The notes under the pieces are model-generated. The model did not search any database and was not told the origin of the DNA. It saw nothing but the letters and a program-made list of their open reading frames with translations. The translations under genes were made by a program, and so were the position numbers. A DNA stretch of 55,040 nucleotides from Longimicrobiales bacterium (GTDB lineage: Bacteria > Gemmatimonadota > Gemmatimonadetes > Longimicrobiales > Gaopeijiaceae), in contig JANQDZ010000028.1 of the NCBI GenBank assembly GCA_028278645.1, positions 1 through 55,040 of the forward strand, given 5' to 3'. This document shows positions 1 to 55,040 of the stretch, one piece after another (position 1 is the first letter of the stretch; each line of letters begins with the position of its first letter).

Positions 1-316
1 AAAAGGGGGGTCGGTTCGCGCAGGGACGTCAGGAAGGCAACCGCACGCCTCAGTCGGGCCCGAAACAGGGGGTGCGGGACCCGGCTCAGTCCGTCGCCCG
101 AAAACCGTCCATGGTCGGATGGGACAGAAGCATGCCCGTATGGGCGCGGGCCCATCCCTGCGGGGCACGGGCCCAAGCCCTCCAGGCCGCCGGAACATGC
201 CCACCAAACCGCCGGCTCATGCCCTCCAAGCCGCCGGCTCCGCGCCGACGCGGCAATCGCAGGTGCTGATCCCGGGCCGGGATAGCATCGGCGAAGGGCC
301 GATCCCTCCGCTCCCT
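1..316. other. Gene-free stretch at window start
   Basis: No convincing gene is seen. Short open frames on the plus strand are rich in proline, arginine and alanine and lack a ribosome binding site. The stretch lies downstream of the minus-strand transporter that ends at 317, and its only clear structure is the three-copy 22-bp repeat at 177-242. Confidence 0.6.
177..242. repeat. 22-bp tandem repeat, three copies
   Basis: Three imperfect head-to-tail units at 177-198, 199-220 and 221-242 share the pattern GCCC-CCA--CCGCCGG. The copies differ at several positions, so this is an old or relaxed repeat. It lies in a gene-free stretch and is one of several short tandem repeats in intergenic parts of the window. 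Confidence 0.7.
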
Positions 317-2551
317 CTATTCGATGAAGATCGTCTCCTCTGCCGAGACGAAGAGCACATCCTGTAGCACGGGATGCCGGAGGAGAAGTTCCATCCCCTT
401 TTCCTGAAGGCGGGCCTGAGTGAATCCCAGGATCACGAGATCGGCAGCGTAGGAGCGCCTCTCCACCAACGCGGCGAAGTCTACCCGGTCGTCGGTTGGG
501 ATGATCTCCAGGTTCTGAGCGGCTATGGGCAGCCGACCCTCGGAGATCATGGTATTCAAGCGTGCCGTTTCCTCTTCCACCTGGTTATAAGGAAAAGCCG
601 CGAAGATGTGGATCTCGGCTCCCCCCCAATCCGGATGGCCCAAAAGGATGTAGGAGAGGAGCACCATCAGGTTGGCGTTCCGATAGTCATTCCAGGTCAG
701 CCATACGTGGACATTCTTCCGGTTCCCGAAGAAGTGGTCGGAATGCCGAAGGACCAATCGGTTCATCCGCGGAGCCGACGCCATCAGACACCCGCTCATG
801 ACCTCTTCGTGAACCTCCGGTGGATCGTGTGTGGAGAACTCGAAGAGGATCGTGTTGTTCTCCATCCCCGAAACGCCGGGCACCTGGAGGCTCTGGGCCA
901 GAGCGGAGGCCATGGACGGGCTTATGATGGTGTCCACATAAATTGCGGAGTCCGTCTCCTCGATCCCCTCGATGAGACGATCCTGGATCCCCTGGCTCTC
1001 CAAAAAGGTCTCCCGACTCAACTTCCCGGTGATGAAGTGGAGGTAGGTGCCGAACCCGTACCGGTGACAGAGCCACGAGAGCATCGTTTGGGGTGAGATC
1101 CGGTCGAATGTCCGAGGCGTGATCAGAATGACGCTGGGCCGCCAGTCCCGGGGCGGCGTCTTCTGTAGGCGAATCTGCAGGTACCTGGTGAGCTGCGTCA
1201 TGACCCCGTGGAAGATGGCCGTCAGGTCATCCACCTCGTCCTTCCGCGTGGCCCGGATCCCCCGGTAAAGGAGGGCCATGAGGATGATGGCCACGATGGC
1301 ATAGACAAGGTCCATCTGGAACATTAGAAGCAGGCAGAGGACAGCGCCCCAGAAGCTCAGATACCACTTGGACCGGAAGCTCGGCCGGTAGGACGGCCGG
1401 GCCGCAAAGTGTTCGAGGAAGGAGATGGCGCAGAGGGCCCCGTAGGTCACCATGAAGAACATGGAGACGATCCGGGCCACCACGTCCACGTTTCCGAGGG
1501 CCACCGTGACGATGGCGATGGCCGCAGTGATCAGCGTCGCATTCTTTGGCTCGTTACCAGAACCGACGCCCTTCGCCAGGAAGGGGTTGGCCGCCTTTGC
1601 CGGGAAGATTTTGTCACCTCCCAAGGCCTGGAGAGTCCGGGGCGCCACAAGGATGGAGCCGATGGCAGACGAGAGAGTGGCTGCCGCCAGACCGATGGGG
1701 ATGATGGGATCCCAGAGTGCGATCTTCCCCATGATCAGCTGATCCGAGGCCAGATCCTCCGGGGATGCGGACACGGCCAGCTTAACCACCAACGCCACGT
1801 ACACCAGCATTCCCGTGACGGTAGCCGACAAAACCCCCAACGGTATGGAACGCCTGGGATTGGCCAGGTCGCCGGAAAGCCCCACTCCTGCCGTCATGCC
1901 CGTGAAACCGGGGAATACGATGGCAAAAACCAGGATGAACGGATCGGGGCTCTCCAAGCCGCTGAAGAGGCTCACCGACTCGATCGGTTCCCCATCCACC
2001 GGGGAGCCCAGGAAGAAGAGGAGGAGAGACAGTCCCAGGAGTCCCACCACTACCCAGAGGGCCCGCACCCCGATGCTCGCCCCCCGGGTTATCACCAGGG
2101 CCGAAAGTCCAACAACAGCCGGCAGGGAGATGACCCGGGGGTCCCAGGGCAGCCCTGTTACCTGCTGGAACCATCCTCCCAAAGGCGAGAAAGCCTCGGC
2201 GAACGCGATCATGTAGAAGGCCACCGAAATGGCCTGGGAGAGGAAGAGGGAGATGCCTATGGCCCCACCGATGGTGGTTCCGAACGAGCGGGAGATGATG
2301 AAGTACTCACCCCCGCCCTCTACCCTCCGGTTGGTGGCGATCTCGGCAATGGCCAGAGCCGTAGGGACCGTGACCATGTGGCCCAACAGGATGATCAGAA
2401 GGGCGCCCAGAAGGCCGGTGTTCCCCACCGCATAACCGAAGCGGAGGAACATGATGGCGCCCAGAATAGTGCTGACGCTGGCGAGGTAGACCGGGCTGGT
2501 GCCGAAACCGAGCCCTCGAGCTTGTTCGGACTGGGGAGTGGTTGCTACCAC
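317..2551 (-). CDS. SLC12-like amino acid/cation-chloride cotransporter family protein
   Basis: A 744-residue membrane transporter of the APC superfamily. About 12 hydrophobic segments fill residues 20-430. The first contains GAIMFLRFGYAVGNTG, typical of SLC12 cation-chloride cotransporters and their bacterial relatives, and is followed by the helix-breaking EGGGEYFIISRSFG. Residues 440-744 are a soluble C-terminal domain with the SLC12-like segment VHVWLTWNDYRNANLM and a Rossmann-like tail resembling universal stress proteins. The start is GTG, preceded by AGGAAGG. The substrate cannot be told from sequence; bacterial homologues include amino acid permeases as well as K-Cl type carriers. It lies downstream of copA on the same strand, about 260 bases away, so co-transcription is possible but unproven. 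Confidence 0.85.
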   Translation of the reverse strand: MVATTPQSEQARGLGFGTSPVYLASVSTILGAIMFLRFGYAVGNTGLLGALLIILLGHMVTVPTALAIAEIATNRRVEGGGEYFIISRSFGTTIGGAIGISLFLSQAISVAFYMIAFAEAFSPLGGWFQQVTGLPWDPRVISLPAVVGLSALVITRGASIGVRALWVVVGLLGLSLLLFFLGSPVDGEPIESVSLFSGLESPDPFILVFAIVFPGFTGMTAGVGLSGDLANPRRSIPLGVLSATVTGMLVYVALVVKLAVSASPEDLASDQLIMGKIALWDPIIPIGLAAATLSSAIGSILVAPRTLQALGGDKIFPAKAANPFLAKGVGSGNEPKNATLITAAIAIVTVALGNVDVVARIVSMFFMVTYGALCAISFLEHFAARPSYRPSFRSKWYLSFWGAVLCLLLMFQMDLVYAIVAIILMALLYRGIRATRKDEVDDLTAIFHGVMTQLTRYLQIRLQKTPPRDWRPSVILITPRTFDRISPQTMLSWLCHRYGFGTYLHFITGKLSRETFLESQGIQDRLIEGIEETDSAIYVDTIISPSMASALAQSLQVPGVSGMENNTILFEFSTHDPPEVHEEVMSGCLMASAPRMNRLVLRHSDHFFGNRKNVHVWLTWNDYRNANLMVLLSYILLGHPDWGGAEIHIFAAFPYNQVEEETARLNTMISEGRLPIAAQNLEIIPTDDRVDFAALVERRSYAADLVILGFTQARLQEKGMELLLRHPVLQDVLFVSAEETIFIE

Positions 2552-2681
2552 GGCACCTTCCTGGAAGGAGGAGTTCGAACGCTCGGTCTGGGCCTTACTG
2601 AATCTCCGGGCCGGAGTCGGGCCGGCGCAATGGTTTTCGACCTATCCCCATCGGAACAGAGGAGGCACCCCGGCCCTCGAC

Positions 2682-2774
2682 CTATCCCCGGTCAAAGAGC
2701 CGGAAATACCACCCGATCAGGGATGAAACAACCAGGGCACCAAGGTCCACCAGCACTACGTCGATCCCCATCAT
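2682..2774 (-). CDS. Tiny membrane ORF after copA (30 aa), possibly a cupredoxin remnant
   Basis: A 30-residue frame starts at a double ATG 36 bases after the copA stop, with GAGG just upstream, and ends at TAG. It encodes one transmembrane helix (LVDLGALVVSSLIGWYF) with a basic end. In many bacteria a CopA gene is followed by a small protein with one N-terminal helix of this kind, then a cupredoxin domain; here the frame stops after the helix and no cupredoxin-like sequence follows. It is either a genuine small membrane protein or a decayed remnant. Its start lies inside a 20-bp tandem repeat. Confidence 0.35.
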   Translation of the reverse strand: MMGIDVVLVDLGALVVSSLIGWYFRLFDRG

Positions 2775-2819
2775 GCCTCGTCGATCCTCGTCAGGCCTCG
2801 TCGATCCCCATCAAGCCTC
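2760..2819. repeat. 20-bp tandem repeat, three copies
   Basis: Units at 2760-2779, 2780-2799 and 2800-2819 share GTCGATCC-C-TCA-GCCTC. The third unit contains the copA stop codon and last residues, and the first covers the start of the small ORF at 2682-2774. A separate 13-bp direct repeat (TCGACCTATCCCC) occurs at 2637 and 2677 in the same intergenic space. Confidence 0.8.
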
Positions 2820-5360
2820 CCCTCCCCCCGGGGCAGGTCGAAAGAACCTGAGGCGGTTGGCGTTGCTCACGACGGTGACCGAGCTGAAGGCCATTGCCGC
2901 TCCGGCGATGACGGGGGAAAGAAGGAGGCCAAAGGCCGGGTAGAGGACTCCCGCAGCGATGGGGATCCCCAGCACGTTGTAGATGAAGGCCCCAAAAAGG
3001 TTCTGTTTGATATTCCGGAAGGTTGCATGGGAGAGCTCGAAGGCGTGCAGCACTCCCTGCAGCGACCCGCCCATGAGAACCAGATCTCCCGTTTCGATCG
3101 CCACGTCCGTCCCGGTACCCAGAGCGATCCCAACGTCGGCCATGGCCAAGGCAGGGGCATCGTTGATCCCGTCTCCAACCATGGCAACGCGCCGGCCGGC
3201 GTTTTGGAGCTCTTTTACCCGGTCTGCTTTCTCCGAAGGGAGGACCTGGGCGATAACCTCGTCTACACCAACCTGGGCCCCAACGGACCGGGCGGCGGCG
3301 TCATGGTCCCCGGTAAGCATCACAACCCTCAGGCCACGTCGCTTGAGACCGGCGATGGCTGAAGCCGAATCGCTCTTCACCGGGTCCGACACGGCCAAGG
3401 CTCCGACATATCCACCCCGGCTCGCCACCAGGATGGGGGTTTGGCCCTCCCTTGCGATCCCGTCCACCACCTCACCGAAGTCCTCCGGGGGAATTCCGAG
3501 ATCTCGGAAATAGCCGGGCCCGCCAACCTGGATTGTGGCACCCTTCACCTCAGCCCTCACGCCTCTCCCCGGCGAGGCCTCGAACGCCGAAGCCCGGTCC
3601 CAGGCCAGGCCCCGCTTCCGGGCCGCGTCCACGACCGCCGCCGCCAACGGGTGTTCGGAGCCCTCTTCCGCCGCGGCGGCCAACGAGAGAAGCTCCTCTT
3701 CGGATACACCGGTCCTCGGGTGAACCCCGCTGAGGCCCGGCTCCCCTTTTGTAATGGTACCCGTCTTGTCCAGAACGACGGTACCAACCTGCCGGGCAGC
3801 CTGGAGGGCCTCACCGTTCCGGACCAAAATCCCCAGCTCGGCCGCCTTTCCCACGGAAACCATGATGCTGATGGGTGTGGCCAGGCCCAAGGCGCAGGGG
3901 CAGGCAATCACGAGGACCGCCACCGCCACGACCGCGGCGAAGGACAGGCGAGGATCGGGCCCGAACGTGTACCAGGTCGCAAAGGTCAACGCCGAGATGA
4001 TCATGACGACCGGGACGAAGTAGCTGGCCACCACATCGACGGTCCTCTGGATGGATGGTTTGGAGCCCTGGGCGGTTCGCACCATCTCGACGATGTGGGC
4101 TAGGACGGTGTCTTTCCCCACCCGGTTCGCCCGGAAACGGAAGCTACCGGCCCGGTTCAGCGTCCCCCCGACCACCGTATCCCCGGCTCCCTTCTCAACG
4201 GGAAGGCTCTCCCCGGTCACCATGGACTCGTCGATGGTGCTGTGACCGTCGGCTACCTCCCCATCGACCGGGATCCGCTCTCCAGGCCGAACCACCACCA
4301 ACTCACCGACCCTGACCCCTTGAGCCGGCACTTCCACCTCCGTTCCGTCTCTGACCACCCTGGCGGTCTGGGGTCGGAGATCCATCAAGCGCCTGAGGGC
4401 TTGTGAGGTTTTCCCCTTTGCCCTGGCCTCCAGAGCCTGCCCCAGCATGACCAGAGTGATCACCACCGCGGTGGCCTCGTAGAACGGGTGTGCCGTTCCC
4501 TCGGGAAAAAGACCGGGAAACAGGAGAGCGACGGTGGAGTAGATCCAGGCCGAGCCTGTGCCAAGAGCCACCAGGGTGTCCATTGTGGCTTCACGGTGTT
4601 TGAACGCCGACCACGCCCCGGTAAAAAAGCGACTCCCCACATAAGCCATGATGGGGATGGACATCAGACAGCTCGCGAACCAAAGGGCCCGCATGGTTCC
4701 GTGCTCCAGGCCCTGCAATCCCGGGATGAGGTGTGCGTGGCCTATGACGGCTACTGGGGTCCCCAGAAGCACGCCGACCCAGAACTTCCTCAAGAGCCCG
4801 GAATATTCCTCTTCCCGTTCCCTCTCCCTTTTTCGCAGGGACTCCTCGAAATCTTCTCCCGACTCATCTTCCAGCCGGAAACCGGCCCGTTCCACGGCCT
4901 CCGCCAAGCTGTCCAACTCGAGCAGGCCGGGGACAAACCGAAGCTGGGCGGATTCAGTGGCCAAACTGACTTCCGCCGAGAGAACACCAGGATCCATTTC
5001 CAGGACACGTTCCGCCCGAGACACACATGCAGCACAGTGCATCCCGCGAACAGCCACCTCGGTCACGGCGGACGGGACCCTGTATCCGATCCCCTCGACG
5101 GCGCCAATCAACTCCTGGAGTTCAGCCTCACCTGGATCAAATGAGACCTGGGCCTCGCCCGTGGCCAGGTTCACCGAAGCCTCGTTCACCCCGGGCACCG
5201 CTAGCAGGGCCTTCTCCACCCGGCCGACACATGCGGCACAGTGGATTCCGTCCACTGGAAGAACCACGGAGATCAGGTCCTCAGGACCGGAATCGTAAGG
5301 CGGGTTGCCCCCGGACGGCGTGTGACCTTCCGGGGAGTGGTGACCTGGGGTCCCGATCAT
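2811..5360 (-). CDS. copA: Copper-translocating P1B-type ATPase
   Basis: An 849-residue Cu(I)-exporting ATPase of the inner membrane. It has a short His-containing N-terminus and two heavy-metal-associated domains with GIHCAAC (Cys41/44) and GMHCAAC (Cys109/112). The membrane core carries the CPC copper motif at 487-489. The actuator TGES is near 382-385, the phosphorylated DKTGT is at 531-535, an SEHPL metal-ATPase motif is near 575, and the hinge reads GDGINDAP. All catalytic motifs are present and the length is normal. The ATG start has AAGGAG five bases upstream. It is divergent from the DUF302 gene, and the space between holds an inverted repeat that could bind a copper regulator. CopA is the best call; a CtpA/CcoI-type role in oxidase assembly cannot be excluded. 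Confidence 0.95.
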
Positions 5361-5435
5361 GTTCTCCTTGCTTGGCTCTCGAGGTGAGGGGGAAAGGCCT
5401 CCATAGGACCCGTCGATAGCGGGTGGTGAATAAAA

Positions 5436-5460
5436 GAACCTGCGAGTCCTGCCAAGGTTC
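5436..5460. promoter_or_regulatory. Inverted repeat between copA and DUF302 gene, candidate operator
   Basis: Perfect 6-bp arms GAACCT (5436-5441) and AGGTTC (5455-5460) are separated by 13 bases in the divergent space between copA and the DUF302 gene. MerR-type copper regulators bind dyads of this general sort, but the spacing differs from the classic CueR site and no regulator gene is in the window. The operator role is a guess. Confidence 0.3.
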
Positions 5461-5558
5461 CGATCCCGATCCTCTTCCAGGACGAGGTCGTTGCGTTACT
5501 TTTTCTGCCAACAACCTCAAGATTTCCCTTAAGAATGCGCAAGGAGTGTGGACCACTC

Positions 5559-5957
5559 ATGTCAGAGATCACCTATGGGTTCAAGAAGGCCCTCTCCCGC
5601 CCGGTGGAGGAAACCGACGAAGCCGTTCGGGAAGAGTTGATGAAGGAGGGATTCGGGGTCCTTTCGGAGATCGACGTAAGGGCTACTCTCAAAGAGAAGC
5701 TCGATGTCGAATTCCGCCCCTACAAGATCCTGGGAGCGTGCAACCCTCCGTTGGCCCATCAGGCGTTGACCACCGAGATGGACATAGGCCTCCTGCTGCC
5801 CTGTAACGTCATCGTCTATGAGGGCGCTCAAGAGGGGACGTCTGTGGTGGCGGTGTTGGATCCGAAGGTCCAGCTGGGTGTGACGGGTCGCAACGACATC
5901 GACCATTTGGCCGACGAGGTTCGGGCACGGATGGAAAGGGTGCTGGCGGCTCTCTAA
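5559..5957 (+). CDS. DUF302 domain protein
   Basis: A 132-residue cytosolic protein that is almost entirely a DUF302 domain. Family features seen are FGVLSEIDV near the start, YKILGACNPPLAHQAL in the middle and LLLPCNVIVYE, then the LDP motif. No biochemical function is established for DUF302; the family is often found beside metal- or sulfur-related genes, in line with the divergent copA here. I chose ATG 5559 over 5535 because AAGGAG precedes it and homology begins there. Its stop overlaps the stop of the convergent SPOR gene (5954-5957). Confidence 0.85.
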   Translation: MSEITYGFKKALSRPVEETDEAVREELMKEGFGVLSEIDVRATLKEKLDVEFRPYKILGACNPPLAHQALTTEMDIGLLLPCNVIVYEGAQEGTSVVAVLDPKVQLGVTGRNDIDHLADEVRARMERVLAAL

Positions 5958-6751
5958 CCGGAGGGGACTCCTACCCTCTCCTCATGGTTCGCGTCTGTGG
6001 CCAGGGTGACCTCGTACCCCTTCCCTTCCAACTCCCGGGCCAAACCTTCGGCCCCTGCTCTCGACGGGAACCGACCGACACGGACTCGGGCGAGGTCATT
6101 ACCAGGCGTCCTCACGAGGCGAGCTTCGTACCCTGCTTGAGTCAGGGCGTCGGCCAGGGTGCGGGCCCGGTCCAGGCTCCTGAATGCTCCCAACTGGACC
6201 GAGAACTCTCCGTCGCCCGGTGAAGGGGCAGGAGGTTCCGCCCTCTCCCGGGCCAAGGGGATTCTGCGAGGCGAGGACCGGTCAACCTCTCCCTGGTGGA
6301 GGGTGAGCCATCGCTGGGCTTCAGGAACCCGAGGGCTCGACGGATAATCCCGGACAAGTTCCTGGAAGAACGCCTGAGCCTCCCTGGCCTCACCCCTGAA
6401 ATCGGCAGAGAGGCCCAGTCGGAACAAAGCATCGTCCGAATAGGGCCCCCCGGGGAATTCCTGCGCCAAGCGAAGGAAATCAAGGTCGGCCATGGAGGGA
6501 TCGACAGTCAACTTCCCCCGGAGCCAAATCCCTCGCTGTTGGTCGGCCCTGGAAGCATCGGAAAACCGGGTGGTCCACCAAGCCTCTAGGGCCCCTCTTG
6601 CATCCACGATTCGGCCCCGAGCCATGAGGGCCTCGACTTCTCCCAGGGAAGCTCCCTCCTGGCCGCTGCCGGGTCTCGGTACCGAGGTGAACAGGAGCAG
6701 CAACGTCACGACGCGGATCGTCCCGGCCATTGGGCGCCAACTCTCCATCAT
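5954..6751 (-). CDS. Exported SPOR-domain protein with TPR-like repeats
   Basis: A 265-residue protein with an N-terminal signal peptide (TIRVVTLLLLFTS). A helical region follows that resembles YbgF/BamD-type tetratricopeptide repeats (EFPGGPYSDDALFRLG, then DYPSSPRVPEAQ). The C-terminus is a SPOR domain from about residue 175 (FSVQLGAFRSLDRARTLADAL ... VRVGRFPSRAGAE). SPOR domains bind denuded peptidoglycan, so a septal or cell-wall role is likely. The ATG overlaps the holA stop as TGATG, so translation is coupled. The longer reading frame upstream lies inside holA and is rejected as a start. Confidence 0.8.
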   Translation of the reverse strand: MMESWRPMAGTIRVVTLLLLFTSVPRPGSGQEGASLGEVEALMARGRIVDARGALEAWWTTRFSDASRADQQRGIWLRGKLTVDPSMADLDFLRLAQEFPGGPYSDDALFRLGLSADFRGEAREAQAFFQELVRDYPSSPRVPEAQRWLTLHQGEVDRSSPRRIPLARERAEPPAPSPGDGEFSVQLGAFRSLDRARTLADALTQAGYEARLVRTPGNDLARVRVGRFPSRAGAEGLARELEGKGYEVTLATDANHEERVGVPSG

Positions 6752-7755
6752 CAGCCGCCGGCCCCCTGCCCAGCCATCAAGCCGAGCAACCATTCCTCCA
6801 GGATGTTCTCGCCGGGTATTCCGCTCGACTTCAGGAGCCGGTCTACCCTCCTCAAGCCCAGTATCGCCTCCTCCAATTCCTCCTGTGACCATCTTTTTGC
6901 TTGCTGCAACAACCGGGGCACAAGCCATTTTTGGTGAGGGGGGAGAGATGATTCCAGGAGGCTGGAGCCTCCGGCTCTCGCCAAAGCCAACCGTATCAGG
7001 TGGTTCGCCAGACCGATGGTGAGGGCCACCCCCGATTCCCCCTGCGCGGACAGAACGCTCAGGCCCGCCAGCGCATCGCCGAACTCCCGTCGACCGACCC
7101 GATCCATCCAAACCCAACGGTCTTCCGTGGGAATCTGCGTGCCCGCGGCCTGGACCGCCTCTATACCGATGGGCGCTCCATCCTCAACCAGATTGGTGAG
7201 CTTCTCCACTTCCTGGGCCAGGACGCCGAGGTTCGTACCAACACCCGCGCAAAGGGCCCGGGATGCCTCTTCGGTGATCTCTCTGCCGTGTCGATTGGCT
7301 GCCCACTCCACCACCCAGCCCGGCACGTCGTTTGGCCCCACCTCCGGATACTCCACGGACCGGGCGAAGCGCTTCAGGTCACCATAAAACTTCGCCTTCG
7401 AGCCCTTTGGTATCATTGCGGTGAGGATCAGCGCCAGGCCAGGCGGCGGGGACTTAGCCACCTTCAACAGGGCCTCTCTTGCCCGCGGGCTGGAAGACAG
7501 CGCTTCAACCTCTCGAAGGACCACTACCCTCCACTCAGCCATCATGGGCGGCGTGGCAAGGATCGAGGCGAGGTTGTCCACCGTAACCTCGGATCCCCTC
7601 AGGGGATCATAGTTGAACTCCTTGGTGCCCGGATCCAGGTGCCAGTTCACGAGGGCCCGGGCCTCCTCCTCTTTCCGGAAGGCATCTTCCCCATGAAGGA
7701 AAAAGACTCCGCCCTTCTCCTTCTCCTGGAGGCCGAGGGGTCCTGCCGATTTCAT
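6751..7755 (-). CDS. holA: DNA polymerase III subunit delta
   Basis: A 334-residue clamp-loader delta subunit, which opens the sliding clamp during replication. Family signs are FFLHGEDAFRKEEEAR near the N-terminus, the MMAEWRVVVLREVE segment at about 70-85, the LTNLVEDG region of domain II, and a C-terminal helical domain with LANHLIRLALA. Length is normal. It lies 18 bases after the anti-sigma gene and overlaps the SPOR gene, so this essential replication gene sits inside a sigma/envelope operon. The ATG start has no strong ribosome binding site. Confidence 0.9.
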   Translation of the reverse strand: MKSAGPLGLQEKEKGGVFFLHGEDAFRKEEEARALVNWHLDPGTKEFNYDPLRGSEVTVDNLASILATPPMMAEWRVVVLREVEALSSSPRAREALLKVAKSPPPGLALILTAMIPKGSKAKFYGDLKRFARSVEYPEVGPNDVPGWVVEWAANRHGREITEEASRALCAGVGTNLGVLAQEVEKLTNLVEDGAPIGIEAVQAAGTQIPTEDRWVWMDRVGRREFGDALAGLSVLSAQGESGVALTIGLANHLIRLALARAGGSSLLESSLPPHQKWLVPRLLQQAKRWSQEELEEAILGLRRVDRLLKSSGIPGENILEEWLLGLMAGQGAGG

Positions 7756-7773
7756 ATCAGGGAACCGACGAGA

Positions 7774-8331
7774 TTACTCAATTCCGACCCGGACAACCGG
7801 CTGGCTCCGGCGGTGGTCCAGAACCGGGGAGTACTCTCTGAGAAGGTCATGGGAGTCGCCCCAGATACCATCCTGAAACTCGGTAGTGGTGAACAATGAC
7901 CGCGTTGCAGGGAAGGTAGGATTGGTTCGAGCCGGTGTGAAGGAGGCACCTGGCGGGGCACCCACGACGACAGCCGGTAGTTCCACCCTGGGCTCTACGT
8001 CGCCCACCGCCGGAGCCCAGGCGGAAAAGGCGAGGAGCGCAGCCACGGCCATGACCGAGGCCATGGTGGCACCGCTACCCAGGGAGGGTCTGGCGAGGGA
8101 TTTTCCGTCTTCGAGATGGAAGATCCGGTGATCTAGGCGCGGTCGAAAATCAGGTGGGACGTCGAGGGTGGGGAGTTCCTGGAGGAGTTCTCTTCCGGTT
8201 TCGAAGGTACGAGAATACCCACGACATCGCTCACACCCGTGGCGATGTGCTTCCATCTCTCTCGAAACCTCCTCCTGGATCCTTCCGTCTATGAATTCGG
8301 AGTAGTGATCCAGGAACTTCTGACAGTCCAT
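7774..8331 (-). CDS. Zinc-finger anti-sigma factor
   Basis: A 185-residue membrane protein with an N-terminal zf-HC2/ZAS domain: the His and two Cys of AHRHGCERC at about residues 28-36. A single membrane helix lies near 90-107 (MASVMAVAALLAFSAW), leaving a short proline-rich periplasmic tail. Such proteins hold an ECF sigma factor inactive at the membrane until a periplasmic signal releases it. The likely partner is the sigma factor at 8534-9193, upstream on the same strand but 200 bases away across a tandem repeat, an unusually large gap for such a pair. Confidence 0.8.
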   Translation of the reverse strand: MDCQKFLDHYSEFIDGRIQEEVSREMEAHRHGCERCRGYSRTFETGRELLQELPTLDVPPDFRPRLDHRIFHLEDGKSLARPSLGSGATMASVMAVAALLAFSAWAPAVGDVEPRVELPAVVVGAPPGASFTPARTNPTFPATRSLFTTTEFQDGIWGDSHDLLREYSPVLDHRRSQPVVRVGIE

Positions 8332-8373
8332 CGACTTAACAACACTCCCAAAAGAACGTGATCCTATCTTACA

Positions 8374-8406
8374 CAGGCTTGGTATGTCTCTTACGTCACA
8401 AGCCTG
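8374..8406. repeat. Inverted repeat upstream of anti-sigma gene
   Basis: Perfect 8-bp arms CAGGCTTG (8374-8381) and CAAGCCTG (8399-8406) surround 17 bases, between the sigma factor and its anti-sigma gene. There is no T-run, so this is more likely an operator or an mRNA hairpin than a terminator. Confidence 0.4.
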
Positions 8407-8440
8407 AGTCAGGTTCCCTTGCCAACGCCAGATGTTTCAG

Positions 8441-8520
8441 GAAGGACCCCGGAGTAGGAGGGAGGACCCCGCTGAAGGAGGAAGGACCCCGGAGTAGGAG
8501 GGAGGCCCCCGCTGTAGGAG
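8441..8520. repeat. 40-bp tandem duplication built of 20-bp subunits
   Basis: Units 8441-8480 and 8481-8520 differ at only two positions (8466/8506 and 8475/8515). Each unit is itself two related 20-mers of the form G-AGGACCCCG-TG-AGGAG-like sequence, so the array is about four 20-bp copies. It lies between the stop of the ECF sigma gene and the anti-sigma start. Confidence 0.85.
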
Positions 8521-8533
8521 AAATACCGGAGGA

Positions 8534-9193
8534 TTAATCCAGGAGAGGAGCGATGATCCTGGCGAAATTATTCCGGGCCCGGTTCAACCTGCTCTTGACG
8601 GTCCCAAGGTTGCAGCCCGTGATCTCGGCGATTTCCTCGTAGGTTTTTCCTTGAAGCTCCCTGAGGACGAACACGATCCGATGGTGTTCAGGAAGCTGTG
8701 CCACGGAGTTCTCGACCAACTCTTTCAGATGTCTCTTCCGATAGAGATCGTCCGGACGCAGCTTGGGATCTTCCCACTCCAACGGCCGATGGTCTGCTTC
8801 CCAGTTTTTCTTGATCGTCTGGAATAGGACCAGCGGGTTCCTGGAGCGGTTCCGCAGTTCGTTCTTGGCCAGGTTTCCTGCGATGGTGTAGATCCAGGTC
8901 GAGAACTTCTTGGTCTGATCGAAGCGGTGGAGATGGCGATAGACCCGTACGAAAGTCTCCTGAATCAAATCTTGAGCCCGCTCCCTGTCCCCTACTGTCC
9001 GGTAGACAAAGTTCAGGAGCCTCTTGTCGTAGCGGTCCACCAATTCCCCGAACGCCCGGGCGTCCCCGTCGAGAAACTGTTGAACGACCTGGCTGTCCGT
9101 GAGATCCTTGAACCGTAACCGCCCCGGGCGTGCTGTCCGGCCGGCCTTCTCGGCTTTTTTCGGTTGGATCTTAATGGCTGGCTTGGCGTTCAT
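8534..9193 (-). CDS. RNA polymerase ECF sigma factor
   Basis: A 219-residue ECF (group 4) sigma factor that directs RNA polymerase to stress or envelope promoters. Region 2 covers about residues 40-105 (FGELVDRYDKRLLNFVYR, QDLIQETFVRVYRHL, FSTWIYTIAGNLAKNE). Region 4 covers about 155-210 (LPEHHRIVFVLRELQGKTYEEIAEI, then LGTVKSRLNRAR). A basic Lys-rich extension of about 30 residues precedes region 2. It is the first gene of the minus-strand run leading to anti-sigma, holA and the SPOR gene. The upstream space 9194-9431 shows no consensus promoter that I would commit to. Confidence 0.93.
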   Translation of the reverse strand: MNAKPAIKIQPKKAEKAGRTARPGRLRFKDLTDSQVVQQFLDGDARAFGELVDRYDKRLLNFVYRTVGDRERAQDLIQETFVRVYRHLHRFDQTKKFSTWIYTIAGNLAKNELRNRSRNPLVLFQTIKKNWEADHRPLEWEDPKLRPDDLYRKRHLKELVENSVAQLPEHHRIVFVLRELQGKTYEEIAEITGCNLGTVKSRLNRARNNFARIIAPLLD

Positions 9194-9431
9194 ATGGACC
9201 CCGATGGTTCAGTTGGCCCGAGTGGGAGCGCCGTAGGGCACACCTCACCTTCTATCCCCTCTCTCGGGCAGGATCCGTACCAGAGGAAAAACCCTATAAT
9301 TCCTGGGTCTTTTCAGGGTACCTGTCCCTTTTTTGATACAGCGCCTGTCTATTTTGGGACGATCCTCGCTTTTACCTCCTATAACGTTCGAGTTCTCGAG
9401 GATTGCACAACTTGGCCGGACCCTCTCTCCG

Positions 9432-10016
9432 TCAGCCCCTGGCACCGAGGGCCCGATGGGCCAGGAGGACCCCGACCAGGCTCTTCCCGTCTCTGATCAC
9501 ACCGGCGTCGACCATCTCAAGGACCTCCGAGAACGGAACCTCCAGGACCTCCATGAACTCGTCTTTGTCCCGACGGACTGACCCCTCTTCCAGCCCGGTT
9601 GCCAGGAAGACATGGATCTCCTCATTGGTGAAGCCCGGAGTAGTAAGGAGCCGGCTCAACGGCTGAAGAGAGCCAGCCACGAAGCCCGTCTCTTCTTCGA
9701 GCTCCCGTCTCGCGCAGTCCTCCCACGATTCGCCGTCCATGGGGATCCCGGCGGGGATCTCGTAGATGAACCCTCCGGCGGCGTAGCGATACTGATGAAT
9801 CAAAACCACCCTCGGGTCAGGTTCTTCCAGATCTCCGAGGAAGGGCACAACGGCCGACGCGCCACGGTGCCGGATCAGCTCCAGTTCCCCCTCGCTGCCG
9901 TCGGGGAACCGGACCCGGTCCACGGAGAGGTGAACTACACGTCCGTCGTGGATTAGTGTGGATCCGAGGTGGCCTGTCACCACGCTTTCGACACGGTTGT
10001 TGAAGTCCTCGTCCAT
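9432..10016 (-). CDS. Nudix hydrolase, ADP-ribose pyrophosphatase-like
   Basis: A 194-residue Nudix enzyme, most like ADP-ribose pyrophosphatase (NudF group), which splits ADP-ribose into AMP and ribose 5-phosphate. The complete Nudix box lies at residues 90-112 (G, five residues, E, seven residues, REL-EE-TGF). A proline and further acidic residues in the typical ADPRase position follow (LLTTPGFTNEEIHVF). The ATG has GGGGAG upstream. It stands alone between the M16 peptidase gene and the sigma gene, both on the same strand. Other nucleoside-diphosphate substrates are possible. Confidence 0.88.
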   Translation of the reverse strand: MDEDFNNRVESVVTGHLGSTLIHDGRVVHLSVDRVRFPDGSEGELELIRHRGASAVVPFLGDLEEPDPRVVLIHQYRYAAGGFIYEIPAGIPMDGESWEDCARRELEEETGFVAGSLQPLSRLLTTPGFTNEEIHVFLATGLEEGSVRRDKDEFMEVLEVPFSEVLEMVDAGVIRDGKSLVGVLLAHRALGARG

Positions 10017-10044
10017 GAGAACGCTCCCCGGGTTCGGGGTGCCG

Positions 10045-10092
10045 GCCTCGACCGGTCCCGCTTGTTTAGCCTCGACCGATCCCGCTTGTTTA
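10045..10092. repeat. 24-bp tandem duplication
   Basis: Units 10045-10068 and 10069-10092 are identical except for one G/A change (GCCTCGACC, then GTCCC or ATCCC, then GCTTGTTTA). The array fills half of the 114-base space between the M16 gene and the Nudix gene. Confidence 0.85.
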
Positions 10093-10130
10093 TGAGTACG
10101 AGGCAGGTGAGGAGGGGTTGCCCGCCGGGT

Positions 10131-11507
10131 TCAGGGGCCAGAGACGACTTCGACGGGCCCCAACCCTAGTTCCTCGAGGGGTCCCACGACCCCCTCCGCG
10201 TCCCCCACCACGATGACTGCGAGCTCGGCCGGATTGATGGTCGCCCGGCCAGCTTCGTGGGCGGAGGAGGTACTGACGCCGCGGATTTCATCCCGGTAGG
10301 TCGAGAAGAAGTCCAGGGGAAGGCCATAGACCTGAATCTCCGAGATCCGGGCTGCAACCTGACCGGTGGTCTCCAACGCCAAGGGGAAAACCCCGGCGAT
10401 ATAATCCCTAGCCCGCTCCACCTCCCCTTCCGTGGGCCCAGCTTCCAGGAGGCCTTCCAATTCGGTCAAAGCTTCCCGTACCGCCGTGGCTGTGACTTCC
10501 GTGGCCACGGCCATGGATATCCCAAAAGGCCCGGGTCCTTTGCGGGGGGAGAATCGAGATCGCACGCCATAGGTGAATCCTTGCTTCTCCCGAAGATTCA
10601 GCATCAAACGGCTCGTAAACGCACCCCCCAGGACCGCGTTGAAGATCTTGAGCGGGAAGAAGAGAGGGGTGGCCCTGGATATTCCGATCTGGCCAATCCT
10701 CACCTCCGATTGAACCGAACCCGGTCGGTCCATCACCAGTACACGCCTCCCCTCGAACCGGGGTGTCGCCGTGATCGCCCCAGGCGGGGTCCCCTTCCCC
10801 GCCCATCCTCCGAAGTGTGTTTCCACCAGGGATCGAGCCTCGGAGACCTCCACATCCCCCACAACCACAAATCCGGCACCGGACGGGGTGAAACGTTCCT
10901 CAGCGAAGGCTCGGGCCTCCTCTCTGCCCAGGGATTCCACGGACTCCTGAGTCCCTCCCAAAGGCCTGTGGTAGGGCACGGATTCGGAATAGATGAAGTC
11001 GGCCGCTGCGTCATCAGCCAGGCTTCCCGGATCCATCTGCCGCTGACGAATCACCGCCAGCCTTTGGCGTCGGAGCCGATCGATCTCCTCCTCGGGAAAC
11101 GAGGAGCGAAGGAGAGCCTCGGCCAAAAGTGACATGCCCTCCTCCATCCGATCGGCCAGACAGGTCAGAGAGACGATGGTCGCGTCCCACCCGGTCCTGA
11201 CCGACAAACCGGAGCCGATGCCTTCAAGAGCATCGGCCAACTCCAACCCGCTGAGCTTCTCCGATCCGCCTTCGAGAGCTTCCCCCGTCAAGACCGCCAA
11301 ACCAGCCGACCGATCCGGCAAGGCCGCCTCCCCGGCGTCCATCACCACCGCCATGGTGACCAGCGGAGCCCGGGTCATGCGGGCGATCCGAAGCCCCAGC
11401 CCGTTGGCCAGGTCGGAAGAGAGAATCGGGGGGAAATCGAACGACCGGACCGATCCCGACTCAGGTGGGCTCGACCGGTCAACCGGGGACACATCCCGTC
11501 CAGTCAT
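10131..11507 (-). CDS. M16 family peptidase-like protein, zinc motif absent
   Basis: A 458-residue protein with the M16 (insulinase/processing peptidase) fold but no HxxEH zinc motif: the equivalent position reads LAVLTGEALEGGS. M16 fold features remain, such as the YRPLGG-like PYHRPLGGTQESVESL segment, the FVVVGDV strand and the C-terminal R/Y-containing segment FTSRLMLNLREKQGFTYGVRS. In two-subunit M16B enzymes one subunit carries zinc and the other supplies substrate-binding R/Y residues; this is the second type. It overlaps the active partner upstream by four bases (ATGA), so the two are probably made in equal amounts and form a heterodimer. No signal peptide is apparent. Confidence 0.88.
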   Translation of the reverse strand: MTGRDVSPVDRSSPPESGSVRSFDFPPILSSDLANGLGLRIARMTRAPLVTMAVVMDAGEAALPDRSAGLAVLTGEALEGGSEKLSGLELADALEGIGSGLSVRTGWDATIVSLTCLADRMEEGMSLLAEALLRSSFPEEEIDRLRRQRLAVIRQRQMDPGSLADDAAADFIYSESVPYHRPLGGTQESVESLGREEARAFAEERFTPSGAGFVVVGDVEVSEARSLVETHFGGWAGKGTPPGAITATPRFEGRRVLVMDRPGSVQSEVRIGQIGISRATPLFFPLKIFNAVLGGAFTSRLMLNLREKQGFTYGVRSRFSPRKGPGPFGISMAVATEVTATAVREALTELEGLLEAGPTEGEVERARDYIAGVFPLALETTGQVAARISEIQVYGLPLDFFSTYRDEIRGVSTSSAHEAGRATINPAELAVIVVGDAEGVVGPLEELGLGPVEVVSGP

Positions 11508-12817
11508 TGGTCTTCTCCCGGTTCTTGGACTTCCCCCGGTAGATAGGTGAGAAAAGCTCGGTTGTCCGGGCCAAGAAACCGCTCCCCGAACTCCCGCACC
11601 TGGCCCAGGGTGACCGCCCGGACCCTTTCGACCTCACCGTTCAACCGGCCGGGATCGTCGAAGCTCTGGTCGAACATCGAAAGCAGGTCGGCCCTCGTTC
11701 CCACTTGCTGTATGCTCCGCACGAGGTGGGTCTCCGTCAGAGCGACCGCCCGGTCCAGCTCCTCGTCGGTCACGGACTCGAGCCCATCCAGCTCCTCGAG
11801 GAGCGCTGCCCGAAGTGTGTCCGGGTCGGAGTCCGGATACCCAGTGACCCAGAAAAGAAGGAGAGATGCGCTGGTTTGGAGAGGAAACAGGTAGGCCAGC
11901 ACGTCTTTCGCCACCCGCTTTTCCCGCACGAGAGACCGGTGAAGACGGGATGCCTTCCCACCTCCAAGCACCGTGGCCGCAACATCGGCGGTATGGAATC
12001 CCTCGGCGACGAGGCGCGGGACTCTCAAGCCGAGGTAGACCCTGGGAAGGGGAACGTTCCCCACCACTTCCTCTTCGACGACTCCTCCAATGACTGAGGA
12101 GATCTGCTGATTCCCCGGCAGGGGGGGGATGGGCGCCCCCTGGGGGATCTCGCTGAAGTACCGCTCGATGGAGCGGAGGGCGTGGCCCGGATCGAAGTCC
12201 CCGGCCAGCGTAAGGACGGCGTTGTTCGGCACATAGAACGTCTGGAAAAACTCGGCTACGTCCTCCAGGGTGGCGGCTCCGATGTCCTCCATGGAGCCGA
12301 TGACCGAATGGTGGTACGGATGGTCGGACGGGAACACCAGAGCCTGCATCCGTTCATCCCAATCGCCGTAAGGCTGGTTGTCGTACCGTTCCTTCCTTTC
12401 GTTCTTCACCACCCCTTGTTGGTTCTCGAGTTTCTCCTGCGTCATGGCAGGGAGCATCCACCCCATCCGGTCCGACTCGAGCCAGAGGGCCAACTCCAGG
12501 TGGTGGGACGGGAGCGTCTCGTAGTAGTTCGTTCGGTCGAACCAGGTGGAGGCGTTCAGCGTACCCCCAGCCTGTTCCACGAGCTCGAAGTGGCGGTTCT
12601 TGGGGACGTTGGCTGACCCCTGGAACATCATGTGCTCGAAAAGATGGGCAAAACCTGTGCGACCCGGACGTTCATTTCGGGAGCCCACGCCGTACCAGAG
12701 GTTCACGGCAACGATGGGCACTGATCGGTCCATAGAAAGGGTAATGCGAAGGCCGTTGGACAATCGGTGGCGTTCAACCGGGACGTTCAGCAATGTGCCC
12801 TCTTCCTCTCGGTTCAT
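11504..12817 (-). CDS. M16 family zinc metallopeptidase, active subunit
   Basis: A 437-residue zinc peptidase of family M16B. The inverted zinc motif HLFEH is at residues 58-62, in the usual context TGFAHLFEHMMFQGS, and the third ligand region (NERKERYDNQPYGD) follows about 75 residues later. There is no obvious signal peptide. Its 3' end overlaps the inactive partner (ATGA) and its 5' end overlaps the TPR gene (ATGA), so all lie in one operon with ApgM. Likely role: degradation or processing of peptides as a heterodimer with the downstream protein. Confidence 0.92.
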   Translation of the reverse strand: MNREEEGTLLNVPVERHRLSNGLRITLSMDRSVPIVAVNLWYGVGSRNERPGRTGFAHLFEHMMFQGSANVPKNRHFELVEQAGGTLNASTWFDRTNYYETLPSHHLELALWLESDRMGWMLPAMTQEKLENQQGVVKNERKERYDNQPYGDWDERMQALVFPSDHPYHHSVIGSMEDIGAATLEDVAEFFQTFYVPNNAVLTLAGDFDPGHALRSIERYFSEIPQGAPIPPLPGNQQISSVIGGVVEEEVVGNVPLPRVYLGLRVPRLVAEGFHTADVAATVLGGGKASRLHRSLVREKRVAKDVLAYLFPLQTSASLLLFWVTGYPDSDPDTLRAALLEELDGLESVTDEELDRAVALTETHLVRSIQQVGTRADLLSMFDQSFDDPGRLNGEVERVRAVTLGQVREFGERFLGPDNRAFLTYLPGEVQEPGEDQ

Positions 12818-13653
12818 GGTCGGTTCATAAGACGTTCCCGCAAGGCTCCCGGCAGGAGCTCCTCGCGAAAGAAGGTCCGGGCCGAGTCAGGCCCCTCCTC
12901 CAGCCGAGCCTCCACGGTCTCAACCAGGTGGAGGTCTCCCGGCAAAGCCCCTTGGCGCCCTCTCTCCATCATCTCGTAGGCCAGGTCTTCCCACTCTGCG
13001 GCCTCGGCGGCGAGAGCCGCCAACAGTTGCGCCTCCACGTCCACCGGCCTCAGCCGTGCGGCTTCGGAGAGGTCCCTGGCCGCGTCCTCCATTCGGTCAA
13101 GCTCGGCTTCCACCAGGCCGAGGACCACCTGGCTCCACCCCTCCCCCGGATCCAGGTCGATGGATCGGGTGAGGGGATCCAACGCGGACTCCATCTGCCC
13201 TTTTAGGGCCAGGGCCACCCCTACTTCGTAGAGGATCACCGGATCTTCAGGGGCCAACTCGGCGGCGGCGTTCAGCTCCCGCAAGGCGTCTTCGAACAGG
13301 CCTTCCCTGGAGAGATACGCACCAAAAAGCCACCGGGTCAGAGGGACGTCAGGGGCCATGACCGAAGCAGACCTCAGGGCCGCTTCCGCCTCCGGATCGT
13401 CGAAGTGGGCCAGGCCGTTACCCACGGTGGCCAGGACGTACGGATCCTCAGGCTCTTGCGCCAACGCTTCCTTGAAGCGGTCGTAGGCCGAACCGGGAAG
13501 GCCCATCTCCCTCTCGGCCACCCCCAACCAGCAGAGGAGGGCTGGATTGTCCGGATGGGATTCCAGGGCTTCGGCGAGTTGTGTGGCCATGCCCTCCCAA
13601 TCTCCCTCCTCTCCCAGATCCAGGGCCTTTTGCAGGAGCTCGTCGGTATCCAC
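12814..13653 (-). CDS. Tetratricopeptide repeat protein
   Basis: A 279-residue, acidic, helical protein made of about six TPR-like units (for example AYDRFKEALAQEPEDPYVL and ALRELNAAAELAPEDPVIL). TPRs mediate protein contacts; no enzymatic domain or signal peptide is visible, so it is probably a cytosolic adaptor. I chose the GTG at 13653 because GGAG lies seven bases upstream; a TTG at 13659 would overlap the apgM stop but has no well-placed ribosome binding site. It overlaps the M16 gene by four bases. Confidence 0.75.
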   Translation of the reverse strand: MDTDELLQKALDLGEEGDWEGMATQLAEALESHPDNPALLCWLGVAEREMGLPGSAYDRFKEALAQEPEDPYVLATVGNGLAHFDDPEAEAALRSASVMAPDVPLTRWLFGAYLSREGLFEDALRELNAAAELAPEDPVILYEVGVALALKGQMESALDPLTRSIDLDPGEGWSQVVLGLVEAELDRMEDAARDLSEAARLRPVDVEAQLLAALAAEAAEWEDLAYEMMERGRQGALPGDLHLVETVEARLEEGPDSARTFFREELLPGALRERLMNRP

Positions 13654-13655
13654 GC

Positions 13656-14870
13656 TCAAGCTCCGAACTTGGCCAGCCGACTCGCGTGGGCCAGGGCCAA
13701 GGACATGAGGTGCTTCCCTTCGAAAGTTCCCAGGTCACCCAGCCTGCATTCCCTCTCGCCGAACCGATCTCCGGTGGGCCTCGCCCAAGGTGATGCTATC
13801 AGAACCGGGACGGAGTGCCAGGAATGGGCTTTGTAGGTGGCAGGCGTGGAGTGGTCCCCCGTGACCACCAGGACCTCCGGCCCCAGCTCCTGGATCATTT
13901 TAATGAGGGGGTCCACCGATTCGATGGCCCTGACCTTCGCATCGAAGTCCCCGTCCTCTCCCCGGGAATCCGTGTACTTGAAGTGGAGGAAGAAGAAGTC
14001 GTAGTCGTCGAAGTACTCCTCCAGGAGAGTAATCAACCCTGACGGATCGGTCGGGACCCCCCGAACGTCCATACCGGCGAGCCGGGCCACGCCCCGGTAC
14101 ATGGGGTACTGAGCGATGGCAACCGCTCTCAGTCCATATCGATCTTCGAAGCTCGGGAACCCTTCGTAGGCGGCAAACCCTCTGGCCAGAACACCCGTTA
14201 CGACCGGTTCGTCCTGCAGGATTACCTGGATCTGATCCAGGATGTTCTGCATCAACCCAGCGCTTTTCTCGGATCCCGGATCCAGGGCCACGACAGGAAG
14301 AGCCGGCACTCCGACTTCTTGTGGGTCTGTGTCGGAAAGGTCCGCCTTCAAGCCTTCCCCCCGGAGGATCAAGACTGCCCGGTGCTCCTTCTCGTGGTCG
14401 AGAAACACCTCGATCCCGTCGGGCGGAACAATGCCGGCCCTGACCTTCTCCACCACCCGCCGCCCCACCTCGTCTGAAGGCCGACCCGCACGGCGATCTT
14501 GTACCAGGCCCTGGGAATCCAGGGTCGCCAGATTCAGTCGTGCTGCGAGGTCACCTGGCTGTAGGTCGAACCCGACCCCCAAAGCGCTGAGGGCACCCCG
14601 TCCCACGATGTACTCCGTAGGATCGTAGCCGAAGAGAGAGAGGTGCCCTGGGCCACTTCCGGGGGTAATCCCGGGAAGAACCGGTACCAACGCCCCCAGG
14701 GAGCTTTTTGCCGCCAGTGCGTCGAGGTTTGGTGTTGAGGCGGCCTCCAGCTCGGTCAGTCCAGACTCGGGATGTGGGAGGCCTCCGAGACCATCCAGGA
14801 CGAACAAAACGATCTTCTTCCCTTCCTCACCTCGCTCAACCAAGGCATCGGGAAACCGAATCTGCGACAT
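13656..14870 (-). CDS. apgM: 2,3-bisphosphoglycerate-independent phosphoglycerate mutase (ApgM type)
   Basis: A 404-residue enzyme of the archaeal-type, cofactor-independent phosphoglycerate mutase family, which interconverts 3- and 2-phosphoglycerate in glycolysis. It shows the alkaline-phosphatase-superfamily metal sites: VLFVLDGLGG near the N-terminus, the ASTPNLDALA loop and PGHLSLFGYDP, then FFFLHFKYTDSRGEDGDF and VVTGDHSTPAT in the C-terminal half. Length is normal. It heads the minus-strand operon with the TPR and M16 genes. Related enzymes act as phosphonopyruvate decarboxylases, but the motifs fit ApgM best. Confidence 0.92.
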   Translation of the reverse strand: MSQIRFPDALVERGEEGKKIVLFVLDGLGGLPHPESGLTELEAASTPNLDALAAKSSLGALVPVLPGITPGSGPGHLSLFGYDPTEYIVGRGALSALGVGFDLQPGDLAARLNLATLDSQGLVQDRRAGRPSDEVGRRVVEKVRAGIVPPDGIEVFLDHEKEHRAVLILRGEGLKADLSDTDPQEVGVPALPVVALDPGSEKSAGLMQNILDQIQVILQDEPVVTGVLARGFAAYEGFPSFEDRYGLRAVAIAQYPMYRGVARLAGMDVRGVPTDPSGLITLLEEYFDDYDFFFLHFKYTDSRGEDGDFDAKVRAIESVDPLIKMIQELGPEVLVVTGDHSTPATYKAHSWHSVPVLIASPWARPTGDRFGERECRLGDLGTFEGKHLMSLALAHASRLAKFGA

Positions 14871-15099
14871 AGGTCGGAACTCTTCTTTTTTGGGAAACCA
14901 GGAGCCCTCCCCTCGGGGGCGGGCCGGGGAAAAATAAACCTGCCGAGGGTGCCAGCCAATCGGGTTTGCCCCGGCGGGCCCTCACCCTTTAGGATCCCGG
15001 GGTTTCCGGCCGGTGCTCTGGCAGGCTGGTCGATCCAGAACGAAGACCTCAAACCCGTACGGGACCTGGGAGCAGAGAGTGAGATACACCCCCTTCAGA

Positions 15100-16197
15100 A
15101 TGGAACGTTGGCAGTCCACTTTCGAAAACCGAGTGGCCATCAATCTCTCGGAGAGCGGTGTGCACCCCCTCACCGTGGCTGAGCTCCTGGACCTGGCCGG
15201 GGTGGAGAAAGGTGTCCAAGACATCCGATTGGTGTACGGGCAATCCAACGGGACCGACGAACTCCGGGACCGGATCGCAGCTTTGTATCCCGGTGCCACG
15301 GAAGCTTCGGTCTTGGTTACGGTAGGGGGAGCGGAGGCCAATTTCGTCGGGCATTGGCACCTCCTTGACGCCAGTCGCCCAGCCGCCGTCATGCTTCCCA
15401 ACTACATGCAGGTACCCGGAATGGTGGAGAACTTCGGGGCTCCCATCATGCCCTTCCACCTGCGGGAAGACTCCGGATGGCAGCCGGACCTGGACGAGCT
15501 CGAAAGTGCGTTGGCTTCCGGCGCGAATTTTATCCTCGTGACGAACCCGAACAACCCCACAGGGGCGTGCCTTTCCCAGGACTCCATGCAGGGCATCGTC
15601 GGGTTGGCCGAGCGATTCGGAGCCTGGATCCTGGCTGACGAGGTGTACTGCGGGGCCGAAGTCGCCGGCGAAGAAACCCCTTCGTTCTGGGGGCAGACCG
15701 ACCGGGTACTCGTCACCAATTCCCTTTCCAAAGCCTATGGATTGCCCGGGCTTCGCCTGGGATGGGTCATGGGTCCCGCAGAGCTGATTCAGGACCTGTG
15801 GGGGCGGACCGACTATACCACCATCGCCCCCGCCACCCTCTCCGACCATCTAGCTACCGTGGCCCTGGAACCGGAGACCAGGGCGAAAATCATGGCCCGG
15901 ACCCGGGGGATCATCCGAGAGAACTTTGGAACGATGAAAGACTGGATTGACGGTCAGGACGGACTGTTCAGCTACCGACCACCGGACGCCGGCGCCATCT
16001 GTTATATGAGGTATCGATCAAGCGTAAACTCCTCTGTCTTTGCGGAGAAGCTCCGAACCGAAAAAGACCTGCTCGTGGTTCCCGGAGACCACTTTGGAAT
16101 GGATCACTACCTGAGGATCGGTTTCGGGAATCCTCGAGATGAGCTGGTGGACGGCCTGGGCCGGATCTCCGAGGCCTTCCGGGAGATAGAGGGCTGA
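15100..16197 (+). CDS. PLP-dependent aminotransferase class I/II
   Basis: A 365-residue fold-type I aminotransferase. Visible are the VGGAEANF cofactor loop, NPNNPTG, the LADEVYCGAEV strand with the cofactor-binding Asp, and the Schiff-base lysine in SLSKAYGLPGLRLGW; the arginine that binds the substrate carboxylate is in HYLRIGFG near the end. It resembles aspartate/kynurenine-type or capreomycidine synthase-like aminotransferases; the substrate is unknown. I chose ATG 15100 because homology starts there and the upstream in-frame extension is not protein-like. The start has no clear ribosome binding site. It overlaps the AAA gene by one base (TGATG). Confidence 0.88.
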   Translation: MERWQSTFENRVAINLSESGVHPLTVAELLDLAGVEKGVQDIRLVYGQSNGTDELRDRIAALYPGATEASVLVTVGGAEANFVGHWHLLDASRPAAVMLPNYMQVPGMVENFGAPIMPFHLREDSGWQPDLDELESALASGANFILVTNPNNPTGACLSQDSMQGIVGLAERFGAWILADEVYCGAEVAGEETPSFWGQTDRVLVTNSLSKAYGLPGLRLGWVMGPAELIQDLWGRTDYTTIAPATLSDHLATVALEPETRAKIMARTRGIIRENFGTMKDWIDGQDGLFSYRPPDAGAICYMRYRSSVNSSVFAEKLRTEKDLLVVPGDHFGMDHYLRIGFGNPRDELVDGLGRISEAFREIEG

Positions 16198-17690
16198 TGC
16201 AACCCCAAGATGTCCTCAGAGACCTGGAGCTCCTGTTTCAGTCCAGGTATGGCCTGATCCAGATCGACACCAATGAAGCCGATCGGGCCCTTTCCCTCCT
16301 TCAACATGTGGCCGACCGAATCTCCACTCCCCTCTTTACCTGGTCGCGCATTGACGGGATTCGGAGGGTAGGTTTCGACGGGAGCGTCTTCCAAACGAAG
16401 GAAGCACGGAAGGCCATGGCCCATGTGAACGCGGCCAACATTCCGGCCATCTACCACTTTCACGGGGTGAATAAGGCTCTGGAGTCGGACGACGTCTTCC
16501 GGGCCCAGGTCAAAGCCGCGGTCAAAAAGCTCGAAGCCGGGGTTGGAGCCATCGTCCTCACGGGCTCGGACATGAACCTCCCACCGGAGCTGGACCCCAT
16601 GGCGGCAACCGTGGTCCTGCCCAGTCCTGGGGAAGAAGAATACCGAAGCCTTTTGTCCAACCTCCTCAGGGATCTGAGCCACCGGCAGTATGTCGAGGTC
16701 AACCTCTCAAAAGAAGAGACAGCGGGACTGCTGAAACACCTGTCCGGGCTGACTCTCATGGAGGCGGAGAAGATCCTCACCAAGGCCATCATCGAGGATC
16801 ATCGTTTGACCCCTGAAGACATCCAGCATGTCATCAAAGCGAAAAAGTCGGTGGTGGAGAGGGAGGGCCTACTGGAATACTACCCCATCGAGCAGACCCT
16901 GGCCGATGTGGCTGACCTGAAAAGCCTGAAAGAGTGGTTGGCAAAGAGAAAGAACGTGGTGGCCAATCCGGTGAAGGCAGGGGAGTACGGCCTCACTTTC
17001 CCACGGGGAGTCCTCCTCCTCGGGGTCCCAGGGTGCGGGAAGAGCCTCTGTGCGAAGGCGGTTTCCTCCGAATGGGGATTACCGCTCCTCAAGTTCGATA
17101 CCTCCAACCTCTACAACAAATACATCGGCGAGAGCGAGAAGAACTTCAAACGGGCGATCCGAGCTGCTGAGCGGATGTCCCCCGTGGTCCTTTGGATCGA
17201 CGAGCTCGAGAAGGCCTTCGCCGTGGGAGGGACGGAGGACGGAGGAGTCTCACAGCGGATTCTCGGGAGTTTCCTGAGCTGGATGCAGGATCGTTCGGGG
17301 GAGGTCTTCATCGTCGCCACCGCCAACGAGATCGATCGGCTCCCTCCTGAGTTCCTGCGAAAGGGGCGCTTCGACGAGATCTTCTTCGTGGACTTGCCCG
17401 ACCAGGACACCCGACGGGAGATCTTCAGGATTCATCTCGCCGCCCGGGGACTGGATCCGCAGCGGTTCGATCTCGACGGTCTGTCCGCCCTGACCGGGGA
17501 CTTCACCGGGTCGGAAATCGAGGAAGTGGTGGTGTCCGGGCTGTACACCGTCTTCTCGGCCGATCGGCAGCTCACCACGGAAGACCTCGAGAGGGAGATC
17601 AGTAGAACCATTCCATTGGCCGTCACCATGGCCGAGAAAGTCGGCGCCCTGCGAACCTGGGCCCAGAGCAGAACCGTCCCCGCCAACTGA
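16197..17690 (+). CDS. Ycf46-like AAA+ ATPase
   Basis: A 497-residue AAA ATPase of the Ycf46 type known from cyanobacteria, plastids and many bacteria. Residues 1-230 are the family's N-terminal domain, a degenerate AAA-like fold. The active ATPase follows with Walker A GVPGCGKS at 276-283, Walker B VLWIDE at 331-336, sensor 1 ATAN at 374-377 and arginine-finger residues around 388-391. It lacks the membrane anchor and zinc protease domain of FtsH. In cyanobacteria a role in inorganic-carbon regulation has been proposed; here the function is unknown. Translation is coupled to the aminotransferase by TGATG. Confidence 0.9.
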   Translation: MQPQDVLRDLELLFQSRYGLIQIDTNEADRALSLLQHVADRISTPLFTWSRIDGIRRVGFDGSVFQTKEARKAMAHVNAANIPAIYHFHGVNKALESDDVFRAQVKAAVKKLEAGVGAIVLTGSDMNLPPELDPMAATVVLPSPGEEEYRSLLSNLLRDLSHRQYVEVNLSKEETAGLLKHLSGLTLMEAEKILTKAIIEDHRLTPEDIQHVIKAKKSVVEREGLLEYYPIEQTLADVADLKSLKEWLAKRKNVVANPVKAGEYGLTFPRGVLLLGVPGCGKSLCAKAVSSEWGLPLLKFDTSNLYNKYIGESEKNFKRAIRAAERMSPVVLWIDELEKAFAVGGTEDGGVSQRILGSFLSWMQDRSGEVFIVATANEIDRLPPEFLRKGRFDEIFFVDLPDQDTRREIFRIHLAARGLDPQRFDLDGLSALTGDFTGSEIEEVVVSGLYTVFSADRQLTTEDLEREISRTIPLAVTMAEKVGALRTWAQSRTVPAN

Positions 17691-17728
17691 CTTCCGCAAG
17701 TCCCCCCTGCGCGACCGAAACCGACTGC

Positions 17729-18301
17729 CTAGCGGACGGCCGAGCCGATGAGACGAGCAAACCCCGCTGCGAAGCTGCCGGCTTCGTCCCGACTCTGCAG
17801 CACACGAATCGGGGAAACACCCACCGCTTCCGACACCACCCTGACGTTCACCAGCGAGATGATCTGCGAGTCATCCAACTCGATCTGGTTCCACTCCCGG
17901 GCCGGGCGGGACCTGAACTGCTCGTAAACACCTTCGAGGGCCCCGATGGACGTGCCGGTGGGAAGGGGAATATGGAAGGTGCTTGCGCCCAACCCGAACC
18001 GGCCCGCCACGTCCTTCCACGACCGTCCAGCTCTCCGAAGGCCCACCAGGGCGTCGGCCGATATGCCGGCTCGCCGTGAGAGAAACAAGACGACCGGGAC
18101 TTCGTCGGGTGCCAGTCCCCAATCCCCGAGGATCGAGACTTCCTCAACCGCGACCTCAAAGTGCTCGGCTACCATCGCAAAAAAGGCCCCTCGAACGCCT
18201 GAGTCCAGCTCCTGGGAGGTGATGGGGGCCGGTGAGAGGACCCCGGCCAAGAGCAGGAGACAAAGGAGCGCCGTAGGCCAGAGTTCCTGGGAAGCTTTCA
18301 A
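17729..18301 (-). CDS. Secreted protein of unknown function
   Basis: A 190-residue exported protein with a clean signal peptide (ELWPTALLCLLLLAGVLSPAP). The mature part is helical, with a middle segment (SRRAGISADALVGLRRAGRSWKDVAGRFGLG) that looks like a helix-turn-helix fold, but no family is recognised. The TTG at 18301 has GGGAG seven bases upstream; a GTG at 18322 would add seven residues but has no spacer for a ribosome binding site. It converges on the AAA gene with 38 bases between the stops. Confidence 0.6.
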   Translation of the reverse strand: MKASQELWPTALLCLLLLAGVLSPAPITSQELDSGVRGAFFAMVAEHFEVAVEEVSILGDWGLAPDEVPVVLFLSRRAGISADALVGLRRAGRSWKDVAGRFGLGASTFHIPLPTGTSIGALEGVYEQFRSRPAREWNQIELDDSQIISLVNVRVVSEAVGVSPIRVLQSRDEAGSFAAGFARLIGSAVR

Positions 18302-18495
18302 GAGGGTTCTCCCGACAGACACTCAAAAGGGGGACTCATAACAAATAGGCACCAAAGGCCCCGGGAGCAATCCAAAAAAACACTGCCAGGATGGCAGGGA
18401 ATCGGGACGGGGCCTGGCACGAAGCTTGAGGGAGATAGGCGTGGGTGGCAGGGTATGGGAAGATGGGGGTTTCGGACGCGGAGAGGGAGGGAAAA

Positions 18496-18795
18496 ATGAA
18501 CGAGCACGAGAATGATACCAGACTGCCGGATCAAACTGGCGACCTGACAACCTTTGAGCCGGGCGGGGCGGGAACGTCCGAGAGGAAAGGTGACCTGGTT
18601 GTGGATCTCACTGGAATCACTGAGCTCGACCTGGCCAGCTTGGCCCTGTTGTTGACTGCGCAACAGAAAGCCGAACAAGAAGATAGAGACGTTTGGCTGG
18701 TTGGCGTCCCACTCCACGTCTGGAAAGCCCTGAATGCCATGGGGCTGGGACGGTTCTTCAAACCCTTCCCCGTGTCCGGGGAGGTGGCCGTCTAG
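18496..18795 (+). CDS. STAS-domain protein (anti-sigma factor antagonist-like)
   Basis: A 99-residue protein whose residues 35-95 form a STAS domain: strand LVVDLTG, helix LDLASLALLLTAQQKAEQ, strand VWLVGVP and helix VWKALNAMGLGRFF. Members such as SpoIIAA bind anti-sigma kinases and are switched by phosphorylation of a Ser/Thr in a D-S-S/T motif. Here that motif reads E-L-D-L-A-S, so the usual phosphorylation site is shifted or absent. The ATG has GGAGGG upstream. It stands alone and ends at a strong hairpin terminator. No partner kinase is in the window. Confidence 0.7.
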   Translation: MNEHENDTRLPDQTGDLTTFEPGGAGTSERKGDLVVDLTGITELDLASLALLLTAQQKAEQEDRDVWLVGVPLHVWKALNAMGLGRFFKPFPVSGEVAV

Positions 18796-18825
18796 GACGA
18801 CGTCCTCATCTGGGCGGGAATCAGC

Positions 18826-18857
18826 CGGCCCCCCACCCAAGTCCGGGTGGGGGGCCG
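18826..18857 (+). terminator. Rho-independent terminator after STAS gene
   Basis: A perfect 13-bp GC-rich stem (18826-18838 with 18845-18857), six-base loop, then TTT. It starts 31 bases after the STAS stop. The short T-run means it may also act for the convergent M28 gene. Confidence 0.75.
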
Positions 18858-18944
18858 TTTCCGACTGTGGCCACTTTTTTCCGTCCGCAGATCTCAGAAA
18901 AGTGTCCTCAATGGAGGACGCTCTTCCGTCGGAGCCGGTGCAGG

Positions 18945-20471
18945 TCAGCCCCCCATATCCACGATTTCCTCGTAGCTGGCAGGATCCCACTGAGGCTTTT
19001 CTGCCGCGTTGCCCAGTTCGAGTCCCAAGTGGAACATCAGCTTCGTCACGTTGGTGGCCTTGGTGATGTCCATCTTCTCTACTTCGTCATCCACCCCGTG
19101 GTAGTCCTCATGAATGCCGCAGAAGAAGAAAAGGACGGGAACCCCCCGACGGGCGAAGTTGAAGTGGTCCGATCTGCGGTAGAAATTCTGATCGGGCCAG
19201 ATGTCATCCGACGCGGTCAGGTTGAGCTCCGGGTGTTCGGCATTCACCCGGTTCAGCGTCTCACCCAGGTCCGAGTGCTCCTTCCCGATGACCACAATGG
19301 AATCGGGTGCGTTCCGAGAGATCATGTCGGCGTTGAGGTTCGCTACAAGCTCCCCGGGCGCCACGCCGGGGTTCTCGGCGTAGAACCGGCTACCCCATAG
19401 GCCGCTCTCCTCGCCACTCACCGCCAGGAACACCATCGAGCGCTTCGGACGCTCCGCCATCATTGAGAAGGCCTCCGCCAGTTCAACAACCGCGATGGTG
19501 CCGGAAGCATCGTCGTCGGCGCCGTTTCGAATGCTGTCACCGGCCTCATTCGGGGTGGTGGGCGCCACATGGTCCATGTGCCCGCTGTAGACGATGTACT
19601 CGTTCTTCAGGGTCGGGTCGCTCCCTTCCAGAATCGCCACAGTGTTCGGCATGTCGAACCCATCCAGCTCCTGAGTGGCCGTGTTAACGGTGAGTTCCAG
19701 GCTCGGGACATCCACCACCGCCACGGCGCCTCCACCCCGAGCCATGAGGGAGGAGAGTTGGATGCCATGGTCCGCCAAGACCGATCCCAGAACACCTTCC
19801 CGAATGCTCAACATGGCCGGCCCTCCTCCAGCCCCATCGTTCCAAGGCAGGAGCCTTTGGGTCCGGTTCCGAGAGCGGTCCACAGCCTCCGCCCACGCCT
19901 CGTCGCTACTTTGGTCAACCATGATCACCGAGGCCGGCTGGACGTTCGTCAGGCCCCTGGGGAAGCGGATCCGTCGTCGGCCCGACGTCTGAGCTGAAGC
20001 TGAGGGAACGATGACGAGGTGTTTACCGGAGAGTTGCTCAGGCGGGAGGTCCTGGGCGTCTGCGAGATTCCCCACAATGAGAGCGACTGGACCGGAAGCC
20101 CCACCTGCCGATGCTGTTATTGGGTAGACATCGGTCCCGAACTCCAGGCTCGGGCCCCCAGCGAACTCGGCTGAGGAACCTTCGAAGTCCATGGCCAGTT
20201 CCCGGACTTTATATGCCTGGATGAAGCTGCCGTCGTCCCCACCCGGCTCGAGCCCGTACTTCTCGAACTCCTCTGCGATCCATTCGGCCGTCATGGTCAA
20301 CCCGGGACTCGGATTGTATCGGCCCATCATGGAGTCGTGGGCAATGATTCCGACTTTGTGGAGAAAGTCCGCTTCGGTGATGGACGCAACCGCTTCGTCC
20401 GCGGGGACCCCGCGTTGGCACGCCAGGAGGCCGGGGGCGGCGAGGAAGGCCAGAAGTGCTAACCGTCTCAT
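18945..20471 (-). CDS. M28 family zinc peptidase, exported lipoprotein
   Basis: A 508-residue lipoprotein (lipobox LLAC after about 17 residues). Residues 100-280 are a PA-like insert and the C-terminal half is the M28 di-zinc aminopeptidase domain. Metal ligands are visible in order: YSGHMDHV, NGADDDASG, SGEESGLWGS, LNADM and RRSDHFNF. It should remove N-terminal residues from peptides in the periplasm. The ATG at 20471 has AGGA eight bases upstream; an upstream start at 20495 would only lengthen the signal. It follows the M14 gene on the same strand and could be co-transcribed with it. Confidence 0.9.
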   Translation of the reverse strand: MRRLALLAFLAAPGLLACQRGVPADEAVASITEADFLHKVGIIAHDSMMGRYNPSPGLTMTAEWIAEEFEKYGLEPGGDDGSFIQAYKVRELAMDFEGSSAEFAGGPSLEFGTDVYPITASAGGASGPVALIVGNLADAQDLPPEQLSGKHLVIVPSASAQTSGRRRIRFPRGLTNVQPASVIMVDQSSDEAWAEAVDRSRNRTQRLLPWNDGAGGGPAMLSIREGVLGSVLADHGIQLSSLMARGGGAVAVVDVPSLELTVNTATQELDGFDMPNTVAILEGSDPTLKNEYIVYSGHMDHVAPTTPNEAGDSIRNGADDDASGTIAVVELAEAFSMMAERPKRSMVFLAVSGEESGLWGSRFYAENPGVAPGELVANLNADMISRNAPDSIVVIGKEHSDLGETLNRVNAEHPELNLTASDDIWPDQNFYRRSDHFNFARRGVPVLFFFCGIHEDYHGVDDEVEKMDITKATNVTKLMFHLGLELGNAAEKPQWDPASYEEIVDMGG

Positions 20472-20523
20472 GATGAAGTCCTCGGTTTGGGGCAAAGCCC
20501 GGGAGCTCGGATCAACATTTTAT

Positions 20524-22173
20524 TTATCTAGCGGAACCAGGTTGGAAGGATAACCCGGGGCCCTTTTCGGGTACAGAACGCTGAATCGGATATGGCTCAC
20601 CGGCCCTGAGCGTTTCGTTGAGGAGACCCCAGGCAACCAGGCCATCGTCGGACCGCGGTTCCAACAGCCTGAACACGACCCTGGCAAGGGGTTGGTCCAT
20701 GGGCACCATGACCGTGCCATGAGCGAGGGCCGCCGGTTGAGGGGGACCATAATCTCCCCACACCTGCTGGGCCTGGTGGCCTTGATATTCCCTCTGGGAA
20801 GTCTGGACCGAATCGACCTGAAACTCCTCCACCTCCAACCCGGGCGGGGCCTCCTGGACCACCATGGTCGTTACTCCATGGGCCCGGAGGAGCTCGATGA
20901 CCCCGGTGAGGTCCGCAGGAACGAAATAGGCGGGGGGAACCTCCTCCACCTCTGTGGGCCGGAAGCTCCCGTACTCATACATCTCCGTGGGGGTCTGGGT
21001 GTCCGTTCTCAACAGCATCCGCTGCCCGGATACCGGGTTCTCTTCTTCGATGACGTCCCCCATGAGAATGGTCACCGGGGCGTCGGACCGTTCGGCTTCG
21101 AACTGAACGCCCATCGCCTCGCCGACGATTGATCTGGCATCCGCCCGTTCGGTCCGGGTCCGGATCTCCGTGGCGTTCTGGTGGCCGAACTCGATGATCT
21201 CACGGGTGAACCAGTAGGAGATTCCGATCCTCTCCTCGAACGATGCGTAGGAGTATGCCTCCCCGAGGATCCCAAACCGGTTTCGCAACCCGATGTAGTT
21301 GCTCACGTACCTGGGCTGGTGACTGAACGTATACCATCCGGCCTCTCGGTCTCCCCGGGCCGGCCTGGCCCCCCCGTAGTAGTACATGTCCCAGCCGGTG
21401 GCCTCTTTCACCGCTCGTGTGACTTCCGGCAGCCATTGGCCCCTCAGGTACCCGTCGATCTCTTCGGGAGTACCGGGCGGGAGCGGAGGTGCATAGGTCA
21501 GGTGATAGCCGTGACGGGAGCCGTTCGTCGTGTGGAGATCCACCGACAGGTGGGGATCGTAGGAGGAATAAAGTGCCACCAAAGCCCGGGATTCAGGGGC
21601 GTCGAGTTTCATCTGGTCACGGTTGAGGTCCAGTCCCATGGCATTCGGCCGCTGCCCCATGCCTTCAACCGGGCCGTGTTGCCCTCGCCGGTTCGTGGGG
21701 CTCACCCTCTCGTTTCCATCCGGGTTGTAGAGGGGTGCGATAAGCAGTACCAGGGAATCGGCCCACTGAGCGTGGCGGCCGGCGGCCAATTCCCTGAGGA
21801 GGATCAGGAGCGCTTCCTTCCCCGAGATCTCGCCCGCGTGAATACCGCCCTGGACATAAAGCCGGGTTTTCCCGGTACCTTTTACGGTTTCCGGGGAGGG
21901 GTCGTCCACGTCACCCACCACCACCAGGGGGATGGATCGTCCCTCCGATGAGGTTCCCATGCTCGTCAGATGGAGCCTCGAGGCCCCCTCCGTCACCTCG
22001 TCGAGGAACGCAACCAGATCGTCGTACCGGGTGGTCTGTCGATAGTCAGTCCTCTCCGCGGCCGTGAGCGGAGCTTGGGGTTCCTGGGCTTCGAGAGATG
22101 CGGGGGTGCCGAGCAGGAGAGACCAAGCCAACAAGCCGGGTATTCCCAGCCGGAGGGGCGCGGGAGTCGTCAT
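20524..22173 (-). CDS. M14 family zinc carboxypeptidase, exported
   Basis: A 549-residue protein with a signal peptide (LLAWSLLLGTPASLEAQ) and an M14 zinc carboxypeptidase domain in residues 40-330. The zinc motif is HAGE in GGIHAGEISGKEA, followed by NPDGNER, the DLNRDQMKLDAPES substrate region and the third ligand in SVDLHTTNGS. A C-terminal domain of about 200 residues of unknown type follows. I chose ATG 22173 because GAGGTG precedes it and the signal peptide starts there; the much longer upstream frame lies inside the anti-sigma gene. With the M28 enzyme it forms an exported peptide-degrading pair behind a sigma/anti-sigma module. Confidence 0.88.
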   Translation of the reverse strand: MTTPAPLRLGIPGLLAWSLLLGTPASLEAQEPQAPLTAAERTDYRQTTRYDDLVAFLDEVTEGASRLHLTSMGTSSEGRSIPLVVVGDVDDPSPETVKGTGKTRLYVQGGIHAGEISGKEALLILLRELAAGRHAQWADSLVLLIAPLYNPDGNERVSPTNRRGQHGPVEGMGQRPNAMGLDLNRDQMKLDAPESRALVALYSSYDPHLSVDLHTTNGSRHGYHLTYAPPLPPGTPEEIDGYLRGQWLPEVTRAVKEATGWDMYYYGGARPARGDREAGWYTFSHQPRYVSNYIGLRNRFGILGEAYSYASFEERIGISYWFTREIIEFGHQNATEIRTRTERADARSIVGEAMGVQFEAERSDAPVTILMGDVIEEENPVSGQRMLLRTDTQTPTEMYEYGSFRPTEVEEVPPAYFVPADLTGVIELLRAHGVTTMVVQEAPPGLEVEEFQVDSVQTSQREYQGHQAQQVWGDYGPPQPAALAHGTVMVPMDQPLARVVFRLLEPRSDDGLVAWGLLNETLRAGEPYPIQRSVPEKGPGLSFQPGSAR

Positions 22174-22337
22174 GATCCACCTCATATAACCGTTTGTCAC
22201 TGACCGTGGATAGGGTTGTTCCCCGGTATCCACCGCGTCGGAGCGGGAGCCAAGGTATCCCCTACTCCGAGGGGGTGTCCACTCGGTGCGGAGGAGGGTT
22301 GGCCGGCCGGGGATCCAATCGGGGATTCCGCCGGGCC

Positions 22338-23672
22338 TCAGCGGATCATCTTCAGGAGGGCTTTCAACTGGTCCTCGTCGGTGGGACCCCTGGCCACCAG
22401 GAGCCCTCTCTCCCGCTCCATGACGACCTGGTTCCATCCTTTGGGCAGGGAGGCCTCCAAAACGTTGGCGTAGGCTCGCCTGCCGGGCATCTCGTCCACC
22501 GGGTCTTCGGCACGGGCGTAGCGGAGCTGCATGTCCGTCCCCATGAGGAGACCGAGATAGTGGAGCTCGAGGGTGTCCCCGGGCGAAAGTAGTTGTCGAA
22601 TTACAAGGGCTCTCTCCCCCGGCACCCGCTCCTCCCATTCCACGGAGGCAACCTCCAGCACAGGCACGGCCAGGCCCGGCACCCCCAACAAAGCCTTGAC
22701 CGAGTCGGAGACCCGGGAGCTCGTTGGCACAGCTTCCGCCCCCGCCGCCATCATGAAGTCCGAGACAGCTCTGGGGGAGGCCGCCCGAGCACCGATGGAG
22801 TCGGCTATGGGCAGCGCCGTTACCACTAGCTCTTCCAGGGCGAGAGCCTCCGACCGGAAGCCGGCGACGGTCGCCGAGTCTACCCTCTCGGCGGCCACGG
22901 TCGTGTCCCCGGGACGCTGGGCACCGGTGGAGTCCGGCTGGAGGACGGCCCGCCGTTCGGCCTCACCGGTTGCCGCCCCCGGTACAGCTTCAAACTCGGG
23001 AACCTGTGGTTGGGCCACCGCAGGAGCCTCCCGCTGTCGGCTGGCGGTGACGACGACGTCTTCGCGAACGACCGAATCCGGGGTCGCCTGACGGATCGGG
23101 TCGCGACCGAGCTCTTCGGCTGGCTCCTCATCCGTCTGCCGGCGACCGGTGACCACCAGGGCTTCATACTGAAGAGAATCGGAGCCGAGGGTCGTAAGGA
23201 GGTCTGCTTCCTGATCCTCGATGATCCCTTCCTGGACCGGGGCGACCTCCAGGCGATCCAGCGCACCGGTAGGCCGTCCGTCCATGGGAATGGTCTGCCA
23301 AACCTGGCCACCCATCCACCCCACTCCCAACGCAAGGACGATGGTGGCGGCCCAGGCCATGGGGAGCCCGCGGAGAGGGCCGCGGTATTGAGTCTTCCGG
23401 GCGGCTACCTCTTCCACAGCGCCGGCCTCCGGGCTGGGCGCTTCGGCTCTCTCCCGAAGCTCCTCGAAAGTCGGCAGGCCCACCTGGGAAAGATCGGGCG
23501 TTCCCAGAATCTCCGACGCCCTCAACCGGACAGATTCCTCGTCCTGGAGCCGTTCCCTACACGCCGGACAATCGGCGAGGTGGTCCCGAACCTCATCCCC
23601 ACGACCCTCTGGTAGCAAATCGAGGGCGCCGTCCAGGAAGGCGTGGAGTTCCCCGTCAGTTACGTGCCGCAT
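22338..23672 (-). CDS. Zinc-finger anti-sigma factor with three TonB-box-like motifs
   Basis: A 444-residue membrane protein. The N-terminal zinc-finger anti-sigma domain has the ligands in HLADCPAC (His31, Cys35, Cys38). A single membrane helix lies at about 105-126, and a long periplasmic part of over 300 residues follows. This is far longer than usual. It holds three copies of the pattern E-x-[LV]-V-V-T-[GA]: EALVVTG (170-176), EDVVVTA (204-210) and EELVVTA (280-286). These match TonB boxes of outer-membrane receptors (E. coli BtuB DTLVVTA, Cir ETMVVTA). The disordered, Ala/Pro/Glu-rich sequence around them would leave the boxes accessible. Residues 360-444 form a small folded-looking domain. 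ATG 23672 overlaps the sigma gene by 17 bases, so the pair is coupled. Confidence 0.85.
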   Translation of the reverse strand: MRHVTDGELHAFLDGALDLLPEGRGDEVRDHLADCPACRERLQDEESVRLRASEILGTPDLSQVGLPTFEELRERAEAPSPEAGAVEEVAARKTQYRGPLRGLPMAWAATIVLALGVGWMGGQVWQTIPMDGRPTGALDRLEVAPVQEGIIEDQEADLLTTLGSDSLQYEALVVTGRRQTDEEPAEELGRDPIRQATPDSVVREDVVVTASRQREAPAVAQPQVPEFEAVPGAATGEAERRAVLQPDSTGAQRPGDTTVAAERVDSATVAGFRSEALALEELVVTALPIADSIGARAASPRAVSDFMMAAGAEAVPTSSRVSDSVKALLGVPGLAVPVLEVASVEWEERVPGERALVIRQLLSPGDTLELHYLGLLMGTDMQLRYARAEDPVDEMPGRRAYANVLEASLPKGWNQVVMERERGLLVARGPTDEDQLKALLKMIR

Positions 23673-24162
23673 GATCCTTCTCCATCTCCTGGTGGGCCTC
23701 CACAAGCCTCTGCCTGGCCCTGGCCAGGGTGGTGCCAATCGCGCCGGGGGAGAGGTCCGTCACATCCGCGATCTCCCGGTAGCTCAAACCTGCATCCCAT
23801 AACAGGAGCACCTCCCTGTCCCTTTCCTTCAACCCGTCCAACGCTGCCCGAACCTGGGCCCACTCTTCTTTAGCCAGAACAGCCTCGTCTGGCCTCGGGC
23901 TCCCCTCGACCTCCTCCGCCTCGCTTCGTAACAAAGCCAGATGTCGTTTCCGGCGCAGGACGGTCCTCGCCTCGTCTCTGGCCAGGTTGGTTGCAACCTT
24001 AAAAAGCCAGGCCCTGGGGTTTTCAGGATCATGGCGGAGGGCTCTTACAAAAACCTCCTGGGCCAAATCCCTGGCCCGTTCCATGTCCCACACCTTTCGG
24101 TGGAGGAACCGTACCAACTCCTCGAAGCTGGTTCGGTAGACCTCACCCCAATCCACTTTCAC
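23656..24162 (-). CDS. RNA polymerase ECF sigma factor
   Basis: A 168-residue compact ECF sigma factor. Region 2 is at about 8-75 (FEELVRFLHRKVWDMERARDLAQEVFVRALRH, then PRAWLFKVATNLARDE). Region 4 is at about 110-160 (LKERDREVLLLWDAGLSYREIADV, then GAIGTTLARARQRL). It overlaps its anti-sigma gene and precedes the M14 and M28 peptidase genes, which may belong to the same transcript or regulon. Given the TonB boxes in the partner, it may answer to TonB-dependent uptake. Confidence 0.92.
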   Translation of the reverse strand: MKVDWGEVYRTSFEELVRFLHRKVWDMERARDLAQEVFVRALRHDPENPRAWLFKVATNLARDEARTVLRRKRHLALLRSEAEEVEGSPRPDEAVLAKEEWAQVRAALDGLKERDREVLLLWDAGLSYREIADVTDLSPGAIGTTLARARQRLVEAHQEMEKDHAARN

Positions 24163-24325
24163 CGGCTGAATTATCTCCGAGGTTCAGGGGATCGATCCCG
24201 GGCCGCGGACCCAAACCAGAGCCACTTTCCATACACTTGCCTGCTAGCTCTGGTCCCTCTGTGGGGAGATGACGTTCCTCATTCCTCAGTTTGCACAACC
24301 GGGGGATCATGTCATACAAAAAGGA

Positions 24326-24360
24326 GACGGTCCGCCGGCCAAATCAGCCGGCGGACCGTC
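24326..24360 (-). terminator. Rho-independent terminator after DUF4097 gene
   Basis: A perfect 14-bp stem (24326-24339 with 24347-24360) with a seven-base loop. On the minus strand the stem is followed by TCCTTTTTG, so it ends the minus-strand operon whose last gene stops at 24405. It also separates that operon from the next sigma factor gene at 24162. Confidence 0.85.
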
Positions 24361-24404
24361 CCTTGGGATTCTCCGGGTTGGAGGCCGTTCGCCTCCGCCT
24401 CAGC

Positions 24405-25286
24405 TCATCCGCCCCGTCTCAGAATGAAGACCTTCCCCCCGAAGGTTTCAACTTCAATTTGGGCTGAACCGGTCCCCAGCTCGAAGGTCAGCTCCTTCTG
24501 GTTCAGACCTGGGATCCCACCTTCCTCCGTCGCCTCGGTGGGGGCCCCCGGGAAGTCCACCTCGATGTCCCCGGCCAACGTCATGACCTCCACTTCGGCG
24601 TTGATGTTGGTCGGGAGGTACAACCGGATCTCCCCTGCATGACTGCCGAAGCTGTAGCTCCCACCGTCCAGGATGTCGCCGTCGAACCTCAGAGATCCCC
24701 CCACCGTTCCGATCTCTACGTCGGAAGAGGTGATCCCCTCCAGGGTGAGGGTGGCGCCAACGCTCTCAGCGTAGATGTCACCCGCGCAATTCCGGATGGT
24801 CACGGCTCCCGCCACCCCTCCGACTTCCAGATCGCCCTGAGCACCCTCGACATCGATGGTTCCGTTCACCGAACCAAGGACAATCGATCCACGGCCTCCC
24901 GCAACACGGATGGGCCCGTTCACGTTCCCTACTTCCACTTCACCCCCAGCACCCTGAATGTCCACGTCCAGGGCCACGCCCTCCACCGACAGGTCGAAGT
25001 TCCGCGGCATGGTGATCGAGAAGTCGATGGAGAAGTCGAAGTCCTTTCCCTTTTCCAGGTCGGGGTTGACAGAGATGGTGCTACCGGAGCGCTCCACCTC
25101 CACCGAAATGTCGCCGGAGTGCTCGGCCCGGATCTGAACCGCGTCGCGATCCCAGGTCCTGACCACGACCTCACCCTGGATATTCTCGACCTCCAGCCGG
25201 GTTGCCCCCGATGCTTGGACGATCGTGTCCGTGGGTTGGATCAAAACCGCAGCACTCAAAGCGCCAACTACGATTCCGGTGAGCAT
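24405..25286 (-). CDS. DUF4097 beta-helix-like exported protein
   Basis: A 293-residue protein with a short signal-like N-terminus and a DUF4097 domain built of about ten repeated beta strands of the type G-x-hydrophobic-x-V (VEVGNVNGPIRVAGG, IVLGSVNGTIDVEGA, LEVGGVAGAVTIRN). Such repeats usually fold as a right-handed beta-helix. No activity is established; the genes are often last in sigma/anti-sigma operons, as here. GAGGAAG precedes the ATG. A terminator follows 45 bases after the stop. Confidence 0.85.
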   Translation of the reverse strand: MLTGIVVGALSAAVLIQPTDTIVQASGATRLEVENIQGEVVVRTWDRDAVQIRAEHSGDISVEVERSGSTISVNPDLEKGKDFDFSIDFSITMPRNFDLSVEGVALDVDIQGAGGEVEVGNVNGPIRVAGGRGSIVLGSVNGTIDVEGAQGDLEVGGVAGAVTIRNCAGDIYAESVGATLTLEGITSSDVEIGTVGGSLRFDGDILDGGSYSFGSHAGEIRLYLPTNINAEVEVMTLAGDIEVDFPGAPTEATEEGGIPGLNQKELTFELGTGSAQIEVETFGGKVFILRRGG

Positions 25287-25304
25287 GGTCTTCCTCTATT
25301 GTCC

Positions 25305-25967
25305 TCAGGTTTTGGCGTAAACCGCCATAGCTGCGGTGCGCAGCAGTTCCATTTTCTTCCGAAGGTTGTCGGCCAGGAACCGTTGGAGCATTGGGCTCGC
25401 AGGGTCCTGCCTCACCGCGTCGCCAGCTTCTTCGATGGCCTGGTCGATGGTACCCAGGCTCTCCTCGAGGACCCTCACGGTTTCCGGATCCAGGACCTCC
25501 CGACCGGTTTCCAGAACGGTTTCGAGGTCGGCGACGGCCTCATCGTAGCCACCGTAAGCCTCCTCCCATCCCACAAATTGAGCCGGGGTCCGGACTCCGG
25601 AATCGCCGACGCTCGCCGGACCGGGGGAGCCGGATAGGAACGTCCACACGATTCCCCCGGAGATCACCATGAGGGCGATGCTAGCCGCCAGGAGTTGCCA
25701 AGCCGGCAGGCTGACGCGATGCCGGGCACGCTTCTCCACCGCTCCGGAGTTCTCAATCCGCCAAGCGATCTGAGGCCAGAGGTCCCGGGAAGGAGTCGCT
25801 TCCACCGGGAGGGATCCAAGATCTTCGGCGAGCTTGGAGAGACGAGCCAGCTCCCCACGACATACCTGACACCCTTCCAGGTGGCCCCTGACTCGCTCCT
25901 CCTCCTCCCGGTCCAGAAGACCTTCCCGGAAGTCATTGAGTGCGCCGTCTTCGACATGCCGTGTCAT
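25305..25967 (-). CDS. Zinc-finger anti-sigma factor
   Basis: A 220-residue membrane anti-sigma factor. The N-terminal zinc finger has its ligands in GHLEGCQVC (residues 28-36). One membrane helix lies near 88-112 (WQLLAASIALMVISGGIVWTF). The periplasmic part (residues 115-220) is a helical hairpin rich in Glu and Leu (ADLETVLETGREVLDPETVRVLEESLG), resembling coiled-coil sensor domains. It overlaps its sigma factor by four bases (ATGA) and is followed after 18 bases by the DUF4097 gene. Confidence 0.88.
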   Translation of the reverse strand: MTRHVEDGALNDFREGLLDREEEERVRGHLEGCQVCRGELARLSKLAEDLGSLPVEATPSRDLWPQIAWRIENSGAVEKRARHRVSLPAWQLLAASIALMVISGGIVWTFLSGSPGPASVGDSGVRTPAQFVGWEEAYGGYDEAVADLETVLETGREVLDPETVRVLEESLGTIDQAIEEAGDAVRQDPASPMLQRFLADNLRKKMELLRTAAMAVYAKT

Positions 25968-26536
25968 GAGTCCAGCTTCTCCCTCATCATCTTTCGAGCC
26001 CTGTGGATCTGTGCCTTCACCGTCCCGAGAGCCACCCCCTGCATTTCGGCGATCTCGTCGTACTTGTACCCGTAGATATCTCGGAGAACCACCACCCTAC
26101 GGGCACCTTCAGGGAGGCTGGCGATGGCTCGCTCGATATCCAGCCTCGTTCCGGGAAACTCGGTTTTTACTCTCCCGAGGTACTCGCCCGGATCCTCCAC
26201 CAGCTCCTCACGGGATTCCCTTCGACCTCTTGTCCGTCCCGCTTGGAGCACCACGTTCACCGCGAGCCGGTGGAGCCACGTCGTGAACTTGCTTTCTCCC
26301 CGGAAGCTTCCGAGCCGCTCCCAAGCTCTGACGAAGACATCCTGCGTCAGCTCTTCAGCCCGCTGTGCGTCCCGGGCCATCCTAAGGCAGAGCGCGTAAA
26401 CCCGCCCCACCAACCTCCGGTAAAGGGCTTCGAAAGCTCTCGAATCCCCGGATTGGGCTCGCTCCACCAGAGCCCCGGTGGTCAACCCACTCCACACATC
26501 CGCCGATTCCCCGCTGACCAGCGGGACCGCGCCCAT
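25964..26536 (-). CDS. RNA polymerase ECF sigma factor
   Basis: A 190-residue ECF sigma factor. Region 2 reads FEALYRRLVGRVYALCLRM, AEELTQDVFVRAWERL and FTTWLHRLAVNV; region 4 reads LPEGARRVVVLRDIYGYKYDEIAEMQ and LGTVKAQIHRARKMM. The ATG at 26536 has GGAG five bases upstream; a TTG at 26572 would add twelve residues. It starts the operon sigma/anti-sigma/DUF4097, which ends at the hairpin at 24326-24360. Confidence 0.92.
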   Translation of the reverse strand: MGAVPLVSGESADVWSGLTTGALVERAQSGDSRAFEALYRRLVGRVYALCLRMARDAQRAEELTQDVFVRAWERLGSFRGESKFTTWLHRLAVNVVLQAGRTRGRRESREELVEDPGEYLGRVKTEFPGTRLDIERAIASLPEGARRVVVLRDIYGYKYDEIAEMQGVALGTVKAQIHRARKMMREKLDS

Positions 26537-26618
26537 TCCTTCTCCGGAAGAGTGTTCCTTCTTCTTCACCAACTTTGATCCCGGGAAAAGTGGGTTTGTT
26601 TACACTGAGTCGGATTCG

Positions 26619-28733
26619 TTATTCGACCGAAGCCACGAGCTGGGGAAACGCCGGGTGTGACCGAAGTGGCTCAAAAAGGGGGTCCAGGAGCAGTTCCACC
26701 CGCGTCAGGGGAGACGGTATGGCCAAGGCCGTCTGCAGCTCCTGGATCGCCAGATCCGTTGCGCCGATCAGCGTATAGATCAGTATCAGGTCTCTGAGAT
26801 GGTCGGCCCCGGCGTAGGCGTCGACCTGGACTGAGAGGCTGAAGACCGCCGTTGACCCCTCGGCTACCGCACTGATGCTCTCCCCCAGGAGGGCATACGC
26901 GACGCCCAGTTTTGCGTGGGCCCGAGCGATATAACCGGATTGAACGGGACCGAGGGTGGTGGCTGCGGCTTCCAGGGCTGCCTGGCTCTCCATGCGGAGG
27001 GAATCGGCGTACGCGTCCCGGAGAGTCTCCTCCCCAAGGAGGTGGTATAGGAGCGCTTGCCTTTCATAGGCTACCCCCAACCCCATCCCTGGGCTCTGAG
27101 GTCGCCTCCGAGGCGTGGACGGCCGGGTCTGGTCACGGCCCAAGGCCCCGTCCAGGTCCCCTCGGTAATAGGCCAGCTCCGAATCCAGGAGAGGCCTGAT
27201 CCGGCCCAGGTTGGGCCCAGATAAGCTCTCGACGAACTCCCTCGCCGCGAGTGTATCCCCCGTGGAGGCGAGACGGACCCGGAGGAGATCCCGGTAGACC
27301 GGACTCACCTCCGGCGCCAGAGTCCGAGCTGACTGGAGGTATCGTTCGGCGTCTTCCCACCGCCTCATGCGCAGGTAGGTTTCGCCCAGGGTGTAGATCA
27401 GACTGTAAGATCGGGAGTCGTAGGTCCGGGCTAGCTCGAAGGAAGCCAGGGCTTCCTCCCAAAGCCCCTGGTTTCTCTGGATCAGGCCGATGGCCGTAGT
27501 CACATCGGCGTCGCTGGGCTTGAGGGCGGCAGCCGCACCAAAGTGCCTGAGGGCCTCTTGGGAGTCACCGTGGCCATAGAAGTAGAAGTACCCTTGGGCC
27601 AACCTGGTCTCCACGGCTTCCGGCGCCAACGCGATGGCACGGTCCAGAGCCTCGGTGGCCAACTGGGCTTGATCCCTTCCTCCAGGGAAGTTCCAAAAAA
27701 ACCACATCCGGGCCTGCGACAGCGCCGCGAACGCTTCGGCGTACGCGGGATCGACCTGGGTGGCCTCCTCGAAGCGGGAAATCGCCCGCTGGGCGTTCTG
27801 CCGGTTTTCTCGCAGATCCCACTCCTCCCGCCCCAGATTGTAGAGGTCGTAGGCCTCGGGGATCACGGCTCGCATCGACTCCAGCTCTGCTATTTCATCC
27901 GTGGTCAACTGAACCTGGAGGGCTCCGGCGATCTGTTGAGCGATTTCACTTTGAACTGCAAAAACATCGGTGATTCGCGCGTCGAAGGTCTCGGACCAGA
28001 GATGCTCATCGCTACGTGTATCGATGAGCTGAGCCACGACTCTGACCTGGTCACCCTGCCGGCGAACGCTCCCTTCCAGAATCGATCCGGCATTCTGCTC
28101 CCGCCCGATCTCCTGTGCAGACTTCCTGGTACCGGCGTACTGGAGCACAGTGGTCCGGGAGATGACACTCAGTCCCGTGATCTGATGCAGGTGGTTGAGG
28201 ATGTCCTCATGAATCCCATTCGCGAAGAAGCCGGATTGATCCGCGTCATCCAGGGACTCGAAGGGGAGGACAGCAATCCGCTGGGGGCTCATGGTGAGCT
28301 CGCCCGAGCCAATCAAACCCGCAGATGTCGTCGACTCCCCCTGAGACCACTGGAAGGTGAACAAGGCGCCCATGGCCACCACGGCACCGCTGGCCAGGAG
28401 GAGGGCGGCGGAGACGAAGGGAGGGCCTGGCTCCCTCCGTGGAATCCCCTCCTCTCCCTCCTCCTCCAGTGACTTGGTCTTGATCACTCCCCGGGGGGTC
28501 ACGTCGTACACCCAGGCAAGAACGAGGGTGACGGGGAAACCCAGGAGTCCCAGAGCGATGACCCAGCGGATAGCCCAATCCGGCCAGCCCAGAGCAGGGA
28601 TGATGATATCCGAAGCCTCCAACACGGCGAAGGCCACCACGGCGTACACCACGGCGACCCGAGCCACATGCCGGCGACCAACTTCCTGGAGGAGTCTTCG
28701 GAGACTGGACACGGAAATCCCTGGCTTCGACAC
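26619..28733 (-). CDS. Membrane protein with TolB-like domain and TPR repeats
   Basis: A 704-residue protein of a type common in bacteria with many signalling proteins. Residues 20-75 hold two membrane helices (HVARVAVVYAVVAFAVLEASDIIIPALG is the usual N-terminal signature) and a third lies near 107-126. A TolB-N-like domain follows at about 150-280 (IAVLPFESLDDADQSGFFANGIHEDILNHL), then TPR repeats to about residue 520 and a helical tail. Related proteins carry an N-terminal DNA-binding or cyclase domain; none is present here. The start is GTG. The role is unknown, perhaps a scaffold that senses envelope state. Confidence 0.82.
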   Translation of the reverse strand: MSKPGISVSSLRRLLQEVGRRHVARVAVVYAVVAFAVLEASDIIIPALGWPDWAIRWVIALGLLGFPVTLVLAWVYDVTPRGVIKTKSLEEEGEEGIPRREPGPPFVSAALLLASGAVVAMGALFTFQWSQGESTTSAGLIGSGELTMSPQRIAVLPFESLDDADQSGFFANGIHEDILNHLHQITGLSVISRTTVLQYAGTRKSAQEIGREQNAGSILEGSVRRQGDQVRVVAQLIDTRSDEHLWSETFDARITDVFAVQSEIAQQIAGALQVQLTTDEIAELESMRAVIPEAYDLYNLGREEWDLRENRQNAQRAISRFEEATQVDPAYAEAFAALSQARMWFFWNFPGGRDQAQLATEALDRAIALAPEAVETRLAQGYFYFYGHGDSQEALRHFGAAAALKPSDADVTTAIGLIQRNQGLWEEALASFELARTYDSRSYSLIYTLGETYLRMRRWEDAERYLQSARTLAPEVSPVYRDLLRVRLASTGDTLAAREFVESLSGPNLGRIRPLLDSELAYYRGDLDGALGRDQTRPSTPRRRPQSPGMGLGVAYERQALLYHLLGEETLRDAYADSLRMESQAALEAAATTLGPVQSGYIARAHAKLGVAYALLGESISAVAEGSTAVFSLSVQVDAYAGADHLRDLILIYTLIGATDLAIQELQTALAIPSPLTRVELLLDPLFEPLRSHPAFPQLVASVE

Positions 28734-28862
28734 ACCTCAAAAATGCCACAGCCCTGACGAACCACTGACAGGTGATGAAGTACCTTACGGAAGCTAAAGG
28801 TACAGGGTTCCACTCGACAGGCACTTGTAGCCTCTAACCGCCGACCGGACCGGCGCTCCATC

Positions 28863-28888
28863 GGTACCCCGTTTTTCCCCGGGGTACC
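28863..28888. promoter_or_regulatory. Hairpin upstream of terC
   Basis: Perfect 8-bp arms GGTACCCC (28863-28870) and GGGGTACC (28881-28888) around a 10-base loop containing TTTTT, in the divergent space before terC. Two smaller inverted repeats follow (CCCCAGGGG, and GGAAAC-CAT-GTTTCC). The hairpin could act in the terC leader. TerC genes are often preceded by the yybP-ykoY manganese riboswitch, but its conserved bases are not visible here. Confidence 0.35.
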
Positions 28889-28969
28889 ACTTCTCCCCAG
28901 GGGAAACCATGTTTCCTTCCGTCCCGTTCCTCACACTATCCCAACCTGACTTGGTCACAGGCGAAATCC

Positions 28970-29731
28970 ATGGAATGGATCACCACCCCCGAAGCTTGGG
29001 TTGCCCTCGCAACTCTGACGGTTCTCGAGATCGTCCTCGGAATCGATAACGTCGTCTTCATCGCCATCGTTGCAGGGCGGCTCCCTGAAAAAGAACAGGG
29101 GCGCGCATGGAAGATCGGGTTGGGGCTGGCGATGCTGAGTCGCCTCGCCCTCCTCTTCTCCATCGTCTGGATCATGCGCCTGACCGAGCCTCTTTTTTCG
29201 GTTCTGGGGCACGATTTCTCCGGGAAGGACCTGATCCTGATCGGAGGGGGCCTTTTCCTGCTGGGGAAAGCAACAAGGGAGCTCCACCACAACCTGGAAG
29301 GGGAGAAGCCGGGCCGAGATTCAGAGAGTCCGGGGTGGTCGAGGAGCTTCGCTGGGATTCTCGTCCAGATCGTGGCTCTCGACATAATCTTCTCCCTGGA
29401 TTCGGTCATCACAGCAGTGGGGATCGCCGATCAGGTTGCGGTAATGGCCATTGCGATCATCATCGCCGTTGGCGTCATGATGTTGTCGGCGGAGAGCATC
29501 AGCGCCTTCATCCGGCGTCACCCCACGGTGAAGATGCTGGCGCTCAGCTTCCTTCTGCTGATCGGGATGGCTTTGGTAGCGGAGGGATTGGGACAACACA
29601 TCCCCAAAGGGTACCTCTACTTCGCAATGGGGTTCTCGATTTTTGTGGAGATGCTGAACCTCAGGGCGGGAAAACAACGGGTGGAGCCGGTGAGGTTGAG
29701 GGGATCTCTACCCGAAGCGGGTCCCGGGTAA
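28970..29731 (+). CDS. TerC family membrane protein
   Basis: A 253-residue integral membrane protein of the TerC family with about seven helices. The family signature E-x5-DN is in LEIVLGIDNVVF (residues 20-30) and its second half is repeated as ILVQIVALDIIFSLDSVITAVG. Members include Alx and YkoY-like manganese exporters and the tellurium-resistance protein TerC; manganese export at protein secretion sites is the likely role. No other ter genes are present, so tellurite resistance need not be inferred. The ATG lacks a clear ribosome binding site. Confidence 0.9.
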   Translation: MEWITTPEAWVALATLTVLEIVLGIDNVVFIAIVAGRLPEKEQGRAWKIGLGLAMLSRLALLFSIVWIMRLTEPLFSVLGHDFSGKDLILIGGGLFLLGKATRELHHNLEGEKPGRDSESPGWSRSFAGILVQIVALDIIFSLDSVITAVGIADQVAVMAIAIIIAVGVMMLSAESISAFIRRHPTVKMLALSFLLLIGMALVAEGLGQHIPKGYLYFAMGFSIFVEMLNLRAGKQRVEPVRLRGSLPEAGPG

Positions 29732-30090
29732 ATGGAGGGAAGTTCCGTGGAGGGACGTTCAGTGGGGGGAAACGGGCATCGCCGACCCGGAAAGGCCTCC
29801 GTCGGCGGGCCGGAGCTCCTCGGCCATGGCTCTCAGGATTCTCGCCAGGCGAGCGTTCCCCTCCCGCTCGGCCCGCTCGGCCGCCCGGAGGAGATGCTTG
29901 ACCCGACTTTCGGTGCTCATGGTCTTTTTCCCAGCACGAAGTCCCTTGTGTTCCTACCCTCATTAACCTATACGCACCGCTCCTGGTTCCCGTTTCATCG
30001 TGCTTGCCAGGGCAACGGCAAAAAGTGAATCATGGGGGGTTCCCATCCATGAAGGCATCCACTTCCCGCTGACGGGAAGGAGGCCCCGGT
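29732..30090. other. Intergenic stretch between terC and DUF4956 gene
   Basis: The stretch holds the 53-aa minus-strand ORF at 29759-29920. From 29921 to 30090, which must contain the promoter of the downstream three-gene operon and of the small ORF, I see no site that I can name. GGAAGGAGG at 30075-30083 is the ribosome binding site for the TTG start at 30091. Confidence 0.5.
29759..29920 (-). CDS. Small helical protein (53 aa), unknown
   Basis: An ATG-initiated 53-residue frame ending in TGA. Residues 1-38 form one strongly charged amphipathic helix (ESRVKHLLRAAERAERE, then ARLARILRAMAEELR), with a short Gly/Ser/Pro tail. Third codon positions are GC-rich, as in neighbouring genes. The overlapping frame on the same strand is Pro/Arg-rich and not protein-like. 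The ribosome binding site is weak (GGGAAA). The protein could be a small adaptor or regulator; no family is recognised. Confidence 0.5.
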   Translation of the reverse strand: MSTESRVKHLLRAAERAEREGNARLARILRAMAEELRPADGGLSGSAMPVSPH

Positions 30091-31197
30091 TTGGCGAAAA
30101 AGAAGTCGAGAAACAACCAACCTAATATCCAGATCCAGAATCCCATGGCGGGCCTCTGGCGGATCGCGGTTTATTACGTGGTCCTCTTCCTCGTGGCCTG
30201 GCTCCTTTCCCAGTTTCCCCTCTTCGCCCGTGTCGTCTTCGGACAGCTGCAGGGTTTATCCACCTCGGAAAACCCCTTTGATAACCCGTTCACCGCCGAC
30301 GCCCTGACGAGCACTCCGGGAGCGGAGATCGGGGTGGACAGCGGCTACGAGTTCGCCGTTGCCGCCATTATTTCCCTCCTCGGAACCCTGGCCCTGATGA
30401 TTCCGGTGGCTTGGGTTTACCTCCTCACGAAGAAGCGGCGCGGATACGACGAGTCTGTCGTTCAATCCATGCTCATTCTGCCGATTGCCGTCGCCGGCAT
30501 GGTATTCATCGTGAAGTACCACGTGGCCCTGGCGTTCGCTCTGGCGGGAATCGTGGCATCGGTTCGGTTTCGGACGACGCTGCAAGACACGAAGGATGCG
30601 GTCTACGTCTTCCTGGCCATTGGCGTGGGTTTGGCTTCGGGCGCGTTTTTCCTTTCCGTCGCAGGCATCCTTTCCATCGTCTTCAACGCGGTGATTCTCT
30701 ATCTCTTCTGGTCCAACTTCGGGAACATCTACGCAGACCAGCGGAGCCGTACAGGAGCGTTGGGGTTGGCCGACGTGCTCGCTGGCCCGGGATCGGCGTC
30801 CACGGCCGTATCCATGGGGGATCCCCAACTCCTGGAGGCCATGACCCAGGAGGAGATCCGGGATGTAGCCACCCGAGTGGCGCGGATGGACAGGTACCTG
30901 AGGGCGGAGCTGACCAGGAAGAAGAGAGAACGGCTCAACGCCCTTTTGATTCTCCATGCGGAGCAGCTGGTTGGAGCTCAAACCCTGGTGGAGGAGATCC
31001 TCGACCAGATGGCTGTCCGATGGGAGCTGGCGGAAATCCTCCCGGGATCCGGCACGTCGTCGGTGCTGGAATACCTGGTCCGGCTGAGACCGGGCGAGTC
31101 GGAAACCCGGCTCTTGGAGCTCCTCAAGAGTGCTCCCGGTCGGCAGGTCCAGGCAGCGGAGTACCGATCGTTGGAGGGATTGGCAACCGACCGATGA
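30091..31197 (+). CDS. DUF4956 membrane protein
   Basis: A 368-residue membrane protein. After a basic, Asn/Gln-rich cytosolic start there are about six helices (near 24-44, 88-112, 126-142, 145-157 and two in 170-206). The most conserved DUF4956 segment is LAFALAGIVASVRFRTTLQDT at 147-167, followed by DAVYVFLAIGVGLA. Residues 215-368 are soluble and helical. DUF4956 genes are, to my knowledge, often adjacent to genes for VTC-type (CYTH-superfamily) polyphosphate polymerases, and here the operon ends in a CYTH-containing protein. TTG start with GGAAGGAGG upstream. It overlaps the next gene by four bases (ATGA). Confidence 0.88.
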   Translation: MAKKKSRNNQPNIQIQNPMAGLWRIAVYYVVLFLVAWLLSQFPLFARVVFGQLQGLSTSENPFDNPFTADALTSTPGAEIGVDSGYEFAVAAIISLLGTLALMIPVAWVYLLTKKRRGYDESVVQSMLILPIAVAGMVFIVKYHVALAFALAGIVASVRFRTTLQDTKDAVYVFLAIGVGLASGAFFLSVAGILSIVFNAVILYLFWSNFGNIYADQRSRTGALGLADVLAGPGSASTAVSMGDPQLLEAMTQEEIRDVATRVARMDRYLRAELTRKKRERLNALLILHAEQLVGAQTLVEEILDQMAVRWELAEILPGSGTSSVLEYLVRLRPGESETRLLELLKSAPGRQVQAAEYRSLEGLATDR

Positions 31198-32120
31198 GCC
31201 TGCTACTCAACACCGGCAAGCAACAGGGTGGCCGTCATCGGTCAGGGAGTTCTCGTGGATCGCTTCTTTCGGCCCTCCTCCTTCTCCTGTTGGGATCGGA
31301 CGCCGCTCGGGCCCAGGAATCCACCTCCGTTCTGGACCTCTACGACCTCTCGGAAGGCTCGGGCCAGGAAGTGGACCTACCGAGGGTTCTTCAGGAAATC
31401 TCGGGATTGGCCACCACTCCCGACGGTAGGCTGTTCGCCCACAACGACGAACGAGCCGCGGTCTTCGAGTTGGACCCCCTCACCGGCCAGGTGACCAAAA
31501 GCTTCATGTTGGGAGCTATGGGGGTCCGCGGGGACTTCGAGGGAATCGCCGTGGCCGGCGAGCGATTCTTCATGCTGGCCTCCGACGGAAAAGTTCTGGA
31601 ATTCCGGGAGGGCGAGCCGGCCGCCGGGGTCCGGTTCCAAGTCCATGACTTCCGCCTCGACAGGGTGTGTGAGATGGAGGGGCTGGCGGTAGACCCAACT
31701 TCGAACACCCTCCTTTTGCCGTGTAAGAACACCAGGTGGGATGGCTGGGAAGATCGGCTCATAGTCCTCTCCATCTCCCTGGACTCCATGGAGTTGGTTA
31801 CGGAACCACGAATCAACATTCCCTTGAAAGACCTGGATAAGAGGGGTTTAGGGAAAAACTTCCACCCCTCTTCCATCGAGGTGCATCCCCAGACCGGGGC
31901 TTTGATCCTGGTGGCGGCGCGGGAGGAGGCCATGGTGGAACTGACTCCCGACGGTGAGATCCTCGCCACGAGAGAACTCAAGCGGAAAGATCACCCCCAG
32001 CCGGAAGGGTTGGCTTTTCTTCCAGACGGGACGTTGATCCTGGCCGATGAAGGCCAGGGCAAGAGGGGAACCCTTACTCGATATGCCCGAACCCAAAGAG
32101 GGGGCGGGGAAGGCCGATGA
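31194..32120 (+). CDS. Exported SdiA-regulated/phytase-like beta-propeller
   Basis: A 308-residue protein with a signal peptide (LLSALLLLLLGSDAARAQ). The mature part looks like a six-bladed propeller of the SdiA-regulated (YjiK) type, related to phytase-like and esterase-like propellers: ISGLATTPDGRLFAHNDERAAVFELD, GDFEGIAVAGERFFMLASDG, CEMEGLAVDP, HPSSIEVHPQTGALILVAAREEAMVEL and QPEGLAFLPDGTLILADEGQG. The acidic EGIA/EGLA repeats bind metal in relatives. It overlaps both neighbours by ATGA. A phosphate-ester or inositol-phosphate substrate would suit the proposed polyphosphate context, but this is speculation. Confidence 0.82.
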   Translation: MSLLLNTGKQQGGRHRSGSSRGSLLSALLLLLLGSDAARAQESTSVLDLYDLSEGSGQEVDLPRVLQEISGLATTPDGRLFAHNDERAAVFELDPLTGQVTKSFMLGAMGVRGDFEGIAVAGERFFMLASDGKVLEFREGEPAAGVRFQVHDFRLDRVCEMEGLAVDPTSNTLLLPCKNTRWDGWEDRLIVLSISLDSMELVTEPRINIPLKDLDKRGLGKNFHPSSIEVHPQTGALILVAAREEAMVELTPDGEILATRELKRKDHPQPEGLAFLPDGTLILADEGQGKRGTLTRYARTQRGGGEGR

Positions 32121-34138
32121 TCCGGGAAACCGAGCTAAACCTCTTCGTTCCCTCCCCAGAGCTACTCGTCCGGCTTGCCTCGGGAGATCGTCCCCTTGGA
32201 GTCCGAGCCGGTCCACCGCGCATCAAGTCGATCCGCGAGACGTTCTTTGATACACCGGACCAAACCCTTCGTCGGAGGGGAATGACCTGCAAGCTGCGGC
32301 AGGTGGAAGGGGAGGATCCCCTGGTGGTGGTTACGGTGGGAGAGGGGCCGGATTCCGAGGGCATCACCTCCCGTTCCCGGCTAACTGCAGCCGCCATCGG
32401 TTTTGGAGTCTTTGAAACCCTCAGAGGGGATTCGGAACCCGCCACCCAGGTCCAGAAGTTCGTCGATCCAGGCCAACTGCGCCCGCAGATCGCTCTGGAC
32501 ATCCAGAGGTTGGGACGGGTTTTCCGAGGTGGCCTTCTTCTCAAACCTGTGTTGCTTCTCTTCTTCGACCGGGTAACGGTGGAAGTGGGAGGAACGTCAT
32601 CGGTGCTCCATGAACTCTCGGTGAGGCGCCGGCGGGAAGGCGGGCCCCTGATCAGGGATATCGCCAGGCAACTCCGGGACGAACATCACCTGTTCCCTGA
32701 CGGTTTGAGTACACTCCACCGAGCCTATCGTGTTCTCGCCGTCGAGGGCAAAACAACGGAGGAGGGGGTTTCTCCGTACGGCTTGAGCATGGCCCTTGCT
32801 GCCTTTCAGGAAGGTAGGATCGGCCTGATAGCCAAAGGGGCGGAATACCATATCCCGTCCTTCCGGGGGTCGGGGGAAGACGCCGCCCGGGCCCTGTCGT
32901 CGGACCTGATGGGCACGTCCGACCTACCTCTCGTGCGCCTCGGGACCACCGAACCCCGAGAAGGTCGGGCCGTGGCCGAAGTCTGGACCGTACCCGACTC
33001 CCCTCAGCCCTCGGAAGGAGCCGGCAAACAAACCCAGCTCCGATGGTTTTCCTGGTACGGCCTGCTGGAGCGGGTCGGTCAACCCGACCTCCGTGATCCG
33101 ACCCTCGTGTCCACCCTTCTCCTTCTGACGCGGAAGAAACTCCTGGGCCAACTCCCTTGGCTCTCGACAACACTCGACGGGGAGCTTGCAGCAGAACCCA
33201 CCCTAGGGGAGGAACGAAAGGGCACCCATGAGGTTCCATCGGAGCTCGGCCGGGTTGGTGCCCTCTTCTCCACGCTGAGAAGAGCGGAGGACAATACCCA
33301 AGACCTCCCGATCCGACTCCAGGCTGTTTCCCACCTCACGAACGAGCTGAAGAACATCTTCTCCCAGGACGTGACCAGGGCGAAAGGGAAGATTCTCTCG
33401 GGTGTGTCGGGCGAGGGTGAGGAGGCCCCTACCCAACTCGTGGACCTGATCTCCATCAGGGTTAGAGGCCTGGTCGATCGCCTTTATCGATGCCTGGGGA
33501 ACGACCTCCTGGGAGAACTGGAGGATCGAGGGGTCCACCTCCGCACCTGGACGGGCGTCATGCACGCCGACCGGAAGGCTCTGTTGGAACGGTTCACCGG
33601 CCTGCTCGGATCGACTATGGACGTGGCGCCTGAGTGGGGTCCCTCCCTGACCCCTGACATGCCTCTTGCCGGGTGCGCAGTCGGATTGATGGCGAGGAGC
33701 CCCGGAGTGGACGGCACCCGGTTCTTCCACGTGGTTCTCCGTAAGGACTCCCCGTCATTCATCCCCGTTCCTGGGAGCGCAACGGTACTGCCCTTGGAGG
33801 AGGTGATCCGAGGGTACTTCCTCACCCAGATGCCGGAGCTGGAACAGGCCGAAACGTTCATGTTCAGGTTTACGACCGGAGCGGCCAGGGTAAGAACGCC
33901 CGTGCCCCCGGGGCCCCTGTCAGGTTCAAAACAATTCGAGGAGTCCCGGGAGAGCGTTGTCGCCAGAGTGCAGGTAAACCGAAGGATGCCCGAGGGTAAT
34001 CAAACCCAGCTGATCCGAGCCTTGGAAAGGCAGGTGACCCGAAGGAACCCGCTCATCGGTTGGTCGGACCTCTATCCGGTGAGGGGCCCCCTGGACCTGA
34101 CGGGGCTGGACGATCTTCTGAACTTGAAAGACGGGTGA
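32117..34138 (+). CDS. Fusion of a CYTH-like domain with the N and head domains of polyphosphate kinase 1
   Basis: A 673-residue protein with no signal peptide or membrane helix. Residues 1-207 read as a CYTH/triphosphate-tunnel domain: ETELNL at 4-9 (the ExExK motif with Asn for Lys), FFDTPDQTLRRRGMTCKLR at 43-61, and DRVTVEVGG ... LHELSVRRR at 151-172. Residues 210-370 are of unknown type. Residues 375-673 follow PPK1 from its start: RLQAVSHLTNELKNIFSQDV (PPK1 ERLKFLAI-SNLDEFF-VRV), DLISIRVRGLVDRLYRCL, LEDRGVHLRTW, LPLEEVIRGYF, MFRFTTGAA, and YPVRGPLDLTGL at 653-664, nearly identical to YPLPGPLDLTGL in actinobacterial PPK1. It ends there, before the C1/C2 domains with the catalytic histidine. 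It may sense, bind or anchor polyphosphate rather than make it. Overlaps the propeller gene by ATGA. Confidence 0.8.
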   Translation: MIRETELNLFVPSPELLVRLASGDRPLGVRAGPPRIKSIRETFFDTPDQTLRRRGMTCKLRQVEGEDPLVVVTVGEGPDSEGITSRSRLTAAAIGFGVFETLRGDSEPATQVQKFVDPGQLRPQIALDIQRLGRVFRGGLLLKPVLLLFFDRVTVEVGGTSSVLHELSVRRRREGGPLIRDIARQLRDEHHLFPDGLSTLHRAYRVLAVEGKTTEEGVSPYGLSMALAAFQEGRIGLIAKGAEYHIPSFRGSGEDAARALSSDLMGTSDLPLVRLGTTEPREGRAVAEVWTVPDSPQPSEGAGKQTQLRWFSWYGLLERVGQPDLRDPTLVSTLLLLTRKKLLGQLPWLSTTLDGELAAEPTLGEERKGTHEVPSELGRVGALFSTLRRAEDNTQDLPIRLQAVSHLTNELKNIFSQDVTRAKGKILSGVSGEGEEAPTQLVDLISIRVRGLVDRLYRCLGNDLLGELEDRGVHLRTWTGVMHADRKALLERFTGLLGSTMDVAPEWGPSLTPDMPLAGCAVGLMARSPGVDGTRFFHVVLRKDSPSFIPVPGSATVLPLEEVIRGYFLTQMPELEQAETFMFRFTTGAARVRTPVPPGPLSGSKQFEESRESVVARVQVNRRMPEGNQTQLIRALERQVTRRNPLIGWSDLYPVRGPLDLTGLDDLLNLKDG

Positions 34139-34147
34139 CCGGCTGGG

Positions 34148-34864
34148 TTAATCCAGGGTCAGGAATGCAATCGTGATGTTGTCGGGTGCGCCCCTCTCAT
34201 TCCCCTCCCCCACCATGGCGTCCACCAGGACTTCCAGGGGCTCGGACAGGGCACGGCGCATCCAGGTCTCGATTTCCGGGTCATCCATTACCTTCACCAG
34301 CCCATCGGAGCACAGGAGGAAACAGGAGCCACCCTGGACCGGTCCCTCATAGAGGTCCAACTCTACCGACTCCTCGGTGCCCAGGACCCGCGTGAGGATA
34401 TGTCCAAGGGGGTGCTCTCTCTCCGCGCTTGCAGGAATCTTCCCGGCTTCTACCATGTCCCTCACCATGGTGTGGTCCCTGGAGACCTGAGAGAACGATT
34501 CGCCCGAAAGCAGATAGGCCCGGGAGTCCCCCACGTGCCCAAGGACGTAGCGTTCTTCCTCCAGGAACACCCTCAGGGCGGTGATGGTGGTTCCCATACC
34601 GGAGAGGGCGGGTTGGGCGTCGGCGGTTCCCAGAATCTTACGGTTGGCGCGGGTGAGGGCCTCCTTCATTCCCTCCCCTTCGTGAAGACCGCGAGCCACC
34701 TCCTGGACAGCGAGGGCGCTCGCCAGGTCCCCTGCCGGGGCACCACCCATGCCGTCGGCTACCACCACGATCCCTTTGGACGGCTCCACTGCCAGGGTGT
34801 CCTCATTCCGTCCCCGAACCTGCCCTACATCGGACCGGCCAAATGCTTTGATCTTAAGGACCAA
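34148..34864 (-). CDS. PP2C-family serine/threonine phosphatase
   Basis: A 238-residue PPM/PP2C phosphatase of the bacterial Stp/PrpC type, which removes phosphate from Ser/Thr residues using two metal ions. Motifs in order: SDVGQVRGRNED, VVVADGMGG, GMGTTITAL, LGHVGDSRAYLL, SRDHTMV, LLCSDGL and GAPDNITIA. All metal-binding aspartates are present. The start is TTG with GGAGGA seven bases upstream. It converges on the CYTH-PPK1 gene with nine bases between the stops. No partner kinase gene is nearby. Confidence 0.93.
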   Translation of the reverse strand: MVLKIKAFGRSDVGQVRGRNEDTLAVEPSKGIVVVADGMGGAPAGDLASALAVQEVARGLHEGEGMKEALTRANRKILGTADAQPALSGMGTTITALRVFLEEERYVLGHVGDSRAYLLSGESFSQVSRDHTMVRDMVEAGKIPASAEREHPLGHILTRVLGTEESVELDLYEGPVQGGSCFLLCSDGLVKVMDDPEIETWMRRALSEPLEVLVDAMVGEGNERGAPDNITIAFLTLD

Positions 34865-35035
34865 CGTGGCTTCCTCCGTACGGATCGGTCAGAAATGAAC
34901 GCCTCCGCCAAAGGGTAAAGAGCAGGTCTTCCGCAGAATACCCCAACACACTAACACCGGTGGCCGCCAACTGTCAGGTGCCATTCTCCGAGCAGGAAAA
35001 AAACCTTGACTTCAGAGTCCGGCAGTTGAGATTTA

Positions 35036-35047
35036 GACCAGGTGGTC
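35036..35047. promoter_or_regulatory. Palindrome upstream of TetR gene, candidate operator
   Basis: GACCA-GG-TGGTC is a perfect palindrome with 5-bp arms, 50 bases before the TetR ATG and about 25 bases after a TTGACT (35006-35011) that could be a -35 box. A second dyad, GACT-TCAG-AGTC, overlaps that box. TetR proteins commonly repress their own operon through such sites. The -10 box is not clear. Confidence 0.35.
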
Positions 35048-35097
35048 GAACCTTGAAGTCTAACTGGTCGGTCGACGACCTCGAACCGAAACGAATC

Positions 35098-35739
35098 ATG
35101 GCAAGGAACCGATTCGACAACCTCGAACCCGAGAAGCAGGAAGCCATCCTCCGGGCGGCCGGAGAGGAGTTTGCCGAAAAAGGGTTCGAAGCCGCCTCCA
35201 TTAACCGAATCATCCGGCGCTCCGGAATGAGCAAAGGGTCCGTGTACTACTACTTCGAGGACAAGGCCGACCTCTTCGCCACAACCCTCGAACGGTCGAT
35301 CCAGCGGATCATGGAAGAGATCGGGTGGTTTTCCCTGGAGGTCCTGGGCCCTGACGAATTCTGGGGCGCCCTCATGGAGCTCACCCATCGCACGGTGGCT
35401 TGGGCCCAACGAAACGATTGGTGGATCAAGCTCGGAAAAGCCTTCCATAGGCTCCAGCAGGAAGCCGGCGCCGGTGCGGCCAGCGCCCGATTGGCGGAGG
35501 TGGGGAGGGGTTGGTGGAAGTCCATCATCGAGCGGGGACAGGTCCTTGGCGTGATTCGAAACGACCTCCCGCTGGATCTCCTGGTGGCGACCGTCATGGG
35601 AGCCGATCAGGGAGGTGACCGTTGGATGATGGACCATTGGGACGAGTTCTCCGAGGAGGAGATACGGAAGATCGTAGACGCGAGGGTGGACCTCCTCAGG
35701 GACATGTTGGACAAAGAGAACGAAGGATGGGAAGGATGA
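35098..35739 (+). CDS. TetR family transcriptional regulator
   Basis: A 213-residue TetR regulator. The N-terminal DNA-binding domain is at residues 10-55 with the recognition region ASINRIIRRSGMSKGSVYYYF. The C-terminal ligand domain is Trp-rich (AWAQRNDWWIKLG, GRGWWKSI, DRWMMDHWDEF), hinting at a large hydrophobic or aromatic ligand. I chose ATG 35098 because the family begins about ten residues before the first helix. It heads the Lol-like export operon and overlaps the next gene by four bases, so it probably represses the operon until a lipid-like or toxic ligand appears. Confidence 0.9.
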   Translation: MARNRFDNLEPEKQEAILRAAGEEFAEKGFEAASINRIIRRSGMSKGSVYYYFEDKADLFATTLERSIQRIMEEIGWFSLEVLGPDEFWGALMELTHRTVAWAQRNDWWIKLGKAFHRLQQEAGAGAASARLAEVGRGWWKSIIERGQVLGVIRNDLPLDLLVATVMGADQGGDRWMMDHWDEFSEEEIRKIVDARVDLLRDMLDKENEGWEG

Positions 35740-36512
35740 AACAGATATACCGCTTGACCATGGCCGTTCTGGTGCTCGGTCTCCTGTCCATCCCCCTGGG
35801 GTCGGTTCGCGGCCAGATCCCGGTGCCAGACGTCGATCAGGTCATGGACTATATAGATGACCTTTATCGGGCCCAGTCGTCCTACTCCGTCATGCGAATG
35901 ACGGTGGTGCGGGAAAGAGGGACGCGGGAGTTGGAGTTGGAGTCCTGGTCCATGGGAGACGATGACGCACTCATCGTCATCAGGTCCCCTGCCCGGGAGG
36001 CTGGGGGAGCTACGCTCCGAACCGAGGAGGGGCTTTGGAACTACGCCCCTCGGGCGGACCGTCTGATCCGGATTCCCTCCGGACTTCTATCGGAAAGCTG
36101 GATGGGAAGCCACTTCACCAACGACGACCTCATGCGGGAGACAAGCTACCTGGACGACTATGATGCTGTCCTCGGGACTGAGGAGCGGGACGGGGTGACC
36201 TACCTGAAAGCGACGCTGACGCCGAAACCAGAAGCGCCCATCGTCTACTCAGCCCTCGTGTACCTGATCACGGTGGATGAGTGGGTGCCGGTTCGTGCCG
36301 AATATTACGACGACGGGGAGTTGATCCGGGCCTGGGCCTTCGACCAGATCGAGACGATCTCCGGAAAAAAGATCCCCATGCGCATGACCATCCTCCCCGT
36401 GGACGAGCCGGACGAACGAACCGTCGTGGAGTACCTGACGCTTGAACTGGACGTCCCTGTTGACGAAAGCCTGTTCACCCGCCAGGGACTACGGCGAGCG
36501 GCAAGGGGATAG
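35736..36512 (+). CDS. Outer membrane lipoprotein-sorting protein (LolA/RseB-like fold)
   Basis: A 258-residue periplasmic protein with a signal peptide (LTMAVLVLGLLSIPLGSVRG). The body follows the COG2834 pattern: GGATLRTEEGLWNYAPRADRL, then SWMGSHFTNDDLMRETSYLDDYD, and a C-terminal half of strands ending in DVPVDESLFTRQGL. The fold is a half-barrel that shields acyl chains, so it probably ferries a lipid or lipoprotein across the periplasm. It is encoded with two FtsX-type permeases, an ABC ATPase and an outer-membrane barrel. ATG 35736 overlaps the TetR stop. Confidence 0.88.
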   Translation: MKQIYRLTMAVLVLGLLSIPLGSVRGQIPVPDVDQVMDYIDDLYRAQSSYSVMRMTVVRERGTRELELESWSMGDDDALIVIRSPAREAGGATLRTEEGLWNYAPRADRLIRIPSGLLSESWMGSHFTNDDLMRETSYLDDYDAVLGTEERDGVTYLKATLTPKPEAPIVYSALVYLITVDEWVPVRAEYYDDGELIRAWAFDQIETISGKKIPMRMTILPVDEPDERTVVEYLTLELDVPVDESLFTRQGLRRAARG

Positions 36513-36521
36513 GACGCAGAC

Positions 36522-37856
36522 ATGATCTCAGCCAAAATCGGATTTCGGAACCTGGCCAGGAACCGATGGAGGAGTGGGCTGACCTTGGGAGGCATCGCCC
36601 TCTCCGTCGCATTCATGGTCTGGATCCTCGGGTTTATGGAAGGGTGGATGGGCACAATGGTTCAGGGCGCCACCGCGGTGGAGACCGGCCAGGTCCAAAT
36701 CCACACCCGGGCTTATGCAGATAACCCGAGGGTTTACCGCAGCTTCCCCACCAGTACCGAGGTTCTGAGAACCATCGCTGATGTGGATGGCGTCGTGGCT
36801 GTTTCCCCCCGTGTGAAACTGAACGGGCTCATCGGCCATGAAGAGAAATCCCAGGTCGGCCGGATCCTCGGCGTTGATCCGAGCATGGAGTCCGAAACAA
36901 CCCCCGTCTCATCGGCCATAGAAGAAGGACGGTGGCTTCAGCAGAGCCCGCCCGTTTATCCAGCGCCCCGAGAGGTGGTCCTGGGCGCGGGAATGGCCAA
37001 CCAGCTCAGGGTGGGGCCGGGGGATGAGTTGGTGGTCTTCGTGGAGGCGGCTGACGGGTCCATGGGGAACGATCTTCTCGAAGTTGTGGGCGTGGTCCGA
37101 ACCGCCAACACGGCAGTGGACCGGATGACCGCATACATGCACATAGAGGATGCCCGCTACCTAGCGGCACTGGAGGGTGAGGCCCACGAGCTGGCGATCA
37201 AGACCGAACGGCTACTGGAAGCCCAAGCCACAGCCGGCCTCATCGCCTCGGCCTTGGGTGCCGAAACCCGTGGCGTACCGAGGGAGTCCGGTGAAACCGA
37301 TGCCAACGCCCCACCCGTGCCGGAATTGGAGGAGGGAGACCCGGATGCCCTTCTGGTCCGGCCGTGGCAGGAGATCCTCCCCAGCATCTACCAGATGTTG
37401 ACCATCAGCAAATCATCCAACTGGGTCACGTACCTCCTCATCTATATCGTGGCGGCCATCGGGTTGCTCAATACCCAGAGAATGAGCGCGCTCGAGCGGA
37501 AGCGGGAGTTCGGGGTGCTCATGGCCATCGGCATGCGGCCGCGAAAGATGTTCCGGATGATCCTGACCGAGTCCGTGGTCCTCGGCACACTGGGTGGCTT
37601 CATCGGTACGGCCTTGGGTCTCTCGGTGGTGTGGTACCATGCCACAGCGGGCTTGGACCTGGCTATGTTCACGGACAAGGGAGAATTCACGGTCATGGGC
37701 GTGGCATTTACCGGGAAGATCTACGCCATCCTCACACCCGTCGCCGCGCTACAGCCCATTCTGGTGATGATGGCCGTCGCCTTCCTCGCAGGCCTCTGGC
37801 CAGCGGTGAAATCCGCCAGGCTGGACCCCGCACCCACCATCGCAGGGAGGCAATGA
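36522..37856 (+). CDS. ABC transporter permease, FtsX/LolE-like
   Basis: A 444-residue permease of the MacB/FtsX/LolCE type: one N-terminal helix (SGLTLGGIALSVAFMVWILGF), a periplasmic domain of about 250 residues, then three C-terminal helices (WVTYLLIYIVAAIGLLNTQRMSALERKREFGVLMAIGM is the conserved FtsX segment with its coupling helix). Such permeases pull lipoproteins or lipids from the outer face of the inner membrane. AGGA lies eight bases before the ATG. It overlaps the next permease by TGATG, so the two should pair as a LolC/LolE-like heterodimer. Confidence 0.9.
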   Translation: MISAKIGFRNLARNRWRSGLTLGGIALSVAFMVWILGFMEGWMGTMVQGATAVETGQVQIHTRAYADNPRVYRSFPTSTEVLRTIADVDGVVAVSPRVKLNGLIGHEEKSQVGRILGVDPSMESETTPVSSAIEEGRWLQQSPPVYPAPREVVLGAGMANQLRVGPGDELVVFVEAADGSMGNDLLEVVGVVRTANTAVDRMTAYMHIEDARYLAALEGEAHELAIKTERLLEAQATAGLIASALGAETRGVPRESGETDANAPPVPELEEGDPDALLVRPWQEILPSIYQMLTISKSSNWVTYLLIYIVAAIGLLNTQRMSALERKREFGVLMAIGMRPRKMFRMILTESVVLGTLGGFIGTALGLSVVWYHATAGLDLAMFTDKGEFTVMGVAFTGKIYAILTPVAALQPILVMMAVAFLAGLWPAVKSARLDPAPTIAGRQ

Positions 37857-39100
37857 TGCTCTGGCGCGTAGCGTGGCGGAATCTCTGGCGGCACCGGACC
37901 AGGACGCTGACCATGACTTCGGCCGTAGCGTTCTCGTACGGGCTTTGTCTCTTCTCTATGGGCCTCGGGGACGACGGGCACCAGCAAATGCTGGACGAAG
38001 CGGCCGAAGGAGCGGGAGGAGAAATCCTCGTCCACGCCGACGGCTATTGGGCAAGCAAGTCCAGTGACCTGCTGATCCGAGACGCATCATCGGTCCTGTT
38101 GGATGTGGAATCGGCACCTGGCGTCACGGCCGCCATCCCTCGGATGATCATCAACGGCCTCGTCAGCAGCGCCGCCGGGAATCGGATGCTTTTCCTTCAG
38201 GGGATCGATCCTGAACGGGAGTTGTCCCTCAGGGACCTCTCCGAGCACCTGGAAGAGGGGGTGTACCTGGATGGAACCGACAGGGACGATCCCATCATCC
38301 TGGGCGCGGTCATCGTGGAGAAGCTCGAGTTGGAGTTGGGGGACCGGGTGGTTCTAACGGCCACCCAGCCAGACGGTGAGGTAGCGCGAGCCCTTTTCCA
38401 TCTCACGGGCGTGATCGAGACGGGCTTATCCGACGTGGACGAGATGATGGGCCTCACCAACCTCGCGGCAGCCCAGGAAGCCGTAGGGGCCGACGGGATG
38501 CTCACCCAGATCGGGGTCATGACCGATCCGGGGTTGGAGGCCGATTCCGTGGCCGCAGGGATCCGGGTAGCCTCGGCTAGCGAAGCCAATGGTCTGGAGG
38601 TGCTAACCTGGCAGGAGGCGATCCCTGAGATGGTGGGATTTATCGAGGTGGACGACGCATTTCTCTACATCTACCTCGTCGTGATTTTTGCCATCGTGGC
38701 GTTCGCCATCGCCAACACCTTCCTCATGGCCGTCATGGAGCGCGTTCGGGAGTTCGGACTGCTGAACGCCCTTGGACTCAAGGGTAGAGGGGTGGCCGGA
38801 CTCCTTCTTACCGAAACCCTCCTCATGACGGCGTTGGCCATGAGTATCGGGTTTGTCCTGGGGTACTCCGGCCATCTAGCCGCGGACCACTGGGGCATCC
38901 CCCTGTCGATCTATGGCGTGGAGAGTATGGAGGTATCCGGAGTGGACTTCGCGAGTCTGGTGATGCGGAGCAAACTCAATCCTGTGAAGTGGATCGCGGC
39001 GTCGATCCTGGTGGCCACAGTAACCATCGGCAGCGCCCTCTACCCGGCTTGGCGGGCATCTCGCCTCGCGCCGTCCGAAGCCATGCGTTTCTTCGGGTAG
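37856..39100 (+). CDS. ABC transporter permease, FtsX/LolC-like
   Basis: A 414-residue second permease with the same architecture: N-terminal helix (TRTLTMTSAVAFSYGLCLFSMGL), periplasmic domain with IPRMIINGLVSS, and three C-terminal helices (VVIFAIVAFAIANTFLMAVMERVREFGLLNALGL, and the final WIAASILVATVTIGSALYPAWRASRLAPSEAMRF). The two adjacent ATGs at 37853 and 37856 both follow GGGAGG; the second has the better spacing. It is followed 18 bases later by the ATPase gene. Confidence 0.9.
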   Translation: MLWRVAWRNLWRHRTRTLTMTSAVAFSYGLCLFSMGLGDDGHQQMLDEAAEGAGGEILVHADGYWASKSSDLLIRDASSVLLDVESAPGVTAAIPRMIINGLVSSAAGNRMLFLQGIDPERELSLRDLSEHLEEGVYLDGTDRDDPIILGAVIVEKLELELGDRVVLTATQPDGEVARALFHLTGVIETGLSDVDEMMGLTNLAAAQEAVGADGMLTQIGVMTDPGLEADSVAAGIRVASASEANGLEVLTWQEAIPEMVGFIEVDDAFLYIYLVVIFAIVAFAIANTFLMAVMERVREFGLLNALGLKGRGVAGLLLTETLLMTALAMSIGFVLGYSGHLAADHWGIPLSIYGVESMEVSGVDFASLVMRSKLNPVKWIAASILVATVTIGSALYPAWRASRLAPSEAMRFFG

Positions 39101-39118
39101 GGGCTGGAGGAATACACA

Positions 39119-39853
39119 ATGAGTGACACGAGCCATACAGCCCCCGCCACCTGGCGAAACGGAGCACTCATCCGTCTCCGCCAGATCACGAGGGTTTACC
39201 AGGAGGGGTCTCTCGAAGTCCTGGCCCTGAGGGGCGTAGACCTGGACGTCGCCGAAGGGGAGTTCTCGGCCCTGGCGGGGCCGTCGGGATCCGGGAAGAC
39301 GACCCTACTCAACATCATCGGCGTATTGGACCACCCTTCGTCCGGCCGGGTCGAAGTAGCGGGACAGGATATCGGCCGGCTCACGAAGGGGGACGCAGCC
39401 GATTTCCGGCTTGATAACGTCGGGTTCATCTTCCAGGCCTACAACCTCGTCCCGGTGTTGACGGCCTACGAAAACGCTGAGTTCACCCTTCTCTTGCGGG
39501 GAGTACCGGTGGCGGAGCGGAAGGAGAGGGTGATGCCCCTCCTGGACAAGGTAGGCCTGGCGGATATGAAGGACCGTAAGCCTCACGAGCTGAGCGGGGG
39601 GCAGCAACAGCGCATCGCAGTCGTCCGTGCCCTGGCGACCCAGCCGGCCATCGTTTTGGCCGACGAGCCGACCGCCAATCTGGATTCTGACACTTCGGCG
39701 GGACTGCTGGACTTAATGCTGGAACTGAACCAAGAGCTCAAGACCACCTTCCTCTTCTCCACCCACGATCCAGTGGTCATTCAGAGAGCCCGGCGGGTCA
39801 TCAGACTCCTGGACGGGCGGGTGACGGGGACCGAAGCCATCGCCGCGGACTAG
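39119..39853 (+). CDS. ABC transporter ATP-binding protein, LolD/MacB-like
   Basis: A 244-residue ATPase of the LolD/MacB class. Walker A is GPSGSGKTTLLN, the Q-loop is GFIFQAYNLVPVLTAYEN, the signature LSGGQQQRIAVVRAL, and Walker B VLADEPTANLDS followed by the H-loop FSTHD. GGAGG precedes the ATG. It powers the two FtsX-type permeases encoded just upstream. Confidence 0.95.
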   Translation: MSDTSHTAPATWRNGALIRLRQITRVYQEGSLEVLALRGVDLDVAEGEFSALAGPSGSGKTTLLNIIGVLDHPSSGRVEVAGQDIGRLTKGDAADFRLDNVGFIFQAYNLVPVLTAYENAEFTLLLRGVPVAERKERVMPLLDKVGLADMKDRKPHELSGGQQQRIAVVRALATQPAIVLADEPTANLDSDTSAGLLDLMLELNQELKTTFLFSTHDPVVIQRARRVIRLLDGRVTGTEAIAAD

Positions 39854-39862
39854 TCGCCGGTC

Positions 39863-41098
39863 ATGCGAGTCCCTGCCGCCCTCCTCGTCACGGCCATGTT
39901 CACCATGCTCCCCTCCGGCGGGGGCCTGTCGGGACAGTTCACCCTGTACGAGAAGGAAGACTTCAGCTTCGACCTCGGGGGATACGTGAGGTCCCTGACC
40001 CAGCTGTACGATCCCGGATACGACGTCCCGACGGTGGAAGACAGAGAGGGGGGAATCCACGCGGATGTCGTTCGCCTGAAGTGGAATCTTCGGTTCGGAG
40101 AATCCTTCCTTCTCGAAGTTCACAACCGGATCCAGGCCCAGGTTTCCTCGTCGGAAGCCGGGCTGGGGACCTCGACGGTCGGCTTCGGGGTGAGCGTGGT
40201 TCCCGGTCGGAGGTGGGATCTATCCAGCGTCTGGGTGGACCAGGACCGTCTCAGGGTATGGCACGACGTAGACAGGCTATCGCTGACGTGGTACAACGAC
40301 TTCGCCGACATCACCGCCGGCAGGCAGGCCATCACATGGGGAATCTCCAACGTCTACCCCGTGGCGGATCTCTGGGCTCAGTTCAGCCCCTTCGAGCTGG
40401 ACACAGAGGAGAAGCCGGGTGTGGACGCGGTGAGGATCCTCAAGTATCCCACAGCCAACCTGGAGCTGGACGCCGTCGTGGCGGACCGGGGGTCCTCCAG
40501 AAACTTCTCCGCGGGAGTCCGAGCCAGCTTCACGCTGCCGTGGGCCGACATCTATGCCGGCGGCGGGAAGTTCTGGCGGGAAGCCATCGGTCTGATCGGG
40601 ATTTCCGCACCCACAGGCGTCTATAAGCTCAGGGCCGAGGGGGCCCTTCCCTACCATCTCGACGAAGAGGAGTTCAGCCTGCCCCGCATCACGATTGGGG
40701 TGGACCGTCTCGGCGGGTCCACCATGCTTTCGATGGAGTACAACTTCAACGGCATTGGAGCCACGGATTCCGGCGACTACCTGACCGTCCTGGAAGATCC
40801 GAGATTCGGCCAGGGCGAGACCTACTTCCTGGGCCGCCACAACATTGGGGCCGCGGCGAGCTGGACCCCGGGGAACGATCGGTTGAGTCTTACCCTGAGC
40901 TCCCTTCTGAACATTCAGGACCCAAGCGCGGCGTTCGTCCCGAATCTGACCTACGACTTCGGACAGAACACTCGGCTTTCGGTGGGGGCCCTCGTCTCCT
41001 TCGGCGACACCCCGACTTTTGATCCGGCTCCGGCCCTCAGAAGCGAGTTCGGAACCTACGGGGATTTCCTCTACACCATGCTTTCGGTTTACTTCTAG
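39863..41098 (+). CDS. Outer-membrane beta-barrel protein of the export operon
   Basis: A 411-residue protein with a signal peptide and alternating beta strands rich in Tyr, Trp, Phe and Gly, ending in a terminal aromatic (VYF), as expected for an outer-membrane barrel. A distinctive segment near residue 155 (AGRQAITWGISNVYPVADLW) resembles DUF1302/porin-like barrels found with lipid or sterol export genes. It begins nine bases after the ATPase stop and closes the operon, so cargo moved by the ABC transporter and the LolA-like carrier may be delivered to or through it. Confidence 0.8.
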   Translation: MRVPAALLVTAMFTMLPSGGGLSGQFTLYEKEDFSFDLGGYVRSLTQLYDPGYDVPTVEDREGGIHADVVRLKWNLRFGESFLLEVHNRIQAQVSSSEAGLGTSTVGFGVSVVPGRRWDLSSVWVDQDRLRVWHDVDRLSLTWYNDFADITAGRQAITWGISNVYPVADLWAQFSPFELDTEEKPGVDAVRILKYPTANLELDAVVADRGSSRNFSAGVRASFTLPWADIYAGGGKFWREAIGLIGISAPTGVYKLRAEGALPYHLDEEEFSLPRITIGVDRLGGSTMLSMEYNFNGIGATDSGDYLTVLEDPRFGQGETYFLGRHNIGAAASWTPGNDRLSLTLSSLLNIQDPSAAFVPNLTYDFGQNTRLSVGALVSFGDTPTFDPAPALRSEFGTYGDFLYTMLSVYF

Positions 41099-41153
41099 GG
41101 TGCCCCAAACGAACGGGGTCCACTCCCCTGAAAAAGACATCGAGGATAATCGG

Positions 41154-41600
41154 ATGAGAAACGCGCTTTTTTCGTTTATCATGGCATCCCTTTCCCTGGC
41201 CACCCCTTGTGCGACCTGGGCTCAGTCAGCAGCCGACTCCACCGCCATCGAGCAGACGGCTTTGGACTACATCCAGGGTTACTATTCCGGTGATCCCGAA
41301 AGGATGGAGGGAGCACTGCATCCGGACCTGGCCAAGCGGATAGTCAGGAACGATCCAGCGGGCAACAGCAGGCTGGATCAGATGGACGCCGCGACCTTGG
41401 TTGGGATCGCACGGAGCATGGCGCAGCGCCCTGTCCCGGAGGAGGATTGGGTGGACGATGTCACCATCCTGGACATCTACCGGAACGTGGCATCGGTGAG
41501 GGTCGACGCCGCCCAATGGATCGACTACCTCCATCTGGCACGGTGGAACGGTGAATGGAAGATTGTAAACGTGCTCTGGGAGATGCACCCTGGCGGATAA
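41154..41600 (+). CDS. Exported NTF2-like protein (lumazine-binding-like)
   Basis: A 148-residue protein with a signal peptide (MASLSLATPCATWAQ). The mature part has the cone-shaped NTF2-like pattern of the putative lumazine-binding family: IEQTALDYIQGYYSGDPERMEGALHPDL, a middle helix and VRVDAAQWIDYLHLARWNGEWKIVNVLW at the end. Members are common in Bacteroidota and Gemmatimonadota and have no settled function. GAGGA lies eight bases before the ATG. It follows the barrel gene by 55 bases and could be read from the same transcript. Confidence 0.82.
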   Translation: MRNALFSFIMASLSLATPCATWAQSAADSTAIEQTALDYIQGYYSGDPERMEGALHPDLAKRIVRNDPAGNSRLDQMDAATLVGIARSMAQRPVPEEDWVDDVTILDIYRNVASVRVDAAQWIDYLHLARWNGEWKIVNVLWEMHPGG

Positions 41601-41646
41601 CCATCCGTCGACATCGCTGTCCCCCGAATCGTCCAGGAGAGATCCC

Positions 41647-42201
41647 GTGCGTCTGGCATCCCTGATCCTGTTTTTGGTTTTGGCCCAACCGCCTCTGGCC
41701 GGATCGGCCCTCAACGCCCAGGAAGAGACCCTGATCTTCCTGGTTCGACACGCCGAGCGGGCCGACGACGGGCCGGAACTCTCCCGTATGGCCATTGATC
41801 CCATGATGAGAGGGGATCCCCCTCTCTCGGAGGCCGGCCGGAAGCGAGCGGCCCTGCTGGCCGAGATGCTCGCGGACGTGGGACTCACCCACATCCACTC
41901 CACCGACTACATCCGGACGCGGGAGACGGCCCAGCCCACCGTCGAGGCCACCGGGGTGGCTCTGGCTCTCTACGACGCGTCGGACCTGGAAGGATTCGCC
42001 CAGCGCCTCGTGGGGGTTCCGGGGCGCCATCTGGTGGTGGGGCATAGCAACACAACCCCAAACCTTGCATCCGCCCTCGGTGGAGACCCCGGTGACCCCA
42101 TCGAGGCCCTGGAATACGACCGATTGTACCTCGTGATCCTGGGGGAGGGCGGAGTGCGTACGGTACTCCTCCGCTTTGGCGGACCTTTTCAGGGGTCCTG
42201 A
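41647..42201 (+). CDS. Exported histidine phosphatase family protein
   Basis: A 184-residue protein with a signal peptide (LILFLVLAQPPLAGSALNAQ) and a histidine-phosphatase (phosphoglycerate mutase-like) domain. The catalytic motif is LVRHAE, followed by LSEAGRKRAALLAEML, STDYIRTRETAQPT and the second histidine in VVGHSNTTPNL. Such periplasmic enzymes remove phosphate from small molecules or glycans (compare SixA and Ais). The start is GTG with AGGAGA upstream. Confidence 0.88.
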   Translation: MRLASLILFLVLAQPPLAGSALNAQEETLIFLVRHAERADDGPELSRMAIDPMMRGDPPLSEAGRKRAALLAEMLADVGLTHIHSTDYIRTRETAQPTVEATGVALALYDASDLEGFAQRLVGVPGRHLVVGHSNTTPNLASALGGDPGDPIEALEYDRLYLVILGEGGVRTVLLRFGGPFQGS

Positions 42202-42244
42202 ACCGCCCCTACCAGCCAAAAAAAGCCTCGCCCCCCGCCAAATC

Positions 42245-42269
42245 GTGGCCTAGCGTTAAAATAGGCCAC
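42245..42269. promoter_or_regulatory. Inverted repeat before sigma gene
   Basis: Perfect 8-bp arms GTGGCCTA (42245-42252) and TAGGCCAC (42262-42269) with a nine-base loop, in the 160-base space between the phosphatase gene and an ECF sigma gene. It lacks a T-run, so either a weak terminator or an operator is possible. Confidence 0.4.
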
Positions 42270-42362
42270 TGTGGTCCCGATCCGTCTGTCATATAACCCG
42301 ACCCCTTCCGTCACTCATACACGAGGACGGGGAAGCGAGAACCCAGGAAGGCACCGGTTGAG

Positions 42363-42881
42363 ATGAAACCACGGGAGTTGGAAGCTCAACTGGAACGCCT
42401 CCACGAGGAGAGCTTCGGATGGGCTTTGAGCTGTTGTGGGCATGACGAGACGGAGGCCGAGGACGTGCTGCAAACCACCTACCTGAAGATCATCACCGGG
42501 AAAGCCCGGTTCGAGGGCCGATCCTCCTTAAAAACGTGGGTGTTCGGCGTGATTCGGCGAACCGCTCAAGAGGTCGCCCGCCGAACGCAAGCGGAGAGGA
42601 AACGGGTCCTCCACCTGGTCACCGATGATATGGTGGATTCCCGCGCCGGAAGCCCTGATCAGGGTTTGGATCGGGCCCGAGCCGCGGAGAACCTGGCGAA
42701 TGCGATGAAAGAACTGTCCGATCGTCAGAAAGAAGTTCTCCACCTCGTCTTCTACCAGGATCTGTCCATCTCAGAAGCAGCCGATGTCATGGGCGTCTCG
42801 CTTGGCTCGGCCCGCACTCACTACGAACGGGGTAAGGAACGGTTGAGGAGTCTCCTCGGAAAGGGAGAGAACGTTGCGTGA
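42363..42881 (+). CDS. RNA polymerase ECF sigma factor
   Basis: A 172-residue ECF sigma factor. Region 2 (residues 15-80) reads FGWALSCCGHDETEAEDVLQTTYLKI and SLKTWVFGVIRRTAQE; region 4 (110-165) reads LSDRQKEVLHLVFYQDLSISEAADVMGVSLGSARTHYERGKERL. It heads a five-gene run with a membrane protein, a Spy/CpxP-like protein, a lipoprotein and an outer-membrane barrel, and overlaps the second of these, so it probably drives an envelope-stress response. Confidence 0.92.
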   Translation: MKPRELEAQLERLHEESFGWALSCCGHDETEAEDVLQTTYLKIITGKARFEGRSSLKTWVFGVIRRTAQEVARRTQAERKRVLHLVTDDMVDSRAGSPDQGLDRARAAENLANAMKELSDRQKEVLHLVFYQDLSISEAADVMGVSLGSARTHYERGKERLRSLLGKGENVA

Positions 42882-43305
42882 CCGTGACGATCAACAGCTG
42901 AGGAGCCGATTCGAGGACCTCCGTCACCGGGATCGGGGCCGGGTCCCTGATTTCGGAACCATGATGGCCCGTGCCCGGGACGAAGCGGCCAGATCCGGAC
43001 TGGACGCGTATCCCGAGGCCCATGCAAGACGACGTCTCCCCAGAAGGCTGAAGTGGGGCGGGAGCCTGTTGGCCGCGGCGGCAGCAACAGTTTTACTCCT
43101 GATCCTACCTCCCGAGACGTCCGAGTCCGAGTTCGTCCACGTGGTTCAGAGTTTCTCGGCCGATCCAGCTTCTGGAGCCTGGAAGTCTCCTACCGATGGA
43201 CTCCTGGAGCTGCCGGGAAGTGAGCTCCTGTCCACCGTACCGTCCATCAGCTCCCGCAGATGGCTTTTGGACCCCAGCGGAAACCCTCGAAGGAATGAAC
43301 TGTGA
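42874..43305 (+). CDS. Single-pass membrane protein, probable anti-sigma factor
   Basis: A 143-residue protein with a charged N-terminus of about 57 residues, one membrane helix (LLAAAAATVLLLILPPE) and a short periplasmic tail. It has no zinc finger. The cytosolic part contains RSRFEDLRHRDRGRVPDFGTMMARARDEA, a helical pattern seen in zinc-free anti-sigma factors. Its position, overlapping the sigma gene by eight bases, supports that role. The TTG start has GGGAGA upstream. Confidence 0.65.
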   Translation: MRDRDDQQLRSRFEDLRHRDRGRVPDFGTMMARARDEAARSGLDAYPEAHARRRLPRRLKWGGSLLAAAAATVLLLILPPETSESEFVHVVQSFSADPASGAWKSPTDGLLELPGSELLSTVPSISSRRWLLDPSGNPRRNEL

Positions 43306-43315
43306 GGAGCCATCC

Positions 43316-43783
43316 ATGAGGAAGTTGTGCCAACTGCTCGCTCTGATCTCTGTCCTATTGGTACCTGGAGGGTTGAGCGCGCAGACAGAGGAGTCCGAAG
43401 ATCCCTTCGCCAGCCTCGTCTTCACGCCCGAGGAAATCATGCAACACCGTCGGGCCATCGACTTGAACGACGAGCAGAGAGATGGGATCACCCGGCTGAT
43501 CCAGGACCTTCAGGGTGAGATGGTGGGCCTCCAATGGCGACTTCTGGACGAGACGGAGTCGGTGAAAGAGGCTCTGGAAGGCCCGAGGGTGGACCTGGAC
43601 CGGGTCCAGGACAGGTTCGGGAAAGCTCTGGACACGGAGATGGAGATAAAGAGGATCCATCTCGAACTCCTCATCCGCATAAAAAACATCCTGACTCCAG
43701 CCCAGCAGGAGGAGTTGCTTCGGCTTCGTGAGGCAGGCTTGAGTGAGACCTCGTTGGACTCACAGGACAAACAATCCTTGTGA
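43316..43783 (+). CDS. Spy/CpxP-like periplasmic protein
   Basis: A 155-residue protein with a signal peptide (LCQLLALISVLLVPGGLSAQ). The mature part is all helical and ends in the LTxxQ-type segment ILTPAQQEELLRLREAG, typical of the CpxP/Spy/zinc-resistance family. Two preceding helices (LNDEQRDGITRLIQDLQGEMVGLQW and VDLDRVQDRFGKALDTEMEIKRIHLELLIRIKNIL) fit the Spy hairpin. These proteins act as periplasmic chaperones or metal sensors. GAGG lies about nine bases before the ATG. It is part of the sigma-led envelope cluster. Confidence 0.8.
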   Translation: MRKLCQLLALISVLLVPGGLSAQTEESEDPFASLVFTPEEIMQHRRAIDLNDEQRDGITRLIQDLQGEMVGLQWRLLDETESVKEALEGPRVDLDRVQDRFGKALDTEMEIKRIHLELLIRIKNILTPAQQEELLRLREAGLSETSLDSQDKQSL

Positions 43784-43803
43784 GCCATTCAAGGAGCAGA
43801 ACG

Positions 43804-44802
43804 ATGTTTGGAAGAACCACACGAAGAGTCATGACCCTGGCCCTGGTTACGGCCTTCGGTTCGGCCTGCGAGAGTGGGACCGGCCCGGAAGAGCTGGTCA
43901 CATTCGACGCCGAAGCAGCCCTGGCCAACCACGAAGCTATGAGCCTGATCCTCCAGTCTGATGCCATGGACGGGTTCAGGGCCCTGGGTGAGGGGATCAG
44001 CTTCCAAGGTGTCAGCCTCGAAACCGGGGTCGCCCTCGCCCCCATCATCTCACAGTTCCGCCGTGGCAAGACGTTCGTTTACGACCCTGAGGCCGGCCAC
44101 TACGTGATGGACAGTGAGCTGGAAGGGGCCCCTCCGACCGGAGTGAGGTTCATCCTCTACCAACCCGGCCCAGACGGTAAGCCGGACCCCGCCCATGAGG
44201 TGGGCCACGCGGATCTCATCGACGAGGGAGATGGAAGCGCGGAAGACATCGCGCTCCGCCTGGTGGTGGTGGAAGGCACTGACACCGTCCTGAACTACCG
44301 CACGACTCTTGATATTCAAGAATCCGGGGGAGAAATCACCGTAGCGGGGTACTTCCAGGGCGAATTCGACCGGTTGGATTTTGATATTTCCGTGACCGGA
44401 TCGAGCGGCGATGACGGTGACAGGGTCGACATCTCTTTCGAGATGGGCATCGAGGACCGGGATTTCCTCATTCAGGGATCGGTTCTCGGGATGGAGAGCG
44501 ATTCGGGGGAAGGCGGGGAGATCGCCCTACTCGTGGAACACGGTGATGACTCGTTCCAGGTCCAGGCCACCGGCACCGATGATTCCATTAGTGGCACGGT
44601 CCACGTGAACGGAGCATTGTTTGCGACAATCACGGGGGATCCAGACGATCCCACCATTGCCGGATCCCCCGGAGAACCGCTTACATTCATCGAGATGCTT
44701 GTGCTCAGGCAAATCATCGATTCCGCCGAAGATGTCTTCGATTTTTGGGAAGACCTTTTGGATCCGGTGGATGAACTGGTCCTCCTTGCGTTGATCTTGT
44801 AG
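43804..44802 (+). CDS. Lipoprotein of unknown function
   Basis: A 332-residue predicted lipoprotein (lipobox GSAC near residue 22). The mature part is acidic, with many Asp/Gly-rich beta strands (LRLVVVEGTDTVLNYRTTLDIQ, ITVAGYFQGEFDRLDFDISVTG, VDISFEMGIEDRDFLIQGSVLG) and a hydrophobic helical C-terminus. No family is recognised. ATG 43804 has AAGGAG seven bases upstream; a GTG at 43780 is less likely. It belongs to the sigma-led cluster. Confidence 0.65.
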   Translation: MFGRTTRRVMTLALVTAFGSACESGTGPEELVTFDAEAALANHEAMSLILQSDAMDGFRALGEGISFQGVSLETGVALAPIISQFRRGKTFVYDPEAGHYVMDSELEGAPPTGVRFILYQPGPDGKPDPAHEVGHADLIDEGDGSAEDIALRLVVVEGTDTVLNYRTTLDIQESGGEITVAGYFQGEFDRLDFDISVTGSSGDDGDRVDISFEMGIEDRDFLIQGSVLGMESDSGEGGEIALLVEHGDDSFQVQATGTDDSISGTVHVNGALFATITGDPDDPTIAGSPGEPLTFIEMLVLRQIIDSAEDVFDFWEDLLDPVDELVLLALIL

Positions 44803-44824
44803 GGAACCAACGAACGCTCGCCGG

Positions 44825-44852
44825 AGAGCCGGAGGGGGTCCCTTCCGGCTCT
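44825..44852 (+). terminator. Hairpin after lipoprotein gene
   Basis: A 9-bp stem AGAGCCGGA (44825-44833) with TCCGGCTCT (44844-44852), extendable inward by three pairs. It starts 23 bases after the lipoprotein stop. The lack of a T-run makes it a weak terminator or an mRNA-stabilising hairpin between two genes of the cluster. Confidence 0.45.
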
Positions 44853-44892
44853 TCGGACGTGCTTGAATTGAACTTGAGATTGAGGTGAAATC

Positions 44893-45519
44893 ATGGGGAT
44901 CCCGTTCCGTGCCATGAAGGTTGGTTGGGCTTTTTTCCTCGTAGCCGCTATTGGCCTCACAGCCGGGCCTCTCTCGGGTCAGAAGTCCACCACCCGCGGC
45001 CTGAACCTGGGTTTCCATCTCCAAGGGGCGTCTCTGGCAGTCCAAGACGGGGACCCGGATGGAGGAGGAGGCGCGGGTTTCCGAATCGGCTACGGGGTGA
45101 ACCGAATCATTACCCTCTACTTCGAAGCGGACGGTGTCTCCGTGGACTCCGAGGGATCGGATGAGTTCCAAGGCACATGGACCCTGGCCCATGCGGATCT
45201 GGGGGTCCGGTTCCACTTCGCCAGTACCCTTCGATCCTGGGTCCCTTACCTCGATGTGGCCATCGGTGGCCGGGGGGCGAGCGTTAAGGACATCATCGTG
45301 AGCGGGGAGGAAGGCACCGACGTTTCGTTCAGCGGTGGCGCGTTCTCGTTCGGCGGCGGGATCTACGCCTACTTCAAGCAGACCCTGGCCCTCGATGTAG
45401 GCCTCAAGTTTTCGGGTGGGAAGTTCACGGAGGTGGACGTCGGTGCATTCTCGGTGAATAACCTGGACATCGACGCCAACTCGACCCGGTTCAAGATCGG
45501 GATCGTCTGGTGGCCGTAA
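44893..45519 (+). CDS. Small outer-membrane beta-barrel protein
   Basis: A 208-residue protein with a signal peptide (MKVGWAFFLVAAIGLTAGPLSGQ) and about eight amphipathic strands (GLNLGFHLQGASLAV, FRIGYGVNRIITLYFEADGV, FSFGGGIYAYFKQTLALDVGLKFSGG) ending with RFKIGIVWWP. It fits the OmpX/OprF-like eight-stranded barrel class. GAGGTG precedes the ATG. It is the last gene of the sigma-led cluster and may be a product of, or the sensor for, that response. Confidence 0.8.
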   Translation: MGIPFRAMKVGWAFFLVAAIGLTAGPLSGQKSTTRGLNLGFHLQGASLAVQDGDPDGGGGAGFRIGYGVNRIITLYFEADGVSVDSEGSDEFQGTWTLAHADLGVRFHFASTLRSWVPYLDVAIGGRGASVKDIIVSGEEGTDVSFSGGAFSFGGGIYAYFKQTLALDVGLKFSGGKFTEVDVGAFSVNNLDIDANSTRFKIGIVWWP

Positions 45520-45544
45520 GGCGACCCTTGCGATCTGGTCTGGT

Positions 45545-45567
45545 CCGGCCCCATTAAAGGGGTTCGG
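45545..45567 (+). terminator. Possible terminator after barrel gene
   Basis: An imperfect hairpin: CCCC (45549-45552) pairs with GGGG (45559-45562) around ATTAAA, extended outward through a one-base bulge. It is 26 bases past the barrel gene stop and followed by no real T-run. Confidence 0.3.
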
Positions 45568-45622
45568 CCATCTCCCGCATGTGGGGAGGGGCATCTGTTC
45601 GGGGGGTTCAGGGAGGGATTGA

Positions 45623-46597
45623 ATGGCAGGAATCGGACGACAGCTCTCCATCGCCAAACGCGGTATCTCAAACCTGATCGTCACTCGGCCTCTTTGTGTC
45701 TCTTTCGAGATCACCCACGCGTGTAACGCCGACTGCGATCACTGCCACCGGGGTGGTCCGGTGGAGGAAGACTTAGCCTCCGCAGAAGATTTCGCTCGGA
45801 TCTATCGGGAATTGACCCCGCCGGTAATCCAGGTTTCGGGCGGTGAGCCCATGTTACGGAAAGACGTACTGGATATCATCCGGGGCGTTCAACAGCCGGA
45901 CGACACACCGTACATCATCCTCGTGACCAACGGCTCCCTCCTTACTCCGGAAGCCATCAGTCAGACCATCGAAGCTGGCGTGGACGCGTACAGCATCTCC
46001 CTCGACTATCCGGACGAAAGGCATGACGAGTTCAGGATGATCCCAGGTCTCTTCCAACATTTGAAGGACCTGATTGCTTCGGTGACGCCGGACCAGAGAA
46101 AGAGGATTACCCTCAACGCCGTGGTCCAAAGCGACAACTTCCGGGAGCTTCTTCCCCTGGCAAAGCTCGCAACCGAATGGGGCGTTTGCCTCAACTATAG
46201 CCCCTATACCTGGCTTCGGACGGGTGACAGGAACTATGTGGTCCCGAAGGATCAGCTCCCCGAACTCAGGCAGATCTTCAACGACATCCTTGAATACCAG
46301 GAGACCCACGACGTGGTGAAGTCAAACGCCACGTTCTTGAACAACATCGTGGCGTTTTTTGATGATAAGGGGATTCCCGGATGCCGGGCCGGAGAACGAT
46401 TCCTCGTCGTCAATCCGGACGGTAGCCTTTCTCCCTGCGGCCTCATTACCACCGACTACCCGAATCGGGTTAAGCTCATCGAGGGTTTCTCGAAGGGAAA
46501 CACCTGCACGGCCTGCAACACCAGCATCCGGTCCTGGACCGAAAGGCCGTTTTCCATGTTCTTCTCGAGCATTCGGCCATCGACAAACTCCCTCTAA
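45623..46597 (+). CDS. Radical SAM protein with SPASM-like C-terminus
   Basis: A 324-residue radical SAM enzyme. The cluster cysteines lie in CNADCDHC (Cys34, 38, 41), followed by VSGGEP at 71-76, the SAM-binding glycine motif. Four more cysteines at 254, 272, 295 and 298 (CRAG, SPCG, CTAC) would hold an auxiliary iron-sulfur cluster, as in SPASM/Twitch proteins. The N-terminal context resembles HpnH and MoaA/NifB-like enzymes. The substrate is unknown; the neighbouring membrane protein hints at lipid chemistry. GGGAGGG precedes the ATG. Confidence 0.88.
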   Translation: MAGIGRQLSIAKRGISNLIVTRPLCVSFEITHACNADCDHCHRGGPVEEDLASAEDFARIYRELTPPVIQVSGGEPMLRKDVLDIIRGVQQPDDTPYIILVTNGSLLTPEAISQTIEAGVDAYSISLDYPDERHDEFRMIPGLFQHLKDLIASVTPDQRKRITLNAVVQSDNFRELLPLAKLATEWGVCLNYSPYTWLRTGDRNYVVPKDQLPELRQIFNDILEYQETHDVVKSNATFLNNIVAFFDDKGIPGCRAGERFLVVNPDGSLSPCGLITTDYPNRVKLIEGFSKGNTCTACNTSIRSWTERPFSMFFSSIRPSTNSL

Positions 46598-46624
46598 ACC
46601 CAACGCACGAACCTGAAAACACAG

Positions 46625-47299
46625 ATGGCCTCAGAGCTCACCGACCAGGAGACCGGCAAAAAGGCTGAATCCAGGACCACGTCCAGGCTGAGAACCGCTC
46701 TCGTCCTATTCGAAGCCATCCTGGTGGTGGTACTGCTTTTTTTCCTGCCCTCGAGGGACGAGATAGCCGAGGCAACAGACCTCGTCGTCCTTTTTCTCTA
46801 CTCCTTCCCCTCGGAGTTCCTGGTGGGACTGACCCCCCACGAACCGGCGCTCCTCCATTACGGAACCATCTATGCGCCGTGGGTGGTGGCTTTGGTCTCG
46901 GTGGTGAGCACGGTGATGGCCGAAGGCCTGAACTACTCGTTCTTCGGCTTGTTCTATGGAATGCCTGGTGTCAGGGCAGCTCTTCAGAAAGAGGGAATGA
47001 GGAAGGTCACCGAGTTGTTCAATAAGGCACCGTTCTTCGCCATCGTTTTTGCAGGGTTCGGGCCGGTGCCCTTCTTCCCGATTCGGTTCCTCGTGGTGAT
47101 AACAGAGTATCCACGATGGAAGTACCTTTTCGGCGTCCTCATCTCCAGGTTTCCCCGGTTCCTGCTCCTGGCATGGCTGGGGTTCGTATTCGAATTCTCG
47201 AACACGTTCCTTCTGGTAGTTTTCCTGGGAATGTTGCTCCTGGTGAACATCCCCGCGGCATTCAAGATGTTCGGGGGAGCGAAGACGCCGTCCGAATAG
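46625..47299 (+). CDS. VTT/DedA-like membrane protein
   Basis: A 224-residue membrane protein with about five hydrophobic segments. The segment FFAIVFAGFGPVPFFPIRFLVVITEYPRWKYLFGV resembles the VTT (SNARE-associated/DedA) core with its re-entrant Gly-Pro loops. VTT proteins are thought to scramble lipids across membranes. It follows the radical SAM gene by 27 bases and is likely co-transcribed. Confidence 0.7.
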   Translation: MASELTDQETGKKAESRTTSRLRTALVLFEAILVVVLLFFLPSRDEIAEATDLVVLFLYSFPSEFLVGLTPHEPALLHYGTIYAPWVVALVSVVSTVMAEGLNYSFFGLFYGMPGVRAALQKEGMRKVTELFNKAPFFAIVFAGFGPVPFFPIRFLVVITEYPRWKYLFGVLISRFPRFLLLAWLGFVFEFSNTFLLVVFLGMLLLVNIPAAFKMFGGAKTPSE

Positions 47300-47312
47300 G
47301 CCTTTAGCTCAC

Positions 47313-47702
47313 CTACCGACCGGTCTCGGCGTCCAGCCAAGACCCGGATTCGTTCAGGGCCTTCTCGATCTCCCTGAGGAGCTCCTCCGGATCGACCGGC
47401 TTGGTGAGTATTGCCAAGGCCCCGGATCGGGCAGCCTCGTTGAGCTTTTTGGCGGTAATGCCAGAGATGGCGATCACCCGAACCCATGGGTCCTCTTCCT
47501 TCATGGCTTCCATGAGCTCCAGGCCGTTCAGTTCGGGCATGACGATGTCGGTGACAACCAGGTCGATCTTCGCTTTTTTCCAGATCTTCAGGGCAGCCTG
47601 GCCGTTGGGAGCAAAGAGCGGTTCGTGCCCGGCTTGGTGGAGGATCTCCGAAAGGAGGATCCGGTCCATCTCTTCATCATCTACAATCAAAATCTTCGCC
47701 AT
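47313..47702 (-). CDS. Single-domain response regulator (CheY-like)
   Basis: A 129-residue receiver domain with no output domain. The acidic pocket is VDDEE (residues 7-11), the phosphorylated Asp is in LVVTDIVMPELNG (about residue 52), and the switch residues are in IAISGIT and ILTKPVD. A short acidic tail follows. It lies alone, convergent to the VTT gene; no histidine kinase is in the window. Confidence 0.93.
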   Translation of the reverse strand: MAKILIVDDEEMDRILLSEILHQAGHEPLFAPNGQAALKIWKKAKIDLVVTDIVMPELNGLELMEAMKEEDPWVRVIAISGITAKKLNEAARSGALAILTKPVDPEELLREIEKALNESGSWLDAETGR

Positions 47703-47955
47703 CTTATTCTCGACTCTCGGGTCCTTTCAGGGTTTCCGGATGCGACCAGCCCACTTCGCTACCCATATCGAACTTAGGAAGTTCATTCTGTCGCCACAAA
47801 ACATTCTTGCCTGGCCGGAAGAGGACAGGCCTGGATCTCCCTGGGGAGGGTGCGGTTCCCGGCTCGGGTGGCGATCCTTGGAGCAACCCAATTGGTGTGG
47901 CTCGCATCTACACGGTGAACCCCACAATCCCTCGTTGAAAGAAGGTTCTTGACCC

Positions 47956-49167
47956 ATGGCTCTCCGTACCCCCACAAGGAACGGCCCCCCATGCAGAGGA
48001 TCCCTGCTCCCCGCGGTTTTCCTCTCAGCCGTAGTAGTCGCCCCAGAGGCAGTGTCCGGCCAAACACAGCTTGGCCCGCCGGCCGCGACGTTCCCTGAAG
48101 ACTTCGGGGCCATCCAGACCGTGCGGGAGCTTCCGGATGGCCGGGTTCTGGTAGCCGACCCTCTGTCCAAAACCCTTTACGCCGTGGACCTGGGAGCTGG
48201 GACCCGAGAGGTAATCGGGCGGGAGGGTGAGGGCCCTGAGGAGTATCGGCAGCCGGATTCGGTTTGGCCCCTTCCAGGGGATTCGACCTTGCTGGTGGAC
48301 CTGGGCAACGGCCGCCTGGTGGTGCTGGGACCGGATCTTTCCTTCGGGGAGACGATGCCGATAGCCGTGGGAGACTTCCAGCCCGGGCAGCCCCTTGTTT
48401 TGGCGATTCCACAGGGGATCGACGGGTCCGGGAACATATATGCCCGCGTCATGGGTGGAGGAATGGGTGGCGGCCCGCCTCCCGACTCCGCTGACATCGT
48501 CAGAGTCGATCGGGCAACCCGAACAACCGAAACGGTGGCCCGATTCAAAACCCAGGACATGACACAAACCACGTCTGGTGGAGCCAACAACCAGAACATC
48601 TCCATCTCTCCCATCCCGCTGTCCCCTGAAGACGCCTGGGGGATCGCCCAAGACGGATCCGTGATCCTGGCCCGGGCTGGGTCATTCTACCTGGAGCGGA
48701 TTCGTCCGGACGGCTCGGCCTCGCAGGGGTCTTCCATCCCGTTCGATCCCATCGGGATCGGAACGAGGGAGAAAGAAGAATACGTTTCGGAGCTCGGCCG
48801 GATGGGAGGTGGAATCCGAGTGGGAGTCGAGGTGGTCAACGACCAGATGTCTATGACTTTCGCCCGAGGGGCCGGGGGGAGGCGTGAGATCGATCAATAC
48901 ACCTGGCCGGAGGAAAAGCCGCCCCTCTATGGCGGCAGAATCCCCGTCGATCCTATGGGCAGGGCATGGGTTCGCCGCCATGTCGACGCCGGGGAGGCCA
49001 GCACCTATGACGTTTTCGACGAGAGCGGCACGCGGGTTGGAACCTTCCTTCTGGAACACGGCAAAAGAGTGATCGGCTTCGGGTCTAGCGGGATCTATGT
49101 CGTGGCGTACGACGAGTTCGACCTCAACTACCTGGAGCGCTACGACATGCCCCCGAGCCTCCGCTAG
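47956..49167 (+). CDS. Exported six-bladed beta-propeller protein
   Basis: A 403-residue protein with a signal peptide (LLPAVFLSAVVVAPEAVSGQ) and NHL/6-bladed propeller-type repeats: IQTVRELPDGRVLVADPLSKTLYAVDL, DSVWPLPGDSTLLVDLGNGRLVVL, GIDGSGNIYARVMG and RIPVDPMGRAWVRR. Families of this sort are abundant in Gemmatimonadota and their ligands are unknown. The 253 bases upstream (47703-47955) hold no other gene that I can see. Confidence 0.8.
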   Translation: MALRTPTRNGPPCRGSLLPAVFLSAVVVAPEAVSGQTQLGPPAATFPEDFGAIQTVRELPDGRVLVADPLSKTLYAVDLGAGTREVIGREGEGPEEYRQPDSVWPLPGDSTLLVDLGNGRLVVLGPDLSFGETMPIAVGDFQPGQPLVLAIPQGIDGSGNIYARVMGGGMGGGPPPDSADIVRVDRATRTTETVARFKTQDMTQTTSGGANNQNISISPIPLSPEDAWGIAQDGSVILARAGSFYLERIRPDGSASQGSSIPFDPIGIGTREKEEYVSELGRMGGGIRVGVEVVNDQMSMTFARGAGGRREIDQYTWPEEKPPLYGGRIPVDPMGRAWVRRHVDAGEASTYDVFDESGTRVGTFLLEHGKRVIGFGSSGIYVVAYDEFDLNYLERYDMPPSLR

Positions 49168-49276
49168 GCCCCTTCCTCCCTCTCCATCAGCCCCCGGATC
49201 CGCCCTCGCAAATCCAGCCTGTTTCGATTAGGCTCAAGAACCGAGGAGCCGACGGACCCTCTACCCGGGATTCAGG

Positions 49277-50701
49277 ATGAAAGAACGGCTAGTCCAACTC
49301 TTCTCCAAGAAGTACGGGCGACGCCCGGACGCCATCCTGGAGATGGCCGCAGACGGATCCACCCGGCAGTACTTCAGGCTCCTGCTGGACGGCCAGGAAA
49401 CCGTCGTAGGGGCCATCGGGCCTGATCATGAGGAGAACCGAGCGTTCCTTTCCTTTGCCAAGGCCTTCCGGGGAATTGGACTCCCAGTTCCGGAGATCTT
49501 CGATGAAGATCGGGAAGCCGGGGTATGGCTGGAGGAGGACCTGGGGGACACGACCCTCTTCCAAGCCCTGACCAAGGCCCGTGCGGGAACGGACGACGAC
49601 AGGTTCCCGGACGAGGCTGAAGAGTTGTTTCGGCGGGCCCTCACCGTTCTCCCCCGGTTCCAAACCCAAGGCCACGAGGCCGTGGACTACCGCTTGGCCT
49701 ACCCCCGCCAAGCCTTCGACCGAAGATCCATCCGTTGGGATCTGAACTATTTCAAATACCACTTCCTCAAGCTGGCCCACATCGAGTTCAACGAACAAAG
49801 GCTCGAAGACGATTTCGGACACCTCACGGAGCTCCTTCTCCAGGCCGACTCGGACTTCTTCCTGTACCGGGATTTTCAGTCCAGGAACATCATGGTTCGT
49901 GACGGCGAGCCATGGTTCATCGATTTCCAGGGGGGCAGGAAGGGGGCCCTCCAGTACGACGTGGCCTCTCTGCTTTATGACGCAAAAGCCAACGTCCCCC
50001 CGGCAGTCCGAAACGGCCTCCTGGACCATTATCTCTCCGCTCTGGCAGACCACGCATCGGTGGACGAAGCCCTTTTCCGTGATCAGTTCCAAGGGTTCGT
50101 CCTCATCCGGTTAATGCAGGCTATGGGTGCCTTCGGGTACCGCGGGTTCTTCGAAAGAAAACGTCGATTCCTCGAAAGCGTGCCTTTCGCGGCTCAGAAC
50201 CTGGAAGGTCTTCTAGAGGCTGGGTTACCCATTTCCCTTCCCGAATTGGAGAACGTGTTCCGTCGGATCGTGGACCGATGGGCGGCCGGGGATTCGGTGG
50301 ATGAGAGCACGAGTGCTCTCACGGTCTCGGTCCAGAGTTTCTCTTTCAGAAAGGGATACCCCGGGGCCGAAGACGCCCACGGGGGAGGTTCGGTCTTCGA
50401 TTGCAGGGGACTCCCGAACCCGGGACGGCAACCTGAATTCGCCGAGTTGACCGGCCTGGACGATGAGGTAGTCGATTTCCTGGAACGGACCCCTCAGGCT
50501 CAGGAGTTCTTCGAAAACATCCGGGGGATCGTGGACCTGCACGTGGAATCCTACCTGGAGCGGGACTTCTCCGAGCTTGCGGTGTCCTTCGGGTGCACCG
50601 GGGGACAACACAGATCGGTCTTCATGGCGAGCAAGCTGGCGGATCATCTCAAACATCGATTCCCGGCCGTGACCGTTCACCTCACGCACCGGGAGCTCTA
50701 A
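49277..50701 (+). CDS. Sugar kinase (AmgK-like) fused to RapZ C-terminal domain
   Basis: A 474-residue fusion. Residues 1-335 are an aminoglycoside-phosphotransferase-fold kinase like AmgK, the anomeric MurNAc/GlcNAc kinase of peptidoglycan recycling: STRQYFRL in the glycine-rich loop, the catalytic YRDFQSRNIM (Asp199, Asn204) and the metal-binding FIDFQGG (Asp216). Residues 346-474 match the RapZ C-terminal domain, including GCTGGQHRSV at 439-448; RapZ binds glucosamine 6-phosphate and the sRNA GlmZ in E. coli. The RapZ P-loop domain is absent. The fusion joins cell-wall sugar salvage to a sugar-phosphate sensor. It overlaps the murU-like gene by one base (TAATG). Confidence 0.9.
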   Translation: MKERLVQLFSKKYGRRPDAILEMAADGSTRQYFRLLLDGQETVVGAIGPDHEENRAFLSFAKAFRGIGLPVPEIFDEDREAGVWLEEDLGDTTLFQALTKARAGTDDDRFPDEAEELFRRALTVLPRFQTQGHEAVDYRLAYPRQAFDRRSIRWDLNYFKYHFLKLAHIEFNEQRLEDDFGHLTELLLQADSDFFLYRDFQSRNIMVRDGEPWFIDFQGGRKGALQYDVASLLYDAKANVPPAVRNGLLDHYLSALADHASVDEALFRDQFQGFVLIRLMQAMGAFGYRGFFERKRRFLESVPFAAQNLEGLLEAGLPISLPELENVFRRIVDRWAAGDSVDESTSALTVSVQSFSFRKGYPGAEDAHGGGSVFDCRGLPNPGRQPEFAELTGLDDEVVDFLERTPQAQEFFENIRGIVDLHVESYLERDFSELAVSFGCTGGQHRSVFMASKLADHLKHRFPAVTVHLTHREL

Positions 50702-51456
50702 TGGAGGGAATGATCCTGGCTGCTGGCGCAGGGACCAGGCTGGGTTCCCTCACCGACCAGGCGCCGAAGGCTCTCATGCCCGTTGGGGATCGACCGCTGC
50801 TGGGCTGGGTGATCGACGCTCTGGTGAAGGCGGGAGTGCACCGGATCATCGTGAATACTCACCACCACGCCGACCAGATCTCCGGGTATCTCGGAAAGGG
50901 ATCACACCCTGGGGTTTCGTTCACCATTTCTCCGGAACCCGACGGCCCGTATGAGACGGGAGGCGGCCTCCTCCGAGCGGCACCCCTCTTTCAAACCAGA
51001 CAGCCCTTCGTCCTCCACAACGCCGACGTCCTCTCAACCATCCCCATGGCCTCGTTGATGGAAAGGCACCGACAAGCAGCCGGAAAAGTCGGGGGGTCCC
51101 GCATTATTTCCTCTCTCGCCGTGCAGAGGAGAGATTCACAGCGGGCCCTGCTTTTTGACGATCTGGGACTCCTGGGCTGGGAGAATCAGGGGAGCGACCG
51201 GGCCGCGGACGGTAGGTATGAAGCGAGAGAGCCTTCGGGAGAGGTCACCCGCTGGGCTTTTACCGGGATCCATGTGGTGGATCCAGCCATCTTCGGACTC
51301 ACCGACAGGACCGGCAGCTTTTCCATCATCACGCTGTATCTGGAGCTGGCGGCAGCAGGGTGGGTCATCCACCCCCTGGACGTATCGGACCGGGAGTGGT
51401 TCGATATCGGAACACCCGAGAGGCTCGAAGCGGCCAGGACCCGGTTCGGCGGCTGA
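50701..51456 (+). CDS. Sugar-1-phosphate nucleotidyltransferase (MurU-like)
   Basis: A 251-residue nucleotidyltransferase. The nucleotide loop is AAGAGTRLGSLTDQAPKALMPV, followed by the metal-binding Asp in FVLHNADVLS and the substrate segment FTGIHVV. Next to an AmgK-like kinase it is most likely MurU, which makes UDP-MurNAc from MurNAc-1-phosphate and bypasses de novo UDP-MurNAc synthesis (and so fosfomycin-sensitive MurA). Homologous mannose- or glucose-1-phosphate enzymes are the alternative. Length is slightly above the usual 225. Confidence 0.88.
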   Translation: MEGMILAAGAGTRLGSLTDQAPKALMPVGDRPLLGWVIDALVKAGVHRIIVNTHHHADQISGYLGKGSHPGVSFTISPEPDGPYETGGGLLRAAPLFQTRQPFVLHNADVLSTIPMASLMERHRQAAGKVGGSRIISSLAVQRRDSQRALLFDDLGLLGWENQGSDRAADGRYEAREPSGEVTRWAFTGIHVVDPAIFGLTDRTGSFSIITLYLELAAAGWVIHPLDVSDREWFDIGTPERLEAARTRFGG

Positions 51457-51481
51457 GAAGAGACGCGGCTGAGAAAAGACG

Positions 51482-52558
51482 CTACTGCGGCACTCCTACC
51501 ACGCCTCCTCGAACCTGAAGCTCAGTTCCCTGAAGAGAAGAGAAGTCGGGTGGCCACGGCCCATCGTCACCGGGCGCCAGGCGGAACCGGGTGATCCCGG
51601 ACAGCTCCAGAGGTTGCCCTACCCCCAACTCAGTCGGTCCCCTGACCCGGTAGAGCCAGGCGTACTGCCCCGGGATAGAGTAAACCCGGAACGTGCCACC
51701 CTGGATGACGATGGCGGCTCGCTCATCGAGGCCCAACCCCACCACCTCGGATCGATCTTTCTCCGAAAGGAATCGGGCCAGAAAGACCAGGAGCCGCCCC
51801 TCCCTATCCCGATCGAAAAAATGGCTATCCACGAAGACGCCGCCCAGTTCCGGTGCTGAGAAGGCGGGGTAGCTGAGGCTCACGTCCTGGTGGAGGGGGT
51901 CTGCCAGGGCTTCCGCCGAGGTCACGGTCCCAAAGCGAGCGTCGAAGGCGGCCTCACCGAGAGACACCGCCCCGGCGCTGGTTCCGCCGATGGCGACCCC
52001 CCTCATGTTGGCCTCGGCCAGGCCGGAATGAAGGGCCGTTGGCCAGCCTCCCAGGTAATCCCACTGGCTCCCCCCGGCCAACCAGACCGCCTCCGCGTTC
52101 CCGAGCCAGCAGAGGGCGGCCGGATCTCCCCCGGCACCCGGGTTTCCGGTGAGAACCGTCACCGCCGACGACGGCGGCGGAGATGCCGAGAGGCCGGAGG
52201 CGAAATAGTCGGGATAGCTGGTGAGAGAGCCGGAGGCTCTGAGGATCACGATGTCCCCACCGGAGGCCGCCTCCACGAAAAGGGTCGCAGCGTCGTCGTC
52301 CTCCGAGCCTCCTCCCATCAGGACTACCCGTCGCTGGGGCGCTGGGCCCTGGTCTCCGGATCCAGGATTCCCTCCGATGGTCACGCCTGGGCCGGGGCTG
52401 GGACACCGATCCCAGGGGTCATCCACTGGGCCACCCCCTTCCGTCGTCCCGCCACAAGCAACCAACAGACCGGCAGAGATGGCCAGGACCGCCGCTCGCG
52501 GGCCTCCAGGTCGGCATCCGGATGATTCCAGCCTGCGTTTATGGACCTGTCCGAGCAT
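51482..52558 (-). CDS. Cyanophycinase-like S51 peptidase, lipoprotein
   Basis: A 358-residue predicted lipoprotein (lipobox LLVAC near residue 35) with a peptidase S51 domain. The nucleophile motif is GGTSAGA, preceded by VVLMGGGSEDDDA and VWLAGGSQWDYL and followed by DSHFFDRDREGRL. Cyanophycinases split multi-L-arginyl-poly-aspartate, and relatives cut Asp dipeptides. No cyanophycin synthetase is in the window. ATG 52558 has AGGGAG eight bases upstream and overlaps the symporter gene by 20 bases, so peptide cleavage and uptake may be linked. Confidence 0.85.
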   Translation of the reverse strand: MLGQVHKRRLESSGCRPGGPRAAVLAISAGLLVACGGTTEGGGPVDDPWDRCPSPGPGVTIGGNPGSGDQGPAPQRRVVLMGGGSEDDDAATLFVEAASGGDIVILRASGSLTSYPDYFASGLSASPPPSSAVTVLTGNPGAGGDPAALCWLGNAEAVWLAGGSQWDYLGGWPTALHSGLAEANMRGVAIGGTSAGAVSLGEAAFDARFGTVTSAEALADPLHQDVSLSYPAFSAPELGGVFVDSHFFDRDREGRLLVFLARFLSEKDRSEVVGLGLDERAAIVIQGGTFRVYSIPGQYAWLYRVRGPTELGVGQPLELSGITRFRLAPGDDGPWPPDFSSLQGTELQVRGGVVGVPQ

Positions 52559-53981
52559 CCTGATTGCTCCCTGGAAAGACGCGGCTGACAAAGATCAAGG
52601 TGAGGGCCGAAACGATCAGGGGTAGGATGGCGGCGTGCTCCGGTCCGAGGGAACTATGCAGGAACTCTACCACCCGTTCCCCAACGAGGGCCTGCATCAG
52701 AGCGCCGTCTCGCACTTCGCCCAGGACAGCCGTGGTCCCACCCAGAACAATGGCCCAGAACGCGCTTCCCGCAGTAACGCCCAATCGATCGCGCCAAAAG
52801 CTCGCCAGGGTGGGGAGGGCTACGCCGCCAACGAACACGGCATATGCCACGAGGAGGGAGCTGATGATTCCCTCTTGGAAAACCGCTATCCCCCAGGCAA
52901 ATCCCCCCAGGGCGACCACAAGGACTCTGGTCAGCCGAAGTCTCCCCTGCTCCTCCAGCTCCAGGAAGGGATTCAGGACATTGAGCGATAGGATCGTTGA
53001 CGCGGAAATGAGGGTGGTGTCAGCGGAGGACATGATGGCACCCAACACCCCTACGACGATGACGCCCTTGAGCCCGATTGGGGCAAGCTCCCCCAGGGCC
53101 GTGGGTAAGGCGGCCTCCGGTGAAATCCCCGGGAACACCGCATGGATCAGAAGGCCAAGGGTAGCCAGAAGAAGGGACAGCGGAATCACAGCGAAAGCAG
53201 CGAAGAGAGAGGCGTTCCGGGCGGAACGCCCGGACTCGGCACAGAGGACACGGGAATAGATGTCCGGTCCCACCAGGTACGGCATCCCAAGGACCAACGG
53301 GTAAAAAACCAGGAGATGATACCACCCGAACCCGGGAGATGTGGGGAATTCCAGGTGACCGGCTGGAAGGGACGTGAGGCGTGCGCCGTTCAGGGCTCCG
53401 GCCGAGACAACAAGGACAAGAGCCGCCAGCAAAGCACCACCGAAGAGGAAAACCTGCCAGGAGTCAGTTCGGATGACCGAGAGCTGACCTCCCCACAGCG
53501 TATAGAGAACGAAAACCACCGTAACAACGGAAAGAGAGAGATCAAAGCCCAGCGGCAGGACGCTCTCCAGGATGAGAGCCCCGGCAACGAGCTGGGCCGC
53601 CACCACTCCGCACCACGCCAGGGAGATCACGGCAGCCCCGGCCACCGACACCCTGCGCCCGTACGCATCATGGAGAATGTCGGGAAGGGTATAGACACCC
53701 AGCCTGCGAACCTTCGCCGCCAGGACCAAGCCGAACGGGATCAGAGCCAACCCCCCAACGAGGGACCACCACGCTCCGGTGAGCCCTCTCGAGTACCCCA
53801 GACCGATGATCCCGACCGTCGAGGAGGCTCCAAAAATCGTGGCCACCAGGGATGCCGAAACGGGAAATGTCCGGGAACGGCGTGCGGCTACCCAATAGGA
53901 ATCCGGAGACCCTTTCCGAGCCCGCCACCCGACTCCGAGCATGAAGGCGAAATAGCCTCCAACGATGAGAAGGTCGATCAT
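52539..53981 (-). CDS. Sodium:solute symporter (SSS family)
   Basis: A 480-residue membrane protein with about 13 helices of the LeuT-fold SSS family (PutP/SglT). Signatures are the first-helix pair (YFAFMLGVGWRARKGSPDSYWVAARR), the sodium-site stretch SLVATIFGASSTVGIIGLGYSRG, and GVLGAIMSSADTTLISASTILSLNV near residue 330. The substrate is unknown; the translationally coupled S51 peptidase suggests an amino acid or dipeptide. Confidence 0.92.
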   Translation of the reverse strand: MIDLLIVGGYFAFMLGVGWRARKGSPDSYWVAARRSRTFPVSASLVATIFGASSTVGIIGLGYSRGLTGAWWSLVGGLALIPFGLVLAAKVRRLGVYTLPDILHDAYGRRVSVAGAAVISLAWCGVVAAQLVAGALILESVLPLGFDLSLSVVTVVFVLYTLWGGQLSVIRTDSWQVFLFGGALLAALVLVVSAGALNGARLTSLPAGHLEFPTSPGFGWYHLLVFYPLVLGMPYLVGPDIYSRVLCAESGRSARNASLFAAFAVIPLSLLLATLGLLIHAVFPGISPEAALPTALGELAPIGLKGVIVVGVLGAIMSSADTTLISASTILSLNVLNPFLELEEQGRLRLTRVLVVALGGFAWGIAVFQEGIISSLLVAYAVFVGGVALPTLASFWRDRLGVTAGSAFWAIVLGGTTAVLGEVRDGALMQALVGERVVEFLHSSLGPEHAAILPLIVSALTLIFVSRVFPGSNQDARTGP

Positions 53982-54021
53982 CCCTCAAGAACTGGTGAAG
54001 AACCGCCCCTCCGGCAAGGTG

Positions 54022-54290
54022 TTGAGGCGAGGTTCGAGTCCGGCCCCCGGCGGCGAGGGCTGGAGGCGAGGCTGCAGCCTGGCCCCCGGCGGCGAGGGCT
54101 GGAGGCGAGGTTCGAGTCCGGCTCCCGGCGGCGAGGGCTGGAGACGAGGTTGCAGCCTGGCCCCCGGCGGCGAGGGCTTGAGACGAGGTTGCAGCCTGGC
54201 CCCCGGCGGCGAGGGCTTGAGACGAGGTTGCAGCCTGGCCCCCGGCGTCGAGGGCTGGAGGCGAGGTTGCAGCCCGGTCCCCGGCGTCCC
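54022..54290. repeat. 39-bp tandem repeat, about seven copies
   Basis: Six full units start at 54022, 54061, 54100, 54139, 54178 and 54217; a seventh begins at 54256 and decays near 54290. The consensus runs TGGAGGCGAGGTTGCAGCCT followed by GGCCCCCGGCGGCGAGGGC. There are two variants: units 1 and 3 carry GGTTCGAGTCC where the others have GGTTGCAGCCT or GGCTGCAGCCT. Units are contiguous with no spacers, so this is not a CRISPR array. The unit length is a multiple of three, so open frames pass through on several frames by default. Confidence 0.92.
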
Positions 54291-54469
54291 CCTCGCTCCT
54301 CCGCTTCGCTACGACCGCCGTGTCCGTTCGGCCCCGGCGGCCGAGAGTCGCAGCGGGGGATCACCGGGACCCTCCATACTCCACTCCCCGCGGGGAGCAG
54401 ATCTCAATCGCGCCGGGTTGGGCCGGGATGGGGTCGAACCTCATCGGGTTTGGCCGGAACGGGCCTATC

Positions 54470-54514
54470 TCGCCGTACCCATTTTCGCCGTGCCCATTTT
54501 CGCCGTGCCCATCG
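54470..54514. repeat. 15-bp tandem repeat, three copies
   Basis: Units 54470-54484, 54485-54499 and 54500-54514 share TCGCCGTGCCCATTT with one or two changes. The array lies in the same gene-free stretch as the 39-bp array, about 180 bases further on. Confidence 0.85.
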
Positions 54515-54764
54515 GAGCATGAAGAGGCCCATCCAGCCATTGACAACTTTTGGGCGTCACGTTGGGTTAAGGCCCGGACCCCGGTCATTCTCGGCTCTCG
54601 ACGGGGGTACCTGGCCCCCTGACGCCCGTCGCCGGCCCCGCCCTCTTCCCATGATCTGCCACCCTCCCTTTTGTCCCCAGTAGGCTAGCACTGAAGCCAA
54701 TGACCCGCCCCGTATATTGTAGATAACCACTGTCACCATGGGCTTTTCCGGGGAGGGGACGACG

Positions 54765-55040
54765 ATGCAGACCGCCCAGAACTACTACCAGAACGATCAC
54801 CACACCGAGTACCAGAACCACTACAGCCACAACGACCACAAGATCTGCCACCCTGGCAATCCCATCTACTCACGCCCAATCCCGACCCAGCCTCGGCTCT
54901 TCCTCCTCCGGGAGGCGGCACCGGAGTACCTGACTGGACCGGAAGCCACTGAAGCTTCCCCGCCTTCCGCCACCCTCCCGACCACCGCCGATCCTGTGGT
55001 CGATCCGTCCTCCGATCCCGATGACGCGCTGTTCGAGCTG
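54765..55040 (+). CDS. Unidentified gene, cut by window end
   Basis: An open frame of 92 codons with no stop before the window edge. ATG 54765 has GGGGAGGGG six bases upstream; an in-frame ATG at 54738 lacks one. Third codon positions are overwhelmingly G or C, which supports this strand. The first 28 residues are extremely rich in His, Asn, Tyr and Gln (QNYYQNDHHTEYQNHYSHND), a possible metal-binding or low-complexity segment. A Pro/Thr/Ala-rich linker with alternating Asp follows. The minus-strand frame opposite is a Val-only helix that arises as its antisense. No family is recognised. Confidence 0.6.
   Translation, partial: MQTAQNYYQNDHHTEYQNHYSHNDHKICHPGNPIYSRPIPTQPRLFLLREAAPEYLTGPEATEASPPSATLPTTADPVVDPSSDPDDALFEL

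Follow-up and report, generated by a model that had tools for sequence, protein, structure and literature searches.

The window, a stretch of 55,040 nucleotides from a Longimicrobiales bacterium, encodes a membrane-bound anti-sigma factor whose disordered periplasmic linker bears three motifs that match the TonB boxes of outer-membrane receptors. Such boxes recur in the family far more often than expected by chance, and in a number of relatives they belong to a module that is homologous to the N-termini of TonB-dependent receptors. We think it a little short of an even chance that the box-bearing anti-sigma factor would bind TonB as a client in competition with the receptors, and that TonB occupancy could tune the release of the sigma factor.

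An ECF sigma and anti-sigma factor pair

The anti-sigma factor has 444 amino acids (22338..23672, (-) strand), and comprises a zf-HC2/ASD domain, a transmembrane (TM) helix, a disordered linker with the three TonB-box motifs and a folded C-terminal domain. Its start overlaps the end of a gene for an ECF sigma factor (23656..24162, (-); Pfam Sigma70_r2 1.8e-8 and Sigma70_r4_2 1.6e-12), and an ECF sigma gene adjoins that of the anti-sigma factor in the relatives examined.

The zinc-finger anti-sigma domain is cytoplasmic and occupies residues 1-90 (23403..23672, (-)), with pLDDT mostly >80. The HxxxCxxC zinc finger matches Pfam zf-HC2 with E = 1.6e-4 and 22.1 bits, 0.1 bit short of the gathering score of 22.2, and His31, Cys35 and Cys38 are invariant across 50 aligned relatives. 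AlphaFold2 predicts the TM helix at residues 103-127 (23292..23366, (-)), where there is a conserved WAA(S/T) segment. A sequence-only reading of this DNA had placed a zinc finger and a membrane helix ahead of the tail, and both are borne out. It had also called the tail unusually long. Complete relatives span 250 to 554 amino acids, and by that measure the tail is unremarkable. The linker (residues ~133-302) holds all three boxes and is disordered in the AlphaFold2 model as had been proposed, with pLDDT mostly <50.

The periplasmic C-terminal domain (residues 330-444; 22341..22685, (-)) is folded in the AlphaFold2 model. Comparison by VIA-align gave Z = 9.4 against 2v43_C 219-313, with an rmsd of 2.9 over 87 residues, and the next rows scored 7.0 and 5.0. 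The predicted fold resembles that of the C-terminal domain of RseB. This is a resemblance of fold to which sequence lends no support, the domain being without a sequence match to solved structures (PDB) or to Pfam. By the tested features the window protein is a membrane-bound zinc-finger (ASDI, zf-HC2) anti-sigma factor of an ECF pair. Assignment as a FecR-type anti-sigma factor was considered and rejected, as Pfam gives no FecR-family match up to E 0.1.

Downstream of the pair lies the gene for a secreted M14 zinc carboxypeptidase (20524..22185, (-); Pfam Peptidase_M14 2.5e-18), syntenic in close relatives, and beyond it a gene that by its sequence encodes an M28-type peptidase (18945..20495, (-)), for which tblastn shows synteny in many family members. 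The order of anti-sigma/sigma pair, M14 peptidase and M28-type gene is kept in close relatives. Directly upstream of the pair (24405-26572, (-)) are a second ECF sigma gene (25964-26572), a zf-HC2 anti-sigma gene (25305-25967) and a gene for a DUF4097 protein. The 55 kb window contains no VWA, CpD or Plug open reading frame, and no gene for a TonB-dependent receptor or transducer lies beside the pair.

The three TonB-box motifs

The motifs are EALVVTG (motif 1, residues 170-176; 23145..23165), EDVVVTA (motif 2, residues 204-210; 23043..23063) and EELVVTA (motif 3, residues 280-286; 22815..22835), all read from the (-) strand. Each lies in the translated frame exactly where the sequence-only reading had put it. 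They were scored with a matrix trained on 23 boxes, all drawn from TonB-dependent receptors and plug proteins that the host encodes; the training boxes have a median of 15.7 bits. Since the matrix comes from the same phylum it scores likeness to local TonB boxes, as wanted, and reversed sequence provides the control for composition. Motif 3 scores 18.8 bits, motif 1 11.7 bits and motif 2 6.2 bits. The proposed match to receptor boxes holds. Host receptors have boxes of like sequence (LDEVVVTG, LEGIVVTG and MEELVVSA), and the experimentally tested TonB box of Bt1763 is DEVVVTG (PMC7782687).

Three stretches of the anti-sigma tail fit the stringent pattern [DE]x[LIVM]V[VI]T[AG]. On shuffling the tail 200,000 times one such motif was obtained in 423 cases, and two in 0. 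The codons of the three copies differ (GTGGTCACC, GTCGTCACC and GTGGTAACG), so the boxes do not stem from a fresh duplication of DNA. The window protein has its three boxes with neither a PF13715 domain nor a remnant of CpD.

Boxes in orthologues and across the family

The TonB reading had been made to depend on conservation of the three motifs in orthologues, and they are not so conserved. One box remains in the orthologue of genome G001 (64% identical), with MEALVVTSS at the site of box 2, where EDVVVTA aligns with its EALVVTS; box 3 is degraded and the segment containing box 1 is absent. The G002 and related G110 orthologues have no boxes. Within a single tblastn comparison of G001 with the window the sigma factor is 92% identical and the anti-sigma factor 58%, and therefore the linker drifts fast. 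A profile of the four close orthologues found no new orthologues in the genome contigs; the loci L139, L140 and L141 (from Gemmatimonadetes/Gemmatimonadota MAGs) repeat the anti-sigma factors of L002, L003 and L111.

We surveyed 95 members of the family, taken from the order and class. Boxes of at least 14 bits are present in 16 of the 95 where 0.16 are expected from shuffles (approximately 100-fold), and boxes of at least 12 bits in 19 where 0.69 are expected. Reversed sequences gave 0 at both thresholds. In 384,000 residues of other open reading frames, outside the family and known receptor loci, there are only 7 such matches, all beside family members. These counts bear on the possibility that the boxes are chance matches in a linker rich in Val, Thr, Ala and Glu. 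The biased composition of the linker and its fast drift would favor this, but the failure of any of the 200,000 shuffled tails to give two motifs, together with the excess of boxes in the family, makes it extremely improbable. On the evidence of the shuffled and reversed sequences we reject chance as the origin of the boxes.

Box state changed at least 11 times on a tree of the family from which the linker was left out. Placement varies too, the box being located in the linker in L001, L006 and L112, and in a loop of the C-terminal domain in L020, L181, L188 and L189. The majority of relatives are without any box, including nearly all of genus g6, and therefore the box is not essential to this sigma system. 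In a sister clade having CpD domains the box is kept in 8 of 9 members. These nine species lie on long branches, and their box columns are 65% identical in pairwise comparison, against 39% for the preceding CpD domain and 20% for the next 30 columns. The suggestion that boxes would be kept while their flanks drift is thus upheld for the sister clade, but not for the orthologues of the window protein.

Receptor modules in related anti-sigma factors

In L110, L113, L114, L115, L119, L120, L121 and L022 a CarboxypepD_reg domain (CpD) scoring above the Pfam cut-off immediately precedes the box. In L009 a degenerate box accompanies CarboxypepD_reg and Plug domains (Plug 40.5 bits, cut-off 23.9), and the box region and Plug are decaying in L009/L082. 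L017 lacks a box but contains a TonB_C domain (56.1 bits, cut-off 24.6). A profile of the anti-sigma module recovers the TonB-dependent receptors of the host, with E down to 6e-24, and also thousand-residue receptor frames across the class. The module found in the relatives is clearly homologous to receptor N-termini. Resolution is poor in the tree of anti-sigma CpD-box modules and host receptors, which leaves it uncertain how many times the module was captured.

In SusC transporters the same domain, known there as the NTE (PF13715), precedes the TonB box, which in Bt1763 reads DEVVVTG and is flexible (PMC7782687). Deletion or replacement of the TonB box of a SusC transporter cripples growth on levan, while the function of the NTE is unknown (PMC7782687). 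The relatives have the same order of CpD and box with the same spacing, and a box that is disordered. The model of the L110 CpD superimposes on the solved NTE of BT3090 with Z = 12.5 and an rmsd of 1.8 over 80 residues. The box is disordered and free in the models of P0001 and L110, with pLDDT <50 for that of L110, much like the Ton box behind the NTE of Bt1763 (PMC7782687). In SusC-type transporters the module leads into the plug and barrel at the outer membrane, whereas that of the relatives is part of an inner-membrane anti-sigma factor, and the window protein differs further in having boxes without CpD. The presence of an NTE domain outside transporters, ahead of a box or box-like segment, touches on the question of what this domain does.

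Boxes on neighboring VWA proteins

Six loci of the CpD clade were examined, and at each of them the pair has a divergently oriented YfbK-type VWA gene whose product contains CpD and, after it, a box or a segment resembling one. The CpD-box module of the anti-sigma factor is 44% identical to that of its own YfbK-type neighbor compared with 34% for unpaired modules, and the true pairing is the best among 720 permutations. In G038 the box has been lost from both the anti-sigma factor and its YfbK-type neighbor. Other relatives have a gene upstream of the pair that we name VIT-VWA from its sequence, and at G173, G209, G269 and G272 a box lies close to the C-terminus of the VIT-VWA protein, without CpD. 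Counting boxes of 10 bits or more, anti-sigma factor and neighbor tend to have them together (9/15 against 1/26, Fisher 1e-4), although with so few independent pairs shared descent could also explain this. In G215 (L154/L171, G215:C1) a zinc finger, TM helix, CarboxypepD_reg, box and full YfbK-type VWA are fused in one chain of 868 amino acids. At L170 (G252:C2) the anti-sigma factor has CpD and box, and a YfbK-like protein is encoded alongside in an open reading frame of its own. The host has its own YfbK gene elsewhere (C94), with CpD and MDAIMVTASR.

Several of the YfbK-type and VIT-VWA proteins beside ECF pairs therefore bear the same box or CpD-box module as the anti-sigma factors, but they are soluble or secreted VWA proteins rather than anti-sigma factors. 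The box-bearing neighbors of L022, L107 and L115 were considered as candidate receptors. This was rejected, their sequences being those of YfbK-type VWA proteins.

TonB machinery of the host

The host does encode TonB, as had been required, and TonB_C, ExbD and receptors were all found. Its genome gives 10 matches to TonB_C (three of them within one M56-like protein), 39 to Plug and 4 to ExbD, 3 of the latter being above the cut-off. Two ExbD genes lie beside one TonB_C at C26:33214-34738. The site-2 protease family (M50) has 2 matches.

A number of other host proteins carry parts of this machinery. At L134 (G000:C50, 3629-5030) an ECF-type sigma gene is followed by one for a protein with a single TM helix, a TonB_C domain and the box-like sequence ETEVVVSAAD. 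This locus lies between gapA and pgk/tpiA/secG, and homologues are found across the family. It is possible that the L134 protein is a sigma regulator that itself reads TonB boxes. Three M56 (BlaR1-like) peptidase-like membrane proteins, L031 (G000:C74), L037 (G000:C18) and L061 (G000:C85), have as additions, in the order listed, three TonB_C domains, TonB_C plus CarboxypepD_reg, and a Plug match. L051, L053, L054 and L058 of the host are small lipoprotein-like proteins that are hardly more than a Plug domain.

What might read the boxes?

If the anti-sigma factor is a client of TonB, the long disordered periplasmic linker would display the boxes, and the C-terminal domain of TonB, or another TonB_C protein of the host, would dock on them as on those of receptors. 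Active outer-membrane receptors would compete with the anti-sigma factor for TonB. Either a shift in how much TonB is occupied or tension exerted through TonB-ExbB-ExbD could then alter the exposure of the linker and RseB-like end domain to a site-1 protease, after which a site-2 protease would liberate the sigma factor. We infer the binding of TonB, the sign of its effect and the protease steps. In the Fox system contact with the receptor shields the anti-sigma factor from proteolysis (PMC11637429), and because of this the effect of TonB could have either sign, protection or trigger.

The statistics of the boxes, their recurrence, the receptor modules of the relatives, the free disordered box, and the TonB, ExbD and M50 of the host count in favor of a TonB client. 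Against it, the boxes of the window protein are poorly kept within the genus, most relatives are boxless, the window encodes no receptor, and boxes are also found on the neighboring VWA proteins. Because of the last point the motif is no proof of a link to TonB, and release of the sigma factor by TonB contact is one among several readings. Moreover the geometry of pulling is not obvious, because TonB and the anti-sigma factor both sit in the inner membrane. The sequence-only proposal that the anti-sigma factor itself may bind TonB thus keeps the support of box likeness, disorder, host TonB and receptor modules in relatives, but loses that of conservation of the three boxes in orthologues.

Alternatively the boxes could be ligands of another domain, such as the RseB-like end domain of the same protein, the CpD or VWA of a partner, or the TonB_C of another ECF regulator. 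In that case a VWA partner would compete for the site through its own matching box and open the anti-sigma factor to proteolysis, and TonB need not act. The TonB box of FpvA is bound by its signaling domain as well as by TonB (PMC9249621), and because TonB is thus not the only possible binder of a box we retain this explanation while judging it unlikely. It would account for the higher identity of paired anti-sigma and YfbK-type modules and the joint loss of the box in G038. The boxes without CpD on upstream VIT-VWA neighbors, the co-occurrence of boxes in anti-sigma factors and neighbors, the single chain of G215 and the resemblance of the end domain to that of RseB point the same way. Yet phylogenetically independent pairs are so few that shared ancestry or gene conversion may be the cause, the box is undocked on the end domain in both AlphaFold2 models (P0001 and L110), and the window locus has no VWA neighbor. 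Nor does it explain a motif identical to that of receptors where CpD is absent. The boxes might also be remnants, receptor-type CpD-box modules having been captured several times and now decaying, with the tail merely a spacer. The clear homology to receptor modules is in keeping with this, as are the decay in L009/L082 and the lack of boxes in G002, G110 and most relatives. We nevertheless consider it improbable. No CpD remnant accompanies the three boxes of the window protein, solitary boxes are found at different positions in several lineages, and the CpD clade keeps its box better than its CpD domain, which is the opposite of decay.

Comparison with known systems

Like FecR, FpvR, FoxR and PupR of cell-surface signaling, a TonB client of this kind would be an ECF-linked single-pass anti-sigma factor that connects to the TonB system through its periplasmic part, and proteolytic release is the likely route in both. 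FoxR-type proteins have a beta-solenoid and, for contact with the receptor, an STN-like end domain (PMC11637429). The window protein differs in having no FecR match, an end domain that is RseB-like in its predicted fold, and TonB boxes on the anti-sigma factor itself. With the RseA/RseB (MucA/MucB) system of sigma-E it shares a disordered periplasmic region of the anti-sigma factor. The end domain of the window protein, whose predicted fold resembles the C-terminal domain of RseB, would be an RseB-like domain in cis. We know of no TonB box in RseA/RseB (MucA/MucB). Our search of the literature, conducted largely outside subscription journals, found no report of an anti-sigma factor with TonB boxes, NTE or Plug.

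The boxes, receptor modules, plug, TonB_C and matched boxes of the neighbors are concrete constructs that can be tested. More broadly, the TonB box of Gemmatimonadota might be a portable tag on envelope proteins that are not transporters, the ECF anti-sigma factors and their VWA partners, read by TonB and by TonB_C-bearing ECF regulators so that gene expression would follow TonB occupancy. This is possible, if on balance doubtful. If true, it would amount to a TonB-wired signaling network lacking a signaling receptor. TonB is common to many receptors, yet to our knowledge, and in the literature searched, no protein gauges how busy TonB is. An anti-sigma factor that itself bears TonB boxes would serve as a sensor of TonB load.
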